A stretch of DNA of 51,721 nt from Streptosporangiaceae bacterium (GTDB taxonomy: Bacteria; Actinomycetota; Actinomycetes; Streptosporangiales; Streptosporangiaceae). Positions 1 through 51,721 of this stretch are shown piece after piece. The stretch spans positions 1-51,721 of the forward strand of contig JASHQA010000297.1 of assembly GCA_030037785.1 (NCBI GenBank), read 5' to 3'. Under the pieces are notes generated by a model. That model did no database searches, had not been told where the DNA came from, and was given only the letters and a program-made list of their open reading frames with translations. Positions within the stretch are counted from its first letter, which is position 1; each line of letters begins with the position of its first letter. A program made the position numbers and the translations under genes.

Positions 1-2095
1 TCAGCTGAGCGGTGACCGGGCCGGGTGCCGCCGCCAGCGGCGTGCCGTCCACGGAGCGGACTGGCAGGATCCCGCGCACTGAGTTGGTGACGAACGCCTC
101 GCTCGCTGCTGCCAGGTCGCGCCGCGTGAACGGTGCGACCTGCGGGCACAGACCGGCCGCGGTGGCCAGCCGCAGCACGGCCGTCCTCGTGACTCCGGGC
201 AGCAGCCGTCCGTCTGCCGGCGGTGTGCGGATCACGCCATCCAGCACCGCGAACACACTGGCCCGGTCGGTCTCGAGCACCTGACCGTCGGCGTCTTCGA
301 TGAGCAGGTGGGTGCCGTCGGCCGCGCCGCCAGCACCTGCGTGGCGCGCGAGCAGGCGCCGGTCGGCCCACTTGTGGGCGCCGATGCCGCCGGGCACCGT
401 GACCGGCAGCAGATCGGCGACCGCGGTCAGGTCTGCGACGGGAACGACCTCGACGGTGGCGTCAAGCGGGCCGCCGAGCGGCCGCACGGTGATGCGCAGC
501 CGGCCTGACGGGCGCTCGGCCAGGCAGCGGGTCAGCTCGTCGTGCAGCCGCGCGGGCAGGTCCTTGCGGTAGAGCCGGGTCGCGCTGGCTGCCAGCCGGT
601 CCAGGTGATCGCCGAGCCGGTAGCCGACGCCGTCGCGGAGGCGCAGCGACGTGAAGATCCCTGCGGCCGGCCGCGGTAGCAGGGCCGGATCTGGGCGGCT
701 CGCCGGCCGGGAGCGCCGGGCTATGCTGCCGCCGAGCGCGGCGACGAGCGGCCCGGCCTTCAGCAGGCACTCGCGGTGCTCGGCGCCCGGCCGGGACGCT
801 GCGACGATCCCGCCGCCCGCGCCCAGCCACACCCGCCCGGAGCGGAACTCGAACGTGCGGATGGCGACACTGAGTTCCAGCCCGGCGATCGGGCTGCGGT
901 AGCCGATCGCGCCGGTGTATACCTCGCGCGGGGTCGCTTCCAGCTCGTGAATCACTTCGAGCGCGCGGACCTTCGGGGCACCCGTCACCGATCCGGGAGG
1001 GAACGTCGCCCGAATCAGCTGGCCGTCGCTGGTACCGGGACGCAGCTCGCCGCGCACCTCCGAGACCAGATGCCAGAGGCCCGGGTGCGGCTCCGCCGCT
1101 ACCAGCTTCGGCACGACGACGGTGCCCGGCTCGCACACCCGGCTGAGGTCGTTCCGCATGAGATCGACGATCATCACGTTCTCGGCGCGGTCCTTGGCCG
1201 ATCGCTCCAGCCTGATTCGGGCCGCGACCGCGTCGTGATCGCCCGCGGGGCGAGCGGCGGTGCCTTTGATCGGCCGGGACGATACGACGCTGCCCACCCG
1301 GCGCAGGAACAGCTCGGGCGACAGGCTGGCCACGGCGGTGTCGGCCGACGGCCGCAGGAACGCCGCGTACGGCGGATTCAGGTCGGTGGCCGTCGCGCAG
1401 AACGCGTCCAGCGGGTCACCGACGAAGTCCGCCTGCAGCCGGAGGCAGATGTTGGCCTGGAAGATGTCGCCACGCCACACGTAGTCCACGGCGCGGCGGA
1501 CCGCCGACCGGTGCTCCGTCGCGGCCGGGAACTGCCCGAACTCGCCGCACCGGTACGGCCGGGGCCCAGGCTGGGTCCGGCGCGCGCGCTCGAGCAGCTC
1601 CGCGAGCCGGGCCTCGAGCGCTGCGGCCCGCTCCGTGGTCACGATCGCCTCGAAGAACCATCGTCCCGACGCGCGGTCGCGGCGCAGCACGTGGTCGTAG
1701 TAGCCCAGCCACGCGGCGGGCAGCTGCCGGGCGCCGCCGGGTGCTGGGGGGACCGGCAGGACGTCGCCGGCCAGGCCGAATCCGAGATAGCCGAGCCACC
1801 CGCCGGCAAAGGCCGGGCCGTCCGCCCGGTCCGGGCCGGCCGGGGCGGCAGGTGGCCATGGCTCGTCCAGCGCATCCCACGGTGGCTCCGGGTCGCACCG
1901 GATCGCCGTGGGCTCGGCGCTGATCATGTCGCCGCCGCCCGCCCACGCGCCGAACAGCGCAGCCGGGTGCGCGTCGGCACGGACGAGCCGCAGCACGTCG
2001 GCCGGGCAGAAGTCCCAGTCCAGCGGCTCGCGCACCAGCGACCAGCTAGCTGCCGCGCGCGCCCGCGCGGCAGCCTGACGCTGGTCACCGGCCAT
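1..2095 (-). CDS. pabB: Aminodeoxychorismate synthase component I fused to 4-amino-4-deoxychorismate lyase (PabB-PabC), 3' end cut by window edge
   Basis: Manual reverse-strand translation from ATG at 2095: MAGDQRQAAARARAAASWSLVREPLDWDF...YVWRGDIFQANICLRLQ...SRPIKGTAARP...GSVTGAPKVRALEVIHELE...VWLGAGGGIVAASRP; then PabC-like EAFVTNSVRGILPVRSVDGTPL. Runs off the left edge, so absent from the ORF track. Confidence 0.88.
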   Translation of the reverse strand, partial: MAGDQRQAAARARAAASWSLVREPLDWDFCPADVLRLVRADAHPAALFGAWAGGGDMISAEPTAIRCDPEPPWDALDEPWPPAAPAGPDRADGPAFAGGWLGYLGFGLAGDVLPVPPAPGGARQLPAAWLGYYDHVLRRDRASGRWFFEAIVTTERAAALEARLAELLERARRTQPGPRPYRCGEFGQFPAATEHRSAVRRAVDYVWRGDIFQANICLRLQADFVGDPLDAFCATATDLNPPYAAFLRPSADTAVASLSPELFLRRVGSVVSSRPIKGTAARPAGDHDAVAARIRLERSAKDRAENVMIVDLMRNDLSRVCEPGTVVVPKLVAAEPHPGLWHLVSEVRGELRPGTSDGQLIRATFPPGSVTGAPKVRALEVIHELEATPREVYTGAIGYRSPIAGLELSVAIRTFEFRSGRVWLGAGGGIVAASRPGAEHRECLLKAGPLVAALGGSIARRSRPASRPDPALLPRPAAGIFTSLRLRDGVGYRLGDHLDRLAASATRLYRKDLPARLHDELTRCLAERPSGRLRITVRPLGGPLDATVEVVPVADLTAVADLLPVTVPGGIGAHKWADRRLLARHAGAGGAADGTHLLIEDADGQVLETDRASVFAVLDGVIRTPPADGRLLPGVTRTAVLRLATAAGLCPQVAPFTRRDLAAASEAFVTNSVRGILPVRSVDGTPLAAAPGPVTAQL

Positions 2096-2270
2096 GGCGA
2101 GGCATCCTGTCACACCTGCCCGCCCCGGTGAGCGTCCAGCTGCGTTGTGCGATGCTGCCAGCTGGGGTGGGCCGCTGACTGCGGTGCATGGCCGGCTGCC
2201 TGAGTGCCTGTTACTCCAGTGACGGGAGTGATTGCGCCATGGTACGACCTACGGTAGAAAAAGATGGGCA

Positions 2271-2324
2271 GGCGATGAGGCTCGCCGCTAACCGCGAACT
2301 TCGATTCGCTGATGGCCTCTACCA
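2271..2324 (+). promoter_or_regulatory. Fluoride riboswitch (crcB RNA), copy F1
   Basis: GGCGATGAGGCTCGCCGCTAACCGCGAACTTCGATTCGCTGATGGCCTCTACC: P1 GGCG/CGCC, P2 GCGAA/TTCGC, pseudoknot GAGGC/GCCTC; near-identical core to the Thermotoga petrophila aptamer. Confidence 0.95.
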
Positions 2325-2361
2325 CGATGGCCGGGGAACCGGCGTGGCAGAGGAGAGAGTG

Positions 2362-2469
2362 ATGCTCGACGAGCCGAGCGAGCCGCCCGGCAAACATAGC
2401 GAGGGCGGCCCGGTGTCCGTTACCGCCGCCGCCCGCCCCAGCCGTGCCGGCGCACTGCGGGCGCTGTAG
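2362..2469 (+). CDS. Short leader ORF (35 aa) between riboswitch F1 and the first Ehr gene; stop overlaps the downstream GTG
   Basis: MLDEPSEPPGKHSEGGPVSVTAAARPSRAGALRAL*; preceded by AGAGGAGAGA; TAGTG overlap at 2467-2471. Confidence 0.5.
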   Translation: MLDEPSEPPGKHSEGGPVSVTAAARPSRAGALRAL

Positions 2470-3431
2470 TGACTGCAGACCTGCCGATCCCGGTCGTTCA
2501 GTTTTGCCAGGTCGTCACCACCGCAGTGGCGGCTCCGGGGGTCTCCGGGGTGATCAGCCGGGTCGAGGCACGGCTGCAGGGGCGGGCTGGGCCGCGGATC
2601 CTGCAGCCCTACTACGACCTGGCGAAGCTCTTCCGCAAGGAGGCGCTCGCGCCGGAGGGCTCGAGTTGGGTGTTCCTCGCGGCGCCGCTCGCGGCGATGG
2701 CGTGTTACCTGACGGTCCCGCTGCTGATCCCGGTTCTCACCACGTTCGGCCTGCCGCTCGGATACATGGGCGACATCCTGGGTGGTGGGTTCATCTTGTC
2801 GCTGGCCAGCTTCCTGGTCGCGCTGGCGGCGCTCGACACCGGAAGCCCGTACGCGCAGCTCGGTGCCAGTCGTGCCAAGACGTTCGCCGCGATCACCGAG
2901 CCGGTCGTGCTGTTCGTCGTGTTCACCGTTGCGCTGGTGACCGGCACCGACCTGCCGTACGCGCTGGCGGCGACCGTGCGGTCATCCGCCGGCCAGATCA
3001 TCCGGCCGGCGCACCTACTTGCCGCAGCGGCGCTGTTCCTGGTCATCCTCTACGAGACCGGCCGCATCCCGGTCGAGACGCACACCGGCACCAACGAGTT
3101 CGGGATGATCGAGGAGGCCCGGCCGTTCGAGCACTCGGGGCCGTACTTCGCGCTGCTGCGGTGGGGATCGGCGATGAAGCAGCTGATCCTGTACACCATC
3201 TTGATCAACGTCTTCGTCGCGCCGTGGGGTCTGGCGTCGACCCCTGGCCTGCTGCCTGTGCTGCTGGCAATCGCCGCGCTGGTCGGGAAGGCGGCGCTGC
3301 TCGGCGTCGTGGTGGCCGTCATCGACAACTCGTTCGCCAAGCTGCGGTTGTTCAAGATCACCGAGTTCACCGCCGCCGCGTTCCTGCTCGCGGTCCTCGG
3401 CGTGTTCACGCTCTACCTGGGCGGTGGCTGA
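2469..3431 (+). CDS. Ehr1 NuoH/HyfC-like membrane subunit
   Basis: MTADLPIPVVQFCQVVTTAVAAPGVSGVISRVEARLQGRAGPRILQPYYDLAKLFRKE...GRIPVETHTGTNEFGMIEEARPFEHSGPYFALLRWG: NuoH-family signature. Confidence 0.9.
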   Translation: MTADLPIPVVQFCQVVTTAVAAPGVSGVISRVEARLQGRAGPRILQPYYDLAKLFRKEALAPEGSSWVFLAAPLAAMACYLTVPLLIPVLTTFGLPLGYMGDILGGGFILSLASFLVALAALDTGSPYAQLGASRAKTFAAITEPVVLFVVFTVALVTGTDLPYALAATVRSSAGQIIRPAHLLAAAALFLVILYETGRIPVETHTGTNEFGMIEEARPFEHSGPYFALLRWGSAMKQLILYTILINVFVAPWGLASTPGLLPVLLAIAALVGKAALLGVVVAVIDNSFAKLRLFKITEFTAAAFLLAVLGVFTLYLGGG

Positions 3432-4189
3432 TGTCGCTCGCGGGCCCCGTGCTGGCCACGACCGTCGCTGCGCCGAGCGCGCTGGCCGGCGGCGTGAACG
3501 TCATCGCGGTCGGTGTGCTGCTGGCCGAGTTCGGCATGTTCCGGCAGGCGATGCTGCGCGACCAGGTGAGGCTGTACGCCGCGCAGTCTGCGCTGCTGTC
3601 CGCGCTGGCCGTAGTTGTGGCCGCGACCCGGCACCTGCCCGAGCTGTATGCGCTGGCTGGTCTGTCATTCGCGCTCAAGGTCGTCGTCGTGCCGATCGTG
3701 CTGCACCGGATGCTGCGCGGCATCGGCGTGATCGGCGGTGATCCACGATGGCCAGCGGGGAGCTATAGCGGATCGGCCCGCAGCGGCAGCACTGACATCG
3801 CCGGCAGCCATGCGCTGGGCGTCGCTAGTGCCGTGCTGGTGGCGATCGCGGTGGCCGCCTTCGGCTTCTTCACCGTGGCTGCGCTCGGGCTCGCCAGCCC
3901 GGTGCTGCCCGCGACGGCGCTCTCGGTGTCAGTGGCCGTGATCCTGGTGGCGTTCGTGCTCATGATCGTGCGCCGCGACGTGGTCTCCCAGGCGATCGGC
4001 TTCCTGTCGCTGGAGAACGGCGTGTCGCTGACCGCGCTGGTCGTGGCCGCGGGGCTGCCGCTGATCCTGGAGATCGCGTTCCTGTTCGACCTGCTCGTGG
4101 CCGCCGTCGTGTTCGGCCTGCTGATCCGGGTGCACCACGGCCGGGCTGAGTCTATGTCGACCGCCGACCTGACCAGCCTGCGGGGCTAG
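3431..4189 (+). CDS. Ehr1 HyfE-like (NuoK-like) membrane subunit
   Basis: Hydrophobic; LRDQVRLYAAQSALLSAL...VVRRDVVSQAIGFLSLENGVSLTALV typical of HyfE; syntenic position. Confidence 0.85.
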   Translation: MSLAGPVLATTVAAPSALAGGVNVIAVGVLLAEFGMFRQAMLRDQVRLYAAQSALLSALAVVVAATRHLPELYALAGLSFALKVVVVPIVLHRMLRGIGVIGGDPRWPAGSYSGSARSGSTDIAGSHALGVASAVLVAIAVAAFGFFTVAALGLASPVLPATALSVSVAVILVAFVLMIVRRDVVSQAIGFLSLENGVSLTALVVAAGLPLILEIAFLFDLLVAAVVFGLLIRVHHGRAESMSTADLTSLRG

Positions 4190-4192
4190 CCG

Positions 4193-5653
4193 ATGCACGT
4201 GATCCTCCTGCTGCTGCTCACGCTGCCCCTCGCGGCGGCGATCGCGTGCCTGCGCGTGCCGGCGAACGCGGCCCGCCTGGTCAGCGCGCTGACGGGCGTT
4301 GTGAGCTTCGCGCTCGTGCTCGCGCTGGTGCCTGCCGCCGCCCACGGCACTGTGAGCTACCTGCGGTTCCTTCGCGTCGACGCGCTGAGCGTCGTCTTCC
4401 TGCTCGCGACCGGCTTCCTCTATGGCGCGGTCGCCGTGTACTCGGTCGGCTATCTGAAGGCTGGCCAGCAACCGCACGCTCGCTACTCGCGTCGGTTCTG
4501 GATCGGGCTGAACATATTCGCCTGGGCGATGCTGGCCGCGCCGATGATGAGCAACCTGGGGCTGCTGTGGGTTGCGATCGAGGTGACCACCGTGGTGTCG
4601 GCACTGCTGGTCGCGATAGAGGACACCGACGGAGCGGCCGAGGCGGCGTGGAAATACGTGCTGCTCGCGTCCGCCGGGCTGGCGCTGGCGCTGCTCGCGA
4701 CCGTCTTTATCTACTACGCCGGCGCGCACGTACTCGGCCAGTCCTACGACCTGGGCTTCAGCCAGCTGCTGGCCGCTGGGCCGCGGCTGCCGCACGCGGC
4801 GGTCGAGCTGGCCTTCGTGCTCGCCGTGCTCGGCTTCGGCACCAAGACCGGGCTGGTACCCGTGCACACGTGGCTGCCGGACGCCCACTCGGAGGCGCCC
4901 ACGCCGGTATCTGCGCTGCTTTCCGGTTCATTGCTGGCGGTCAGCTTCTACGCGATCCTGCGCTACTACCAGGTGGCGGTCGCCGCGCTCGGATCGCGCT
5001 ATCCGCGGAACGTGCTGCTGGTATTCGGGGTTGCCTCGCTGCTGCTCGCCATGGTGTACCTGTTCGGACAGCGGGACATCAAGCGGCTGCTTGCCTACTC
5101 CAGCGTCGAGCACATGGGCATCCTCGCGATCGGCGTCAGCTTCGGCGCGCCCGGCGCGCTGGCCGGGGTCCTGCTGCACGTGCTCGGGCACGCGGCGGCG
5201 AAGGGCAACGCGTTCATGGGTGCTGGCGTGCTGGTCCGCAAGCTCGGCAGCAAGCGGATCACCGCGATCCGCGGCGGCCTCGACGTGCTGCCATGGAGCG
5301 GACCCCTGTTCATCCTGGCGATATTCGCGCTGGGTGCCATGCCGCCATTCGGGTTGTTCCGGAGCGAGTTCGAGATCGTGGCCGGCGGACTGGACTCACG
5401 CAGTTACGCGGTTGCCGCGATTCTGGTGGTCGGCGTCACCGCGGCGTTCTTGGGGCTGGCCGGCTCGGTCACCCGCGTAGTCATGCTGCCGCTGGCCGGG
5501 TCCGCGCCCGCCAGGGGCGAGCCGAGCGGCTGGATGGTCGTACCGGTCGTGGTCGGCGTGCTGGCCCTGCTGCTGCTCGGCTTGCACCCGCCCGCAGAGC
5601 TCACTACCCTGTTCGGCCGTGCCGTGACGCTGCTCGACGGGCGGACATCATGA
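4193..5653 (+). CDS. Ehr1 HyfF-like (NuoN/MrpD antiporter-like) subunit
   Basis: GTKTGLVPVHTWLPDAHSEAPTPVSALLSG...DIKRLLAYSSVEHMGI. Confidence 0.92.
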   Translation: MHVILLLLLTLPLAAAIACLRVPANAARLVSALTGVVSFALVLALVPAAAHGTVSYLRFLRVDALSVVFLLATGFLYGAVAVYSVGYLKAGQQPHARYSRRFWIGLNIFAWAMLAAPMMSNLGLLWVAIEVTTVVSALLVAIEDTDGAAEAAWKYVLLASAGLALALLATVFIYYAGAHVLGQSYDLGFSQLLAAGPRLPHAAVELAFVLAVLGFGTKTGLVPVHTWLPDAHSEAPTPVSALLSGSLLAVSFYAILRYYQVAVAALGSRYPRNVLLVFGVASLLLAMVYLFGQRDIKRLLAYSSVEHMGILAIGVSFGAPGALAGVLLHVLGHAAAKGNAFMGAGVLVRKLGSKRITAIRGGLDVLPWSGPLFILAIFALGAMPPFGLFRSEFEIVAGGLDSRSYAVAAILVVGVTAAFLGLAGSVTRVVMLPLAGSAPARGEPSGWMVVPVVVGVLALLLLGLHPPAELTTLFGRAVTLLDGRTS

Positions 5654-7080
5654 CTGTTGTCCCTGACACCGGGCAGGTCGAGAGTGTCGCCGCCCTGCGG
5701 GATCAGGTCGTGGCGCACTGTGCCGGTGGAGGTCGCCTCGCCGACCTGTCTGGCACCGCACTGGACGACGGGCTGCTCATCACCGCCCAGCTCGCCGGGC
5801 CGGAAGGCATCACCACGCTGGATGCGCTGGTACCGGCTGGACAGGCTAGCTACCCGGCGCTGACCCCGCTGGTCGGCTCCGCGTTCTGGTATGAGCGGGA
5901 GCTGCATGACCTGTTCGGGGTCGTGCCCGACGGCCACCCGCGGCTGGAACCGCTGATCCGGTCGGCCGATCACGGTGTGCTCCCGCGGCACGCGATCGGA
6001 CCTGGCCTGTTCACCATCCCGCACGGGCCGGTCCGGTCGGGCGTCGTCGAGTCGATCGAGTATCTGGTCGAGACGCCCGGCGAGGACATCCCGCACCTCA
6101 ACATGAGGCTGTTCTACAAGCATCGCGGCGTCGCGACGCGGTTTGTCGGCCTGACTCCGGCCGACGGGGTGCTGGCGGCCGAGCGGACCGAGGGAATCGC
6201 GTCGGTCGCGCACGCGATCGCGTACTGCCAGGCCGTGGAGGCCGTCGCAGGCGCAGACGTGCCATGGCGCGCCGCGCTCATCCGCACCGTGCACGCGGAG
6301 CTGGAACGGCTGGCCTGCCACCTGGACGTCATCGTGCGGCTCGCCGATGCTGCAGGCCTGGCCGTCGCGGCGACGCGGTTCGGCTGGCACAAAGAACGGG
6401 TGCTGCGCCTCACGGGCAGCCTGTGCGGCAGCAGGTTCGGCCGCGGCGTTGTCGTGCCCGGCGGAGTCGGCGCGGCCCCGCTCATTGGACCCGCGGAGCT
6501 ACTGGCCGCGGTCGGCGAGCTCGACCGACAGGTCGGCGACGATGTCCGGCTGCTCATGGGCACGGCGTCCTTTCTCGACCGGCTACGGCGGACCGGGCCG
6601 CTACCATCGGGCCGCGCGGCCGAGCATGGCGCGCTCGGCCCGGTCGGCCGGGCGTCGGGCGCTACCGAGGACACAAGGACGGCGCGACCGTACGCCGCCT
6701 ACGTGGCGCTGGGCGTTGCGGTCAGCTCGCGCGAGGACGGCGACGCGCTCGCCCGGCTCGAGGTTCGGGTGGACGAGATCGCCGATTCCGTTCACCTGCT
6801 CCGGCAGGCGGCCGACGAGCTCGCCGAGACCGGCGCCAGCCCGCTGCGGGCTGACTGCGCGTCGGCCGATGGCCGGGCGGTCGGCTGGGCGGAGGCACCA
6901 CAGGGCGAGGTGCTCTACCACATTCGGATCGAGGACGGCCTCATCACTGGGTGTCGCGGCCGGTCCGCCTCGTTCCACAACCTAGTGCTCATGCACGAGG
7001 TATTCGCCGGCGACATCCTGACTGACTTTCCGTTCATCGAGGCGAGCTTCGGGCTGTCGATCGCGGGCGTAGCCGGGTAG
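5650..7080 (+). CDS. Ehr1 NuoC/NuoD (HyfG)-like subunit lacking NiFe cysteine motifs
   Basis: FWYERELHDLFGVVPDGHPRLEPL (NuoC part); NuoD part has ERTEGIASVAHAIAYCQAVE where hydrogenases have RxCGxC, and TDFPFIEASFGLSIAGVAG* with no terminal CxxC. Confidence 0.88.
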   Translation: MTVVPDTGQVESVAALRDQVVAHCAGGGRLADLSGTALDDGLLITAQLAGPEGITTLDALVPAGQASYPALTPLVGSAFWYERELHDLFGVVPDGHPRLEPLIRSADHGVLPRHAIGPGLFTIPHGPVRSGVVESIEYLVETPGEDIPHLNMRLFYKHRGVATRFVGLTPADGVLAAERTEGIASVAHAIAYCQAVEAVAGADVPWRAALIRTVHAELERLACHLDVIVRLADAAGLAVAATRFGWHKERVLRLTGSLCGSRFGRGVVVPGGVGAAPLIGPAELLAAVGELDRQVGDDVRLLMGTASFLDRLRRTGPLPSGRAAEHGALGPVGRASGATEDTRTARPYAAYVALGVAVSSREDGDALARLEVRVDEIADSVHLLRQAADELAETGASPLRADCASADGRAVGWAEAPQGEVLYHIRIEDGLITGCRGRSASFHNLVLMHEVFAGDILTDFPFIEASFGLSIAGVAG

Positions 7081-7100
7081 CGAAGGAGAGGAGTACGACG

Positions 7101-7919
7101 ATGTGGGCGCTCCGCGGGCTGCGGGACGGCGTGCTGACTACCCGCTGGCCGGTCCGGCCAGACGAGTATGCGAGCGCGACCCGCGGGCCAGCGACCGTGC
7201 TCGCGCCGACCGCTCGCGGAGCTTCCGAAGCAGACGTGGCCGGGCTGTGCCCGACTAGCGCCCTCACCGTGACCCCTTCCGGCGAGGTCCGGGTCGACCA
7301 GGGCCGCTGCATCCTGTGCGGCCGGTGCGTGGCGGCGCGCCCGGACTTGTTCGGCTGGTCGGCCGGGGCACACCAGGCCGCGCTGAGCCGGGCCGGGCTC
7401 GTGGTGCCGGGGGAGGAAACCCCGGACACGCTGGCCGCCGTCACTGCCGGGCTGCGCGCGCGGACGAGGGCGCTGCGCCGATCGGTGCACCTACGACACG
7501 TTGACACCGGATCCGATGGTAGCGAGGAATGGGAAATCCTGGCCCTGCTGAATCCGGTCTACGACATCCACCGACTCGGCATGTTCCTCACGGCGAGTCC
7601 GCGGCACGCCGACGTCCTGCTGGTTACCGGGCCCGGTGCGCTCGGCATGGCAGAGCCACTACGGCAGACCTACGAGGCGATGCCGCACCCGAAGGTGGCT
7701 ATCGCAGTCGGCACCGACGCGGTCAGCGGCGGCACCGTCGGCCCGTCGCGCGCCGCTGCTGCCACCGCCACGGGCGGCGTCGGTGACATCGTGCCGATAG
7801 ACGTGTGGCTGCCTGGCTCGCCGCCGAGCCCGTTCGCGATTCTGTCCGCACTGCTGCTGGCGCTGAACCGGCTGCCGACCGGGTCGGTCGCAGCGGCGAG
7901 GACAGGGGGCGGGCGGTGA
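7101..7919 (+). CDS. Ehr1 ferredoxin + NuoB (HyfI)-like fusion; NuoB part has lost the N2 cluster cysteines
   Basis: GLCPTSAL...CILCGRCVAARPD (one 4Fe-4S set) then HVDTGSDGSEEWEILALLNPVYDIHRLGMFLT...WLPGSPPSP. Confidence 0.85.
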   Translation: MWALRGLRDGVLTTRWPVRPDEYASATRGPATVLAPTARGASEADVAGLCPTSALTVTPSGEVRVDQGRCILCGRCVAARPDLFGWSAGAHQAALSRAGLVVPGEETPDTLAAVTAGLRARTRALRRSVHLRHVDTGSDGSEEWEILALLNPVYDIHRLGMFLTASPRHADVLLVTGPGALGMAEPLRQTYEAMPHPKVAIAVGTDAVSGGTVGPSRAAAATATGGVGDIVPIDVWLPGSPPSPFAILSALLLALNRLPTGSVAAARTGGGR

Positions 7920-10033
7920 GCGGCTACGGCGCCGTGCTCGCCGCCGGACTGACGCTGCTCGCTCTGGCCGGTGCCGTCGGCCTGCTAGCCGGGCCGCGCC
8001 GTCCAGCCTGGCGGCTCGTGCCCTACCTCGCGGGGAGCGCAGGGTCGGCGTGCCTGGTGGTGGTCGGCGCTGCGGCGATCGCTGGCCGAACCGTGACGCT
8101 GCAGTCGGCTGGGCTGCTCGGATCGGTAGCTGTCGGCTCCGGCCGCGGCCCGGCGGGCACGGCGAATCCTGGCCAGGCCGGTCCACTCTTCGCCACGGTG
8201 GCCAACCTTGGCGCCGATCGGTTGTCCGGGCTCTTCCTGGTCATCACGTTCGCCGCCGGGGTGGCGGTGTCACTGGCTTTCGCCTCGTGGGCGGCGGACG
8301 GCGTCGGCCGGGTCGGTCGCGCTCTCAGCGCCGGGTATGCGCTCGCGCTGGGCTCGGTCGCCATCGTGCTGACCGCGCGCGACGCGTTCACCCTGCTGTT
8401 CGGCTGGGAGTCGCTGACGCTGGCCTTCTGGCTGCTATCCGGTGCCGACCGGCGCGCTCCTGGCAGGCCGGCCGCCGCGCTGGTCACCCTTGCGTTCGGC
8501 CGAGTCAGCGGCGCGTGCCTGCTGGCCGGGCTCCTGCTGCTGGTCACCCGGTCAGGATCGCTGGCGCTGGCCTCGATGGCACACGTGCCGAGCGGACCGC
8601 TCCGCGCGACCGCGATCGTGCTGCTGCTCGCCGGATTCGCGGTGAAGGTGGGCCTGCTGCCTTTCCAGGTCTGGCTGCCGCGCGGCTACGCAGCGGCGCC
8701 TGGGCCAGCCCGAGCGATCATGGCGGGAGTCGCGGTGAACGTGGGCTTCTACGGGCTGTGGCGCTCGCTGGCCCTGCTGGGCCCGCCACCGGCCGTCGTC
8801 ACCGACATCGTGCTCGTGCTGGCCGGCCTCACGGCCATCCTTGGCATCGCGCACGCCGCGGTCCAGGACAGCCTGCAGCGGGTGATCGCCTATTCCAGCG
8901 TCGAGAACGCCGGTCTGATTCTCGCGGGATATGGCGTGGCGCTGGTCGGCGCGGCCAGGGGCAGCCGCGAGCTGATGGCCGTCGGGCTGCTCGCCGCTAC
9001 CCTGCAGGTCATCGCCCACACCGCGGCCAAGTCCCTGCTGTTCGTCTCCAGCGGGGGTATCGAGGCTGCGGGTGGCAGCGACGACGTGGACAGCCTCCGC
9101 GGGTCGGTCCGGGTCGCGCCGTGGAGCGGTGCGGGGCTGGCGGTCGGCAGCCTCACGCTGGCAGGGCTCCCGCCGACCGCCGGATTCGTCTCGGAGTGGT
9201 TCCTGCTCGAGGCGCTCATGCAGCAGTTCCGAGTGCCAGGGCTGGGCGACCGGCTCGTCCTCGCAGTGACCGGCGCGGCGGTCGCGCTGACCGCCGGCTT
9301 TGCGGGGGTGACGTTCGTGCGGCTAGTCGGCCTGGTGGTGCTCGGCGATCGCGGTCAGGTCGGCGGCCGTCCTACCACTGCGGAGCCTTCGGGGCTGGCG
9401 GGGCGGGTCGGCCTCGTGGGCCTGGCGGTGGCCTGTCTCGCGCTCGCTGCGCTGGCACCGCTGGAGATCCGGGTGATTGGCGCGGGCCTCGCGCCGGTAT
9501 TGCCGACGCGGGCTGTGACCGCGGCTCTGAAGTCGCCGTGGGTACTGCAGCCAGTGTTCGCGGGCTTCTCAATCCTGTCGCCGTCGTGGCTGTGGATCGT
9601 CATGCCCGCGCTGTTCGTGCTGGTCGCCGCCGTAGCGTGGCTGGCCTCGGGTCGGCGGCTGCTGCGTGTACGACGCGTTCCTGCCTGGCGGTCGGCCACC
9701 GCCGGCGTGTCCGGCCATGACAGCTACACAGCCTCCGGGTTCGCCAATCCGACCCGGCGCGTGCTCGCCGCGGTGCTGCACACCCAGGCCGAAGTCACCA
9801 GGCTCGACGGCACCGCGCGTGGGGCCGGGCCCGATCCCGTGCGGCCTCACGTCGAGTACCGCTCTGACGTCATCGAGGTGGTGGAGGAGTACCTGTACCG
9901 CCCGTTCCGCCGCCCGTTCGGCATTGCTGTGCAGCTGGCACAGCGACTGCAGTCCGGTCGGCTGGACGCCTATCTGGCGTACATGCTGGCCGCGCTCGTT
10001 GTCGTGCTAGCCGTCGTGACCGGACTGCACTGA
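7916..10033 (+). CDS. Ehr1 HyfB-like (NuoL antiporter-like) subunit
   Basis: GWESLTLAFWLLSGADRR...KVGLLPFQVWLPRGYAAAPGPARAIMAG...QRVIAYSSVENAGLI; GTG start overlaps upstream stop. Confidence 0.88.
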   Translation: MSGYGAVLAAGLTLLALAGAVGLLAGPRRPAWRLVPYLAGSAGSACLVVVGAAAIAGRTVTLQSAGLLGSVAVGSGRGPAGTANPGQAGPLFATVANLGADRLSGLFLVITFAAGVAVSLAFASWAADGVGRVGRALSAGYALALGSVAIVLTARDAFTLLFGWESLTLAFWLLSGADRRAPGRPAAALVTLAFGRVSGACLLAGLLLLVTRSGSLALASMAHVPSGPLRATAIVLLLAGFAVKVGLLPFQVWLPRGYAAAPGPARAIMAGVAVNVGFYGLWRSLALLGPPPAVVTDIVLVLAGLTAILGIAHAAVQDSLQRVIAYSSVENAGLILAGYGVALVGAARGSRELMAVGLLAATLQVIAHTAAKSLLFVSSGGIEAAGGSDDVDSLRGSVRVAPWSGAGLAVGSLTLAGLPPTAGFVSEWFLLEALMQQFRVPGLGDRLVLAVTGAAVALTAGFAGVTFVRLVGLVVLGDRGQVGGRPTTAEPSGLAGRVGLVGLAVACLALAALAPLEIRVIGAGLAPVLPTRAVTAALKSPWVLQPVFAGFSILSPSWLWIVMPALFVLVAAVAWLASGRRLLRVRRVPAWRSATAGVSGHDSYTASGFANPTRRVLAAVLHTQAEVTRLDGTARGAGPDPVRPHVEYRSDVIEVVEEYLYRPFRRPFGIAVQLAQRLQSGRLDAYLAYMLAALVVVLAVVTGLH

Positions 10034-10045
10034 GGAAGGCCGCCC

Positions 10046-11269
10046 ATGACTGCTCTCGCCCGCCTCCGCGACTCCGCGCCGGCGCTGAAGTTCGTGCTGC
10101 TGGTCGGCGTCATGAGCTTCTTCGCGGACTTCACCTACGAGGGCTCGCGCTCCGTGATCGGGCCCTACCTTGGCACGCTCGGCGCGGGCGCGCTGGCGAT
10201 CAGCGTGATCAGCGGGCTCGGGGAGTTCCTCGGCTACGGGCTCCGGCTATTCTCCGGTCGTGGCGCGGACCGGACCGGCCGGTACTGGCAGATCACCATC
10301 GGTGGGTACGTGGTGCAGATGGCGGCGGTGCCGCTGCTGGCGCTGGCCGGGAACTGGGAAGTCGCGGCGCTACTGATCATTGCCGAGCGCGTCGGGAAGG
10401 CGACCCGCAACCCGCCGCGGGACGCGATGCTCTCGCACGCGGCGCAGGAGATGGGTTACGGCTGGGGCTTCGGCGTGCACGAGGCGCTGGACCAGTTCGG
10501 CGCGATGTTCGGGCCCCTGCTGGTCGCGCTCGTGCTGGCGGTCAGCAACCATGACTACAAGCTCGCGTTCGCGGCACTGGCAGCCCCGGCCGTGATCACG
10601 CTGACGCTGGTGCTGGTCGCGCGCAGGTTCTTCCCGCGGCCGCAAGACCTCGCCGCCGGCCCGGCCCAAGTCACCACGGCCGGGCTGCCTCGGGTGTTCT
10701 GGATCTATCTCGCCGGGGCGGCGCTGGTGGCGGCTGGCCTTGCGGACTTCCCGCTGATTGCCTTTCACTTCCAGCAGGCCCACACAGTCTCGGCGCCGAT
10801 TGTGCCGGTGTTCTACGCGGTGGCGATGGCCGTCAGCGGCACCGGGTCGCTGATCTTCGGAAAGCTGTACGACAGGGCCGGAATCGGGCTGCTGATCCCG
10901 CTGACTATCGCTGGAGCCGGGTACGCGCCGCTGGTGTTCCTCGGCGGGGTGTGGGCGGCGGTGTTCGGGATGGCGCTGTGGGGGCTCGGCATGGGCGTGC
11001 AGGAGTCGATCATTCCCGCGGCCGTTGCGCCGCTGGCCGCGCGGGACCGCCGCGCGTCCGCCTATGGGCTGTTCACCGGCGGCTATGGCACCGCGTGGGT
11101 GGCTGGCAGTGTGCTGATCGGCGTGCTGTTCGACGTGTCGCTGGGCGCTGTGACCGCGTTCGCGGTGGCGGTGCAACTCGCCGCGATTCCGTTCTTTGTC
11201 CTCGTCCGCCGTCGACACGACGCGCTGCGGCAACGTCAGGATGAGCCGCCTGCCGGGCAGGCAGGCTGA
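10046..11269 (+). CDS. MFS transporter
   Basis: FFADFTYEGSRSVIGPYLGTLGAGALAISVISGLGEFLGYGLRLFSGRGADRTGRYW; 12 bp after Ehr1, so probably same operon. Confidence 0.85.
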   Translation: MTALARLRDSAPALKFVLLVGVMSFFADFTYEGSRSVIGPYLGTLGAGALAISVISGLGEFLGYGLRLFSGRGADRTGRYWQITIGGYVVQMAAVPLLALAGNWEVAALLIIAERVGKATRNPPRDAMLSHAAQEMGYGWGFGVHEALDQFGAMFGPLLVALVLAVSNHDYKLAFAALAAPAVITLTLVLVARRFFPRPQDLAAGPAQVTTAGLPRVFWIYLAGAALVAAGLADFPLIAFHFQQAHTVSAPIVPVFYAVAMAVSGTGSLIFGKLYDRAGIGLLIPLTIAGAGYAPLVFLGGVWAAVFGMALWGLGMGVQESIIPAAVAPLAARDRRASAYGLFTGGYGTAWVAGSVLIGVLFDVSLGAVTAFAVAVQLAAIPFFVLVRRRHDALRQRQDEPPAGQAG

Positions 11270-11279
11270 GAGTGGGCCG

Positions 11280-13685
11280 ATGGACGGGCTGACCGCCTAC
11301 CAGCAGCGGCGGCTTGAGCTGGCGGATATGATCCGCGCCGTGCTGCCGATCGCGCGCGCCCATCGCGACGAGCAGCGTGAGCAGCAGATCAGGCAGCTAC
11401 TGACCCGGCTGGCAGCCGGGCGGTTCCGGCTGGCTGTGATCGGCCAGTTCAGCCGCGGCAAGACGACGCTGATGAACGCGCTGCTCGGCGGGGCATACCT
11501 GCCGATGGGCGCGCTGCCGATGACCTCGGTAGTCACCACCGTCCGGTACGGAACCGACGCACGCGCGCTCGTCCGCAGCCACGCCGCCGCGATCCCGGTG
11601 CAGGTGCCGGTCACCGAGGTAGCGCGGTTCGTCGCGCGGGCCAGCGCCGAGCGCACCCGGATGCAGGTCACCTCCGTCGAGGTGGAGATCCCGGCCGATC
11701 TGCTGCGGCTGGGGTTTGAGTTCATCGACACTCCTGGCGTGGGATCGGCAATCGCCGCCAACACCGCAGCCACGCTCCGCTACCTGCCCCAGGCAGACGC
11801 CGTCGTGTTCGTCACGGGGTTCGACTCTGCGCTGACCAGCGCCGAGTGCGACTTCCTTACCAGTGCGGCCGGACAAGTCGGCAAGCTGTTCGTGGTCATC
11901 AACAAGCGCGACCTGGTGACCGACGCCGACGCCACGGAGGTAGCCGGTTATGTCCGGCGCTGGGCGCGCGACAGCCTGCCCGCTGAGCCGCCGGTGTTCG
12001 GGATTTCCGCGCTGCAGGCACTAGACCACGCCATCGGCGGGAGTGCCGGACCGGAGCTCGAGGGCGGCATCGGGCCGCTGCGCGATGCGCTGACGCAGTT
12101 TCTCACCGCGGAGCAGGGCCGGGTCGCGCTCGGGAACATCGCGACCGCGGCTGCCAGCCTGGTAGACCGCCAGCAGCGAGACCTGAAGGCCGGGCAGCTC
12201 ACCCACAGCGGCACGGAACGTGACAGCATTCTGACCGAATACGAGTCGCGGATGAGCGAACTGCAGAGTCAGCTCGCCACGGTGGCGGACCGGATCGCCA
12301 TCGCCGCGGACACCGCCGTGACTGATTTCTTCGCTGAGCGAGGGCCCAGTTCCGAAGCCGAGCTGAGCGCGCTGCTCGCGCCCGCTGCGGCGGTCCAGTC
12401 ACCGCTGGCCGGAGCGGCTGAAGATCAGGTAGCCGACGCGCTAGAAGCTCTGCGGGTGGCCGGCCGGCAGGCCACCGGTGACTGGCTGGAGCAGCGGGCG
12501 GCCGAGTTGCACGAGACCCTGGTTTCGGCGGCAGCCGACGACATCGGCGCCCTGCTGGAGTTGGCCCGCTCACCACGAGAGCTCGGCGCGGCCATCTCTG
12601 GCCAGCCGATCTTTGACGCCGGGGCGGCCGGCTGGACCACCGAGGAGATCCCGCAGCTCACGTTGCCGGTGGTCGACTGGATCGTGCCAGACGTGGCTAC
12701 GAGGCACCGGCGGCATCGCGGCCGCAACGCCGGTGACGCGGTCAGCGAGGACATCTCCGGCGCGATCGGTGCCGCCGTCGCCGGATTCGCCGGACGCTCC
12801 CGGCCCGCGTTCCGGGATGTTGCCGCGAACTGGGCGCGGCGACTCGGTGAGCAAGCACGACGGCTGGCTGATGCTGAAGCTGCCCAGTTCCGCGGCTACC
12901 TGTCGGCGCCGCCACGCGACGACCACCTGACGGTCCTAGCGGATCTCGCCAGTCGGCTCACGGGCTTCCACGACTCGCTCGCCGCCTGGATCCCGGATGG
13001 CAGCAGCCCGGCAGTTGGTCCGGATGCCGTGCCGCCCGCCGCTCCGATGCCCCCCGCCGTCGGCACGTGCGCGATCTGCGGCCGACTTGAGAGGGCACAG
13101 ACCGAGTACCTGATCCACCGGCAATTCCTCCTCGCGACCAGCGAAGCGGACCAGGCTCGGCATGCACAGGACGGCGGATTCTGCCCGCTGCACACCTGGC
13201 AGTACGCCCACCTAGCCTCACCCGTCGGCATCTCCGCCGGAAACGCCAGGCTTGCGAGCCAGCTCGCGGGCGCGCTGCGCGACGCGAGTGCCCGCAGCCG
13301 CGATCCGGGCGAGCTTGCCGGACAGGTGGGGGCTCTGGCCCGAAACCAGGCCTGTCCGGCGTGTGCCTTGCTCGCGGCGACCGAGCAGGAGGCAGCGGAG
13401 GAGCAGGCCGCGCAGACAGCTACCGCCGCCGAGCCGCCGCCGCTGTGCCTCCGGCACCTGGCGCTGGCTCTCGATGCCTGCTCGTCCCTGCCAGCCGGCC
13501 GTGCCATCACGAACGCGCTCGCGGTGGCGCTGCAGCGGGCGTCAGAGAACATGAGAGCGTATGCCCTCAAGCGTGAAGCGCTGCGCCGCGGTTTGGTGAC
13601 CTCGGACGAGGCCAAGGCCTACTCCGATGCGCTCCGGCTGCTCGTTGGTCAGCCTTCCCTGGCCCTGCCCGCAGAACCTGAGTAG
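11280..13685 (+). CDS. Dynamin-like GTPase with C-terminal Cys/His (CxxC...CxxH) modules
   Basis: P-loop GQFSRGKTT, DTPGVGS, NKRD; C-terminus CAICGRLER...FCPLHTWQ...CPACALLA...LCLRHLAL. Confidence 0.85.
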   Translation: MDGLTAYQQRRLELADMIRAVLPIARAHRDEQREQQIRQLLTRLAAGRFRLAVIGQFSRGKTTLMNALLGGAYLPMGALPMTSVVTTVRYGTDARALVRSHAAAIPVQVPVTEVARFVARASAERTRMQVTSVEVEIPADLLRLGFEFIDTPGVGSAIAANTAATLRYLPQADAVVFVTGFDSALTSAECDFLTSAAGQVGKLFVVINKRDLVTDADATEVAGYVRRWARDSLPAEPPVFGISALQALDHAIGGSAGPELEGGIGPLRDALTQFLTAEQGRVALGNIATAAASLVDRQQRDLKAGQLTHSGTERDSILTEYESRMSELQSQLATVADRIAIAADTAVTDFFAERGPSSEAELSALLAPAAAVQSPLAGAAEDQVADALEALRVAGRQATGDWLEQRAAELHETLVSAAADDIGALLELARSPRELGAAISGQPIFDAGAAGWTTEEIPQLTLPVVDWIVPDVATRHRRHRGRNAGDAVSEDISGAIGAAVAGFAGRSRPAFRDVAANWARRLGEQARRLADAEAAQFRGYLSAPPRDDHLTVLADLASRLTGFHDSLAAWIPDGSSPAVGPDAVPPAAPMPPAVGTCAICGRLERAQTEYLIHRQFLLATSEADQARHAQDGGFCPLHTWQYAHLASPVGISAGNARLASQLAGALRDASARSRDPGELAGQVGALARNQACPACALLAATEQEAAEEQAAQTATAAEPPPLCLRHLALALDACSSLPAGRAITNALAVALQRASENMRAYALKREALRRGLVTSDEAKAYSDALRLLVGQPSLALPAEPE

Positions 13686-13774
13686 GGCGCGCCGATGGGC
13701 TCCTGGCACGATGAGATAGCCGTGACGCGAAGCCGTCGTTCCCGGTGCGGCCAGCAGAGAAAGGCAGGGACGCC

Positions 13775-15049
13775 ATGGCAGTCAAGCCAGCGGTCATCAG
13801 CGCGGTGAGCGCACTGGAGATTCTGGACTCGCGCGCCCGGCCGACGGTGCAGGTGACGGTCACGCTCGCGGACGGGACAGTGGCCGTCGCCGGTGTGCCG
13901 TCTGGGGCGTCCACTGGCAGTAGGGAAGCGGTCGAGCGCCGGGACCGGGACGCCGACCGGTACGGCGGGCTGGGCGTGCTCGGGGCGGTGACGGCGGTCG
14001 GCGGTGAGATCGCCACGCGCCTGACTAACCGCGAGTGGGACGACCTAGCCGAGATCGACGCGGCGCTGATCGAACTGGACGGCACCTCGGACAAGTCGCG
14101 TCTGGGCGCGAACGCAATCGTCGGAGTGTCGATGGCGTGCGCCCGCGCGTTCGCTCGCGCTGAGGGGCGTCCGCTGTGGGACTGGCTGACCCCGGCCGGG
14201 GTAGCCCCGCGGCTGCCGGTCCCGCACTTCAACGTGATCAACGGCGGTGTGCACGCGCCGAACCCGCTCGACTTCCAGGAATTCATGATCGCCCCGCTCG
14301 GTGCTCCGTCGTTTCCCGAGGCGGTCCGCGCTGGCGCCGAGGTCTATGCGTCGCTGCGCGGCCTGCTCGCGGCCAGGGGACACGCGACCGGGCTCGGCGA
14401 CGAAGGCGGGTTCGCTCCGCAGATCGCCGAGCCGGAGGAGGCGCTCGGTCTGCTCGTGACCGCGATCAGCGACGCCGGCTACACGCCGGGCGCGGAGGGC
14501 GTAGCGATCGCGCTGGACCCAGCGGCGAGTGAGTTCCGCGGCGACGACGGCAGCTACCGGGTCGCCGGCCAGGCGCTGTCCGGTGCCGACATGATCGAGC
14601 GGTACGCGCAGATCACCGACAGGTTCCCGGTCTGGCTGATCGAGGACGGCCTAGCCGAGAACGACTGGGACGGCTGGGTGGCGCTCACCCAGCGGCTCGG
14701 CGAGCGTGTCACGCTCGTGGGCGACGACATTTTCGTGACGAATCCCGCAATCATTGCCGACGCCACCTCCCGCGGCGTCGGCAACGCCGCGCTGATCAAG
14801 GTCAACCAGATCGGGACCGTCACCGAGACACTGGCGGCGATCGCGACCTGCCGCGCTGGCGGGTACGCCCAGTTTGTTTCGCACCGTTCCGGCGAGACCA
14901 CGGACACCTTCATCGCCGACCTGGCCGTCAGCTCCGGGTGCGGCATGCTGAAGACCGGAGCGCCAGCCAGGGGTGAGCGAGTCGCCAAGTACAACCGGCT
15001 GCTGGAGATCGCCGCGGCCCGGCCCGCGATGCCCTACGGCCTGCCGTGA
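13775..15049 (+). CDS. eno: Enolase
   Basis: ALEILDSRARPTVQVTV, VPSGASTGSREA, HFNVINGGVHAPNPLDFQEFMIAP, IKVNQIGTVTETL, VSHRSGETTDTFIADLAV. Confidence 0.97.
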   Translation: MAVKPAVISAVSALEILDSRARPTVQVTVTLADGTVAVAGVPSGASTGSREAVERRDRDADRYGGLGVLGAVTAVGGEIATRLTNREWDDLAEIDAALIELDGTSDKSRLGANAIVGVSMACARAFARAEGRPLWDWLTPAGVAPRLPVPHFNVINGGVHAPNPLDFQEFMIAPLGAPSFPEAVRAGAEVYASLRGLLAARGHATGLGDEGGFAPQIAEPEEALGLLVTAISDAGYTPGAEGVAIALDPAASEFRGDDGSYRVAGQALSGADMIERYAQITDRFPVWLIEDGLAENDWDGWVALTQRLGERVTLVGDDIFVTNPAIIADATSRGVGNAALIKVNQIGTVTETLAAIATCRAGGYAQFVSHRSGETTDTFIADLAVSSGCGMLKTGAPARGERVAKYNRLLEIAAARPAMPYGLP

Positions 15050-15077
15050 TCCGCCGTCCGAGTCGGGGCGGCGTCCG

Positions 15078-15875
15078 TCAGCGGCGGGGTCGGCCGACGT
15101 GGCGGGCCAGCTCCAGGCCCAGAACGCGGTCGGCGAATGCAAAGGTCTCGAATCGGGCGCCATCCGGCACGTCCGCGTCCTGCGCCAGGCCGGTCAGCAG
15201 CTGCAGCACCGCGGGCGCGTTGAGGTCGTCGAACGCGGCGTCCAGGCCCAGCCTGACGCGCGGCGGCATCGGGCTGGACGGCGATTCTGCCCAGTCCGCG
15301 ACCTGATCCCGCCACCGTGCGGTCACGTCGAACGCGCGGCCCAGCTCGCTGTCCTCGAGGTCTATGGCCTGGTCCTGGGGGTGTGACAGCAGAACAAGCC
15401 GGACGGCGAGCGGGTCCTCGGCGCACGGTGTCTCGCTGGCTGCAAGGTGGTCGTCCGCGCCGAAAGCTGCGGTGCGCATGCTGACGAGACCGACGAGGGT
15501 CACCAGCCCGCTCGGCTCATCATCCGCGTCGCCCCGGCTCGCGATGTGCACGTCGGCTGGGCCGCCGAGCACGGCCGAAGCCTCCGCTGAGTTGGCGCGC
15601 GCGGCAGCCGGATGGGTGCCGAGCAACTCCGCGGCGCGCTCCGCGGAACACTGCTCTGCTGGAGGCTCGCCGGGAAACACCACGGCGGTAAGCACCTGCA
15701 CGCCGCGAAGCTCAGCGACCCGCGCGAGCAAGTCAGCGACCAGCAGTACGCGGGTGCCGGTCCAGTCGGGCCCCCCGGTTTCCCGGCGTAGGTGCGCACT
15801 GACCCGCAGCAGGCCCGGTCGGCCGGACCGCACCTCTGCATGACCGCCGCTGCGGACGTCCGGCAAGCGAAGCAC
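15078..15875 (-). CDS. Degenerate cysteinyl-tRNA synthetase-like protein
   Basis: MLRLPDVRSGG...TRVLLVADLLARVAELRGVQVLTAV resembles the CysRS N-terminal fold without a HIGH motif; C-terminal FDDLNAPAVLQLLTGLA resembles the CysRS region before the anticodon-binding domain. Confidence 0.55.
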   Translation of the reverse strand: MLRLPDVRSGGHAEVRSGRPGLLRVSAHLRRETGGPDWTGTRVLLVADLLARVAELRGVQVLTAVVFPGEPPAEQCSAERAAELLGTHPAAARANSAEASAVLGGPADVHIASRGDADDEPSGLVTLVGLVSMRTAAFGADDHLAASETPCAEDPLAVRLVLLSHPQDQAIDLEDSELGRAFDVTARWRDQVADWAESPSSPMPPRVRLGLDAAFDDLNAPAVLQLLTGLAQDADVPDGARFETFAFADRVLGLELARHVGRPRR

Positions 15876-15939
15876 GGACCTAGCGTACGGCCTCGGCTAA
15901 CCCAGTCGGCTGATGGCGGCGTGCAAGCAATCGCGAAGC

Positions 15940-17574
15940 CTAGTGTCCGGTTCGCGCTGCGGAGGCAGGCGCGGGCTCCACAGTGCCGAAGATCCGCTGG
16001 TAGGAGTCCTTGCCGTAGCTGGTCGACAGCGGCTCGCCCTCGGCCAGCTTGAAGGTCCGGCGGCCGTCCGGCTCGCGGCCGGCGCGCAGGAAGAGGGCGG
16101 TGCCGGGTTGCTGTGCGTGGAAGCCGTGCGCGAGGTCGTACATGTGGGTGACGAAAAGGACCTTTATCTGCCTGTGCAGCATTGCCCGGACTATCTGGCG
16201 GGCGATCTCCGAGCCTTCCCGTTCATTGGTGGACGCGAACGATTCGTTGCAGAGCAGGATCGAGTGCCGGGTGATCTGGTTGGCGATCTGGTTCATCCTG
16301 GCGAGTTCCTCGTCCAGCTTGCCGCCTTCCATCGTGGCGTCTTCTTCGCGCTTGTAGTGCGTGAAGAAGCCGCTAGCGACGCTGGCGCGGAACGACTCGG
16401 CACCGGTGAACATGCCCGCTTGCATCATCAGGTGAGCGAGGCCGAGGCCGCGCAGCAGGGTTGACTTGCCGCCCTGGTTGGCGCCGGTGATCATGACCAG
16501 GGACTTGCCGTCGGCCGTCACGTCGTTGCCGACCACCCGGTCGCCGACGTGGAGCGTCAGGCAGACGTCGTAAAGTCCGCTCGCGGTGAGGCTCAGCTGG
16601 TCAGCGGGGACCGGCTCGGGGAAGCTGACGGGCTCGCCTTTCCCGGTGAGCCTGCCGTGCAGGTTCAGGCAGCCGAGGTAGAAGGCCAGCTCGAGCCGCA
16701 GCATGCTGAAGAAGCTCTTGACGTGGTCGGCTGCTTGCGCGACAGCGTTGGCGACCAGGTTGATCCCTTGTCCCCGGATTTCGTCCAGCGACTTAAATCC
16801 GTTCTCGTCTCGTGCCGGGATGGTGAAACTGTAGCTGTCGGGGCGGCCCCCGAACGGGAGTCGTTCGGTCCAGCGCTGCTCGCGCGGCGTCCGTACCACG
16901 TAGCGCCGGCCTTTGAGGCCTTTGCCGAGCGCGGCGCTTTGCAGGACGCCGCGCTTAAACTCGAGTTCGCGCAAATGACGGTCGACATCCTGCAGGTAGT
17001 CGTCGGACAGCTCTGCTGCGAGCATTGCGAACAGGCGCGTGAACCCCGCCGAGCGGAAGCTGGCCGCCTGCTCGTCGGCGATGCGCCGCAGCTGCCTGAG
17101 CACGTCGAGGTGGAGTTTGAGCACCTGCACCGACCTGTGGAGAACCGAGTTCGGGCTAGCGCGGAACCACAGGCCGCCTACCTGGCGCTCGTTGTCAAGC
17201 GCCTGTATCGCCAGGTCATAGAGCTGATGGACGACATCAGGATGTTCCAGGCAGTCGCTGAGCACCTGCTGACGGTAGACGATCGCGTCCGGGTCGGTCA
17301 GGCTAGACAAGACGGCCCGTTTGGCGGTCTCGAACAGGAACTCATCCCCGTCGGCCATGACCTGCCACAGCGTGTCGAGCTCGAGGTCCTGCGTGAGCAC
17401 TGCGTCGTTGCCAGCCGGGGCCAGCACCGGGGCGGGCTCCTTCCTCCGCTCGAGGTCCATCCGGACCCTGCGGATCGCGAACAGATCGCCGCTCAGCATT
17501 GCCTCGAAAACGACGTCCCGCAGCTCCGGCCGGACTGCGAAGTCCCGGTCCCGGTGGAGGAGGAAGACCTTCAT
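15940..17574 (-). CDS. MutS-like ATPase (pair 1, second gene)
   Basis: MKVFLLHRDRDFAVRPELRDVVFEAMLSGDL; Walker A GANQGGKST, REEDATMEGGKLDEELARM, ILLCNESFASTNEREGSEI, FVTHMYDLA. Confidence 0.9.
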   Translation of the reverse strand: MKVFLLHRDRDFAVRPELRDVVFEAMLSGDLFAIRRVRMDLERRKEPAPVLAPAGNDAVLTQDLELDTLWQVMADGDEFLFETAKRAVLSSLTDPDAIVYRQQVLSDCLEHPDVVHQLYDLAIQALDNERQVGGLWFRASPNSVLHRSVQVLKLHLDVLRQLRRIADEQAASFRSAGFTRLFAMLAAELSDDYLQDVDRHLRELEFKRGVLQSAALGKGLKGRRYVVRTPREQRWTERLPFGGRPDSYSFTIPARDENGFKSLDEIRGQGINLVANAVAQAADHVKSFFSMLRLELAFYLGCLNLHGRLTGKGEPVSFPEPVPADQLSLTASGLYDVCLTLHVGDRVVGNDVTADGKSLVMITGANQGGKSTLLRGLGLAHLMMQAGMFTGAESFRASVASGFFTHYKREEDATMEGGKLDEELARMNQIANQITRHSILLCNESFASTNEREGSEIARQIVRAMLHRQIKVLFVTHMYDLAHGFHAQQPGTALFLRAGREPDGRRTFKLAEGEPLSTSYGKDSYQRIFGTVEPAPASAARTGH

Positions 17575-19196
17575 CAGGCGATCCGTTCCAGCAGCCGCTC
17601 GTAGGTCAGGCCGTATTTCTGGGCGAGCGCCCAGGCGTAGGCGAGGCCTTCGGCAGGCTTGCGCAGCACCTTGAAGGTCCGCTCGGCTGGGTTCTCGGGC
17701 GAGATCTGGCTCACCATGCTTACGGTCGCCTCGCTGAGCGAAGCGATCTCGTCGACAAACGTGACGTAGACGCCCAGGCATCCCAGCCGGAGGATCTGGC
17801 GCATCACCTCGGTGCCGGTGAACAGCGCGTCGGTCAGCGAAGTCGAGCCGAAGCTCTCGTTCATCACGATCACGCTGTCCCCAGTGGCCTCCTGCAGGAC
17901 CTGATGCACCCGGATCAGCTCGTCGTCGAATTTGCCGCGCAGCGTCTCGATGTCCTCTTCCCGCTCGAAATGGGTGTAAATGCGGTCGGGCAGGAACAGC
18001 CGCGCGCTGCGGCCGGGAACGGGGAGGCCCAGGCTGGCCAGGTAGTGCAGCTGACCGAACGCACGGGCGAAAGTCGTCTTGCCGCCGTTGTTGGGGCCGC
18101 TCACCACGAACATTCGCTCTGGTCCATCCAGGCGAAAGTCGTTGGTGACCACCGTGCCTCCGGCTGGCACCAGCTTGCAGGCCAGCGCGATATCGAAGGT
18201 GTTCTCGGCAGCGACCTGCTTCGACTCAGCTGACACGCGCGGGTAACAGAACGGCAGGCCCGCCGCCTTCAGCCGGCCGATCAGCTCCAGGTAGGCCACG
18301 TAAAACTGAACCTCGCGGTCGAACCGCCCGATCACCGGGTCGAGGAAGTCACCGTGCTGTGCGCAGTATCTGTCCAGCGTCGCGAACACGTCGGGGTACA
18401 GCCTGGCGACCAGGCCGGTGATCTGCGCTTCGACATGGTCCATGTCGGCGAGCTCGGGCAGCCTGACCAGGTAGTTTCTCGCCGAGCCCTGCTGGAACTT
18501 CGCGAACGTCTCCTGCACCTGCGCGCTGTAGTCCGGTTCGCCTTCGTAGCGGCTGACCGTGACCCGCGGCCCATAGATCCGGATCGCATACCGGATGCCT
18601 GCGATCGCCTCCTTGAGGGTTATGGTCTCGGCTACCAGCGAGCTGAACCGGTCCGAGCTGACGTATTGGGCGACGTAGTCGCTGAGCCGGCGGAAGCCAG
18701 ACGAGATCAGCTGGCATGCTGCGAGCCCCTGCGCTAGGCCGCGGACCGCGTCGCAGTAGACGCCGAGCGCGTCCAGGAACCAGGCCTGCTTCTGCAGCTG
18801 ATAGTGCAGCTCGTGAGCCTGCGCCAAGTGCGCTCGCATCTCCCGCATCGCGTCGGCGAACCTGCCGACGGGCTTGAGCACGTCGCGCTCGTCTAGGTCG
18901 CGCAGCACCTCATGCCGGTAGGCAACGGCGTCGGCATCGCGCAGTGGCTCGCAGAAGATGGGCCCCAGATCGTATTCCTGCCGACCCGCGCTCATACTGG
19001 CCAGAACCTGGTCGAGGTTGAGATCCGCGAAGAAATCCCGCTCCGTCGGCCCGCGAGCACCTGAGCCTGGACTCGGGCGCTCGGACAGGATGCTCTCGAA
19101 GCCGGGCACGCCACCGGCTATGAGAGTGGCTCCGGCCGACACGCCGTCATCCGCCATGGCCCGCGAACCGGGGCCATACTCGTCAGACCTCACCAT
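17574..19196 (-). CDS. MutS-like ATPase (pair 1, first gene); start revised to about 19193-19196
   Basis: Walker A GPNNGGKTT, VIMNESFGSTSLTDALFTG, VTFVDEIASLSE. Upstream part of the ORF-track call is riboswitch F2; GGAGG precedes ATG/GTG at 19196/19193. Confidence 0.88.
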   Translation of the reverse strand: MVRSDEYGPGSRAMADDGVSAGATLIAGGVPGFESILSERPSPGSGARGPTERDFFADLNLDQVLASMSAGRQEYDLGPIFCEPLRDADAVAYRHEVLRDLDERDVLKPVGRFADAMREMRAHLAQAHELHYQLQKQAWFLDALGVYCDAVRGLAQGLAACQLISSGFRRLSDYVAQYVSSDRFSSLVAETITLKEAIAGIRYAIRIYGPRVTVSRYEGEPDYSAQVQETFAKFQQGSARNYLVRLPELADMDHVEAQITGLVARLYPDVFATLDRYCAQHGDFLDPVIGRFDREVQFYVAYLELIGRLKAAGLPFCYPRVSAESKQVAAENTFDIALACKLVPAGGTVVTNDFRLDGPERMFVVSGPNNGGKTTFARAFGQLHYLASLGLPVPGRSARLFLPDRIYTHFEREEDIETLRGKFDDELIRVHQVLQEATGDSVIVMNESFGSTSLTDALFTGTEVMRQILRLGCLGVYVTFVDEIASLSEATVSMVSQISPENPAERTFKVLRKPAEGLAYAWALAQKYGLTYERLLERIA

Positions 19197-19218
19197 CCGC
19201 CTCCACCGTTCCGGTACA

Positions 19219-19270
19219 CGGTAGAAGCCGTTAGCCGTCACGGCAGTTTTCAGGCGGGCCTCATCGCCTG
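19219..19270 (-). promoter_or_regulatory. Fluoride riboswitch (crcB RNA), copy F2
   Basis: Reverse complement CAGGCGATGAGGCCCGCCTGAAAACTGCCGTGACGGCTAACGGCTTCTACCGTG: P1 GGCG/CGCC, P2 GCCGTGACGGC, pseudoknot GAGGCC/GGCTTC. Confidence 0.92.
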
Positions 19271-19509
19271 AGAAGATCATACCCGCAAGCCCCTGCAGCG
19301 CGGACGCTGGCCGACCGGTGCGAAAGACGCACCCAGCTCTCGTGTCGGCGCGCCCGGCGCCCCCTGCCTTGCCTGGCGCAGACCTGGGACGGAAACCCGC
19401 GGCGCGCTGCTGTTGCCGACAGCACCGGGCCCGTAACGCGCGCCACGCCCGCCCCAGCAGATGAATGCTTTACCGGACGCGAAGCCGGATTTATGATCGG
19501 AAGTGCAGA

Positions 19510-19580
19510 CGGCGGAGGGGCTCGCCGTTAAATAGCGATAGCCGCCAACGGTCCCTGTCCAGCGCAGGACAGGGAGGCTG
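19510..19580 (+). promoter_or_regulatory. Variant crcB-like riboswitch candidate V1
   Basis: CGGCGGAGGGGCTCGCCGTTAAATAGCGATAGCCGCCAACGGTCCCTGTCCAGCGCAGGACAGGGAGGCTGC: P1 CGGCG/CGCCG, short P2 GCG/CGC, pseudoknot AGGGGC/GTCCCT, competing hairpin CCCTGTCC/GGACAGGG next to GGGAGG. Confidence 0.68.
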
Positions 19581-19988
19581 CATGCCCCAATGTTGGGCCG
19601 TGACTTCGGCATGGCCGCTACCGTCTCTCGCAGCGCGGCAGCCTGTCTTGCTGCGCCGCACAGCGCGTCGCGTGGCGGGACGGGCCTGGACCCCACCAGC
19701 TCGTTGGGCTTGGCCCGTTACCTCTGCCGAGCGCTCTCGAGGCCGTCGCTAGGGCTGACTCGCATCTCGTGCTCCTCGGCCAGCCGGCTCGGACTGGCCG
19801 CAAGCATGCACCTGCCGGCGCTTACCTAGTCGCGCGGCGAGCGAGTCCTCCGCACGCTGGCGGGCTTCCCGCGGCCGTCCAGCCGGGCGGGTTGCGCATG
19901 TCCTGCCGTACCCGCGCGCACCAGCTTTGTGCACTGCAGACGTGTCGGCCACCCTGGCCGACCGAAATAGAACAGGAGTGATCAGCAA

Positions 19989-20615
19989 ATGTCGACATCA
20001 GGTACTACCGGCGAGCAGGCTGAAGGCCAGTCGGCGCCTGCCCGGGCAGTAATGGCCAACCCCGCGCCGTGGGCCGTAACGGCGTTCGGCACCACCTCAT
20101 TCATGATCGGCATGTACCAGACGGGCATACTGAACTCCGCCGGGACCCCCATCGTGCTGCCTGCGGCCTTCTTCTTCGGCGGCCTCGTGCAGATCATCGT
20201 CGCGATCATGGAGTTCTCGCGCGGCAACCTGTTCGCGGGTGCAGTCTTCGGTACCTACGGGCCGTTCTGGGTGATACTGGGAGCATTCGACACGATCTAC
20301 GCGAGCAGCGTGCCGGCTGCGCAGCTCTCCTCGGCCACCGGCCTGTTCCTGGCCGTGTTCGCGGTGATCACGTTCTACCTGGCCGTCGCCTCGCTGCGCA
20401 CCGACCTGGTACTCACCGTGATCATCTGGCTGATCTTCGTCGGGCTGGTCCTACTCTCCGTTGGTGCCTGGGACAACCTCGCCAACGTGACCAAGGCCGG
20501 CGGCGCGGTCGTCCTGCTGTTCGCGGTGCTGGCCTGGTACCACGCCGCCGGTGACATCATCGAGTCCACCTTCGGCCGCAAGGTACTCCCGTTCGGCCCT
20601 GCGCCGGTCAAGTAG
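19989..20615 (+). CDS. satP: GPR1/FUN34/YaaH (SatP-like) acetate/succinate transporter
   Basis: NPAPWAVTAFGTTSFMIGMYQTGILNSAG...FFFGGLVQIIVAIMEFSRGNLFAGAVFGTYGPFW; SD AGGAG upstream. Confidence 0.9.
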   Translation: MSTSGTTGEQAEGQSAPARAVMANPAPWAVTAFGTTSFMIGMYQTGILNSAGTPIVLPAAFFFGGLVQIIVAIMEFSRGNLFAGAVFGTYGPFWVILGAFDTIYASSVPAAQLSSATGLFLAVFAVITFYLAVASLRTDLVLTVIIWLIFVGLVLLSVGAWDNLANVTKAGGAVVLLFAVLAWYHAAGDIIESTFGRKVLPFGPAPVK

Positions 20616-20630
20616 ACGATCGCCGGTCAC

Positions 20631-20670
20631 AGCGCGGGCGGGACCTGAACCCTCAGGGCCTGCCCGCGCT
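20631..20670. terminator. Strong inverted repeat between convergent satP and GTPase genes, possible bidirectional terminator
   Basis: AGCGCGGGC ... GCCCGCGCT. Confidence 0.6.
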
Positions 20671-20734
20671 GGCACCTGGCCATGGTAACGGGCTTAGCGC
20701 AGACGACAGGCCGGCGGCGGCTTCGACGTCTCTT

Positions 20735-22567
20735 TCAGTCACCTGAGTGACCGCTAGGCTCATGGGTCGTGTCGCGGCCGCCACTCGTGCCTGCTCCCGA
20801 CGGCCGCGATGCTGTGGCAAGCATCTCAAGCAGCCGACCGAGTTCCTGCTGCCGCTGGGCCAGGCTGGCATCCTGCCCGGCCGCCTCTCCGGCGGTTGCC
20901 TGTCGCTGGGCCGCGGCTACGCGCAGTGCGTTCTCCAGTCGGCTCGTGCTGTCGGTGTAGCGGGTTTCGACGTCGCGGATCAGCCGTCGGGTCGCCTCCG
21001 CGAGCCGGTACTGGAGGTCGGCTCGGGCGCGGCCGATCTGCTGCGGTACAAGGTCGCCGGTTTCGCGGCGCAGATAGTCCCGCGCCCGCCGTCGGCCCGC
21101 CTCGCCGGGCAGGCGCCGGCGGATCGCTCCGGCCAGCAGTTCCGTCTGCCCTGCCTCCTCCCTGACCACGTAAAAGAACCGCAGGTCCGGCACCAGCCGG
21201 TCACCCGGACCCGGTACCGCCAGAGCAAGGCCGAGCAGCCCGGCGGCAGCATCGCGGACCGCGTCGAGCTCGGCCCGCAGTTCGGCAGCGAGCCGCGCGT
21301 CGAGCCTGGCCAAGCCGTCCTCCAGCCGTAGCGCCTGCTCCTGCCGCCAGGCCTCGGCTTCGGCGACGGCGAGCTCGCCGAGACGGACCCGCCCGGCACG
21401 CTCGATGTCGGCGGCTTGTGCCGACCGCACATTCGCGGCCAGCAGGCTCTCAATATCTGCGGTCACGCGGCGGGTGGCCTCCTTCGAGGCCTGCTCCGCG
21501 GCCTCGTTGAGGGCCGCCAGCATCCGGGCCGACTCGGCGGACGCCAAGTCCGCGGCGTCCTGACGCCGCACCGCGACAGCCGCCAGCCGCGCCTCGAACG
21601 CCTCCACCCGCCCGGCCGCCTCTCCGGTGCGCATCTCCGCCGCACGGCGGGTCAGGTTGGCTTCGTCCAGCAGCGAGCGAGCGAGCCGCTCCGCGTGACC
21701 GGCAACCGACAGCCGCAAGTCGGACGCTCGCCCGGACTCCAGATAGTCAGCGAAGTCGGCGGCGAACGCGGTGAATCCTGGATCTCCGGCCGCTGTCAGC
21801 GCGGCCCGCGCTGACAGCGGGTATAGCCGGACAGGCCGTCCCACCGCCTCGGCCGTAACGCTCGCGGCGAATTCGAGCGCCTCGGCCAGTTCGCTGCGAC
21901 GGTTCCCGTTCAGCCCACTGTCAATCGACCCGGCCGGCGGCGGGACATCAGGGGACAAGTAGTCCGCCTTGTTCAGCACGACGAACATGCGCACCGATAG
22001 CCGCGCCACCCGAGACATCAAGTCCCGCTCGCTGGCCGACACCGGCGGGTCAGCGGTGAGCACGAACACGGCCGCGTCCATCGTCTCCAGCGCCAGCTCC
22101 GCCTCGGCCGTGTTGTGGGCGTACACCGACCCCGTGCCAGGAGTGTCGACTAGCTCGACGCCGCGGGCCAGCAGTGGCGCATCGATGATCACCGTGACCG
22201 CCGCCAGCCCGCGCTTGTTGCTGGGGTTGCCCCGCTCGGTTACCAGGTCGTCCAGGGCTGACAGTGGATGGCTCTCGGCCCGGCCATCCCGCAAGAGAGC
22301 GGTCACGCCCTCGTCCGGCCCGTACCGCACCGCCGTGGCCAGCGCCGTCAGCGGCGTCACCCCAGAAGGCAGCACCTGTCGTCCCAGCAAAGCGTTGACC
22401 AGCGTGCTTTTGCCCCGCTTGGCTTCCCCGGCGACCAGCACACGGAGTCGGCGCTGCTGAAGCCGGTCATGCAGCTCCGCCAGCGCCGCGCGGTCGTGCG
22501 GGTCGGCCAGAGCGGACAGCCCGTCGAGCGCAACAGCCAGGACGTCGCCATCGTCAGGTGATCGCAC
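20735..22567 (-). CDS. Second dynamin-like GTPase
   Basis: P-loop GEAKRGKST, VDTPGTGS, VVLNKADYLS; GTG start with SD GGGAGG. Confidence 0.87.
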   Translation of the reverse strand: MRSPDDGDVLAVALDGLSALADPHDRAALAELHDRLQQRRLRVLVAGEAKRGKSTLVNALLGRQVLPSGVTPLTALATAVRYGPDEGVTALLRDGRAESHPLSALDDLVTERGNPSNKRGLAAVTVIIDAPLLARGVELVDTPGTGSVYAHNTAEAELALETMDAAVFVLTADPPVSASERDLMSRVARLSVRMFVVLNKADYLSPDVPPPAGSIDSGLNGNRRSELAEALEFAASVTAEAVGRPVRLYPLSARAALTAAGDPGFTAFAADFADYLESGRASDLRLSVAGHAERLARSLLDEANLTRRAAEMRTGEAAGRVEAFEARLAAVAVRRQDAADLASAESARMLAALNEAAEQASKEATRRVTADIESLLAANVRSAQAADIERAGRVRLGELAVAEAEAWRQEQALRLEDGLARLDARLAAELRAELDAVRDAAAGLLGLALAVPGPGDRLVPDLRFFYVVREEAGQTELLAGAIRRRLPGEAGRRRARDYLRRETGDLVPQQIGRARADLQYRLAEATRRLIRDVETRYTDSTSRLENALRVAAAQRQATAGEAAGQDASLAQRQQELGRLLEMLATASRPSGAGTSGGRDTTHEPSGHSGD

Positions 22568-22641
22568 CGCTGCCTCCCGCCACCATCAGGCAGGGACCGT
22601 TGGCGGCAGCGCCGCTGTTCCGGCGAGTCCCTCCGCCGTTC
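22568..22641 (-). promoter_or_regulatory. Variant crcB-like riboswitch candidate V2
   Basis: Reverse complement ACGGCGGAGGGACTCGCCGGAACAGCGGCGCTGCCGCCAACGGTCCCTGCCTGATGGTGGCGGGAGGCAGCG-GTG: P1 CGGCG/CGCCG, P2 GCGGC/GCCGC, pseudoknot AGGGAC/GTCCCT, CTGCCT/AGGCAG can mask the SD. Confidence 0.7.
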
Positions 22642-22757
22642 TGTTGTCTCAGGGTACTCAGCTGAACTGTACTGGCCCGTAGCTGCCACCAGCGGGACTC
22701 AACAGTCTGCAGTCGGCTGATGCTCGCGTCGGTGCCGCTCGCTGGGGGGTCGTTGCG

Positions 22758-23141
22758 TCAGGACGAGCTCGCCGAAGGAGCGGACTGCGTGCAGCGCGTC
22801 GACAGTGACGCTCTGCACCCTGTGGCATTGCTTGTGCAGAAAACGACAACCACAGCGGCGAGCAAGGCTACCAGCGGCACCAACACGAGTATCACCAGTC
22901 CGGCTCGGCGCAGGATCACGGCTGGCTGACGCCGCAGCGTCCGCGTGCGTGTTCGCTGGGCTCGTCGCGTGGGGTCAAGCACCTGCTGCCACTTTGCCCC
23001 GACTTGCTCGCGAGCGGGCATCACCTCGTCGGCAGTCAGCAGCGTGAATGTATCCAGGAGACCGGCGAGGACGGGATCTGACACCGTCAGGCCTTCAGAG
23101 ATGCAGTCCAGCTCGCGGCGCTCGTGTGCGCTGAGAGTCAT
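22758..23141 (-). CDS. DUF3040-like small membrane protein
   Basis: MTLSAHERRELDCISEGLTVSDPVLAGLLDTF...; two hydrophobic residues blocks form a TM segment. Confidence 0.7.
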   Translation of the reverse strand: MTLSAHERRELDCISEGLTVSDPVLAGLLDTFTLLTADEVMPAREQVGAKWQQVLDPTRRAQRTRTRTLRRQPAVILRRAGLVILVLVPLVALLAAVVVVFCTSNATGCRASLSTRCTQSAPSASSS

Positions 23142-23194
23142 AGGGCCGCTCGCCCTGCGCACTTGGACGGCACAAAGCCGAGAGTCAGTGACAT
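23138..23194 (-). CDS. 18-aa leader ORF overlapping (ATGA) the DUF3040-like gene
   Basis: ATGTCACTGACTCTC...GCCCTATGA = MSLTLGFVPSKCAGRAAL*; preceded by GGTGGAGG. Confidence 0.5.
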   Translation of the reverse strand: MSLTLGFVPSKCAGRAAL

Positions 23195-23228
23195 CGATCC
23201 TCCACCGATGCTCGCCGAAACGGAAGCA

Positions 23229-23287
23229 AGGTAGAGGCCATCAACCTTGGTGACTAGGCCAGGGTGCGTACGCGAGCCTCATCGCGC
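23229..23287 (-). promoter_or_regulatory. Fluoride riboswitch (crcB RNA), copy F3
   Basis: Reverse complement GCGCGATGAGGCTCGCGTACGCACCCTGGCCTAGTCACCAAGGTTGATGGCCTCTACC: P1 CGCG/CGCG, P2, pseudoknot GAGGC/GCCTC. Confidence 0.9.
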
Positions 23288-23430
23288 AATGACATCAGAA
23301 TACACCGCTCGGCACCGGCTCCCGGGGCGCGTCTGGTGGCCCAGCGCGGCGGCCGTGCCGGCCGGACGCCGTCGGCTCGGTGTGTGCGGAGGAACCGGGC
23401 CCTATACTTGACGTACGCGGCTTGCCCGCA

Positions 23431-23537
23431 GTCCGGCGCTGGAGCCCGCCGGGGCGTTATGTGGTTCAACGCCCGATTGCCAGCGGGGCCGATGGCTCCT
23501 GCTTCGTGAGCGCGCTAGCGGCCCGAGGGGCAGGAGA
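23431..23537 (+). promoter_or_regulatory. Divergent crcB-topology leader RNA (element E)
   Basis: CCGGCG-CTGGAGCC-CGCCGG hairpin; loop GGAGCC (23441-23446) pairs with GGCTCC (23494-23499) preceded by CGAT; inserted hairpin GGGCGTT/AACGCCC; CTCCTGC can pair with the SD GCAGGAG just before ATG 23538. Confidence 0.6.
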
Positions 23538-23879
23538 ATGTCGACATCGGCGTCGAGACCGCTGCACCAGCCGAAACAATTCGGGCGCCTGTGGTGGCTG
23601 CCTTCTCGGGGGATTGGCAACGGTCTGACCGATGCTGGGTGGGCACCTCTCGCCGACATCGATGCCAGCATCGTCTCGCCGCTGCTCGCGGAGTTGCGCG
23701 CGGCGGGCGTAGCCGCGCACGCCGCGCCCGTAACCGGCCGGCCGAGCCGATCCCGCCAGCGCGGAACAGCTTCGGGCGCCCCTCAGTACCGCCTCTGGGT
23801 AGGCACGAGCGGCTACAGCCGTGCCGAAGAAGTGCTCCGCACGAGGATTCCCGCCCTCCGTCGGCGGGCTAGCTCATAA
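23538..23879 (+). CDS. Small conserved hypothetical protein
   Basis: ADIDASIVSPLLAELRAAGVAAHAAPV...YRLWVGTSGYSRAEEVLRTRIPAL; SD GCAGGAGA. Confidence 0.65.
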   Translation: MSTSASRPLHQPKQFGRLWWLPSRGIGNGLTDAGWAPLADIDASIVSPLLAELRAAGVAAHAAPVTGRPSRSRQRGTASGAPQYRLWVGTSGYSRAEEVLRTRIPALRRRASS

Positions 23880-23883
23880 CTGG

Positions 23884-24168
23884 CTACTCCTCGGCCAGCA
23901 GCCGGGCGCACACGCCGAAGAGCCTGAGGTCGGCGGAAGCCTCGGCCTGCCGGCCGAACGCCGCGATGTCGCCGCGCGTCAGTGACTCCCAGCAGGAGAC
24001 GTCCGCCAGCGCGATGGCCCGCTCAGCGGCTGAGACCAGGGCACTTGGCCGTCCATTCTCGACCTCGAGTTGCAGCCGCGCGACGTCCTCGGCCGGCCCT
24101 CTGCTAGCGACCGCCCGCAGCGCGCCGAGGCGCACCGACAACTCCCCGATGAGATATTGCCGCGTCAT
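23884..24168 (-). CDS. Hypothetical protein
   Basis: MTRQYLIGELSVRLGALRAVAS...; ATGA overlap with upstream NUDIX gene. Confidence 0.6.
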   Translation of the reverse strand: MTRQYLIGELSVRLGALRAVASRGPAEDVARLQLEVENGRPSALVSAAERAIALADVSCWESLTRGDIAAFGRQAEASADLRLFGVCARLLAEE

Positions 24169-24629
24169 GCCGAAGCCTCGGGCCGCCACAGGTTGGCCAG
24201 ATACGGCGCGTAGCGTCGGCCTGACTGACCGAGCATGCCGCGCAGGTGACCAGCCAGCGGCGGACGCAGGTCGAGATCCTGAAGGCTGGTCAGTGGCTTG
24301 AAGGCAGGCTGCAGGCCCGGCTCCTGCTGCTGCGGCTGCTGGCCCGGCTCCACCTCGCGCGCCAGGAACACCATGTCGACTGTCCGTGGGCCGCGCTCTG
24401 GTGCGAGCACCTCGAGCACGAACGCCACCCCTGCAGGATCTACGTGCAATCCTGTCTCTTCCCGCACTTCACGCCGGGCGCACGCGGCCATGCTCTCGCC
24501 TTGGCGCGGCGTGCCGCCGGGCAGCGACCAGATGTCGGCGGCACCGCCGACGCGGCAGACCAGCAGCACGTCGGTACCGTGCACAACCACGGCTGAGCAC
24601 CGCAGCGCTATGCCATCAGGCAGGCTCAT
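24165..24629 (-). CDS. NUDIX hydrolase
   Basis: Nudix box GGTPRQGESMAACARREVREETGL. Confidence 0.9.
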   Translation of the reverse strand: MSLPDGIALRCSAVVVHGTDVLLVCRVGGAADIWSLPGGTPRQGESMAACARREVREETGLHVDPAGVAFVLEVLAPERGPRTVDMVFLAREVEPGQQPQQQEPGLQPAFKPLTSLQDLDLRPPLAGHLRGMLGQSGRRYAPYLANLWRPEASA

Positions 24630-25300
24630 GACACCGCCCTTCTGGACCGGACCCCAGCCCGGTGCGGTCCGCGGCCACGGCGGGCGGCAACCCGGACCAG
24701 CTCGAGCCATCCTGCGGCGAACAGCCAGCCGGCGAGAACGTCGCTGGGCCAGTGCACGCCCAGGCAGATCCGGCTCGCACCAACTCCGGCAGCAGCCGCG
24801 GCGACGGCTGCATCACGGCCGCGGCGGTCCGCGCCGAGGGCGGTGGCGCATGCTCCCGCCGTGAGGCCGGCAAGCGAGGTGTGCTTGGATGGCAGGCTGA
24901 AACCTTCCGGCTCGATCAGCCACCCGGCGGCGGGTGGTCGCGGCCTAGCGACCAGCCCCGACAGTCTGCGGCGGACCGCCATGCCGGCTATCACGGTCAC
25001 GCAGGGTCGGCAGGCGGCCTGCCAGCCCTGCGTCCGCGCGGCGATCGCGGTGGCGGCGGCGAGTGGCACTATCGCGACCGCAGGCTCCGCCAGCGCGCTG
25101 ACGGCGTGCGCGGTGCGAATCGCGGTCACGTTCCTACGCTGGACGACCACGCTGGTGACGCTCTCGTCGATGGCCCTGAGCCGGGCACCCGTCGGCCGTG
25201 CGGCGAGCACCGCCACGTAGGCAAGCGCAGCACCCCACACGACGGCGCGCACACCCGCGTGGTCGCGGTCAGGATCCTCCGTCGTGCTGGGGGAACGCAT
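24626..25300 (-). CDS. PAP2-family phosphatase
   Basis: LPSKHTSLAGLTAG and SRICLGVHWPSDVLAGWLF; ATGA overlap with NUDIX gene. Confidence 0.8.
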   Translation of the reverse strand: MRSPSTTEDPDRDHAGVRAVVWGAALAYVAVLAARPTGARLRAIDESVTSVVVQRRNVTAIRTAHAVSALAEPAVAIVPLAAATAIAARTQGWQAACRPCVTVIAGMAVRRRLSGLVARPRPPAAGWLIEPEGFSLPSKHTSLAGLTAGACATALGADRRGRDAAVAAAAAGVGASRICLGVHWPSDVLAGWLFAAGWLELVRVAARRGRGPHRAGVRSRRAVS

Positions 25301-25600
25301 GTACGCCGCCACACCGGGTCCGTTCTGTCGCAGACGACAGGATCCATCGGCCATCAGGCAGGGCGGCTAGTCGGCAAACTGACTTCGAGCCAGCGACCGA
25401 GCTAGCTTTCGGTGGGATCCACCACCGAGTGGGCGCGCCACTGCCTTCAGCATAGATCACTTGCGGCCTCGTGCGTCGCTGGCAGCATGCCACCGCTTGC
25501 CGGTCCTGGACGAATCGATCTGCTGAGCCGCCCGGCGGGCGTCCCGGCGGGCGTCCCGCCGGGTTCTGGGCCGGACCGCGAAGTTCGGTTACGCTACACG

Positions 25601-25677
25601 CAGCGGCGGAGGGGCTCGCCGTAGTCTGCGGAGACGCCGCCAACGGTCCCTTGCCAGAGGGCAGGGAGGTTGGCGCA
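25601..25677 (+). promoter_or_regulatory. Variant crcB-like riboswitch candidate V3
   Basis: AGCGGCGGAGGGGCTCGCCGTAGTCTGCGGAGACGCCGCCAACGGTCCCTTGCCAGAGGGCAGGGAGGTTGGCGCA-ATG: P1 CGGCG/CGCCG, P2 GCGG/CCGC, pseudoknot AGGGGC/GTCCCT, CCTTGCC/GGCAGGG overlaps the SD. Confidence 0.7.
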
Positions 25678-26590
25678 ATGCGCCCGAGCGGTGAAGTTTT
25701 TGGCTGCGCGCATGCCTTTTCCGCGGACTGGCGGCGCGGTGTTCCGAGCGATGAGATGACCGTCGTCGTCAGCCACCTTTACGTCTGTGAGGGACTATCC
25801 ACCTACCGGATCGGCGAGCTGGTCGGGATGAACCGGCAGCGGGTCCGGCGGCTGCTCGCTCACGCCAGAGTGCCGGTGAAGCCCAGGGGAGCCGGTCGGC
25901 GGCGACCACTGAGCGAGGAAGACGCGGTGGCCACCGACGCGATGGCGCGGCTCTACGTCGAGTCGGGTTTGAGTACGGTTCAGATCTCAGCGCTGACCGG
26001 CGTGCCGGACCGCACGGTGCGGGATCGGCTGCGGTCGCGCGGCGTGCGGATGAGAACCAGGGGACCGCTCAACCGGGAGGACCGGACGTCCGTGCCTGCC
26101 GACGCGATCGCCGAACTCTACGTTTCGGGTGGCCTGTCGGCGGCAGATGCGGGCCGAATGCTGGGCGTGTCCGGACAGATCGTGCTGCGCGCAGCGCATG
26201 ACGAAGGTCTTCCGGTTCGTGTCGGCGGGCCAGAACCCAGCAGCGGCCCGGCCGAGATCGAGCTCATTGACGCGCTCTACGCCGACCCGCTGGTTGCACA
26301 CGCGCTGGCGCGGCACTGCATCAAGCGCAGGCCCGCCGGCGGGCCGATCTGGCAGCGGTTCCCGGTCCCGGTGCGGGTGAGCCGTGAGCTGGCCATCGAG
26401 CTGTACGTCGGCTGCGGTCTGTCGGTACGTCACATCGAGCTGCTCACCGGCCAGCCGTCGCAGACGGTTCTGCACCTGCTCGAGGTTCAGGGAGTCGCTC
26501 GGCGCGTTCCGGGCGGCCGGTCGCCGTTTCTTCGCCGCTGGCGGGCTGGAACCGACGCTCGCGCTGGCGATACCGCCGACCGCGGGTTAG
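25678..26590 (+). CDS. Protein with four tandem HTH-like repeats; 3' end uncertain (possible frameshift)
   Basis: LYVCEGLSTYRIGELVGMNRQRVRRLL / LYVESGLSTVQISALTGVPDRTVRDRL / LYVSGGLSAADAGRMLGVSGQIVLRAA / LYVGCGLSVRHIELLTGQPSQTVLHLL. Confidence 0.75.
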
Positions 26591-27789
26591 GGGCGGGCTG
26601 GATAGCCGCCAAAGACGGCACCGTCGAGAAATGCGGCCGCGCGCCGCCAGGCTCCAAAGTCGCGGGCAGCGGCACCGCGGCCGCGGGCCGCCGCGGCGGC
26701 GTCGAACGCGTCGGAAAGCTCGCGGATCAGCCCGTCGGCAACCTCGACGGCTGCGTCGGCCAGCACGTGGCTGGCTCGCGGGTCGGTCGCCCGCAGCTGA
26801 AGGTGGTGGCGGACGCAGAGTGCTGGCCAGGAACCGGGCCGCCGCGCGGCCGTGACGTGGGTGAGGACGCCCTGCGCGGCATCCCGGCGGGCCCGGCACA
26901 CGGCGCACTCCTCGGTCGGAGGTCGGCGGCGTCGGCCTGTTCGCAGCCAGTGAACGGGTCCGGCGCCCAGCCGAGCTGCCACGCAATCGGCCTGCCAGTC
27001 CAGCAGGACACGCAGGTCGTGCCCGCCGCCGGTTGCCGTGGCCGCATCCGCGAGATGCGTGGCGCACAGCGTCCTGGCCGGATGCGGCCCGTCGCTCGCG
27101 AGGCCCGCCAGCCGGTCAAGCGCGTCCCGCTCGGCCTGCGCGCTCGCCAGGCACGGTGGGCAGGCCGTCGGCGTCGGGAGCCCGGTCTTAGGTACCGACC
27201 TGCGCAGCACGGCACGGGTTTCCGCGTCTGGATCGGTACCTGCGAGCCAGTCGAGATGAGCACCGCCAGCCGCAATCGAGTCCCGGAGTGTCTCGGTCAG
27301 CCACGCGACCGTTTCGCGTCGCCCGAGCGTGGCGCCCGCGGTAAGGTGCGGCAGGCACACCCCGCCGAGCTCCCGGCAGCGGTACATCGTCGCCGGGTCG
27401 GCCAGGCCCTCGATCAGCGTGTCGAGCGCCCGGCCTGCGGCCGCGGCGTCGTGCTCGCAAGCCGGGCACGACGCGAGCCGGTCGGCGCGCCCCGCCAGCC
27501 GGTCCCTGGCTCCTCGCACCACGTACCGGTACACGGCAGTCATCCGGACGGCAGCGCCCGGCTGGCTCAGCAGTCGGCGCGTATGCGTCGCGCACGGGCC
27601 CAGGCAGGCGCACAGGCGAGTGATCGTGTCTGGTTGCGCGTGTCCTTCGAGCGCGAACCAGCGCAGGTAGCGGTCGCTAGCCTCGGCCCAGTACCGGCAC
27701 ACCGGGCAGCCGGGCGCCGTGAGCAGGTCCGCCGCGTCGTACAGGGTGAGGACCGACGGCCCGCGCGGCATCGGGGTGGCGGCCGGCAC
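26587..27789 (-). CDS. Cys/His-rich protein with four CxxC...CxxH modules
   Basis: CPVC..CATH, CPAC..CLPH, CPPC..CATH, CAVC..CVRH; same module type as the C-terminus of the 11280-13685 GTPase. Confidence 0.78.
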   Translation of the reverse strand: MPAATPMPRGPSVLTLYDAADLLTAPGCPVCRYWAEASDRYLRWFALEGHAQPDTITRLCACLGPCATHTRRLLSQPGAAVRMTAVYRYVVRGARDRLAGRADRLASCPACEHDAAAAGRALDTLIEGLADPATMYRCRELGGVCLPHLTAGATLGRRETVAWLTETLRDSIAAGGAHLDWLAGTDPDAETRAVLRRSVPKTGLPTPTACPPCLASAQAERDALDRLAGLASDGPHPARTLCATHLADAATATGGGHDLRVLLDWQADCVAARLGAGPVHWLRTGRRRRPPTEECAVCRARRDAAQGVLTHVTAARRPGSWPALCVRHHLQLRATDPRASHVLADAAVEVADGLIRELSDAFDAAAAARGRGAAARDFGAWRRAAAFLDGAVFGGYPARP

Positions 27790-27813
27790 GCTAGCCGTCC
27801 GCCCGGCCGGGTG

Positions 27814-28098
27814 TCACGGTCCGATCCGGGTGAGGTCCGGCGACAGCAGGTCGAGCAGCCTGCTGCACGGCCACGAGGCTCGCCTGCGCTCGGTCTCCGC
27901 GGTGGTCTCTTCCAGGCTGGCGGCCCAGTCGTCTTGCTGACCGTGCCAGCGAGGGCAGCGATCCTGCAGCGGGCAGTCGCTCCGAGCCGGATGACCGCGC
28001 GGACGGCAGCGAGGCTGGCGGCCCGACCGGAACGCCCGCAGCGATCGCCATAGCAGAAGAACCTCGTGCTCGCTCACCCTGGACATGACTGCCGTCAC
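27814..28098 (-). CDS. Small Cys-containing hypothetical protein, probably first gene of the V4 operon
   Basis: MTAVMSRVSEHEVLLLWRSLRAFRSGRQPRCRPRGHPARSDCPLQDRCPRW...; 24 bp upstream of the Cys/His gene. Confidence 0.6.
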   Translation of the reverse strand: MTAVMSRVSEHEVLLLWRSLRAFRSGRQPRCRPRGHPARSDCPLQDRCPRWHGQQDDWAASLEETTAETERRRASWPCSRLLDLLSPDLTRIGP

Positions 28099-28162
28099 CG
28101 CCTGTTCGCGGATAGGGACCGTCAGCGGCGGCTACCGCGCTTCGGGCGAGCCCCTTCGCCGG
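28099..28162 (-). promoter_or_regulatory. Variant crcB-like riboswitch candidate V4
   Basis: Reverse complement GGCGAAGGGGCTCGCCCGAAGCGCGGTAGCCGCCGCTGACGGTCCCTATCCGCGAACAGGCG-GTG: P1 GGCG/CGCC, P2 GCG..CGC, pseudoknot AGGGGC/GTCCCT, CCGC/GCGG over the start region. Confidence 0.65.
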
Positions 28163-28251
28163 GCAGTAAGTCTGGCAACGGCGGTGCCCAGCGGTCAAGG
28201 CCGCGCTGGCCGCCCCTTGTCGTGCAGCCGCTCCGCCGGCACAATGACGAT

Positions 28252-28306
28252 GGCGATGAGGCCCGCCGTAACCGCGAAACGAGACTCGCTGATGGCCTCT
28301 GCCTGG
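28252..28306 (+). promoter_or_regulatory. Fluoride riboswitch (crcB RNA), copy F4
   Basis: GGCGATGAGGCCCGCCGTAACCGCGAAACGAGACTCGCTGATGGCCTCTGCC; CTGCCT/AGGCAG would mask the SD of the next gene. Confidence 0.95.
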
Positions 28307-28328
28307 TAACCGAGTGGAGGCAGACACG

Positions 28329-28781
28329 GTGCGGACCGTTGGCCCGTTCCGCCGGGTCCTGGTGGGCTTCGACGGCTCGCCGGACGCGGCGGAAGCTCTC
28401 GGCGTGGCCGCCGCCGTCGCAGCGCACGACGGCGGCGGCCACGTAGTCGCGCTCTGCGTCGTTCCGCAGGCACTGCCTGCGGAAGACAACGGCCAGGATG
28501 GACAGACCGCTGGGTTGCAGCGCCAGGCCGAAGCGATCTTCGGCGAGCTGGCACGCAGTCAGCGGCCCGTTCACCCAGTCCGGATGACTGTCCAGATGGT
28601 CTACTCCGACCACGACAGCCCCGGTCAGGTCGTGACTGCCTACGCCGAGGAGCACGGGTTCGACATCCTCGTGCTCGGTCGGCACGGTGACGGCGCGCGG
28701 CGGAAGAGTCGGCTCGGCCGAGTTGCTGACCGAGCGGCCCAGGATTGCTCGGTGCCGGTCCTGCTGCTGAGTGCTCGGTGA
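28329..28781 (+). CDS. UspA-family universal stress protein
   Basis: RRVLVGFDGSPDAAEALGVAAAVA...FDILVLGRHGDGARRKSRLGRVADRAAQDCSVPVLLL; SD GGAGG, GTG start. Confidence 0.9.
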   Translation: MRTVGPFRRVLVGFDGSPDAAEALGVAAAVAAHDGGGHVVALCVVPQALPAEDNGQDGQTAGLQRQAEAIFGELARSQRPVHPVRMTVQMVYSDHDSPGQVVTAYAEEHGFDILVLGRHGDGARRKSRLGRVADRAAQDCSVPVLLLSAR

Positions 28782-28910
28782 GCCGACGGGCTCGGTGCCG
28801 CGACCGCGGTCCGCGGCGTGGTCCTGAGGCCGGTCACGGTCACGCGACGCGCGGTCACGACACGCATAACGGGTACCACGCCCCAGACGTGATGTGTATG
28901 CTGGCCAGCA

Positions 28911-28965
28911 CGCGATGAGGCTCGCGTAGGCGTCAGGGCTCTTCCTGGCTGATGGCCTCTACCTG
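28911..28965 (+). promoter_or_regulatory. Fluoride riboswitch (crcB RNA), copy F5
   Basis: CGCGATGAGGCTCGCGTAGGCGTCAGGGCTCTTCCTGGCTGATGGCCTCTACC; P1 CGCG/CGCG, P2 CAGG/CCTG, pseudoknot GAGGC/GCCTC. Confidence 0.93.
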
Positions 28966-28985
28966 CACGGTTTCGTGCCGCCCAG

Positions 28986-29951
28986 GTGGAGGTCTTGCTG
29001 TTGTCTGCTGTCCTTGCCCAGGTTCTGCAGAGCCTGGTGGTGCTTCTTGGCGCGCCGCTGTATGCGGGCGTGCTGGCCAGGGCCGAGGCCGTCGTCGAGT
29101 CCAAGCGCGGTCCGAGTGTGCTGCAGCCCTACCGCGATCTCGCCAAGCTGCTGCGCAAGGGCAGCGCGACGAGCGACCAGGCGTCCTGGGTCTTCGCGGT
29201 CACGCCGTTCGTGACGTTCGCCTGCTACCTGACGGTGTCGGTCATCGTCCCCGTGATCACCAACACGCCGCTGCCGCTGGCGTTCCTCGCCGACCTGATC
29301 GGCGGCGCGTTCGTGCTCGCGCTGGCCAGCTTCATGACGTCGCTCGCGGGGCTGGATACCGGCAGCCCGTATGGCGGCCTCGGCGCGAGCCGGGCGAGCT
29401 GGGTGGGCAGCATGGCTGAGCCGGCCCTGGTGCTGGTGTTCTTCACCGTGGGGGCGGTGTCGGCGTCTGACAACCCGTACCTGATGAACCACGCGATCGC
29501 CGGTTCTCCGTATGCGCTGGTGCTGCCCACGCATCTGCTCGGGCTGCTGGCGTTCTTCATGATCGTGCTGGTGGAGAGCGGCCGGATTCCCATCGACAGT
29601 CACGGCGGCACGACCGAGATCTCCATGATCGAAGAGAGCCGGGTGCTTGAGTACTCCGGCCGGGCTTACGCGCTGATGAAGTGGGGCAGCTGGATGAAGC
29701 TCTTCCTGCTGTCGTCGATCTTCATGAACGTGTTCGTGCTGCCGTGGGGCCTTGGGAACGGGGCGGACCTGCTCTCGGTCGTGGTCGGCATCGCCGCCCT
29801 CGCGGGGAAGCTGGCGCTCTGTGGCCTCGCGATCATCGTCATCGACACCTCGTTCGCCAAGCTGCGGTTCTTCCGGATCGCTGAGTTCCTCGGCGCCGCG
29901 TTCCTGCTGGCGCTCGTGGGCGTCGCGACCTCCTACGTGATCGGGGCGTGA
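28986..29951 (+). CDS. Ehr2 NuoH/HyfC-like membrane subunit
   Basis: ARAEAVVESKRGPSVLQPYRDLAKLLRKG...GRIPIDSHGGTTEISMIEESRVLEYSGRAYALMKWG. Confidence 0.92.
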   Translation: MEVLLLSAVLAQVLQSLVVLLGAPLYAGVLARAEAVVESKRGPSVLQPYRDLAKLLRKGSATSDQASWVFAVTPFVTFACYLTVSVIVPVITNTPLPLAFLADLIGGAFVLALASFMTSLAGLDTGSPYGGLGASRASWVGSMAEPALVLVFFTVGAVSASDNPYLMNHAIAGSPYALVLPTHLLGLLAFFMIVLVESGRIPIDSHGGTTEISMIEESRVLEYSGRAYALMKWGSWMKLFLLSSIFMNVFVLPWGLGNGADLLSVVVGIAALAGKLALCGLAIIVIDTSFAKLRFFRIAEFLGAAFLLALVGVATSYVIGA

Positions 29952-29954
29952 GGC

Positions 29955-30629
29955 GTGCAGAACCTGTCGGCGACCAGCGTGCCGGGCGTGCTGCTCGACT
30001 TGTCGGGCGTGGTCATCCTGCTGCTTGCCTTCGCCTGCCTCGGGTCCAAGCTGTTCAACCGGTACGTCGCGTACTACGGCGCTCAGTCGGTGGTGCTGTC
30101 GTTCGCGGCCGCCGTGGCCGCGCAGGAGTTCGGCAGCGTGGAGCTGTGGGTCCTGGCCGCGGCGACGCTGGTGATCAAGGGCATCGGGATTCCGCTGGCT
30201 GCGCGTCGGCTGCTGATCCGCAGGCTCGACCTCAAGCGTGACGCGGCGCTGTCGACCGGCCTGTCCACCTCGCTGATCGCCGGCGGCGGCCTGACCGCGT
30301 TCGCCTACCTGGTCACCCGGCCGCAGCTACTCCCGCACGGGCTGGTCGCCGCCGCGGTGGTGCCGCTGTCCACCGCGGTGATCCTGCTCGGCGCGCTCTC
30401 GATGGTGGTCCGCAGGCACACGGTCGCCCAGCTCGTCGGCTGGCTGATCGTCGAGAACGGCGTGTTCCTCGGTGCGATCACGCTCGTCGCTACGTTCCCG
30501 TTCATCGTCGAGGCGGGGATCTTCCTCGACGTCGTGGCCGGGGTGCTGATCATGCTCGTGTTCGTTTCTGGTCTCACCCGTGAGCTCGCGAGCGCGAGCG
30601 CCGCCGAGCTGAGGGAGTTGCAGGGATGA
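29955..30629 (+). CDS. Ehr2 HyfE-like (NuoK-like) subunit
   Basis: FNRYVAYYGAQSVVLSFAAA...VRRHTVAQLVGWLIVENGVFLGAI; synteny. Confidence 0.87.
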   Translation: MQNLSATSVPGVLLDLSGVVILLLAFACLGSKLFNRYVAYYGAQSVVLSFAAAVAAQEFGSVELWVLAAATLVIKGIGIPLAARRLLIRRLDLKRDAALSTGLSTSLIAGGGLTAFAYLVTRPQLLPHGLVAAAVVPLSTAVILLGALSMVVRRHTVAQLVGWLIVENGVFLGAITLVATFPFIVEAGIFLDVVAGVLIMLVFVSGLTRELASASAAELRELQG

Positions 30630-32134
30630 CGATCGTGGCATACGTGCTGGTCGCCGGGCCGCTGGCTGGCACCGTCGCGGCGGCAGCGGGCGCGCGGGCG
30701 CGGACCGCCGGCTGGGTGAGCGCGGCCGGCGCGTGCGTCACGCTGGCTGCTGCAGTCTGGCTCGCGGTCGGACAGCTGCACCGCGCCCCGCTGCGCGGCC
30801 TCGGCGGCTTCCTGTACATCGACTCGCTCAGCTGCTTCTTCCTGCTCACCGTCGCGGTGGTGATTGTGCTGGCCGCCACCGGATCGGTGGGTTACGTGTC
30901 GGCCGAGGAGGCTGCGGGCCGGTTGTCGCGCTTCCAGGTCCGGCTCTACTACGTCTTCTTCGGCCTGTTCGGCGGGCTGATGCTGGCGGCGCTGGAGACT
31001 GGCAACCTCGGCCTGCTGTTCGTGCTCATCGAGGCGAGCACGCTGGCCAGCGCCGCGCTGGTCGGGCTTGAGGGCAGGGCCAGCTCGCTCGAGGCGGCGT
31101 GGAAGTACGTCATCATCAGCTCGCTCGGCGTCACGATCGCGCTCGCGGGCACGCTGTTCCTGTTCTACTCGGCAACCGCCTTGCATCTGCCCGCCGACCT
31201 GCGGCTGACCTGGCCGTATCTGTACGCGCACGCGAGCGCGCTCGCACCGGCGAGCCTGCGCCTGGGGTTCCTGCTCGCCGTCGTCGGCTACGGCACCAAG
31301 GTCGGGCTGGCGCCGATGCACACCTGGCTGCCGGACGCGCACGCCGAGGCGCCCAGCCCGGCGAGCGCGATGTTGTCGGCTGCGCTGCTCAACACCGGCA
31401 TGTACGCGATCATCAGGTTCCTGGCCATCGCCAGGGTCGGGCTAGGCGCGGAGTTCCCGCGCGTCGTGCTGCTGGTGTTCGACTTCCTGTCGGTCGTCAT
31501 CGGCGTGCTGTTCATGGTGCGGAGAGGCCCGGCGGGCGGTCGTCCTCCCGGCGTGAACATCAAGCGCCTGTTCGCGTACTCGTCGGTCGAGCACATGGGC
31601 ATCATCGCGGTCGCGCTCGGCTTCGGCGGCGTGCTGGGCCTGTACGGTGCGCTGCTGCACACGCTCAACCACGCGATCGCCAAGGCGGTGCTGTTCCTGA
31701 CCAGCGGCGACGTCGCGCTCCGGTACCGGACCAGAGACTCGGCTGGGGTGCGTGGTCTGCTCGCCGCGGTCCCGGTCACCGGCGCGGCGCTGCTGGTCGG
31801 GTCGGTCGCCGTGCTGGGCTCGCCGCCGTTCGGCCTGTTCTTGTCCGAGTTCACGATCGTGCGTGCTGGCTTCGCTAGCGCCAGCCCGGCGCTGCCGCTG
31901 CTGCTGCTGGTCTTGCTCGCGATCGCGTTCGTGGCGTTCGCGCGGATCACCACCGGCATGAGCACGGGCGAGACGGAGTCGGCCGGACCACTAGCGAGTC
32001 CGTACAGCGGCCGCGCGGTGGCACTGACGGCGGTGCTCCCGGTGGCCGTCGGCCTGGTCGCGCTGCTGGTGCTCGGCCTCTGGATCCCGGCCGGGCTCGG
32101 CACGCTCATCAGTCACTCGATCACGGTGCTGTGA
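30626..32134 (+). CDS. Ehr2 HyfF-like (NuoN/MrpD-like) subunit
   Basis: GTKVGLAPMHTWLPDAHAEAPSPASAMLSAALLNTGMYAI...IKRLFAYSSVEHMGI. Confidence 0.93.
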   Translation: MTIVAYVLVAGPLAGTVAAAAGARARTAGWVSAAGACVTLAAAVWLAVGQLHRAPLRGLGGFLYIDSLSCFFLLTVAVVIVLAATGSVGYVSAEEAAGRLSRFQVRLYYVFFGLFGGLMLAALETGNLGLLFVLIEASTLASAALVGLEGRASSLEAAWKYVIISSLGVTIALAGTLFLFYSATALHLPADLRLTWPYLYAHASALAPASLRLGFLLAVVGYGTKVGLAPMHTWLPDAHAEAPSPASAMLSAALLNTGMYAIIRFLAIARVGLGAEFPRVVLLVFDFLSVVIGVLFMVRRGPAGGRPPGVNIKRLFAYSSVEHMGIIAVALGFGGVLGLYGALLHTLNHAIAKAVLFLTSGDVALRYRTRDSAGVRGLLAAVPVTGAALLVGSVAVLGSPPFGLFLSEFTIVRAGFASASPALPLLLLVLLAIAFVAFARITTGMSTGETESAGPLASPYSGRAVALTAVLPVAVGLVALLVLGLWIPAGLGTLISHSITVL

Positions 32135-33747
32135 TGACCGCGGTCCGATCAGACACAGCACGCGCCCTGCCCGCGGTGGTGACGGCGGCCGAGCCGCAGG
32201 ACGGCCCGGTCGGGGTGGCCAGCGTCTCCGCGGCGGACCTGGAAGCGGTGACGGCCGAGTTGGCCGCGTTTCCCGGCGCCCGGCTCGCCGACCTGTTCGC
32301 GGCGCGCGCGGCGGGCTACGAGCCATCGGGGTCTGGCGTGGCCCCCGCCGACGCAGCGGCCCGCCAGGCCCGCACCGCGGACCCGGTGACGCTGCGCGCG
32401 GTCTGGGCGCTCGATCACGACCAGCGCTACCTGATCACCGAAACACCGGTCGGCGGGTCGCGCTACCCGGCGCTGTCGGACATCGCGCCCGCGGCGTTCG
32501 CTGAGGAGTGCGAGATCTACGAGCAGTTCGGCATCCGGCCCGCCGGCGGCAAGCCGCTGAACCGGGTCGCGACGCCGCCACAGCCCGACATCGACCTGCC
32601 GCGCCTCGGCCGCGGGCCGGACGAGCCGCCGCAGGACGTGCACGCGCCGCACGTGGTCGGCGGGCAGGCGTTCGAGTTCCCGTTCGGCCCGGTCCGCCAG
32701 GTCGGGGTGGAGTCGCTCTACTACGGGCTGGTGACCAGCGGTGAGGAACTCGTCGACCTCTACCTGTTTACCTGGCACAAGCACCGGGGCATCGAGTGGC
32801 GCACCCAGGGCCAGACCCCGCAGCAGGCACTCTTCGGTGTCGAGCGGGCGGAGGGTCTCGGCGCGATCGGCAACGGCTGGGCGTTCGCCGCGGCCGCCGA
32901 GTCCGCGCTCGGGCTCGATCCGGGCCCGGCGGTTCGGGCCGTCCGTGGCGTCGCGCTGGAGCTCGAGCGACTGTACAACCACGCTGCCGCGATCGCCGCG
33001 CTGTGCCAGGCCTGCGGGCTGGCGGTCGGCCGCGCAGCGGCGGAGATCGCGCTGGAGCAGCTGCTGCGACTGAACGCCGCGGTGTTCGGGCACCGCTATC
33101 TGTTCAACGTGCTGGCCATCGGCGGCGTGCGGCGTGGGCCGGACGCGACCGCGCTGCGTGCGGGCTTGCCCGCGGCCTACGGGGAACTGCGCCGGGCGGC
33201 TGACGCGCTGCTGGCGACCAACTCCTTCGTGGACCGGCTCGAGGCCACCGGCGTCGTCACGACCGAGGAGGCACGTCGGCTCGGCCTCGTGGGACCGGTC
33301 GCCCGCGCGAGCGGCATCGCCAACGACACCCGGGCTGACCACCCCGGCGCGGGCTCGGCCGCGGCCCGGCCCGCCGTGGCCGACGAAACTGGCGGCGACG
33401 TGCTGGCGCGGCTGAACGTCATGCTGGCCGAGGCGGCCGAGTCGGTGCGGCTCATCGACGCCCACCTGACAACCGATGGCCTGGCGCACGCAGCGGCAGC
33501 TGAGCCGGGCCCGCCGCCGAGGTCCGGCGTCCGGTCGGGACTCGGCTGGGCCGAGTCCTCCAGGGGCGAGTCGCTCGCCTGGGTCGAGCTCGACGAAGCC
33601 GGGCGGATCAGCCGCGCGAGGCTGCGCCCGGCTGCCGTGCGGAACTGGCGTGGCTTCGACGACGCGTGCCGGTCCCAGAACGTCTTCACCGACATCCCGA
33701 TCATCGAGGCCAGCTTCTGGCTGACAGTCGCGGGTACGGCGCGGTGA
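32131..33747 (+). CDS. Ehr2 NuoC/NuoD (HyfG)-like subunit lacking NiFe cysteine motifs
   Basis: FTWHKHRGIEWRTQGQTPQQALFGVERAEGLGAIGNGWAFAAAAES (no RxCGxC); C-terminus FTDIPIIEASFWLTVAGTAR* (no CxxC). Confidence 0.87.
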   Translation: MMTAVRSDTARALPAVVTAAEPQDGPVGVASVSAADLEAVTAELAAFPGARLADLFAARAAGYEPSGSGVAPADAAARQARTADPVTLRAVWALDHDQRYLITETPVGGSRYPALSDIAPAAFAEECEIYEQFGIRPAGGKPLNRVATPPQPDIDLPRLGRGPDEPPQDVHAPHVVGGQAFEFPFGPVRQVGVESLYYGLVTSGEELVDLYLFTWHKHRGIEWRTQGQTPQQALFGVERAEGLGAIGNGWAFAAAAESALGLDPGPAVRAVRGVALELERLYNHAAAIAALCQACGLAVGRAAAEIALEQLLRLNAAVFGHRYLFNVLAIGGVRRGPDATALRAGLPAAYGELRRAADALLATNSFVDRLEATGVVTTEEARRLGLVGPVARASGIANDTRADHPGAGSAAARPAVADETGGDVLARLNVMLAEAAESVRLIDAHLTTDGLAHAAAAEPGPPPRSGVRSGLGWAESSRGESLAWVELDEAGRISRARLRPAAVRNWRGFDDACRSQNVFTDIPIIEASFWLTVAGTAR

Positions 33748-34112
33748 CGGTCCAGAAGGAGAGGTTTGCCTTGCCACTGTGGTTCGTCCGGGGTCTGCGC
33801 CGCGGAGTGGTCACGACCCGGTACCCAGCCCGGCCCGATCCGTCGGCGCGCGCGCTGCCGACCCCGCCGGTCTTCCGGCCGCACGCCCTCACCCGCGACA
33901 TCGCCAACAGCCTGGTCGTGATCTGCCCGAGCCGGGCGCTCGCCCGAGACGGCGACACGCTGGTCTTCGACGTCGGCGCGTGCACCGGCTGCGGCCGGTG
34001 CACGCAGCACGCGCCGGACGCGGCGCGAAGCAGCGGGGTGTTCGAGCTCGCCGCGACGACCAGGACGGCGCTGGTGAAGCGCATCCCGCTCGCCGGGGAG
34101 GTGAGCCGGTGA
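33744..34112 (+). CDS. Ehr2 ferredoxin-like (HyfH) subunit
   Basis: VICPSRALARDGDTLVFDVGACTGCGRCTQHAPDA; one 4Fe-4S set; start could be TTG 33771 after AAGGAGAGG. Confidence 0.8.
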   Translation: MTVQKERFALPLWFVRGLRRGVVTTRYPARPDPSARALPTPPVFRPHALTRDIANSLVVICPSRALARDGDTLVFDVGACTGCGRCTQHAPDAARSSGVFELAATTRTALVKRIPLAGEVSR

Positions 34113-34636
34113 CTGCCGCGCCCGATCTGCCGCACCTGGCTACCCCGGCAACCGCCGAGACGGCAGCCGCGGACGACCTGCGTCGCGCGATCAACCGCCA
34201 GTTCGGCCGCAGCCTGCACATCCGGACCCTCGACACCGGCTCGTGCGCGGCGTGTGAGCAGGAGATCCGGATGCTGGCCGCGCCGCACTACGACCTGCAC
34301 CGGCTCGGGCTGTTCTTCACGCCCGCACCGCGGCACGCGGACCTGCTGCTGGTGACCGGGCCGATGCTGCGGGCGTTCGCGACCGCCGCGCGCAAGACCT
34401 ACGACGCCATGCCCGCGCCGAAGCTGGTGGTGGCCACCGGCGCGTGCGCGCTCGGCGGCGTCTACCAGCCCGACGCGTTCAGCCACGGCTCGGTCGAGCA
34501 GGTCCTGCCCGTCGACGTGTGGATACCCGGCTGCCCGCCGAGTCCGCTCGCGCTGCTGCAGGGGCTGCTGGTCGCGGTGGGCAGGCTGGCGGAGCAGGCT
34601 GGCGGCCAGAGCTTCGTCGCAGCGGGCTCGGCATGA
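34109..34636 (+). CDS. Ehr2 NuoB (HyfI)-like subunit with intact N2-type cysteines
   Basis: LDTGSCAACEQEIRMLAAPHYDLHRLG, VVATGACALGGVY, WIPGCPPSP. Confidence 0.92.
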   Translation: MTAAPDLPHLATPATAETAAADDLRRAINRQFGRSLHIRTLDTGSCAACEQEIRMLAAPHYDLHRLGLFFTPAPRHADLLLVTGPMLRAFATAARKTYDAMPAPKLVVATGACALGGVYQPDAFSHGSVEQVLPVDVWIPGCPPSPLALLQGLLVAVGRLAEQAGGQSFVAAGSA

Positions 34637-36693
34637 CCGCGCTGATCCTGTTCGCCGTCGCGGCCGGGTCGTGGGCGGCAGCCGCCCTGGCTGGCCTGCT
34701 GTCGGCGGCGAGTAGTGCGGTGCTGCGAGTGGGCTGCGGGCTATCCGTGCTGGGCGGCGCGGTCGCGCTGGCCGGCGGCGTCGCGGCTTTGGTGGCGCCC
34801 GAGTCCCGGCTGGTCTCGCCCGGCGGATCCCCGGTGGTCGGCACGCTGCAGCTGCAGTCGACCAGCCTGTCCGGCGTGTTCGCGGTGCTGCTCGGCGTCG
34901 TTGCGGTCGGCATCGGCCTGTACCTGCCTCGTTCCCGGAACTATGCATCAGCCGGACGGCCTGGGGACGACCATCCGGATCCCCCTGCCTCCGGGGGGAC
35001 TGGGGTATACCTGTGCGCGTACAACCTCGCGCTGCTGGCCAGCCTCGCCGTGCTGGCGGCCGGGGGCGTGCTGACGTTCCTGGTCGCGTGGGAGTCCATG
35101 GCACTGCTGTGCTATGCGCTGATCCTGCATCGGCCGCGCGACCGCAAGGTCGCGAGCGGCGCGTTCTGGTTCCTCGCGCTGTCCGAGGTGGGCTTCGTGC
35201 TGATCGTGGCTGCGTTCGTCATCCTCGTGACGCAGACGCACACCATGGACCTCGGGCTGATCGCGGCGCGCGCACCGGGGGTGCCGGGCGCCTGGCGGGA
35301 CACCGCCTACCTGCTGGCGCTCGCCGGGTTCGGGTTCAAGGCGGGCCTGGTGCCGTTGCACGTCTGGCTCCCGGCCGCGCACCCGGTGGCGCCGGCGGAC
35401 GGATCGGCGCTGCTGTCGGGCGTCATCACCAAGCTGGGCGTGTACGGCATCGCGCTGTTCGCGTTCCGGCTGCTGCCCGAGGGTCCGGCTTGGCGCGGCA
35501 TCGTCACGATGGCCGCTGGCGCGCTCACCGCTGCCATCGGCATCCTGTACGCGCTGGGGGAGCGGGACATCAAGCGGTTCCTCGCGTACTCGACGATCGA
35601 GAACGTCGGCATCATCGTGACCGCGCTGGGCGCGGCGATGACCTTCCTCGCCTACGGCCAGCGGGCGCTGTGGGCGTTTCTGCTGCTGGCGGGGCTGTAC
35701 CACGTGCTCAACCACGGCACGTACAAGACGCTGCTGTTCCTTGAGGCCGGGGTGACCGAGCACGCGGCCGGGACCCGCGACATGGACCGGCTCGGCGGGC
35801 TGGCGCGGCTCATGCCGCGGTCCGGGCTGATCGCGTTCGTGGGCACGCTCGGCATCGCCGCGCTGCCGCCGCTGAACGGATTCGTCAGCGAGTGGCTGAT
35901 CTTCCAGGGCCTGTTCCAGGGCTTCCGGACCGGGAGCCACCTGGTGGCCATCCTGATCGTGCTCGCGGCCGGCACCCTGGGGCTGACCGGCGGGCTCGCG
36001 ATCTACGCGTTCGTGCGCGGCTACGGCATCCCTTATCTCGGCATGCCGCGCACCCGGCAGGCCGCTGCGGCCAGCGAGCGCGGCCAGCCGGTCGCCGGGC
36101 CGGCCGTGCTCGCGACCGCGTGCGTGGCGCTCGCGGTGGGTGCGCCGGTGCTGCTGGCCGGGCTGGCCACGGCGGTGCGCGCCACCACCGGGGTGGTGCT
36201 GCGGCCGGTGCTGCTGCCCGGCAAGCTGACCGTCATCCCGGCGCACCTGAACTTCGCCGGATTCTCGCCCACCTATCTGGCGGTCTTCCTCGTCGCGGTG
36301 ACGGTCGTGCCGGTGCTCATCTACCTGGCCGGGCGGCCGCGCGGAGCGTCGGTCGTGGTGCCGGTGTGGGACGGCGGCATGCTCGCGTTCCGGCCGCGGA
36401 TGCAGTACTCGGCGATGACGTTCTCGGCGCCGACGCGGGTCACCTTCGACGCGCTGTACCGGCCGTCGGTGTCCGTGCAGCGAGCCTCCGACGACCCGGC
36501 GGGCCGGTCCGGGCCGGTGCACTACGAGGCGGAGGTCACGCCGGTCTTCGAGCGCTACCTGTACCGGCCGGTGATCCGGGCCATCGAGTGGCTGGCCGAC
36601 TTCATCCGGCCACTGCAGTCGGGCGATGTCAACCTGTACTTGCTGTACGTCTTCATCGCGGTGCTGGTGGCCTATCTGATCGCGGCGGTGTAA
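34633..36693 (+). CDS. Ehr2 HyfB-like (NuoL antiporter-like) subunit
   Basis: AWESMALLCYALILHRPRDRKVASGAFWFL...KAGLVPLHVWLPAAHPVAPADGSALLSGVITKLGVYGI...DIKRFLAYSTIENVGII. Confidence 0.92.
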   Translation: MTALILFAVAAGSWAAAALAGLLSAASSAVLRVGCGLSVLGGAVALAGGVAALVAPESRLVSPGGSPVVGTLQLQSTSLSGVFAVLLGVVAVGIGLYLPRSRNYASAGRPGDDHPDPPASGGTGVYLCAYNLALLASLAVLAAGGVLTFLVAWESMALLCYALILHRPRDRKVASGAFWFLALSEVGFVLIVAAFVILVTQTHTMDLGLIAARAPGVPGAWRDTAYLLALAGFGFKAGLVPLHVWLPAAHPVAPADGSALLSGVITKLGVYGIALFAFRLLPEGPAWRGIVTMAAGALTAAIGILYALGERDIKRFLAYSTIENVGIIVTALGAAMTFLAYGQRALWAFLLLAGLYHVLNHGTYKTLLFLEAGVTEHAAGTRDMDRLGGLARLMPRSGLIAFVGTLGIAALPPLNGFVSEWLIFQGLFQGFRTGSHLVAILIVLAAGTLGLTGGLAIYAFVRGYGIPYLGMPRTRQAAAASERGQPVAGPAVLATACVALAVGAPVLLAGLATAVRATTGVVLRPVLLPGKLTVIPAHLNFAGFSPTYLAVFLVAVTVVPVLIYLAGRPRGASVVVPVWDGGMLAFRPRMQYSAMTFSAPTRVTFDALYRPSVSVQRASDDPAGRSGPVHYEAEVTPVFERYLYRPVIRAIEWLADFIRPLQSGDVNLYLLYVFIAVLVAYLIAAV

Positions 36694-36707
36694 CGCGCGG
36701 TCCGGTC

Positions 36708-36747
36708 GAGCAGGCCGGTCAGCCGGTCAGCCGGTCGGTGCCTGCTC
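36708..36747. terminator. Inverted repeat between convergent Ehr2 and MutS-like genes, possible bidirectional terminator
   Basis: GAGCAGGC (36708-36715) ... GCCTGCTC (36740-36747). Confidence 0.4.
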
Positions 36748-38280
36748 GCCCTCGCCGAGCCAGCCGCCGATCCGGTCGTAGATGTCCTGGCCGAAGCTGG
36801 TGGGCAGCGGCTCGGCGACCTCGAGCCGGAAGGTCCGCTGCCCGTCGGGCTGGCGCGGCGCGCGCAGGAACAGCGTGTGGTCCGGCCGCTCGCGGCGGAA
36901 GCTGTCGGCGAAGTCGAACTGATGCGTGACGAAGCACACCCGGATGCCGGCCTGCAGCAACGCCCGCACCACCTGGCGGCCGATCTCCGACCCCTCCTGC
37001 TCGTTGGTCGCCGCAAACGACTCGTTGAACAGCATCATGCAGTCCGGGCCCAGGTGGTCGGCGATGCGGCTCATCCGGGTGAGTTCCTCGTCGAGGCGGC
37101 CGCTGACCATCGAGGCGTCTTCCTCGCGGATGAAGTGCGTGAACACCTGCCTGCAGAGACCGGACCGGAACGCGCGGGCGGTGACGAACATCCCGGCCTG
37201 CAGCATCAGCTGGGCCACGCCGACGCTGCGGAGAAACGTCGACTTCCCGCCCGAACTGGCGCCGGTGATGACGACGAGGGGCCTGCCGTCGGCGTCGGCG
37301 TCGTTGCCGACGACCCGGTCGATCCGCAGTGCCAGGCTGGTGTCGCGCAGGTCCGCGCAGGTCAGCTCCGGTCCGGCTGGCGGGTTGCCGGCTGGCGGGT
37401 TGTCGGCTGGCGGGTTGCCGCCGGGGACGGGGAAGGTCACCGGCACACCTCGCGCGGTCAGCTCGTCGTGCAGGCTGAGGCAGCTCACGTAGAACCCGAG
37501 CTCGGCCTGCAGCATCGTGAAGTAGCTGGTGACGTGGTCGGCGGAGCGCGCGGCCGCGTTGGCGACCAGGTTGATGCCGCGCGCGGTCAGGTCCGCCAGC
37601 GCCTGGGCGCCCGCCTCGTCGCGCGGGTGCAGCGTGAACGAGTAGACCGACCGCGGCTCGATGCCCACGCGTTCCTTCCAGCCGCGCCGCGTGCTCCCGG
37701 AACGCAGGACGTACTTGATGCCGCTGTTGTCGCGGTCGAGCTGCGCGCTGATCGGCACTCCGTCGCGGAATCTGAGCTGACGCAGGTGCCCGGCGATGGT
37801 CTCGAAGTACTCGTCGTCCAGATCTCGCTGCAGGCTGCTGAACAGCGCGGTCAGCCCGGCAGAGCGGACCGAGCCCGCGTGCTCGTCGGCGAGGCGGCGC
37901 AACTGCCGGAGCCTGGCGACCAGGACGTCGAGCTGGTTCACGGCGCCGGACAGGATGGTGGACGGGTTCCGCGAGGAAAAGAACCCCCAGACCCCGCGCT
38001 TGTCCCGCAGCGCGCCGACCGCGATGTCGTACATCTGCCGGATGACGTCGGGGTTGGCGATGCAGTCGGCGAGGATCTGCTGCCGGTAGCGGATCACCGC
38101 TTCGTCGGCGACGCTGGTCAGCAGCACCCGCGTCGAGACGTCCCGGCGGAACTTGTCGCCGCCCGCCATCGCCGTCAGCAGCGTGCCGAGCTCGAGATCC
38201 TGGATCAGGTCCGCGTGGTCGGCTGGCAGCTCTGCCGTGAAGTCGAAGTCGGCAGCCGGGTACAGCAGGTGCGCCTTCAC
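36727..38280 (-). CDS. MutS-like ATPase (pair 2, second gene)
   Basis: MKAHLLYPAADFDFTAELPADHADLIQDLELGTLLTAMAGGDKF; Walker A GASSGGKST, REEDASMVSGRLDEELTRM, MLFNESFAATNEQEGSEI. Confidence 0.9.
   Translation of the reverse strand: MKAHLLYPAADFDFTAELPADHADLIQDLELGTLLTAMAGGDKFRRDVSTRVLLTSVADEAVIRYRQQILADCIANPDVIRQMYDIAVGALRDKRGVWGFFSSRNPSTILSGAVNQLDVLVARLRQLRRLADEHAGSVRSAGLTALFSSLQRDLDDEYFETIAGHLRQLRFRDGVPISAQLDRDNSGIKYVLRSGSTRRGWKERVGIEPRSVYSFTLHPRDEAGAQALADLTARGINLVANAAARSADHVTSYFTMLQAELGFYVSCLSLHDELTARGVPVTFPVPGGNPPADNPPAGNPPAGPELTCADLRDTSLALRIDRVVGNDADADGRPLVVITGASSGGKSTFLRSVGVAQLMLQAGMFVTARAFRSGLCRQVFTHFIREEDASMVSGRLDEELTRMSRIADHLGPDCMMLFNESFAATNEQEGSEIGRQVVRALLQAGIRVCFVTHQFDFADSFRRERPDHTLFLRAPRQPDGQRTFRLEVAEPLPTSFGQDIYDRIGGWLGEGEQAPTG
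37375..37421. repeat. About three tandem copies of a 15-bp unit inside the MutS-like gene
   Basis: GGCTGGCGGGTTGCC / GGCTGGCGGGTTGTC / GGCTGGCGGGTTGCC; encodes NPPADNPPAGNPPAG. Confidence 0.85.
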
Positions 38281-39857
38281 GGGTTCAGCCGCCGGGTTAG
38301 CTGCTCGTAGGTCACCCCGTGCTTGGCCGCGATCGCGAGCGCGTAGGCCAGCCCGTCAGCCGGCTTGCGCACGACCTTGTACGTTCGCTCGGCCGGGTTG
38401 TCCGGCACGACGGTGCTGGCCATGCTCACCACGCTTGGCCCGTACGCAGCCAGCTCGTCGACGAACGTCACGTACACGCACAGCACGTCGTCGGCGACGA
38501 CCTTCGCGAGCACCTTTCCGCCGAGGAACCGGGCGTCGCTGAGGGTGGTCGAGGCGAAGATCTCGTTCATGATCACGATGCTGGCGGGCGTGGCGGCTAG
38601 CAGGGTCCGCTGGATCCGAAGCAGGTCGTCCTCCAGCTTGCCGGTCTGATTGGCGATGTCCTCCTCCCGCTCGAAGTGGGTGAGGATCTGGTCGCACAGG
38701 AACAGCCGGGCCGCGCTGCCCGGCACCGGGCAGCCCACCGCGACCAGGTGGTGCAGCTGGCCGAAGGTGCGGGCGAACGTGGTCTTCCCCCCCTGGTTGG
38801 GACCGGACACGACGATGACGCGCTCCGGCCCGGCGAGGTGGAATTCGTTGGTAACGATCGCGCTGTGGGCCGCGGTCAGCTTGGCCGCGAGCGCGATGTC
38901 AAAGGTGTCTTCGGCGAAGATGTCCTTGCCGCCCGCAGCGAGCTCGGGGTAGCAGAAACGCAGCCCGGCCGCCTGCAGCGGCCGGATGTAGCCGAGGTAG
39001 GCGAGGTAGAACTGCAGCTCGCGGTCGAATCGGTCGACGACCGCGTCCACGAAGCCGGCGTGATTCCGGCAGAACAGCGCCAGTGCACCGAACTCAGCGG
39101 GGAACAGCCGCGCTACCAGCTCGACGATCTGCGCGCCTACCCCGGTCATGCCGGGCCACACTCGGTATGGCACCCGGTAGTCATTCGCCTCGCCCTGCGC
39201 GAACCGCGCGAACGTCTCCTCGATCTCGGCGCTGTAATCCGGCTCGCCGTCGTAGCGGCTCACCTCAACCCGCGGGCCCCTGATCCGCACCAGGTAGCTG
39301 ACCTGGCCGAGTTCCTTCTTGCAGGCCGCCGTGTCCGCGGCGAGCCGCGCGAACGCGGCGGATTCGGCGTAGCTGGTCAGGTAGTCGCGGAAGGCCAGCA
39401 GCCCTCGCGAGGCGATCGGCAACGTGGTCAGGCTCGCGGCGAGCGCGCCGACCGCGTCGCAGTAGATCGCTGCCGCGTCGAGGAACCAGCCCTGCTGCTG
39501 CTGCGCCGAGCGCATCTTGGCCAGCTCCCGCACGTGCACCCGGACGTCTCGCATCCGGCCGCCGAACACGTCGACGGCAGCGAGCAGGTCCGGGTTCGCG
39601 AGATCGCGGAAGATCTCGTGCCGGTACCGGAGCGTGCCGGTGTCCCTGACTCGCCGGTGCAGCACCCGGCTGATCAGCTCGCGCTGCTCCCGGTCGCCGG
39701 CGACCGCCGCGATGACCTGGTCGAGGTTGAGATCGGAGACGAATTCCTGATCAGCGGTGTCGACGCCCGGCAGCGCTCCGTCCGGCTCAGCGGACAGCAG
39801 GCTGGTGAAGGCGGGCTGGGGCGCCAGCACACCCGGATCGGTGCGCTCTGCGGTCAT
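38277..39857 (-). CDS. MutS-like ATPase (pair 2, first gene)
   Basis: MTAERTDPGVLAPQPAFTSLLSAEPDG...; Walker A GPNQGGKTT, VIMNEIFASTTLSDARFLG, VTFVDELAAYG; SD AGGAG before ATG 39857. Confidence 0.9.
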   Translation of the reverse strand: MTAERTDPGVLAPQPAFTSLLSAEPDGALPGVDTADQEFVSDLNLDQVIAAVAGDREQRELISRVLHRRVRDTGTLRYRHEIFRDLANPDLLAAVDVFGGRMRDVRVHVRELAKMRSAQQQQGWFLDAAAIYCDAVGALAASLTTLPIASRGLLAFRDYLTSYAESAAFARLAADTAACKKELGQVSYLVRIRGPRVEVSRYDGEPDYSAEIEETFARFAQGEANDYRVPYRVWPGMTGVGAQIVELVARLFPAEFGALALFCRNHAGFVDAVVDRFDRELQFYLAYLGYIRPLQAAGLRFCYPELAAGGKDIFAEDTFDIALAAKLTAAHSAIVTNEFHLAGPERVIVVSGPNQGGKTTFARTFGQLHHLVAVGCPVPGSAARLFLCDQILTHFEREEDIANQTGKLEDDLLRIQRTLLAATPASIVIMNEIFASTTLSDARFLGGKVLAKVVADDVLCVYVTFVDELAAYGPSVVSMASTVVPDNPAERTYKVVRKPADGLAYALAIAAKHGVTYEQLTRRLNP

Positions 39858-39885
39858 GCGTGCTCCTGTCCTCGCCTCGCGGCGG

Positions 39886-39941
39886 TCGTCAGGAGCCATT
39901 AGCCATCGCTGGCGGTCGCGCGGACGAGCCCCATCGCCTTC
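39886..39941 (-). promoter_or_regulatory. Fluoride riboswitch (crcB RNA), copy F6
   Basis: Reverse complement GGCGATGGGGCTCGTCCGCGCGACCGCCAGCGATGGCTAATGGCTCCTGACG; P2 GCCA-GCGA-TGGC; GCTCCTG/CAGGAGC would mask the SD of the MutS-like gene. Confidence 0.9.
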
Positions 39942-40097
39942 GCGCAGTTTACCGGCAGGTCCGCGGGCGCGGCGATCCGTCCGGCTCTCGCCAGCGAGCC
40001 GCGGGCGGTGCAAAGAAGGCGTGAAGATCGCCGGGGACGTCGTTAAGAACGTATCAAGATCGCCGGGAACTGGCTGGTCAGGAGCGAAGCTGGGAAC

Positions 40098-41987
40098 GTG
40101 AGCGCGGCAGCCGGGCCAGGTCGGCGTAGGCGGGGCCTGTCGGCGCCACTCGCCCTGCCCGCCGGGTTCGGCGCGCTGCTGCTGGCCGGGGCGGTGGCCG
40201 CCGGCAGCGACGGCGCGCTGTCGTCCGGCTGGGTCCTGGTCCTGGTGGCCGTCATCGTCACGGTTGGCTCGATGGTCGCCGAGCCCGCGGCGGCTCCGGT
40301 GCTCGGCGTGATCGGCTGGCTGACCGTCATCGGCTTCGCCCACCCGCCGTACGCCCAGCTGCAGCTGGCCTCCCGGCTAGCCGGTCAGGCCGCGCTGGTG
40401 GTCGGGGGCTGCACGGTCGGCGGGATCGTCACCGGCGCGCTGGTGCGGCGGCTGGCCGCATCGGTCACACTGTGGATTGTGGAAGTACCCGGCGAGCTCG
40501 ACGACTCACCCGACGCTGGCCAGGCAGGCGGCTCCGCGGTGACGCCCGTCCGGCCCCGGCGGCTGGCTTACCTGTTCGGCGGCATCGGCGTGCGGCGGGT
40601 GCTGCTGGCGGGCGCGCTGCTGGCCGGCGGCCTCCCGCTGCTCACGCTCGCCCTGGCCCGGCTCCACCTGGGCCTGGGCGATGACTTGCTGATCTACCTG
40701 GCGGCTGTGGTGGCGGTCGCGGTAGTCGGCGGCTTCTGGCCCGCGGTCCTGGCCGCCATCGCGGCGAGCCTGCTGGTCAACTGGTTCTTCACGCCGCCGC
40801 TGCACACGCTGACGATCGCCGATGGCAAGAGCCTGCTGGCGCTGCTGCTGTTTGTCACCGTCGCGGTCACGGTCAGCAGCGTGGTGCATCTGGCTGCGCT
40901 CCGCGCCCGGCAGGCGGCGCGCAGCACGGAGGAGGCAGAAGACCTGCTGGCCCTGGCGCAGACCGTGCTCGGTGGCCGCGACACGCCGGCGGCGGTGCTG
41001 GAGCACCTCACGGCCAGCCGCGGTGGCCGGGCGAGTCTGCTCGAGCGCGCTGGCGAGGCGTGGGTCCGGGTGGCGGGCAGTGATCCAGAGCCAGGCGGGC
41101 AGGCCGCGCAGCGCGCCCCGGTTCGGCCGGACCTGGTTCTCGAGGCTTCGGGCCAGCGCCGGCCGTTGTCGCCTCGGCTGCTGACGGGCCTGACGACGCA
41201 GCTGGCCGCGGCGCTGGATCGAGACCGGCTCCGGACCCAGGCCGCGCAGGCGGAGGCGCTGGCCGAGGGGAACCGGATGCGCACGGCGCTGCTCGCGGCT
41301 GTCAGTCATGACCTGCGTACCCCGCTGGCATCGATCAAGGCGAGCGTGAGCACGCTGCGGCAGACCGACGTGCAGTGGACGGCGAACGACGAGGCCGCGT
41401 TGCTGGCCACGATCGAGGCATCGGCTGACCGGCTGGACGCCCTGATCGGCAACTTGCTGGACATGAGCCGGCTCACCACGGGCTCACTGCAGCCGTTCCT
41501 CCGGCCGACCGCCATCGACGAGGTTGCGCCGATGGCGCTGCGTGGCCTTGACGGCGCCGGCCCAGCCGGCGGCACGCAGCTCGAACTGGCGGTCCCGGAG
41601 GGTCTGCCGCTCGTGCTGACCGATCCGGGATTGCTGGAGCGGGTGCTTGCCAACCTGTTCGCCAACGCGCTTGCCTACTCCCCGGCAGGCAGCCGAGCGG
41701 GGATGCGTGCGAGCCGGGTCGGCGACAGCGTGCTGCTGGAGGTGATCGACCACGGTCGCGGGGTGCCGGACGAGGCGAAGCCCCGAATGTTCGAGCCCTT
41801 CCAGCGCCTCGACGGCCGCGGCGCCGACCGGTCCGGTGTCACGGGCGTAGGCCTCGGCCTCGCCGTGGTCAAGGGCTTCCTGGACACCATGGGGGGCACG
41901 GTCGAGGCTGCCGACACTCCTGGCGGCGGGCTGACGATGCGCGTCACGCTGCCGTGTGCGCTGGCCGCGGCCAGCGTGACCGCGTGA
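40098..41987 (+). CDS. KdpD-like sensor histidine kinase lacking the N-terminal KdpD/Usp domains
   Basis: DUF4118-like TM block VNWFFTPPLHTLTIADGKSLLALLLFV; H-box AAVSHDLRTPLASIKASVSTLR; GLGLAVVKGFLDTMGG. Confidence 0.88.
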   Translation: MSAAAGPGRRRRGLSAPLALPAGFGALLLAGAVAAGSDGALSSGWVLVLVAVIVTVGSMVAEPAAAPVLGVIGWLTVIGFAHPPYAQLQLASRLAGQAALVVGGCTVGGIVTGALVRRLAASVTLWIVEVPGELDDSPDAGQAGGSAVTPVRPRRLAYLFGGIGVRRVLLAGALLAGGLPLLTLALARLHLGLGDDLLIYLAAVVAVAVVGGFWPAVLAAIAASLLVNWFFTPPLHTLTIADGKSLLALLLFVTVAVTVSSVVHLAALRARQAARSTEEAEDLLALAQTVLGGRDTPAAVLEHLTASRGGRASLLERAGEAWVRVAGSDPEPGGQAAQRAPVRPDLVLEASGQRRPLSPRLLTGLTTQLAAALDRDRLRTQAAQAEALAEGNRMRTALLAAVSHDLRTPLASIKASVSTLRQTDVQWTANDEAALLATIEASADRLDALIGNLLDMSRLTTGSLQPFLRPTAIDEVAPMALRGLDGAGPAGGTQLELAVPEGLPLVLTDPGLLERVLANLFANALAYSPAGSRAGMRASRVGDSVLLEVIDHGRGVPDEAKPRMFEPFQRLDGRGADRSGVTGVGLGLAVVKGFLDTMGGTVEAADTPGGGLTMRVTLPCALAAASVTA

Positions 41988-42009
41988 GGCTGGCCGAGGC
42001 GCCGCAGTC

Positions 42010-42684
42010 ATGACGAGAGTTCTGGTCATCGACGACGAGGCCGCGATCTTGCGAGCGCTGAAGATCAACCTGACGGCCCGCAAGTACGAGGTGAGCACGG
42101 CAGCCGACGGCGCGTCCGGGCTGGCGGCCATGGCGCGCGAGCGTCCCGACGTGCTGATCCTCGACCTCGGGCTGCCCGACATGGATGGCACCGAGGTGAT
42201 CCGGGGCGTGCGCGGCTGGACCACGACGCCGATCATCGTGCTGTCGGCCTGGGGCCAGGAAAGCCAGAAGGTGGCGGCGCTGGACGCGGGCGCCGACGAC
42301 TACGTGACCAAGCCGTTCGGCATGGATGAGCTGCTGGCACGGCTGCGCGCGGCCGTTCGCCGGGCGTCCCCTGCGCCAGACGAGCCGGTGGTCGCGACCG
42401 GGGATCTCACCGTCGACCTGGCCCGCAAGCGGGTCACCCGCGCGGGCTCCGACGTGCGGCTGACGCCGACCGAGTGGCAGCTGCTGGAGGTCCTGGTGCG
42501 CAACAGCGACCGGCTGGTGACGCAGCGGCAGTTGCTGCAGGAAGTCTGGGGACCCGGCTACCAGACCGAGGCTGGCTACCTGCGCGTGTACGTGGCTAAC
42601 CTGCGCCGCAAGCTGGAGCCCGATCCGTCCGCACCTCGTTACCTGCTGACCGAGCCGGGCATGGGCTATCGGTTCCGGCCCTAG
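42010..42684 (+). CDS. kdpE: KdpE-like OmpR-family response regulator
   Basis: MTRVLVIDDEAAILRALKINLTARKYEV...LILDLGLPDMDGTEVI...VRNSDRLVTQRQLLQEVWGPGYQTEAGYLRVYVANLRRKLEPD. Confidence 0.92.
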   Translation: MTRVLVIDDEAAILRALKINLTARKYEVSTAADGASGLAAMARERPDVLILDLGLPDMDGTEVIRGVRGWTTTPIIVLSAWGQESQKVAALDAGADDYVTKPFGMDELLARLRAAVRRASPAPDEPVVATGDLTVDLARKRVTRAGSDVRLTPTEWQLLEVLVRNSDRLVTQRQLLQEVWGPGYQTEAGYLRVYVANLRRKLEPDPSAPRYLLTEPGMGYRFRP

Positions 42685-42690
42685 CCTGCG

Positions 42691-44997
42691 TCAGGGCTTG
42701 CCGCCGACCGTCGGCTGCAGTTCGTAGGCCGGGTTGTAGATGGCGCGCTCGCCCTTGAGGCTGGTCATCCGGCCGCGCACGATGAGCTGACGACCGGGCT
42801 CGATGCCAGGGATTTCGCGGCGACCGAGCCAGACCAGCAGCACGCGACCGGTTCCGTCCCACAACTCGGCTTCCGTCGTCAGGGTGCCGCCGTGCGGACG
42901 CAGCGTCACCGCGCGCAGCGTCCCGGCGACGTGCACGACCTCCCGGTGGCTGCTCTCGGCGATTGGCATCGGCTGGCCGCGACGGCTGGCTGGCAGCGCG
43001 CTGATCTGCTGTCGCACTTCGGCCGCGTGCAGTGCCTCACGGCTGGCGAGCAGGCGCGGCGCGGCCATCGGATCGGCTGACCTGGCGGCCCGCGTCGCAG
43101 AGGCGAGCTGATACGGAACGCTGGCCACCACCACGCCGCGCTCCAGCAGCAGCCGGGTCTTGAGCCGCAGGGCGCTCTGGTTGTGCAGCGCCTGCTCCCA
43201 CCAGTGGCCAACGACGTACTCAGGGATGTAGACGGTGACGATGTCTCGCGGGCTCTCCCGGCGCAGCCCGCGCACGTACTCGATGACGGGCCTGGTGACC
43301 TCCCGGTACGGGGAGGAGATGACCGTCAGCGGCAGCGGCATCGCACCGTCCTCCCACTCCTGGCGCAGCCGGGCCGTCTCCGCCTCGTCGACGTTGACCG
43401 TCAGCGCCTCGAGCCGGGCTGGTCGGGCGGCCCTGGCGTAGGCGAGTGCCCGCAGCGTGGGCAGGTGCAGTTTGGAAACCAGCACTATCGCAATGTTGCT
43501 GGCGGGCAGCGTGAGCCCGGTCAGCCGCTCGGGGACCAGCTCCTCGGCCACGGCGGCATAGTGGCGGCGAATGCCGTTCATGGTGAACCAGATGACCACC
43601 ATGGCCGCTACCGCGATCCACGCGCCATCGACGAACTTGCTGATGACGACGATGACCAGGACCGTGCCAGTCACGCACGCGCCGACCGTGTTGATCGCGC
43701 GCGACCTGATCATCCGCAGCCGAGCCGACGCCTCGGTGGTCACCCGGAGCAGCCGGTTCCAGTGCCGGATCATCCCGGTCTGGCTGCACGTGAACGACAC
43801 GAACACGCCCACGATGTACAGCTGTATGAGTCGAGTCGGCGAGGCGTGGAAAGCGACGATGAGCACGATCGCGAACCCGGACAGCAGCAGTATGCCGTTG
43901 CTGAACGCCAGCCGGTCACCGCGGGTGTGCAGTTGCCGCGGCAGGTACCCGTCCCTGGCCAGGATCGAGGCAAGCACCGGGAAGCCGTTGAAGGCGGTGT
44001 TGGCGGCCAGCACCAGGATGAGGGCAGTGAACAGCTGCAGCAGGTAGAACAGCGGCGACGAGTACCCGAAGACCGCGCGGCCCACCTGGGCGATCACCGT
44101 GGGCTGCACATAACCGCGCGGGGTACCGGTCAGAACCCCGACGTGCACGTGGCTCATCAGGGCCAGTGCCGTCACGCCGCCGAACATCACGACCGCGATC
44201 GCACCCAGCATCGCCAGCGTGCTCGCCGCGTTCTTGCTCTTTGGCGGGCGGAACGACGGCACGCCGTTGCTGATGGCCTCGACGCCGGTCAGCGCCGTGC
44301 AGCCGGAGGAGAAAGCGCGCAGCACCAGGAACACCAGCGCCAGGCCGGCGAACTCGCCGGTGGTCTTGATCGGGTACCCGGCTGTCTCGGCGCGCAGCTG
44401 GTGACCGGTTGCCAGCCGGATCCCGCCCCACACGATCATCAGCATCACGACGCAGATGAAGCAGTACGTGGGTATCGCAAATCCGGTGCCGGACTCCCGC
44501 ACGCCCCGCAGATTCAGGACGGCGATGGCCGCGACCACCAGCGCCGCGATGAGCGTCAAGTGCGAGTTGAGTGCAGGGAACGCCGACGCGAGGTTGGCCA
44601 TCCCTGATGACACCGACACCGCGACGGTCAGCGTGTAGTCGACCATCAGCGCGCTGGCGACGGTCATGCCCACTTTCGGGCTGAAGTTTGTCGTCGTGAC
44701 CTCGTAGTCGCCGCCGCCGGACGGGTAGGCGTGCACATTCTGCCGGTAGGACGCCACCACCACGAGCATGAGCAAGGCGACCGCGAGCGCGACCCACGGC
44801 GCGTAGCCGATCAGCGCGAGGCCGCCCGCGGCCAGCACGAGGAGGATCTCTTGCGTCGCGTAGGCGACCGAGGACAGCGCGTCACTGGCGAAGACCGGCA
44901 GGGCGATCTTCTTCGGCAGCAGCGTGTGGCCTAGCCGCTCGCTCTGCACGGGCTTGCCGACCAGCAGCCGCTTCGCTGCCTGAAACGCCAACGCCAC
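42691..44997 (-). CDS. KimA-like APC-superfamily permease with C-terminal OB-fold-like domain
   Basis: KRLLVGKPVQSERLGHTLLPKKIALPVFASDALSSVAYATQEIL...SYRQNVHAYPSGGGDYEV; C-terminus HVAGTLRAVTLRPHGGTLTTEAELWDGTGRVLLVWLGRREIPGIEPGRQLIVRGRMTSLKGERAIYNPAYEL. Confidence 0.85.
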   Translation of the reverse strand: MALAFQAAKRLLVGKPVQSERLGHTLLPKKIALPVFASDALSSVAYATQEILLVLAAGGLALIGYAPWVALAVALLMLVVVASYRQNVHAYPSGGGDYEVTTTNFSPKVGMTVASALMVDYTLTVAVSVSSGMANLASAFPALNSHLTLIAALVVAAIAVLNLRGVRESGTGFAIPTYCFICVVMLMIVWGGIRLATGHQLRAETAGYPIKTTGEFAGLALVFLVLRAFSSGCTALTGVEAISNGVPSFRPPKSKNAASTLAMLGAIAVVMFGGVTALALMSHVHVGVLTGTPRGYVQPTVIAQVGRAVFGYSSPLFYLLQLFTALILVLAANTAFNGFPVLASILARDGYLPRQLHTRGDRLAFSNGILLLSGFAIVLIVAFHASPTRLIQLYIVGVFVSFTCSQTGMIRHWNRLLRVTTEASARLRMIRSRAINTVGACVTGTVLVIVVISKFVDGAWIAVAAMVVIWFTMNGIRRHYAAVAEELVPERLTGLTLPASNIAIVLVSKLHLPTLRALAYARAARPARLEALTVNVDEAETARLRQEWEDGAMPLPLTVISSPYREVTRPVIEYVRGLRRESPRDIVTVYIPEYVVGHWWEQALHNQSALRLKTRLLLERGVVVASVPYQLASATRAARSADPMAAPRLLASREALHAAEVRQQISALPASRRGQPMPIAESSHREVVHVAGTLRAVTLRPHGGTLTTEAELWDGTGRVLLVWLGRREIPGIEPGRQLIVRGRMTSLKGERAIYNPAYELQPTVGGKP

Positions 44998-45095
44998 GTG
45001 CGCATGGTAGGGGACCTCGCGACCGTCGGCTAGTAGCCCGGGCGGCGCGGCACGCCGCCCGTGGCTGAGAGGCTTTTCCTGGCTGCGCTAGAATA

Positions 45096-45111
45096 TTTAC
45101 ACCCATGTAGA
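45096..45111. promoter_or_regulatory. BlaI/MecI-type operator candidate upstream of dedA
   Basis: TTTACACCCATGTAGA, i.e. TACA-N4-TGTA. Confidence 0.6.
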
Positions 45112-45150
45112 AGTTAGCGCGGCCACCACCCCTACAATCCGAGGGCGGTC

Positions 45151-45786
45151 ATGGATTCCTTTCTCATCCACGCCGGCTACGCCGCGGTCGTGCTATTCGG
45201 CTTTCTCGAGGCGTGCTGCGTGCCGATACCCTCGGAGGTCACCTTCGGCTTCGCCGGAGTGCTGGCGTATCAGGGCCACCTGAACCTGGCAATCGTGATC
45301 ATCGCCGGGACGCTCGCCGAGCTGGCGGGGTCATACGTGTCCTACGGGGTCGGACGCGTCGTGGAGCGCCCGGTCGTCGAACGGCTGGGCCGGTTCCTGC
45401 TGATCACCAAAGCCGACCTGGATCGAACCGAGCGGTTCCTGGCCGGCCGCGGTGGCTGGGCGATTCCGCTGGGCCGGGCGCTGCCGTTCGTGCGCTCGTT
45501 CACCTCGGTCGTGGCCGGGTTCGCCGGGGTGCCGGCGCTGCGCTTCGGCGTTCTCAGCCTGATCGGGACGCTGGTCTATGGCAGCGTGATCGCCAGCATC
45601 GGCTACGGCGTGGGCTCGGCCTGGCACACCGTGGCCAGCGACCTGTCGGTGGCCGGGTATGTCCTGGCCGCGCTGGTGGTGGCAGCGATCGTGGCGTTCG
45701 TGGTCATCCGGGTGCGGGCGTTCCGCCGCGAGGCGGCCGCTGGCGCCGCCAAGACCCCGGTCAGCCCGCAGGCGCCGCATCGCTGA
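45151..45786 (+). CDS. DedA-family membrane protein
   Basis: FGFLEACCVPIPSEVTFGFAGVLAYQGHLN...RFLAGRGGWAIPLGRALPFVRSFTSVVAGFAGVPALRF. Confidence 0.92.
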   Translation: MDSFLIHAGYAAVVLFGFLEACCVPIPSEVTFGFAGVLAYQGHLNLAIVIIAGTLAELAGSYVSYGVGRVVERPVVERLGRFLLITKADLDRTERFLAGRGGWAIPLGRALPFVRSFTSVVAGFAGVPALRFGVLSLIGTLVYGSVIASIGYGVGSAWHTVASDLSVAGYVLAALVVAAIVAFVVIRVRAFRREAAAGAAKTPVSPQAPHR

Positions 45787-47371
45787 CGGACGCGTGCCCG
45801 CCAGCCGACAGGGCTTCGAGCACGGCTGATCCGATCGGCACGCCAAGGCCGCTGCAGGCGTCCCAGCCCGGCCCGGCGCTGTAGGCGCCGTTACTGCCGA
45901 CCGTGATGTCCCGGACGTCAGACACGGGCCGACCGGGCTGGATGCCCGCATACAGGGACTGCTGCAGCAGGCCGAGCGGCTTGGCCAGGGCCTGCGCGAG
46001 CCGGGCGGTGAGCGCTGCCGACAGCGGCGCGACGGCGCTCGTGCCGCCGATGATCGTCTGCTGGCCGTCGACGAGCACCCGGTATCCGGTCGAGGGATCG
46101 GCGTTGCCGGCGACGTCGGGCACGCCGCGGCCCGCGGTTCCGCTGGGGCTGGCCGGAACGCCTGCAGTCGCCTGCCAGGCGGGCAGCGGGAAGGTGACGC
46201 TGACTCCGCCGCCGGTGGCGCCGCCGCCAGCGCCGTCGTTCCACACCGTCTCGGAGCTGATGGCTCCGGTCGACGGATCAGCGTGCAGGCTCGTGCCGCC
46301 GCACGCGAGCGCGTGCGGGCTCGAAGCGGGGAAGTCGGCGTGTGGCTGGTTACCGCTGACGCCGTCGCTACTGCCGTTGTCGCCGGCGGCGACCGTCACC
46401 GTCACGCCGAGCGCCACGCCGTCGGCGATCGCCTCGTCGAGTGCCGACATCGCCTGCGCAGTCCAGGAGCTCTCCGGTCCGCCCCAGCTGATGCTGACGG
46501 CCACGGGCGTGGGCTCAGCGTGCACGGCCGTCGTGACGGCGTCCACGAAGCCCTGGTCGGTGTTGGGCGCGAAGTACACCAGCTGGTGAGCGCCCGGCGC
46601 GACCGCGCCGACGACCTCGATGTCCAGCAGCACCTCGCCGTCTGCGCCCTGCGGGGCCTGGCCAGCCACGTTGCTCGCGCCGTCCACGCCGACTGCGGTC
46701 ACCGACGGCGTGGGGATGCCAACCGAGCCGAAGTACGTGTTGAGGTCGGAGGTGGCGAACCCGCCGCCGAGCTCGATGATCGCCACGGTTTGCCCGGTGC
46801 CGTCGGTTCCGGCCGGGAACTGGTAGAGGCTGGCAACCTGTGGCGGCGTGTAGGTCACCTGCACGGCTGCCGGGTCGGCGAACCTGAAGTGCGGCCAGGC
46901 TTGCGGCCTGTTGTCGAGCCCGAGGACCGCCACGACGACGCCGTCGAGCTCGGCCGGAATCTGCAGGGCGCCGGTGCGGTACCGGTGGCTGACCGGCGCG
47001 CCGTCCGGGCCAGCGCTGCTGACCATGGTCAGCACCGTCCCGAAGACCCTGGCGAGCTCCCTGCCGGGTCCGGTGATGGCCAGCCGCCGGGTGGCGGGGT
47101 CGCGCCCGGTTACCTGAATCGCCGGCTCGAGTCGGGCGAGAACCTCGGCCACGAGCTGATGGTCCGCCGGATCGGACCCGTAGCGCAGCTCGAGATCCGC
47201 TCGCGCCTGCCGGATCGGCACGCCGGCCGCGTCCCGTGGCAGGCTGGCGGCGCGGCGGGTGATCAGGGTTAGCTCGATGACTTCAGCGGGATCAACCGGG
47301 CCCGCTGGCTGCTGGTCACGCAGCGGCCGACGCTCGCTCCCGGCGAGCGGGACAACCGGCGCAACGGTCAT
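45761..47371 (-). CDS. Sedolisin (S53, pro-kumamolisin-like) peptidase
   Basis: QVTYTPPQVASLYQFPAGTDGTGQTVAIIELGGGF...VSISWGGPESSW...GGTSAVAPLSAALTARL. Confidence 0.9.
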   Translation of the reverse strand: MTVAPVVPLAGSERRPLRDQQPAGPVDPAEVIELTLITRRAASLPRDAAGVPIRQARADLELRYGSDPADHQLVAEVLARLEPAIQVTGRDPATRRLAITGPGRELARVFGTVLTMVSSAGPDGAPVSHRYRTGALQIPAELDGVVVAVLGLDNRPQAWPHFRFADPAAVQVTYTPPQVASLYQFPAGTDGTGQTVAIIELGGGFATSDLNTYFGSVGIPTPSVTAVGVDGASNVAGQAPQGADGEVLLDIEVVGAVAPGAHQLVYFAPNTDQGFVDAVTTAVHAEPTPVAVSISWGGPESSWTAQAMSALDEAIADGVALGVTVTVAAGDNGSSDGVSGNQPHADFPASSPHALACGGTSLHADPSTGAISSETVWNDGAGGGATGGGVSVTFPLPAWQATAGVPASPSGTAGRGVPDVAGNADPSTGYRVLVDGQQTIIGGTSAVAPLSAALTARLAQALAKPLGLLQQSLYAGIQPGRPVSDVRDITVGSNGAYSAGPGWDACSGLGVPIGSAVLEALSAGGHASVSDAAPAG

Positions 47372-47524
47372 CGCCCGGTCCTGCCTTTCTCCAGACGCTC
47401 GCCGAACCTGCGCCATCTGATACGCATGTTCTGGATTATGTGCAGTGGTGTGTCTGTGTCAACGAACGACTCACAGCGTGCGGGCCGCGCCGGACCGCCT
47501 GGAGGCGCGGCGGCGCGGCGGCCG

Positions 47525-47920
47525 TTATCCGGCCGGGTCCCGGTCGCGCAGCACGCGCCGGAGCAGGTGCTCGTCTGCGGCCGATAGCTCGGAGACGAAG
47601 CGGGCCAGGACCGCCTCGCGGTCGGTCTCGGCGTCCAGCACGCCGCGCATCCGCCGGGCGGCCAGGCCCGGCTCGTCAGCGACCGGTGCGTAGGAGTACG
47701 CGCGGCCCGAGCGCAGCCGGGTGAGCACGCCCTTGGCGTGCAGCCGCGACAGGATGGTCACCACAGTGCTATACGCCAGCCCGCCGCCCAGCCGGTCCAG
47801 AACCTCAGCCGGCGTGAGCGAGCGGTCCGCTGCCTGCAGCACAGCCAGCGCGGCGGCCTCAAGCTCGCCGGCCGCGCGCCGAGGGCTGCCGGGCGCCTGC
47901 CTGTCGTAGTCCCGGGTCAC
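47525..47920 (-). CDS. BlaI/MecI/CopY-family transcriptional regulator
   Basis: AALAVLQAADRSLTPAEVLDRLGGGLAYSTVVTILSRLHAKGVLTRLRSGRAYSYAPV. Confidence 0.9.
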   Translation of the reverse strand: MTRDYDRQAPGSPRRAAGELEAAALAVLQAADRSLTPAEVLDRLGGGLAYSTVVTILSRLHAKGVLTRLRSGRAYSYAPVADEPGLAARRMRGVLDAETDREAVLARFVSELSAADEHLLRRVLRDRDPAG

Positions 47921-48024
47921 CGTGCCGTCCTTGGTCGGCTCTCGAAGGCCCGGCAGGTGCCGGGCGGTGCGCGGTCAGTGCAGGGCGCCGGCCCGCAGGT
48001 GCGCGGCCATCGAGAACGCTATCA

Positions 48025-48040
48025 TCTACACGCATGTAAA
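48025..48040. promoter_or_regulatory. BlaI/MecI-type operator candidate upstream of the blaI-like gene
   Basis: TCTACACGCATGTAAA, i.e. TACA-N4-TGTA. Confidence 0.6.
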
Positions 48041-48115
48041 TGTAGTCCTGTTCGGCCGTCGGCTCACCCCGGTTGCGATCTACCTCCTGGTGGCTGGGCT
48101 CCGGGCGGCATCACT

Positions 48116-48139
48116 AGCGCTACAGCGCTACAGCGCTAA
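48116..48139. repeat. Three tandem 8-mers overlapping the vapBC promoter, probable autoregulatory operator
   Basis: AGCGCTAC-AGCGCTAC-AGCGCTAA immediately upstream of vapB ATG 48149. Confidence 0.7.
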
Positions 48140-48148
48140 AATACAACT

Positions 48149-48385
48149 ATGGCAACGATTCAGGTCCGGGAGATCCCGGAAGACCTCTACGAGGTGCTCC
48201 GCCGACGGGCACGGCGGAAAGGGCAGTCGATGCAGGCATACATGCACGATCAGATCATGAACCTGGCCAAGCGACCCACCAAGGACGAAGCGGTCGAGCA
48301 GATCGAGGCAGTCCTGAGGAAGGCCAATAGGCCCGAACCCGCGGCCGCCTCCATCCTCGCCGACCTGGCCGCTGAGCGCCTCTGA
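48149..48385 (+). CDS. vapB: VapB/FitA-type antitoxin
   Basis: MATIQVREIPEDLYEVLRRRARRKGQSMQAYMHDQIMNLAKRPT. Confidence 0.88.
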   Translation: MATIQVREIPEDLYEVLRRRARRKGQSMQAYMHDQIMNLAKRPTKDEAVEQIEAVLRKANRPEPAAASILADLAAERL

Positions 48386-48396
48386 CAGGCAGCCTT

Positions 48397-48801
48397 GTGG
48401 CTCTTGTCATTGACGCCTCCGCCATGGTCTTCGCCCTCCTCGGGACGTCGGCCAGGGCCGTGGACCTGCGGCGGCGCCTTACCTCCGAGGTGTGTCACGC
48501 ACCGCACCTGCTCGATGCTGAGGTAGGGAACGTGCTGCGTCGGCATGTGCTGCGCGGTGACCTCGCGGCGAGCGACGCCGAAGAGCTCCTGCGCCTGAGC
48601 GGGCCGCTCATCGACCATCGTCATCAGATGACTGGCGCGCTGGCTGGCGCCGCGTGGCTTCTGCGCCAGAACGCGAGCTTCTATGACGCGCTATATGCCG
48701 CCCTCGCGGCCGCGCTGGCTGTTCCGCTCCTGACCGCCGACGCGCGGCTAGCGAGAACGCCAGGTCTTCGCTGCGCCATAGAGCAGGTGGGATCGTCATG
48801 A
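48397..48801 (+). CDS. vapC: VapC PIN-domain toxin
   Basis: MALVIDASAMVFALLG...LLDAEVGNVLRRHVLRG...NASFYDALYAALAAALAVPLLTADARLA. Confidence 0.92.
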   Translation: MALVIDASAMVFALLGTSARAVDLRRRLTSEVCHAPHLLDAEVGNVLRRHVLRGDLAASDAEELLRLSGPLIDHRHQMTGALAGAAWLLRQNASFYDALYAALAAALAVPLLTADARLARTPGLRCAIEQVGSS

Positions 48802-49299
48802 TCATGCACATCGCCACGATGGTTCACCGAGCCGGACCGCGGCACTGGTCGACGCGGAGTGTGCGCTGACCCAGAAGTCGGCAGGCGGGCTGCGCACTTG
48901 GTGATGGCGCAGGGAACGAACGACCTGGGCAGCCGCGCCAGCGGCGCTACCTGTGTGCCGCACATTTGAGTACCTGATTTCCGCACTCGCGACTATCAGT
49001 CTTCCGCGACCTGGTAGGGCTCCCATCCCAGCTAGCACGTCGGCGATCCGCCCCGTCAGCCGGATGTGCCCACGCGTCGGTCTTGGATCTGGATCTGGGT
49101 CGCCGGTTCGGCCTGGTTCTGCTCCCGTCATTCCTGGTCAACGCAGCGAGCGAGGCAATCCGGTCAGCCTTCCTAGCTTGCTGCGCTCGGCATACGTCGC
49201 CATCTGGCTGCGTGCTGATCCAGCAGCACCCGCCTGCATGGTTCGACAACTGTCACCGCTGCAGAACGCGAGCAGGCCGGGATCACTTTCCGGCTGCGC

Positions 49300-49494
49300 G
49301 ATATCACCCGGCCGGAGCCAGGCCTGATGTCTGCGACCGCCGAGTACCAAGCCGACGACCGGGTATGGACGCATGCCTTCACCGCCATGCGCCTTGACGA
49401 GGCGCAGTTGCGAGCCTCGCTGCACTCGGCCGGTCTGGCGCTCGACCGCTACCTGACTGACGACAGCCAGTGGGTCAAGGCGGTTCCGGTGTAG
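49300..49494 (+). pseudogene. C-terminal remnant of a methyltransferase-like gene
   Basis: In-frame GITFRLRDITRPEPGLMSATAEYQADDRVWTHAFTAMRLDEAQLRASLHSAGLALDRYLTDDSQWVKAVPV*, no N-terminal half upstream. Confidence 0.5.
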
Positions 49495-49546
49495 CTGACG
49501 GCGCTCACCTGAAGTCGGGCTAGGCGGGCCGCACGCCTGCTGGCTG

Positions 49547-49924
49547 CTAGCGACGCCTCAGCCTGTAGGCGGCCAGCCCGTAGACAACCGCCAGCACCAG
49601 CCAGACGAGCAGCAGGGACGCAGCATTGCCACCAGCGTCCTTGATCAGCCACCACCCAGCCAGACTCAGCGGCACTCCGGCGACTACCGACCCGGCCACG
49701 ACCCCGGCGAAAATCGCGCGGTACCTGCTCAGCCGAACCGGATCGGCTGAGCGCGGGGCCGGCCTGGTCAGGCCCGCGAGCCGCTGCTCCACCCGCGACG
49801 CGATGTGCTCATCGATCCTCGATAGAAAGGACTCCACCACCGCCTCGCCGTAGTCAGCGCCAAGCTCGCGGTGCACCTCGGCTGCGGCGCGAATGTCCTG
49901 AGCGGACAGCGGCGAGTCACTCAT
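49547..49924 (-). CDS. Hypothetical membrane protein
   Basis: MSDSPLSAQDIRAAAEVHRELGADYGEAVVESFLSRIDEHIASRVEQRLAGL... followed by two TM segments. Confidence 0.7.
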   Translation of the reverse strand: MSDSPLSAQDIRAAAEVHRELGADYGEAVVESFLSRIDEHIASRVEQRLAGLTRPAPRSADPVRLSRYRAIFAGVVAGSVVAGVPLSLAGWWLIKDAGGNAASLLLVWLVLAVVYGLAAYRLRRR

Positions 49925-50121
49925 GCGCCGCACAATAACCCAGTCCGGGGAGTACGCCCCGAAGGCGCGCTGCTCGCCTGTCTGCGTATCCGGCTGGTGA
50001 ACCTATCGCCTGTGTGAACCGCCTAGTTGCCCTTCGTGATCGACATGCACACGGCGACGATGACGGCCCGTGACGCCTCTGGCAAGACACCGCTGCCAGG
50101 GCCGCGCTCGGGTTCGACGAC

Positions 50122-50733
50122 TTGACCACCGCGCGGCACCGGCTCGCGGTGCTGGTCCGGCTGGGCGTGCTGCGCCGGTTCCGGCCGCACCGCGAAGCCG
50201 GGTCGGCGCCGTGGCATTACCTGCTCGGTCCGGTCGGCGCCGTGCTGCTGGGCGCCGAGGACCGCGACGACCGCAGGTGGGCGCCGCGGGTGCGGGCCGA
50301 CCGGCAGCTGGCGCTGGAACGCTCCCAGCGGCTTTCGCACCTGACCGGGGCGAACTGGTTCTTCGTCGCCCTCGCCCGCCGGGCCCGCAGCGGCGCAGGC
50401 GAGCTGCGGATGTGGCTGGGCGAAGCCGGGGCGGCCGGCTACCACGACCCGTTCGTGCCCGCCCTGTCCCGTGGCCAGGGCCCGTGGCCGGACGGGCTGG
50501 GCTGCTGGGCCGAGGACGGCCGCCAAGTCACGTTCTTCCTCGAGCATGACACCGGCACCGAGCACCTGCCCCGGCTTGAGGGCAAGCTGCCGGGCTATGC
50601 CCGGCTGGCCGAGGCACTCGCCGCCTACGGGCGGGCCTGCGTGCGGTGGCAAGCACGTGCGTGCGTGCGGCTATTTCTTGGCCGCGGCTTGGCTGCCGCA
50701 TTGGGCCGCTGTCGCCGCCGCCCGGTGAGGTAA
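50122..50733 (+). pseudogene. Replication-relaxation-like protein, apparently truncated
   Basis: LGVLRRFRPHREAGSAPWHYLLGPVGAVLLGAEDRDDRRWAPRVRADRQLALERSQRLSHLTGANWFF...; N-terminal HTH half missing and C-terminus low-complexity. Confidence 0.5.
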
Positions 50734-50870
50734 CCGGCGGCCAAAAACCCCGTCATGACCTGGGTCGCAGCGTTCGTGACCGGGCGTCACGCGGTCACTC
50801 GCAGGAAATAGGAAGCCCATCCGGGCCTGCGCGTCCGGCCCTGAAGCTCGAGCCACGACGGGGGTACAGC

Positions 50871-51530
50871 ATGCATCACAAGCTCGACATCATGGCGGAA
50901 ACCGGTTACGTCATCCTCGGTGATTTCAGGGGTCAGCGGATCTCCCCGGACGAGTGGGAATCGCTGGAATACATGGACTGGAAGAGCGGCGGTGACACGA
51001 ACTTCGCCCCGCTCGCGTCGGCGACCGGCGAGATGGACTGCCGCGGTTTCTGGGATCACGGCAAGGCGGACAAGGACGGGATCTGGACCGTCAACCGCAA
51101 GATCGCGCCCAGCCTGGCGCGCTACGTGGAAAACATCGGCGGCAACTACGGCCGGGTGCGCGTGATCAAGCTCAACCCCAGCGACGAGGCTGCGGCGGTG
51201 CGCCAGCTGCACCGCGACGACAACAACCGGCTCAACCCGGACGGCACCGGCTGGGTGATCCGGTCGTGGCTCGAGCTGGACGACACCGCGGGCAAGTCGG
51301 TCTTCATCCTGCGCGAGGACAAGGACGACCCCGCCACCGAGACGCGCATTCCGCTGCACCCCGGCCTGCAGCTCGTCATCGACACCGAGCGGCTCTGGCA
51401 CGTCGTCTGGCACCCGGGCCCGAAGCCGCGGTACGCGCTCATCACGTCGTGGGAGAGCGACCAGGTCGTCGACAACTGGATCAAGCGGGAGATGGCGGGC
51501 GGGCGCCAGCTGCAGGGCGCGCGCCGCTAG
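50871..51530 (+). CDS. Aspartyl/asparaginyl hydroxylase-like 2OG-type protein
   Basis: VRQLHRDDNNRLNPDGTGWVIRSWLELDD...ETRIPLHPGLQLVIDTERLWHVVWHPGPKPRYALITSWES. Confidence 0.65.
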   Translation: MHHKLDIMAETGYVILGDFRGQRISPDEWESLEYMDWKSGGDTNFAPLASATGEMDCRGFWDHGKADKDGIWTVNRKIAPSLARYVENIGGNYGRVRVIKLNPSDEAAAVRQLHRDDNNRLNPDGTGWVIRSWLELDDTAGKSVFILREDKDDPATETRIPLHPGLQLVIDTERLWHVVWHPGPKPRYALITSWESDQVVDNWIKREMAGGRQLQGARR

Positions 51531-51597
51531 CCGCGCACCGAGCGGCGCCGGTAGCGAGCGCAGCGCGCCGCGCCGGATCCCGGTATGGTTTCGTGCC

Positions 51598-51721
51598 GTG
51601 CCGACTGATCGGGTAGTCAGGGTTGCGGTGCTGGACGACTACCAGCGCCGGGCCGCCAGCTTCGCCGACTGGGACTCGCTCGGGACCGGGGTCGACGTCG
51701 TGTTCTTCTACGAGCGCATCG
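51598..51721 (+). CDS. D-2-hydroxyacid dehydrogenase family protein, N-terminus only (window edge)
   Basis: VPTDRVVRVAVLDDYQRRAASFADWDSLGTGVDVVFFYERI. Confidence 0.6.
   Translation, partial: MPTDRVVRVAVLDDYQRRAASFADWDSLGTGVDVVFFYERI

Follow-up and report, generated by a model that had tools for sequence, protein, structure and literature searches.

A natural variant of the fluoride riboswitch with G-C in place of A-U at positions 6 and 38, uncatalogued in Rfam 15

A 51,721-nt stretch of DNA from a Streptosporangiaceae bacterium, here called the window, carries four RNA elements (V1–V4) that keep the scaffold of the crcB, or fluoride, riboswitch and depart from it at residues of the ion site. 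The first-pass annotation of this DNA had proposed that they form a distinct variant class, which might sense another ligand, or fluoride over a different range. Two questions are raised by the locus: do V1–V4 belong to a class of their own, and do they still sense fluoride?

Four variant aptamers in a fluoride island

V1–V4 are the sole matches of a gapped pattern in the window, where 0.00 are expected by chance (100 dinucleotide shuffles), and they are all of its matches in a scan of the 4.34-Mb genome (Table 1), which confirms the four elements where they had been annotated. In the numbering of the Thermotoga petrophila aptamer, V1–V3 read G6 A7 G8 and C38 A39 A40 C41 G42 G43 U44, and V4 reads A6 A7 G8 and U38 G39 A40 C41. 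The earlier reading of GAG, GAG, GAG and AAG at positions 6–8, of C, C, C and U at position 38, and of C41 beside retained A40, G42 and U48 was reproduced in full. Two further changes had been missed. Position 39 is also altered (A, A, A and G in V1–V4) and tracks 6/38, and C44 is replaced by U44, so that the pseudoknot pair 11-44 becomes G-U, or A-U in V2. Published work on the fluoride aptamer describes A6-U38 as reversed Watson-Crick and A40-U48 as reversed Hoogsteen (PMC11586693; PMC10687018); the annotation had called both reversed Hoogsteen, which holds for A40-U48 and not for A6-U38. The minimum free energy folds of V1–V4 alone are undistinctive (z -1.6 to +0.7) because the pseudoknot cannot be scored.

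The Rfam 15 fluoride model RF01734 (gathering cut-off, 34 bits) misses V1–V4 in a search of the window even at E<=10, and in the same window it finds three ordinary fluoride riboswitches above the cut-off and three more below it. V1–V4 are thus not scored as ordinary crcB RNAs, and none of the other Rfam families fits them. G6 elements in 20 loci likewise all stay under the RF01734 cut-off; detected relatives of the GUG type score 18.5–24.8 bits, a shortfall of about 10 bits, and the GAG type is undetected. No account of a G6-C38 variant was found in the open-access literature, subscription papers lying outside the search.

Positions 1–40000 of the window form a fluoride island with about ten riboswitches in total. 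It holds operons of the hydrogenase-4/formate-hydrogenlyase type, together with genes for enolase, several MutS-like proteins, two GTPases of the dynamin-like kind, a universal stress protein, SatP, Nudix and helix-turn-helix proteins. The dynamin family found under V2 also follows elements in relatives L021, L022, L110 and L094, and relatives of the helix-turn-helix protein under V3 lie under the same element in L025, L027, L029, L052, L055, L070, L097, L100 and L107. Relatives of the small cysteine-containing protein encoded under V4 are found behind the same element in L099, L052 and L023 and behind the G-C form in L081 and L229. The order of V1 followed by SatP is repeated in L107 and L129. 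Between V1 and SatP (19582–19988) lies a short open frame with a start (MLGRDFG) that L129 and L107 conserve and L070 keeps in part; this frame is a candidate for the gene under the control of V1, or else a remnant.

Table 1. Features of the window, with positions counted from its first letter
Feature	Position	Strand	Basis	Details
V1 aptamer	19511..19556	+	pattern match	G6 A7 / C38 A39 C41; P1 start 19511
V2 aptamer	22592..22637	-		G6 A7 / C38 A39 C41; A11-U44; P1 start 22637
V3 aptamer	25605..25651	+		G6 A7 / C38 A39 C41; P1 start 25605
V4 aptamer	28114..28160	-		A6 A7 / U38 G39 C41; A-U form of pair 6/38; P1 start 28160
V1 platform	19553..19577	+	sequence, RNA fold	CCCUGUCC (19553-19560, including the 3' pseudoknot strand) pairs GGACAGGG (19567-19574)
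V2 platform	22573..22595	-	sequence, RNA fold	CCCUGCC pairs GGCGGG beside GGGAGG, then GTG start 22567
V3 platform	25648..25669	+	sequence, RNA fold	CCCUUGCC pairs GGCAGGG, overlapping GGGAGG; ATG 25678
SatP-type acetate/succinate permease (GPR1/FUN34/YaaH)	19989..20615	+		about 430 nt after V1
Dynamin-family GTPase gene	20735..22567	-	Pfam PF00350	under V2
Helix-turn-helix protein gene	25678..26610	+		under V3
Small protein gene	27814..28086	-		under V4; ~90 residues, conserved cysteines, no Pfam family
Canonical fluoride riboswitch	2262..2328	+	RF01734	44.9 bits; before hydrogenase-4/formate-hydrogenlyase type operon
Canonical fluoride riboswitch	19215..19277	-	RF01734	39.7 bits; before paired MutS-like genes
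Canonical fluoride riboswitch	28243..28308	+	RF01734	42.9 bits; before universal stress protein gene, divergent from V4
Fluoride riboswitch below cut-off	39883..39947	-	RF01734	29.6 bits; before another MutS-like gene
Fluoride-riboswitch match below cut-off	23426-23508	+	RF01734	23.3 bits
Fluoride-riboswitch match below cut-off	28902-28968	+	RF01734	21.5 bits

Distribution of the class and covariation at positions 6 and 38

A first covariance model, built from V1–V4 and run on 100 relatives, gave matches in 36 of them (E<=0.1). With models derived from V1–V4, more than 130 distinct relatives were recovered in Actinomycetes. Scanning public genomes with a sequence pattern added loci in Actinacidiphila, Streptantibioticus, Streptacidiphilus, Actinocatenispora, Micromonospora, Propionicimonas, Micropruina and others. 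Further examples with compensatory changes, on which the annotation had staked the class, are thus abundant. A refined model from 59 sequences was applied in a survey of 396 genomes of the class, in which each strong match was read. The G6 form is present in 61 of these genomes (68 elements), with E-values reaching 1e-19 per genome; of the 396, only 13 have an RF01734 match above the cut-off. With no above-cut-off RF01734 match in 55 of the 61 genomes that carry the G6 form, curated searches overlook most of the regulon.

Outside the class, among 298 genomes drawn from the phylum Actinomycetota, a readable element was found in 15 of the 16 loci matched by model R2, and all 15 have the A6-U38 form. 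As this is the only form seen there, the G6 form looks derived within Actinomycetes, on the sequences surveyed. One outside-class aptamer (L253, minus strand) has U38 and U41 together with A6 A7, from which the replacement of U7 by A appears to have arisen separately from the G-C swap. Some of the pattern matches in other phyla, for example those ending in GACGGYTTCT, are chance matches in coding sequence and were dropped, and five model matches judged false or truncated were left out of the aptamer set. A locus labelled Acidobacteria (L108) holds a true element before crcB, and its contig may be mis-binned. Plasmid copies of the variant were sought and none was found.

The annotation had noted that 6 and 38 change together, from G-C in V1–V3 to A-U in V4. 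This is upheld by 164 distinct aptamers, in which 6/38 is G-C in 134, A-U in 29 (V4 and 28 others) and G-U in one, with the top mutual information of all column pairs; these aptamers were gathered by means of patterns and models of the variant type, which leaves the A-U form under-sampled, and the covariation counts are inflated by relatedness. The published A6-U38 pair is thus replaced by G6-C38 in V1–V3 and in most of the set. Position 39 follows 6/38, with A beside G-C and G beside A-U, and C41 (140 of 164 aptamers overall) and U44 are near-fixed in the G-C form. G8, A40, C47 and U48 are essentially invariant, and the linchpin pair A40-U48 is retained (A40 in 163 and U48 in all 164). At position 42, the phosphate of which binds Mg in the known fluoride aptamer structure, A replaces G in 22 of the 164 aptamers (L171, L172, L180, L208 and others).

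In five gene-family trees, which are small and have weak branch support, 6/38 changes at least 2+2+2+2+1 times (about nine), both sides together. Stepwise forms are extant: AUG/UGACGG, AAG/UGACGG, GUG/CAACGG and GAG/CAACGG. The fluoride aptamer is a textbook anion-binding RNA, and its conserved core is held to include A6-U38 and U41. A natural class with other residues there, standing before crcB in many Actinomycetes, amounts to evolution's own mutational test of the ion site, with living intermediates.

The alignment of the 59 sequences has standard pairs throughout P1 and the pseudoknot (100%) and in 94.8% of P3, with two-sided changes in P1 and P3. The given structure outdoes each of 500 shuffles whichever measure is used and, in cells paired, every slid register. 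Position 22 is mostly C, which with A39 gives C-A in most sequences, and there is no compensation for the change from G39 to A. The element is short, and GC-rich genomes yield many GGCG/CGCC arms, which would favour degenerate or chance sequence, a DNA repeat or a protein site over a functional RNA. Against this stand the zero chance expectation, the compensatory changes in P1, P3 and 6/38, the leader position with a promoter box, and the E-values and genome counts given above, and such an origin is exceedingly improbable. The proposal of a distinct variant class on the crcB scaffold stands: Rfam 15 is blind to V1–V4 and 6/38 changes in a compensatory way in many further examples. By their sequences V1–V4 are members of a large, uncatalogued natural variant of the fluoride riboswitch, its novelty being measured against Rfam 15 and the open-access literature.

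Expression platform and proposed mechanism

The 3' strand of the pseudoknot, with the bases next to it (typically CCCUACCU), can pair with the Shine-Dalgarno region, AGGUAGGAG. The duplex of V1 overlaps a Shine-Dalgarno-like GGGAGG (19572–19577), comparable pairings are present in V2 and V3, and the pairing is weak in V4. Across 134 G6 elements the duplex between the pseudoknot strand and downstream sequence has a mean z of -2.0, with a Shine-Dalgarno-like motif at or just after it in 108. In 126 of 165 elements a TANNNT box is found no more than 40 nt upstream, compared with 3–9 of about 155 in control stretches, and by its placement transcripts probably start close to P1. The pairing with the Shine-Dalgarno site suggests a translational ON switch. 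Fluoride, together with Mg, would stabilize the pseudoknot of the variant aptamer, which would keep the CCCU-ACCU strand off AGGUAGGAG; the ribosome site would then open and the fluoride-response gene be translated.

The variant resembles the RF01734 aptamer in its P1, P3, H-type pseudoknot and invariant G8, A40, C47 and U48, in its place in the leaders of crcB, enolase, mutS and ABC-F genes, and in the overlap of its pseudoknot strand with the expression platform (here a Shine-Dalgarno duplex, weak in V4). It differs by G-C for A-U at 6-38, A39 for G39, C41 for U41, U44 for C44 and, often, A7 for U7. In tRNA the Levitt pair 15-48 is a purine-pyrimidine contact of reversed Watson-Crick geometry, G-C in some cases and A-U in others. 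Pair 6-38 of the variant alternates likewise, an analogy of geometry only, drawn from a different RNA.

Downstream genes and the ligand

In the class survey, whose elements were not selected by gene, crcB, the gene of the fluoride exporter, directly follows 55 of the 68 G6 elements. The pattern-scan loci were picked by sequence, so only this survey is used for figures on gene association. Five downstream crcB proteins, from relatives and public-genome loci, were confirmed as Pfam PF02537. Other genes after variant elements encode enolase, MutS-like, dynamin-like, ABC-F and histidine-phosphatase proteins, Na/H exchangers and DUF2180. Canonical switches occur in the same loci as variant elements, and both forms share the MutS, phosphatase/PGM, ABC-F, helix-turn-helix, V4-type, Nudix, Na/H exchanger and DUF2180 families. 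Canonical crcB RNAs before mutS and formate hydrogenlyase genes have already been reported (PMC2864571). Because in many Actinomycetes the variant stands directly before genes for fluoride export, fluoride is almost certainly still what it senses, to judge from gene context. In contrast to crcB in most G6-carrying genomes, the tandem crcB genes of the source genome (G000 contig C180:9282-10365, L168) have no fluoride element of either kind upstream, and the crcB link of V1–V4 therefore comes from relatives.

V1–V4 very probably belong to a variant class of fluoride riboswitch that originated in Actinomycetes. They have the fold of the fluoride aptamer, with P1, P3 and a pseudoknot of the P1 loop with the 3' strand, and the reversed Watson-Crick pair 6-38 is G-C in V1–V3 and still A-U in V4. 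Linked replacements are those of G39 by A, U41 by C, C44 by U and, often, U7 by A. The low RF01734 scores, the uncompensated A39 and the weak platform of V4 count against this reading, as does the Bacillus cereus fluoride riboswitch, in which U41A abolishes the fluoride response (PMC11077080); the change at 41 here is to C, unlike U41A.

The suggestion of another ligand is unsupported by the position of the class directly upstream of crcB and other fluoride-response genes, and by its interchange with canonical switches before the same families. A sensor of something other than fluoride, be it a metal or another ion or a small anion such as formate or acetate, would account for the replacement of several conserved residues around the ion site and for the acetate-type permease that V1 precedes at a distance, and core changes switch the ligand in other riboswitch classes (PMC7266159). 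It is nonetheless very unlikely, given that crcB, enolase, MutS, PGM-like and other fluoride-regulon genes lie directly downstream and that canonical and variant forms swap before the same gene families. Moreover, fluoride is held via Mg and phosphates (established structure, cited in PMC11586693), so that base changes need not alter specificity. Like the variants of the purine and guanidine-IV riboswitches, the class carries natural core substitutions on a conserved scaffold; those variants have evidence of a changed ligand, whereas the gene context here argues that the ligand is unchanged.

The variant may differ in fluoride affinity or range. Variant elements may be fluoride sensors tuned to another range or speed and placed beside canonical switches for graded responses, a refinement compatible with the fluoride-sensing class that we hold tentatively, at somewhat less than even chances. 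Both kinds occur in the window, and among the sampled elements crcB is found mainly after the G6 form and hydrogenase-type operons after the A6 form. Pseudoknot strength tunes switching (PMC11077080), and the variant has a wobble at pair 11-44. Lineage history could, on the other hand, account for the split by gene, given that crcB is also found at a distance behind two canonical elements (L203, L204). It is unlikely that the G6-C38 class is altered in what or how it senses, whether by responding to another ion or to a metal-fluoride species, or by binding fluoride with a markedly different affinity by way of a re-built metal cluster; if it were so, one regulon would hold two chemically distinct sensors.

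The variant elements tie uncharacterised proteins to fluoride stress. In Streptomycetaceae, a small membrane-type protein of ~85 residues that belongs to no Pfam family follows a variant riboswitch (L054:3658-3918 and L089 after 6166, both on the minus strand), and its position makes it a candidate for a new fluoride-response protein.

Follow-up and report, generated by a model that had tools for sequence, protein, structure and literature searches.

Features of the locus

The window analysed here is the whole 51,721 bp stretch (positions 1 to 51,721) of contig JASHQA010000297.1, from an uncultured Streptosporangiaceae bacterium sequenced as an assembly of 461 contigs (GenBank accession number GCA_030037785.1). 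Between 2269 and 39940, it contains 12 fluoride-type elements in approximately 38 kb, which we refer to as the fluoride island. Seven have A-U at positions 6 and 38, four have G-C and one has C.C. The C.C element, which is the subject of this report, lies ahead of the gene for a 113-aa conserved protein (Table 1). Three other loci in the window exceed the Rfam cut-off, and six of the 12 elements are absent even from a relaxed Rfam scan of the whole window. About 12 putative switches in 38 kb represent a natural system in which to ask why there are so many sensors for one signal.

Table 1. Fluoride-type elements of the island and features of the leader of the 113-aa protein gene
Feature	Position	Strand	Remarks
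Fluoride-type element, A6-U38	2269-2323	+	Before Hyc/Hyf-like complex 1
Fluoride-type element, A6-U38	19220-19270	-	Before MutS_V gene pair
Fluoride-type element, G6-C38, A7/C41	19509-19559	+	Missed by Rfam
Fluoride-type element, G6-C38, A7/C41	22589-22639	-	Before dynamin-like GTPase gene, 20735-22567
Fluoride-type element, A6-U38	23230-23288	-	Before DUF3040 gene, 22758-23162
-10-like box TATACT	23406-23411	+	From sequence; equally placed box in orthologous leaders L018 and L019
P1 hairpin	23433-23452	+	6 bp; CCGGCG 23433-23438 / CGCCGG 23447-23452
P1 loop		+	8 nt, CUGGAGCC, between both P1 strands
P1-side core letters		+	C6, 23439; U7, 23440; G8, 23441
Pseudoknot 5' strand GGAGCC	23441-23446	+	Pairs with 23494-23499, 6/6; relatives show compensatory changes
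Inserted hairpin between P1 and P2	23453-23473	+	GGCGUU 23453-23458 / AACGCC 23468-23473
P2	23479-23489	+	3 bp; GCC 23479-23481 / GGC 23487-23489
Core	23490-23500	+	C38, 23490; A40, 23492; U41, 23493; G42, 23494; U48, 23500
Pseudoknot 3' strand GGCUCC	23494-23499	+	Within core
Anti-RBS segment CUCCUGCUUC	23496-23505	+	Overlaps pseudoknot 3' strand; pairs with 23527-23536 in MFE fold
Ribosome-binding region GAGGGGCAGGAG	23525-23536	+	From sequence; ahead of ATG at 23538
113-aa conserved protein, no Pfam match	23538-23879	+	Predicted beta-alpha-beta-beta-alpha (PII/DUF2007-like) fold
Fluoride-type element, G6-C38, insert	25336-25428	-	Before PAP2 gene; R1 score 36.3 bits
Fluoride-type element, G6-C38, A7/C41	25603-25654	+	Before HTH-containing ORF
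Fluoride-type element, A6-U38, A7/C41	28111-28162	-	Before 94-aa conserved ORF, 27814-28098
Fluoride-type element, A6-U38	28250-28303	+	Before universal stress protein gene
Fluoride-type element, A6-U38	28909-28963	+	Before Hyc/Hyf-like complex 2
Fluoride-type element, A6-U38	39888-39940	-	Before second MutS_V gene pair

Architecture of the leader

The leader spans 23433-23503(+), and the order read from the sequence is P1, inserted hairpin, P2 and pseudoknot segment. The P1, P2 and perfect 6 bp pseudoknot in crcB order described in the original prediction were read directly, with 6/6 pairs in the pseudoknot, and the equivalents of U7, G8, A40, U41, G42 and U48 were all located. The linchpin identities A40 and U48 are thus present (A23492 and U23500), as are the letters of the Mg2+/fluoride site (U7, G8, U41 and G42), these being identities in the sequence and not geometry. 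Positions 6 and 38 are, as had been claimed, both C (C23439 and C23490), and the reverse Watson-Crick A6-U38 feature of RF01734 is missing. The inserted hairpin had been given 7 bp; the hairpin is there, but the seventh pair, a G-C, uses G23452, which is also used by P1. The TATACT box upstream is probably the promoter of the leader.

With the crcB motif, RF01734, the element shares P1, P2, the order of the H-type pseudoknot, an 8 nt P1 loop, the letters U7/G8, A40, U41, G42 and U48, and a 5' leader position before fluoride-stress genes (mutS, formate-hydrogenlyase-like, crcB and pyrophosphatase genes in relatives). It differs in having C6/C38, with G6-C38 in most C38 relatives, in place of A6-U38, and in the long hairpin between P1 and P2. 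The RF01734 score is 23.3 bits (E = 6e-4 over the whole genome), under the gathering threshold of 34 bits. Apart from this threshold and the A6-U38 contact, the sequence-level features of the class are all present.

The low score, together with a z-score of 0.47 for the minimum free energy (MFE) fold of the leader, could be taken to mean that the likeness arose by chance in a G+C-rich region, with no regulatory RNA. The MFE structure holds an anti-RBS helix and not the pseudoknotted form, and the z-score is uninformative, because pseudoknots lie outside the model used by RNAfold; plain folding was therefore dropped as evidence. A descriptor requiring P1, P2, the pseudoknot, A40, G42, U48 and a few adjacent letters, and blind to positions 6 and 38, found 12 elements in the window, including the one at 23433, against a mean of 0.015 per dinucleotide shuffle (200 shuffles). 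In 621,558 bases, a set enriched for fluoride-type elements because the loci were gathered with fluoride models, the descriptor found 113 elements, with 0 in reversed decoys of equal size. Given these numbers and the conservation, with compensation, of the leader in relatives, the probability of a chance likeness is negligible, and we regard it as already refuted by the conserved leaders.

Conservation of the leader in relatives

The alignment of homologues' leaders proposed in the original prediction was performed. P1, the hairpin, P2 and the pseudoknot are retained in the leaders of 113-aa protein homologues in G003, G054 and G042, in the leader from G069, a more remote relative, and also at the Streptomyces locus L138. 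The conservation is accompanied by compensatory changes, including some in the pseudoknot and the inserted hairpin. The refuting outcome named in the original prediction, homologous leaders lacking a conserved P1 or pseudoknot, was thus not observed; these leaders support the view of a divergent fluoride-topology leader preceding a small conserved protein. Raw counts, which ignore shared ancestry, gave seven pairs changed on both sides in the homologous leaders and a covariation score of 0.281 versus 0.144 for shuffled alignments, and slid controls failed. A covariance model (R1) was built from the homologues' leaders, and a search of 342 genomes with R1 yielded some two dozen credible elements. 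For the pair counts in the R1 alignment, 0/500 shuffles attained the observed covariation and slid controls again failed, part of the element set having come from a model built on C38 elements. Some elements of the C38 subtype show a mismatch within the pseudoknot.

An insert of at least 20 nt between P1 and P2 was found in 34 elements and folds into a hairpin (mean z -2.2); in 30 of these, it is more stable than shuffled inserts (z < -1). The idea that the inserted hairpin defines a new class was rejected, as it also occurs in A-U elements outside the C38 subtype, one of them above the Rfam cut-off. These A6-U38 elements (for example L118, located at G041:C29, and L112 and L115, which precede crcB) share the position of the insert, the hairpin, the pseudoknot and the platform with the window element but, unlike it, retain A6-U38. 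As L118 exceeds the Rfam cut-off, the insert alone represents tolerated length variation.

The 6-38 contact

Among the elements parsed with the descriptor, which does not take 6 and 38 into account, the 6/38 pair is A-U in 73, G-C in 31, A.C in four and C.C in three, and G-U practically never occurs. An apparent G-U in L094 was a parsing artefact, this element being G6/C38 by eye, and L140, listed as a C.C element, was a descriptor false positive. The R1 alignment contains 20 G-C, 10 A-U and 10 other combinations. Because C38 elements had served to train R1, the count was repeated by a pattern search of 347 genomes of the phylum, in which position 6 was free and position 38 was C or U. Outside the genome of the window, 37 distinct A-U and three distinct G-C elements were recovered and no other combination, and the reversed control gave 0 matches. 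The parsed matches above the Rfam cut-off are all A-U (44/44). These 6/38 counts, too, are raw and ignore shared ancestry. C.C is found in this copy, in one copy from the same genus and in one Streptomyces copy, while the close orthologues have G-C (G003 and G054) or A.C (G042). Positions 7 and 41 were also considered as a covarying pair, with A7 matched to C41. This was rejected because the combinations A7/U41 and U7/C41 exist as well, and covariation is thus not strict.

Published structures show the 6/38 contact as A-U in reverse Watson-Crick geometry (A5.U35 in PMC8004769 and A10-U38 in PMC10687018) and A40-U48 as a reverse Hoogsteen linchpin (PMC8752731). In tRNA, the Levitt pair G15-C48 is a G-C pair in reverse Watson-Crick geometry (PMC3902895). 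The likeness is that a reverse Watson-Crick contact occurs as G-C; tRNA is a different RNA, and the analogy applies only to the 6-38 exchange. The tRNA Levitt pair also exists as A15-U48. The simplest reading is that G-C would be the natural ('Levitt') replacement of A6.U38, a single contact with two solutions. No report of G-C at 6-38 was found among the full-text papers searched, a set without the original 2012 discovery paper.

On this reading, compensating changes can turn A-U into G-C at a contact in the core of a well-studied riboswitch. The exchange would be evolutionary evidence, independent of the crystal and NMR work from which this contact has been known so far. The standard Rfam model misses the relatives because the A-U contact has been swapped for G-C. 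We consider that a covarying G6-C38 subtype that is invisible to the curated model outweighs the single copy in the window.

Ligand and gene context

In at least three genomes, at loci L213, L214 and L129, a G6-C38 element lies directly before crcB/fluC, the product having a CRCB Pfam match in L213 and L129 and being read by eye in L214; L215 is a probable further example. The Rfam scores of L213 and L215 are 15-17 bits, and L214 and L129 are not listed. The curated model thus misses G6-C38 switches even before crcB, an annotation gap that leaves actinomycete fluoride regulons undercounted. Another G6-C38 leader, L122, is directly before an inorganic pyrophosphatase gene, and at L107, in G005, a C6.C38 leader is followed by a MutS-like gene that begins with codons derived from the small-protein gene. 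Genes for MutS and formate hydrogenlyase are known to be associated with the crcB motif (PMC2864571), and those for pyrophosphatase and enolase with fluoride riboswitches (PMC11139923). Since G6-C38 leaders precede crcB/fluC, pyrophosphatase and PAP2 genes, and a C.C leader precedes a gene of the MutS type, fluoride appears to be by far the likeliest ligand.

In other riboswitch classes, changes at core positions sometimes mark a new specificity, and a riboswitch of the same fold could, with its changed core, sense another ligand here. This is highly improbable, given that the G6-C38 subtype is found directly upstream of CrcB/FluC and pyrophosphatase genes and that the window element is surrounded by canonical fluoride riboswitches. 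According to the published structure (PMC8752731), it is Mg2+ and backbone phosphates that hold fluoride; the 6-38 pair serves as a structural contact.

Genes without their own leader were also found. In G007, G008 and G027, the order is canonical fluoride riboswitch, MutS pair and, last, the small-protein gene. Judged from this arrangement in some genomes and from its own fluoride-type leader in others, the gene belongs to the fluoride regulon in either setting. The neighbours of the element in the window and the position in the MutS operon in relatives are both those of a fluoride-stress-regulon leader.

In L107 (G005:C361), the leader and the first codons of the small-protein gene are fused to the MutS-like gene, and in L110 (G027:C282) the leader is followed by a truncated gene. 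The intact small-protein gene lies elsewhere, behind a MutS pair, and leader and gene are thus, on the evidence of these arrangements, shuffled within islands.

Predicted switching mechanism

The segment 23496-23505, which covers part of the pseudoknot 3' strand and U48, pairs with the RBS at 23527-23536, and the duplex has a free energy of -17.0 kcal/mol. In 97 leaders, the mean for cognate anti-RBS/RBS duplexes was -14.45 kcal/mol, against -11.92 kcal/mol for swapped ones (permutation p <= 2e-4); start codons were assigned automatically for this test, and noise is to be expected from some wrong assignments. Translational ON control is indicated, because the 3' strand of the pseudoknot complements the RBS and covaries with it. 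When fluoride is absent, the anti-RBS helix would shut the start site. Binding of Mg2+-fluoride would lock the pseudoknot, the locked pseudoknot would withdraw its 3' strand from the anti-RBS helix, and the 113-aa protein would be made from the freed start site. For the step from fluoride to the opening of the start site, this model borrows from biochemistry established for the class.

Terminators that overlap the motif are common in the family (PMC2864571), and fluoride might accordingly act on transcription termination and not on translation. Here, however, the competing helix has the RBS itself as its 3' strand, AUG follows in place of a U-run, and cognate anti-RBS/RBS pairing exceeds swapped pairing, which makes termination control very unlikely. 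From the sequence comparisons as a whole, we conclude that the leader is a real, divergent fluoride-type riboswitch, a previously unrecognised variant, and that it very likely works like a fluoride riboswitch. More specifically, the element at 23433-23503(+) probably belongs to a divergent subtype of fluoride riboswitch and acts as an ON switch of translation.

As C.C is non-canonical and the orthologues mostly have G-C, the C.C pair could weaken fluoride binding and this copy may bind weakly. Taken further, C.C may have ruined any useful affinity for fluoride, the leader being a decaying relic that folds but does not switch. C.C is found in only three of about 111 elements, the close orthologues have G6-C38 or A.C, and the leaders in G005 and G027 precede rearranged or truncated genes. 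However, the pseudoknot (6/6), P1, P2, the hairpin and the anti-RBS helix are all intact in the window copy, as are the promoter box and the conserved ORF, and C.C recurs before the MutS gene in G005 and at the Streptomyces locus L138. Decay is therefore an unlikely explanation, and a working switch is preferred.

A further, improbable proposal is that C6.C38 forms a hemiprotonated trans Watson-Crick C.C+ pair, with A.C as a protonated analogue, and that the subtype reads both fluoride and low pH. We speculate that such a pair would suit the reverse-pair geometry. At low pH, fluoride enters cells as HF, so that an AND-like sensor would be useful; if the proposal is true, this fluoride riboswitch would carry its own pH gate.

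The 113-aa protein

Orthologues of the 113-aa protein that are 53-70 % identical were found in related actinomycete assemblies, several of them deposited as Streptosporangiaceae MAGs. Twelve members of the family were searched against Pfam and gave no match at E values up to 10. AlphaFold2 predicted a confident beta-alpha-beta-beta-alpha core (pLDDT about 90). The nearest solved structures to this fold are PII proteins (E of 0.4 or worse, TM < 0.45) and the structural-genomics protein 2hfv, presumably a DUF2007 member, none of them significant. Structure 2nnn was matched at E = 0.011, and the PDB search gave no significant match that would indicate a function. A longer actinobacterial membrane protein has an N-terminal domain similar to the C-terminal part of the 113-aa protein. 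From the small PII/DUF2007-like fold, a regulatory or adaptor role might be guessed. The position of the gene beside enolase, MutS-like, Hyc/Hyf-like, PAP2, universal stress and dynamin-like genes suggests that the protein is part of a fluoride-stress regulon, and an uncharacterised small protein family would thus be added to the fluoride response.

Other elements and genes

The enolase gene, a known fluoride target, lies within the island at 13745-15046(+), and no fluoride-type element is found directly before it. Contig C318 carries one more such element, upstream of a third Hyc/Hyf-like complex. A good anti-RBS helix is likewise present in the G6-C38 leader at 19509-19559; the only ORF in 19560-19989 encodes 56 aa, and a GPR1/FUN34/YaaH gene is 430 nt downstream. 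A sub-form with A7/C41, GGCGRAGGG...YRACGGUCCCU, is found at 19509-19559(+), 22589-22639(-), 25603-25654(+) and 28111-28162(-), and its A7 would touch the Mg2+/fluoride site. Two further small conserved proteins are tied to fluoride-type leaders, namely the 94-aa protein encoded at 27814-28098(-), with a homologue in L080, and a 101-aa protein encoded at 23884-24189(-), with a homologue behind a C38 element in L119.
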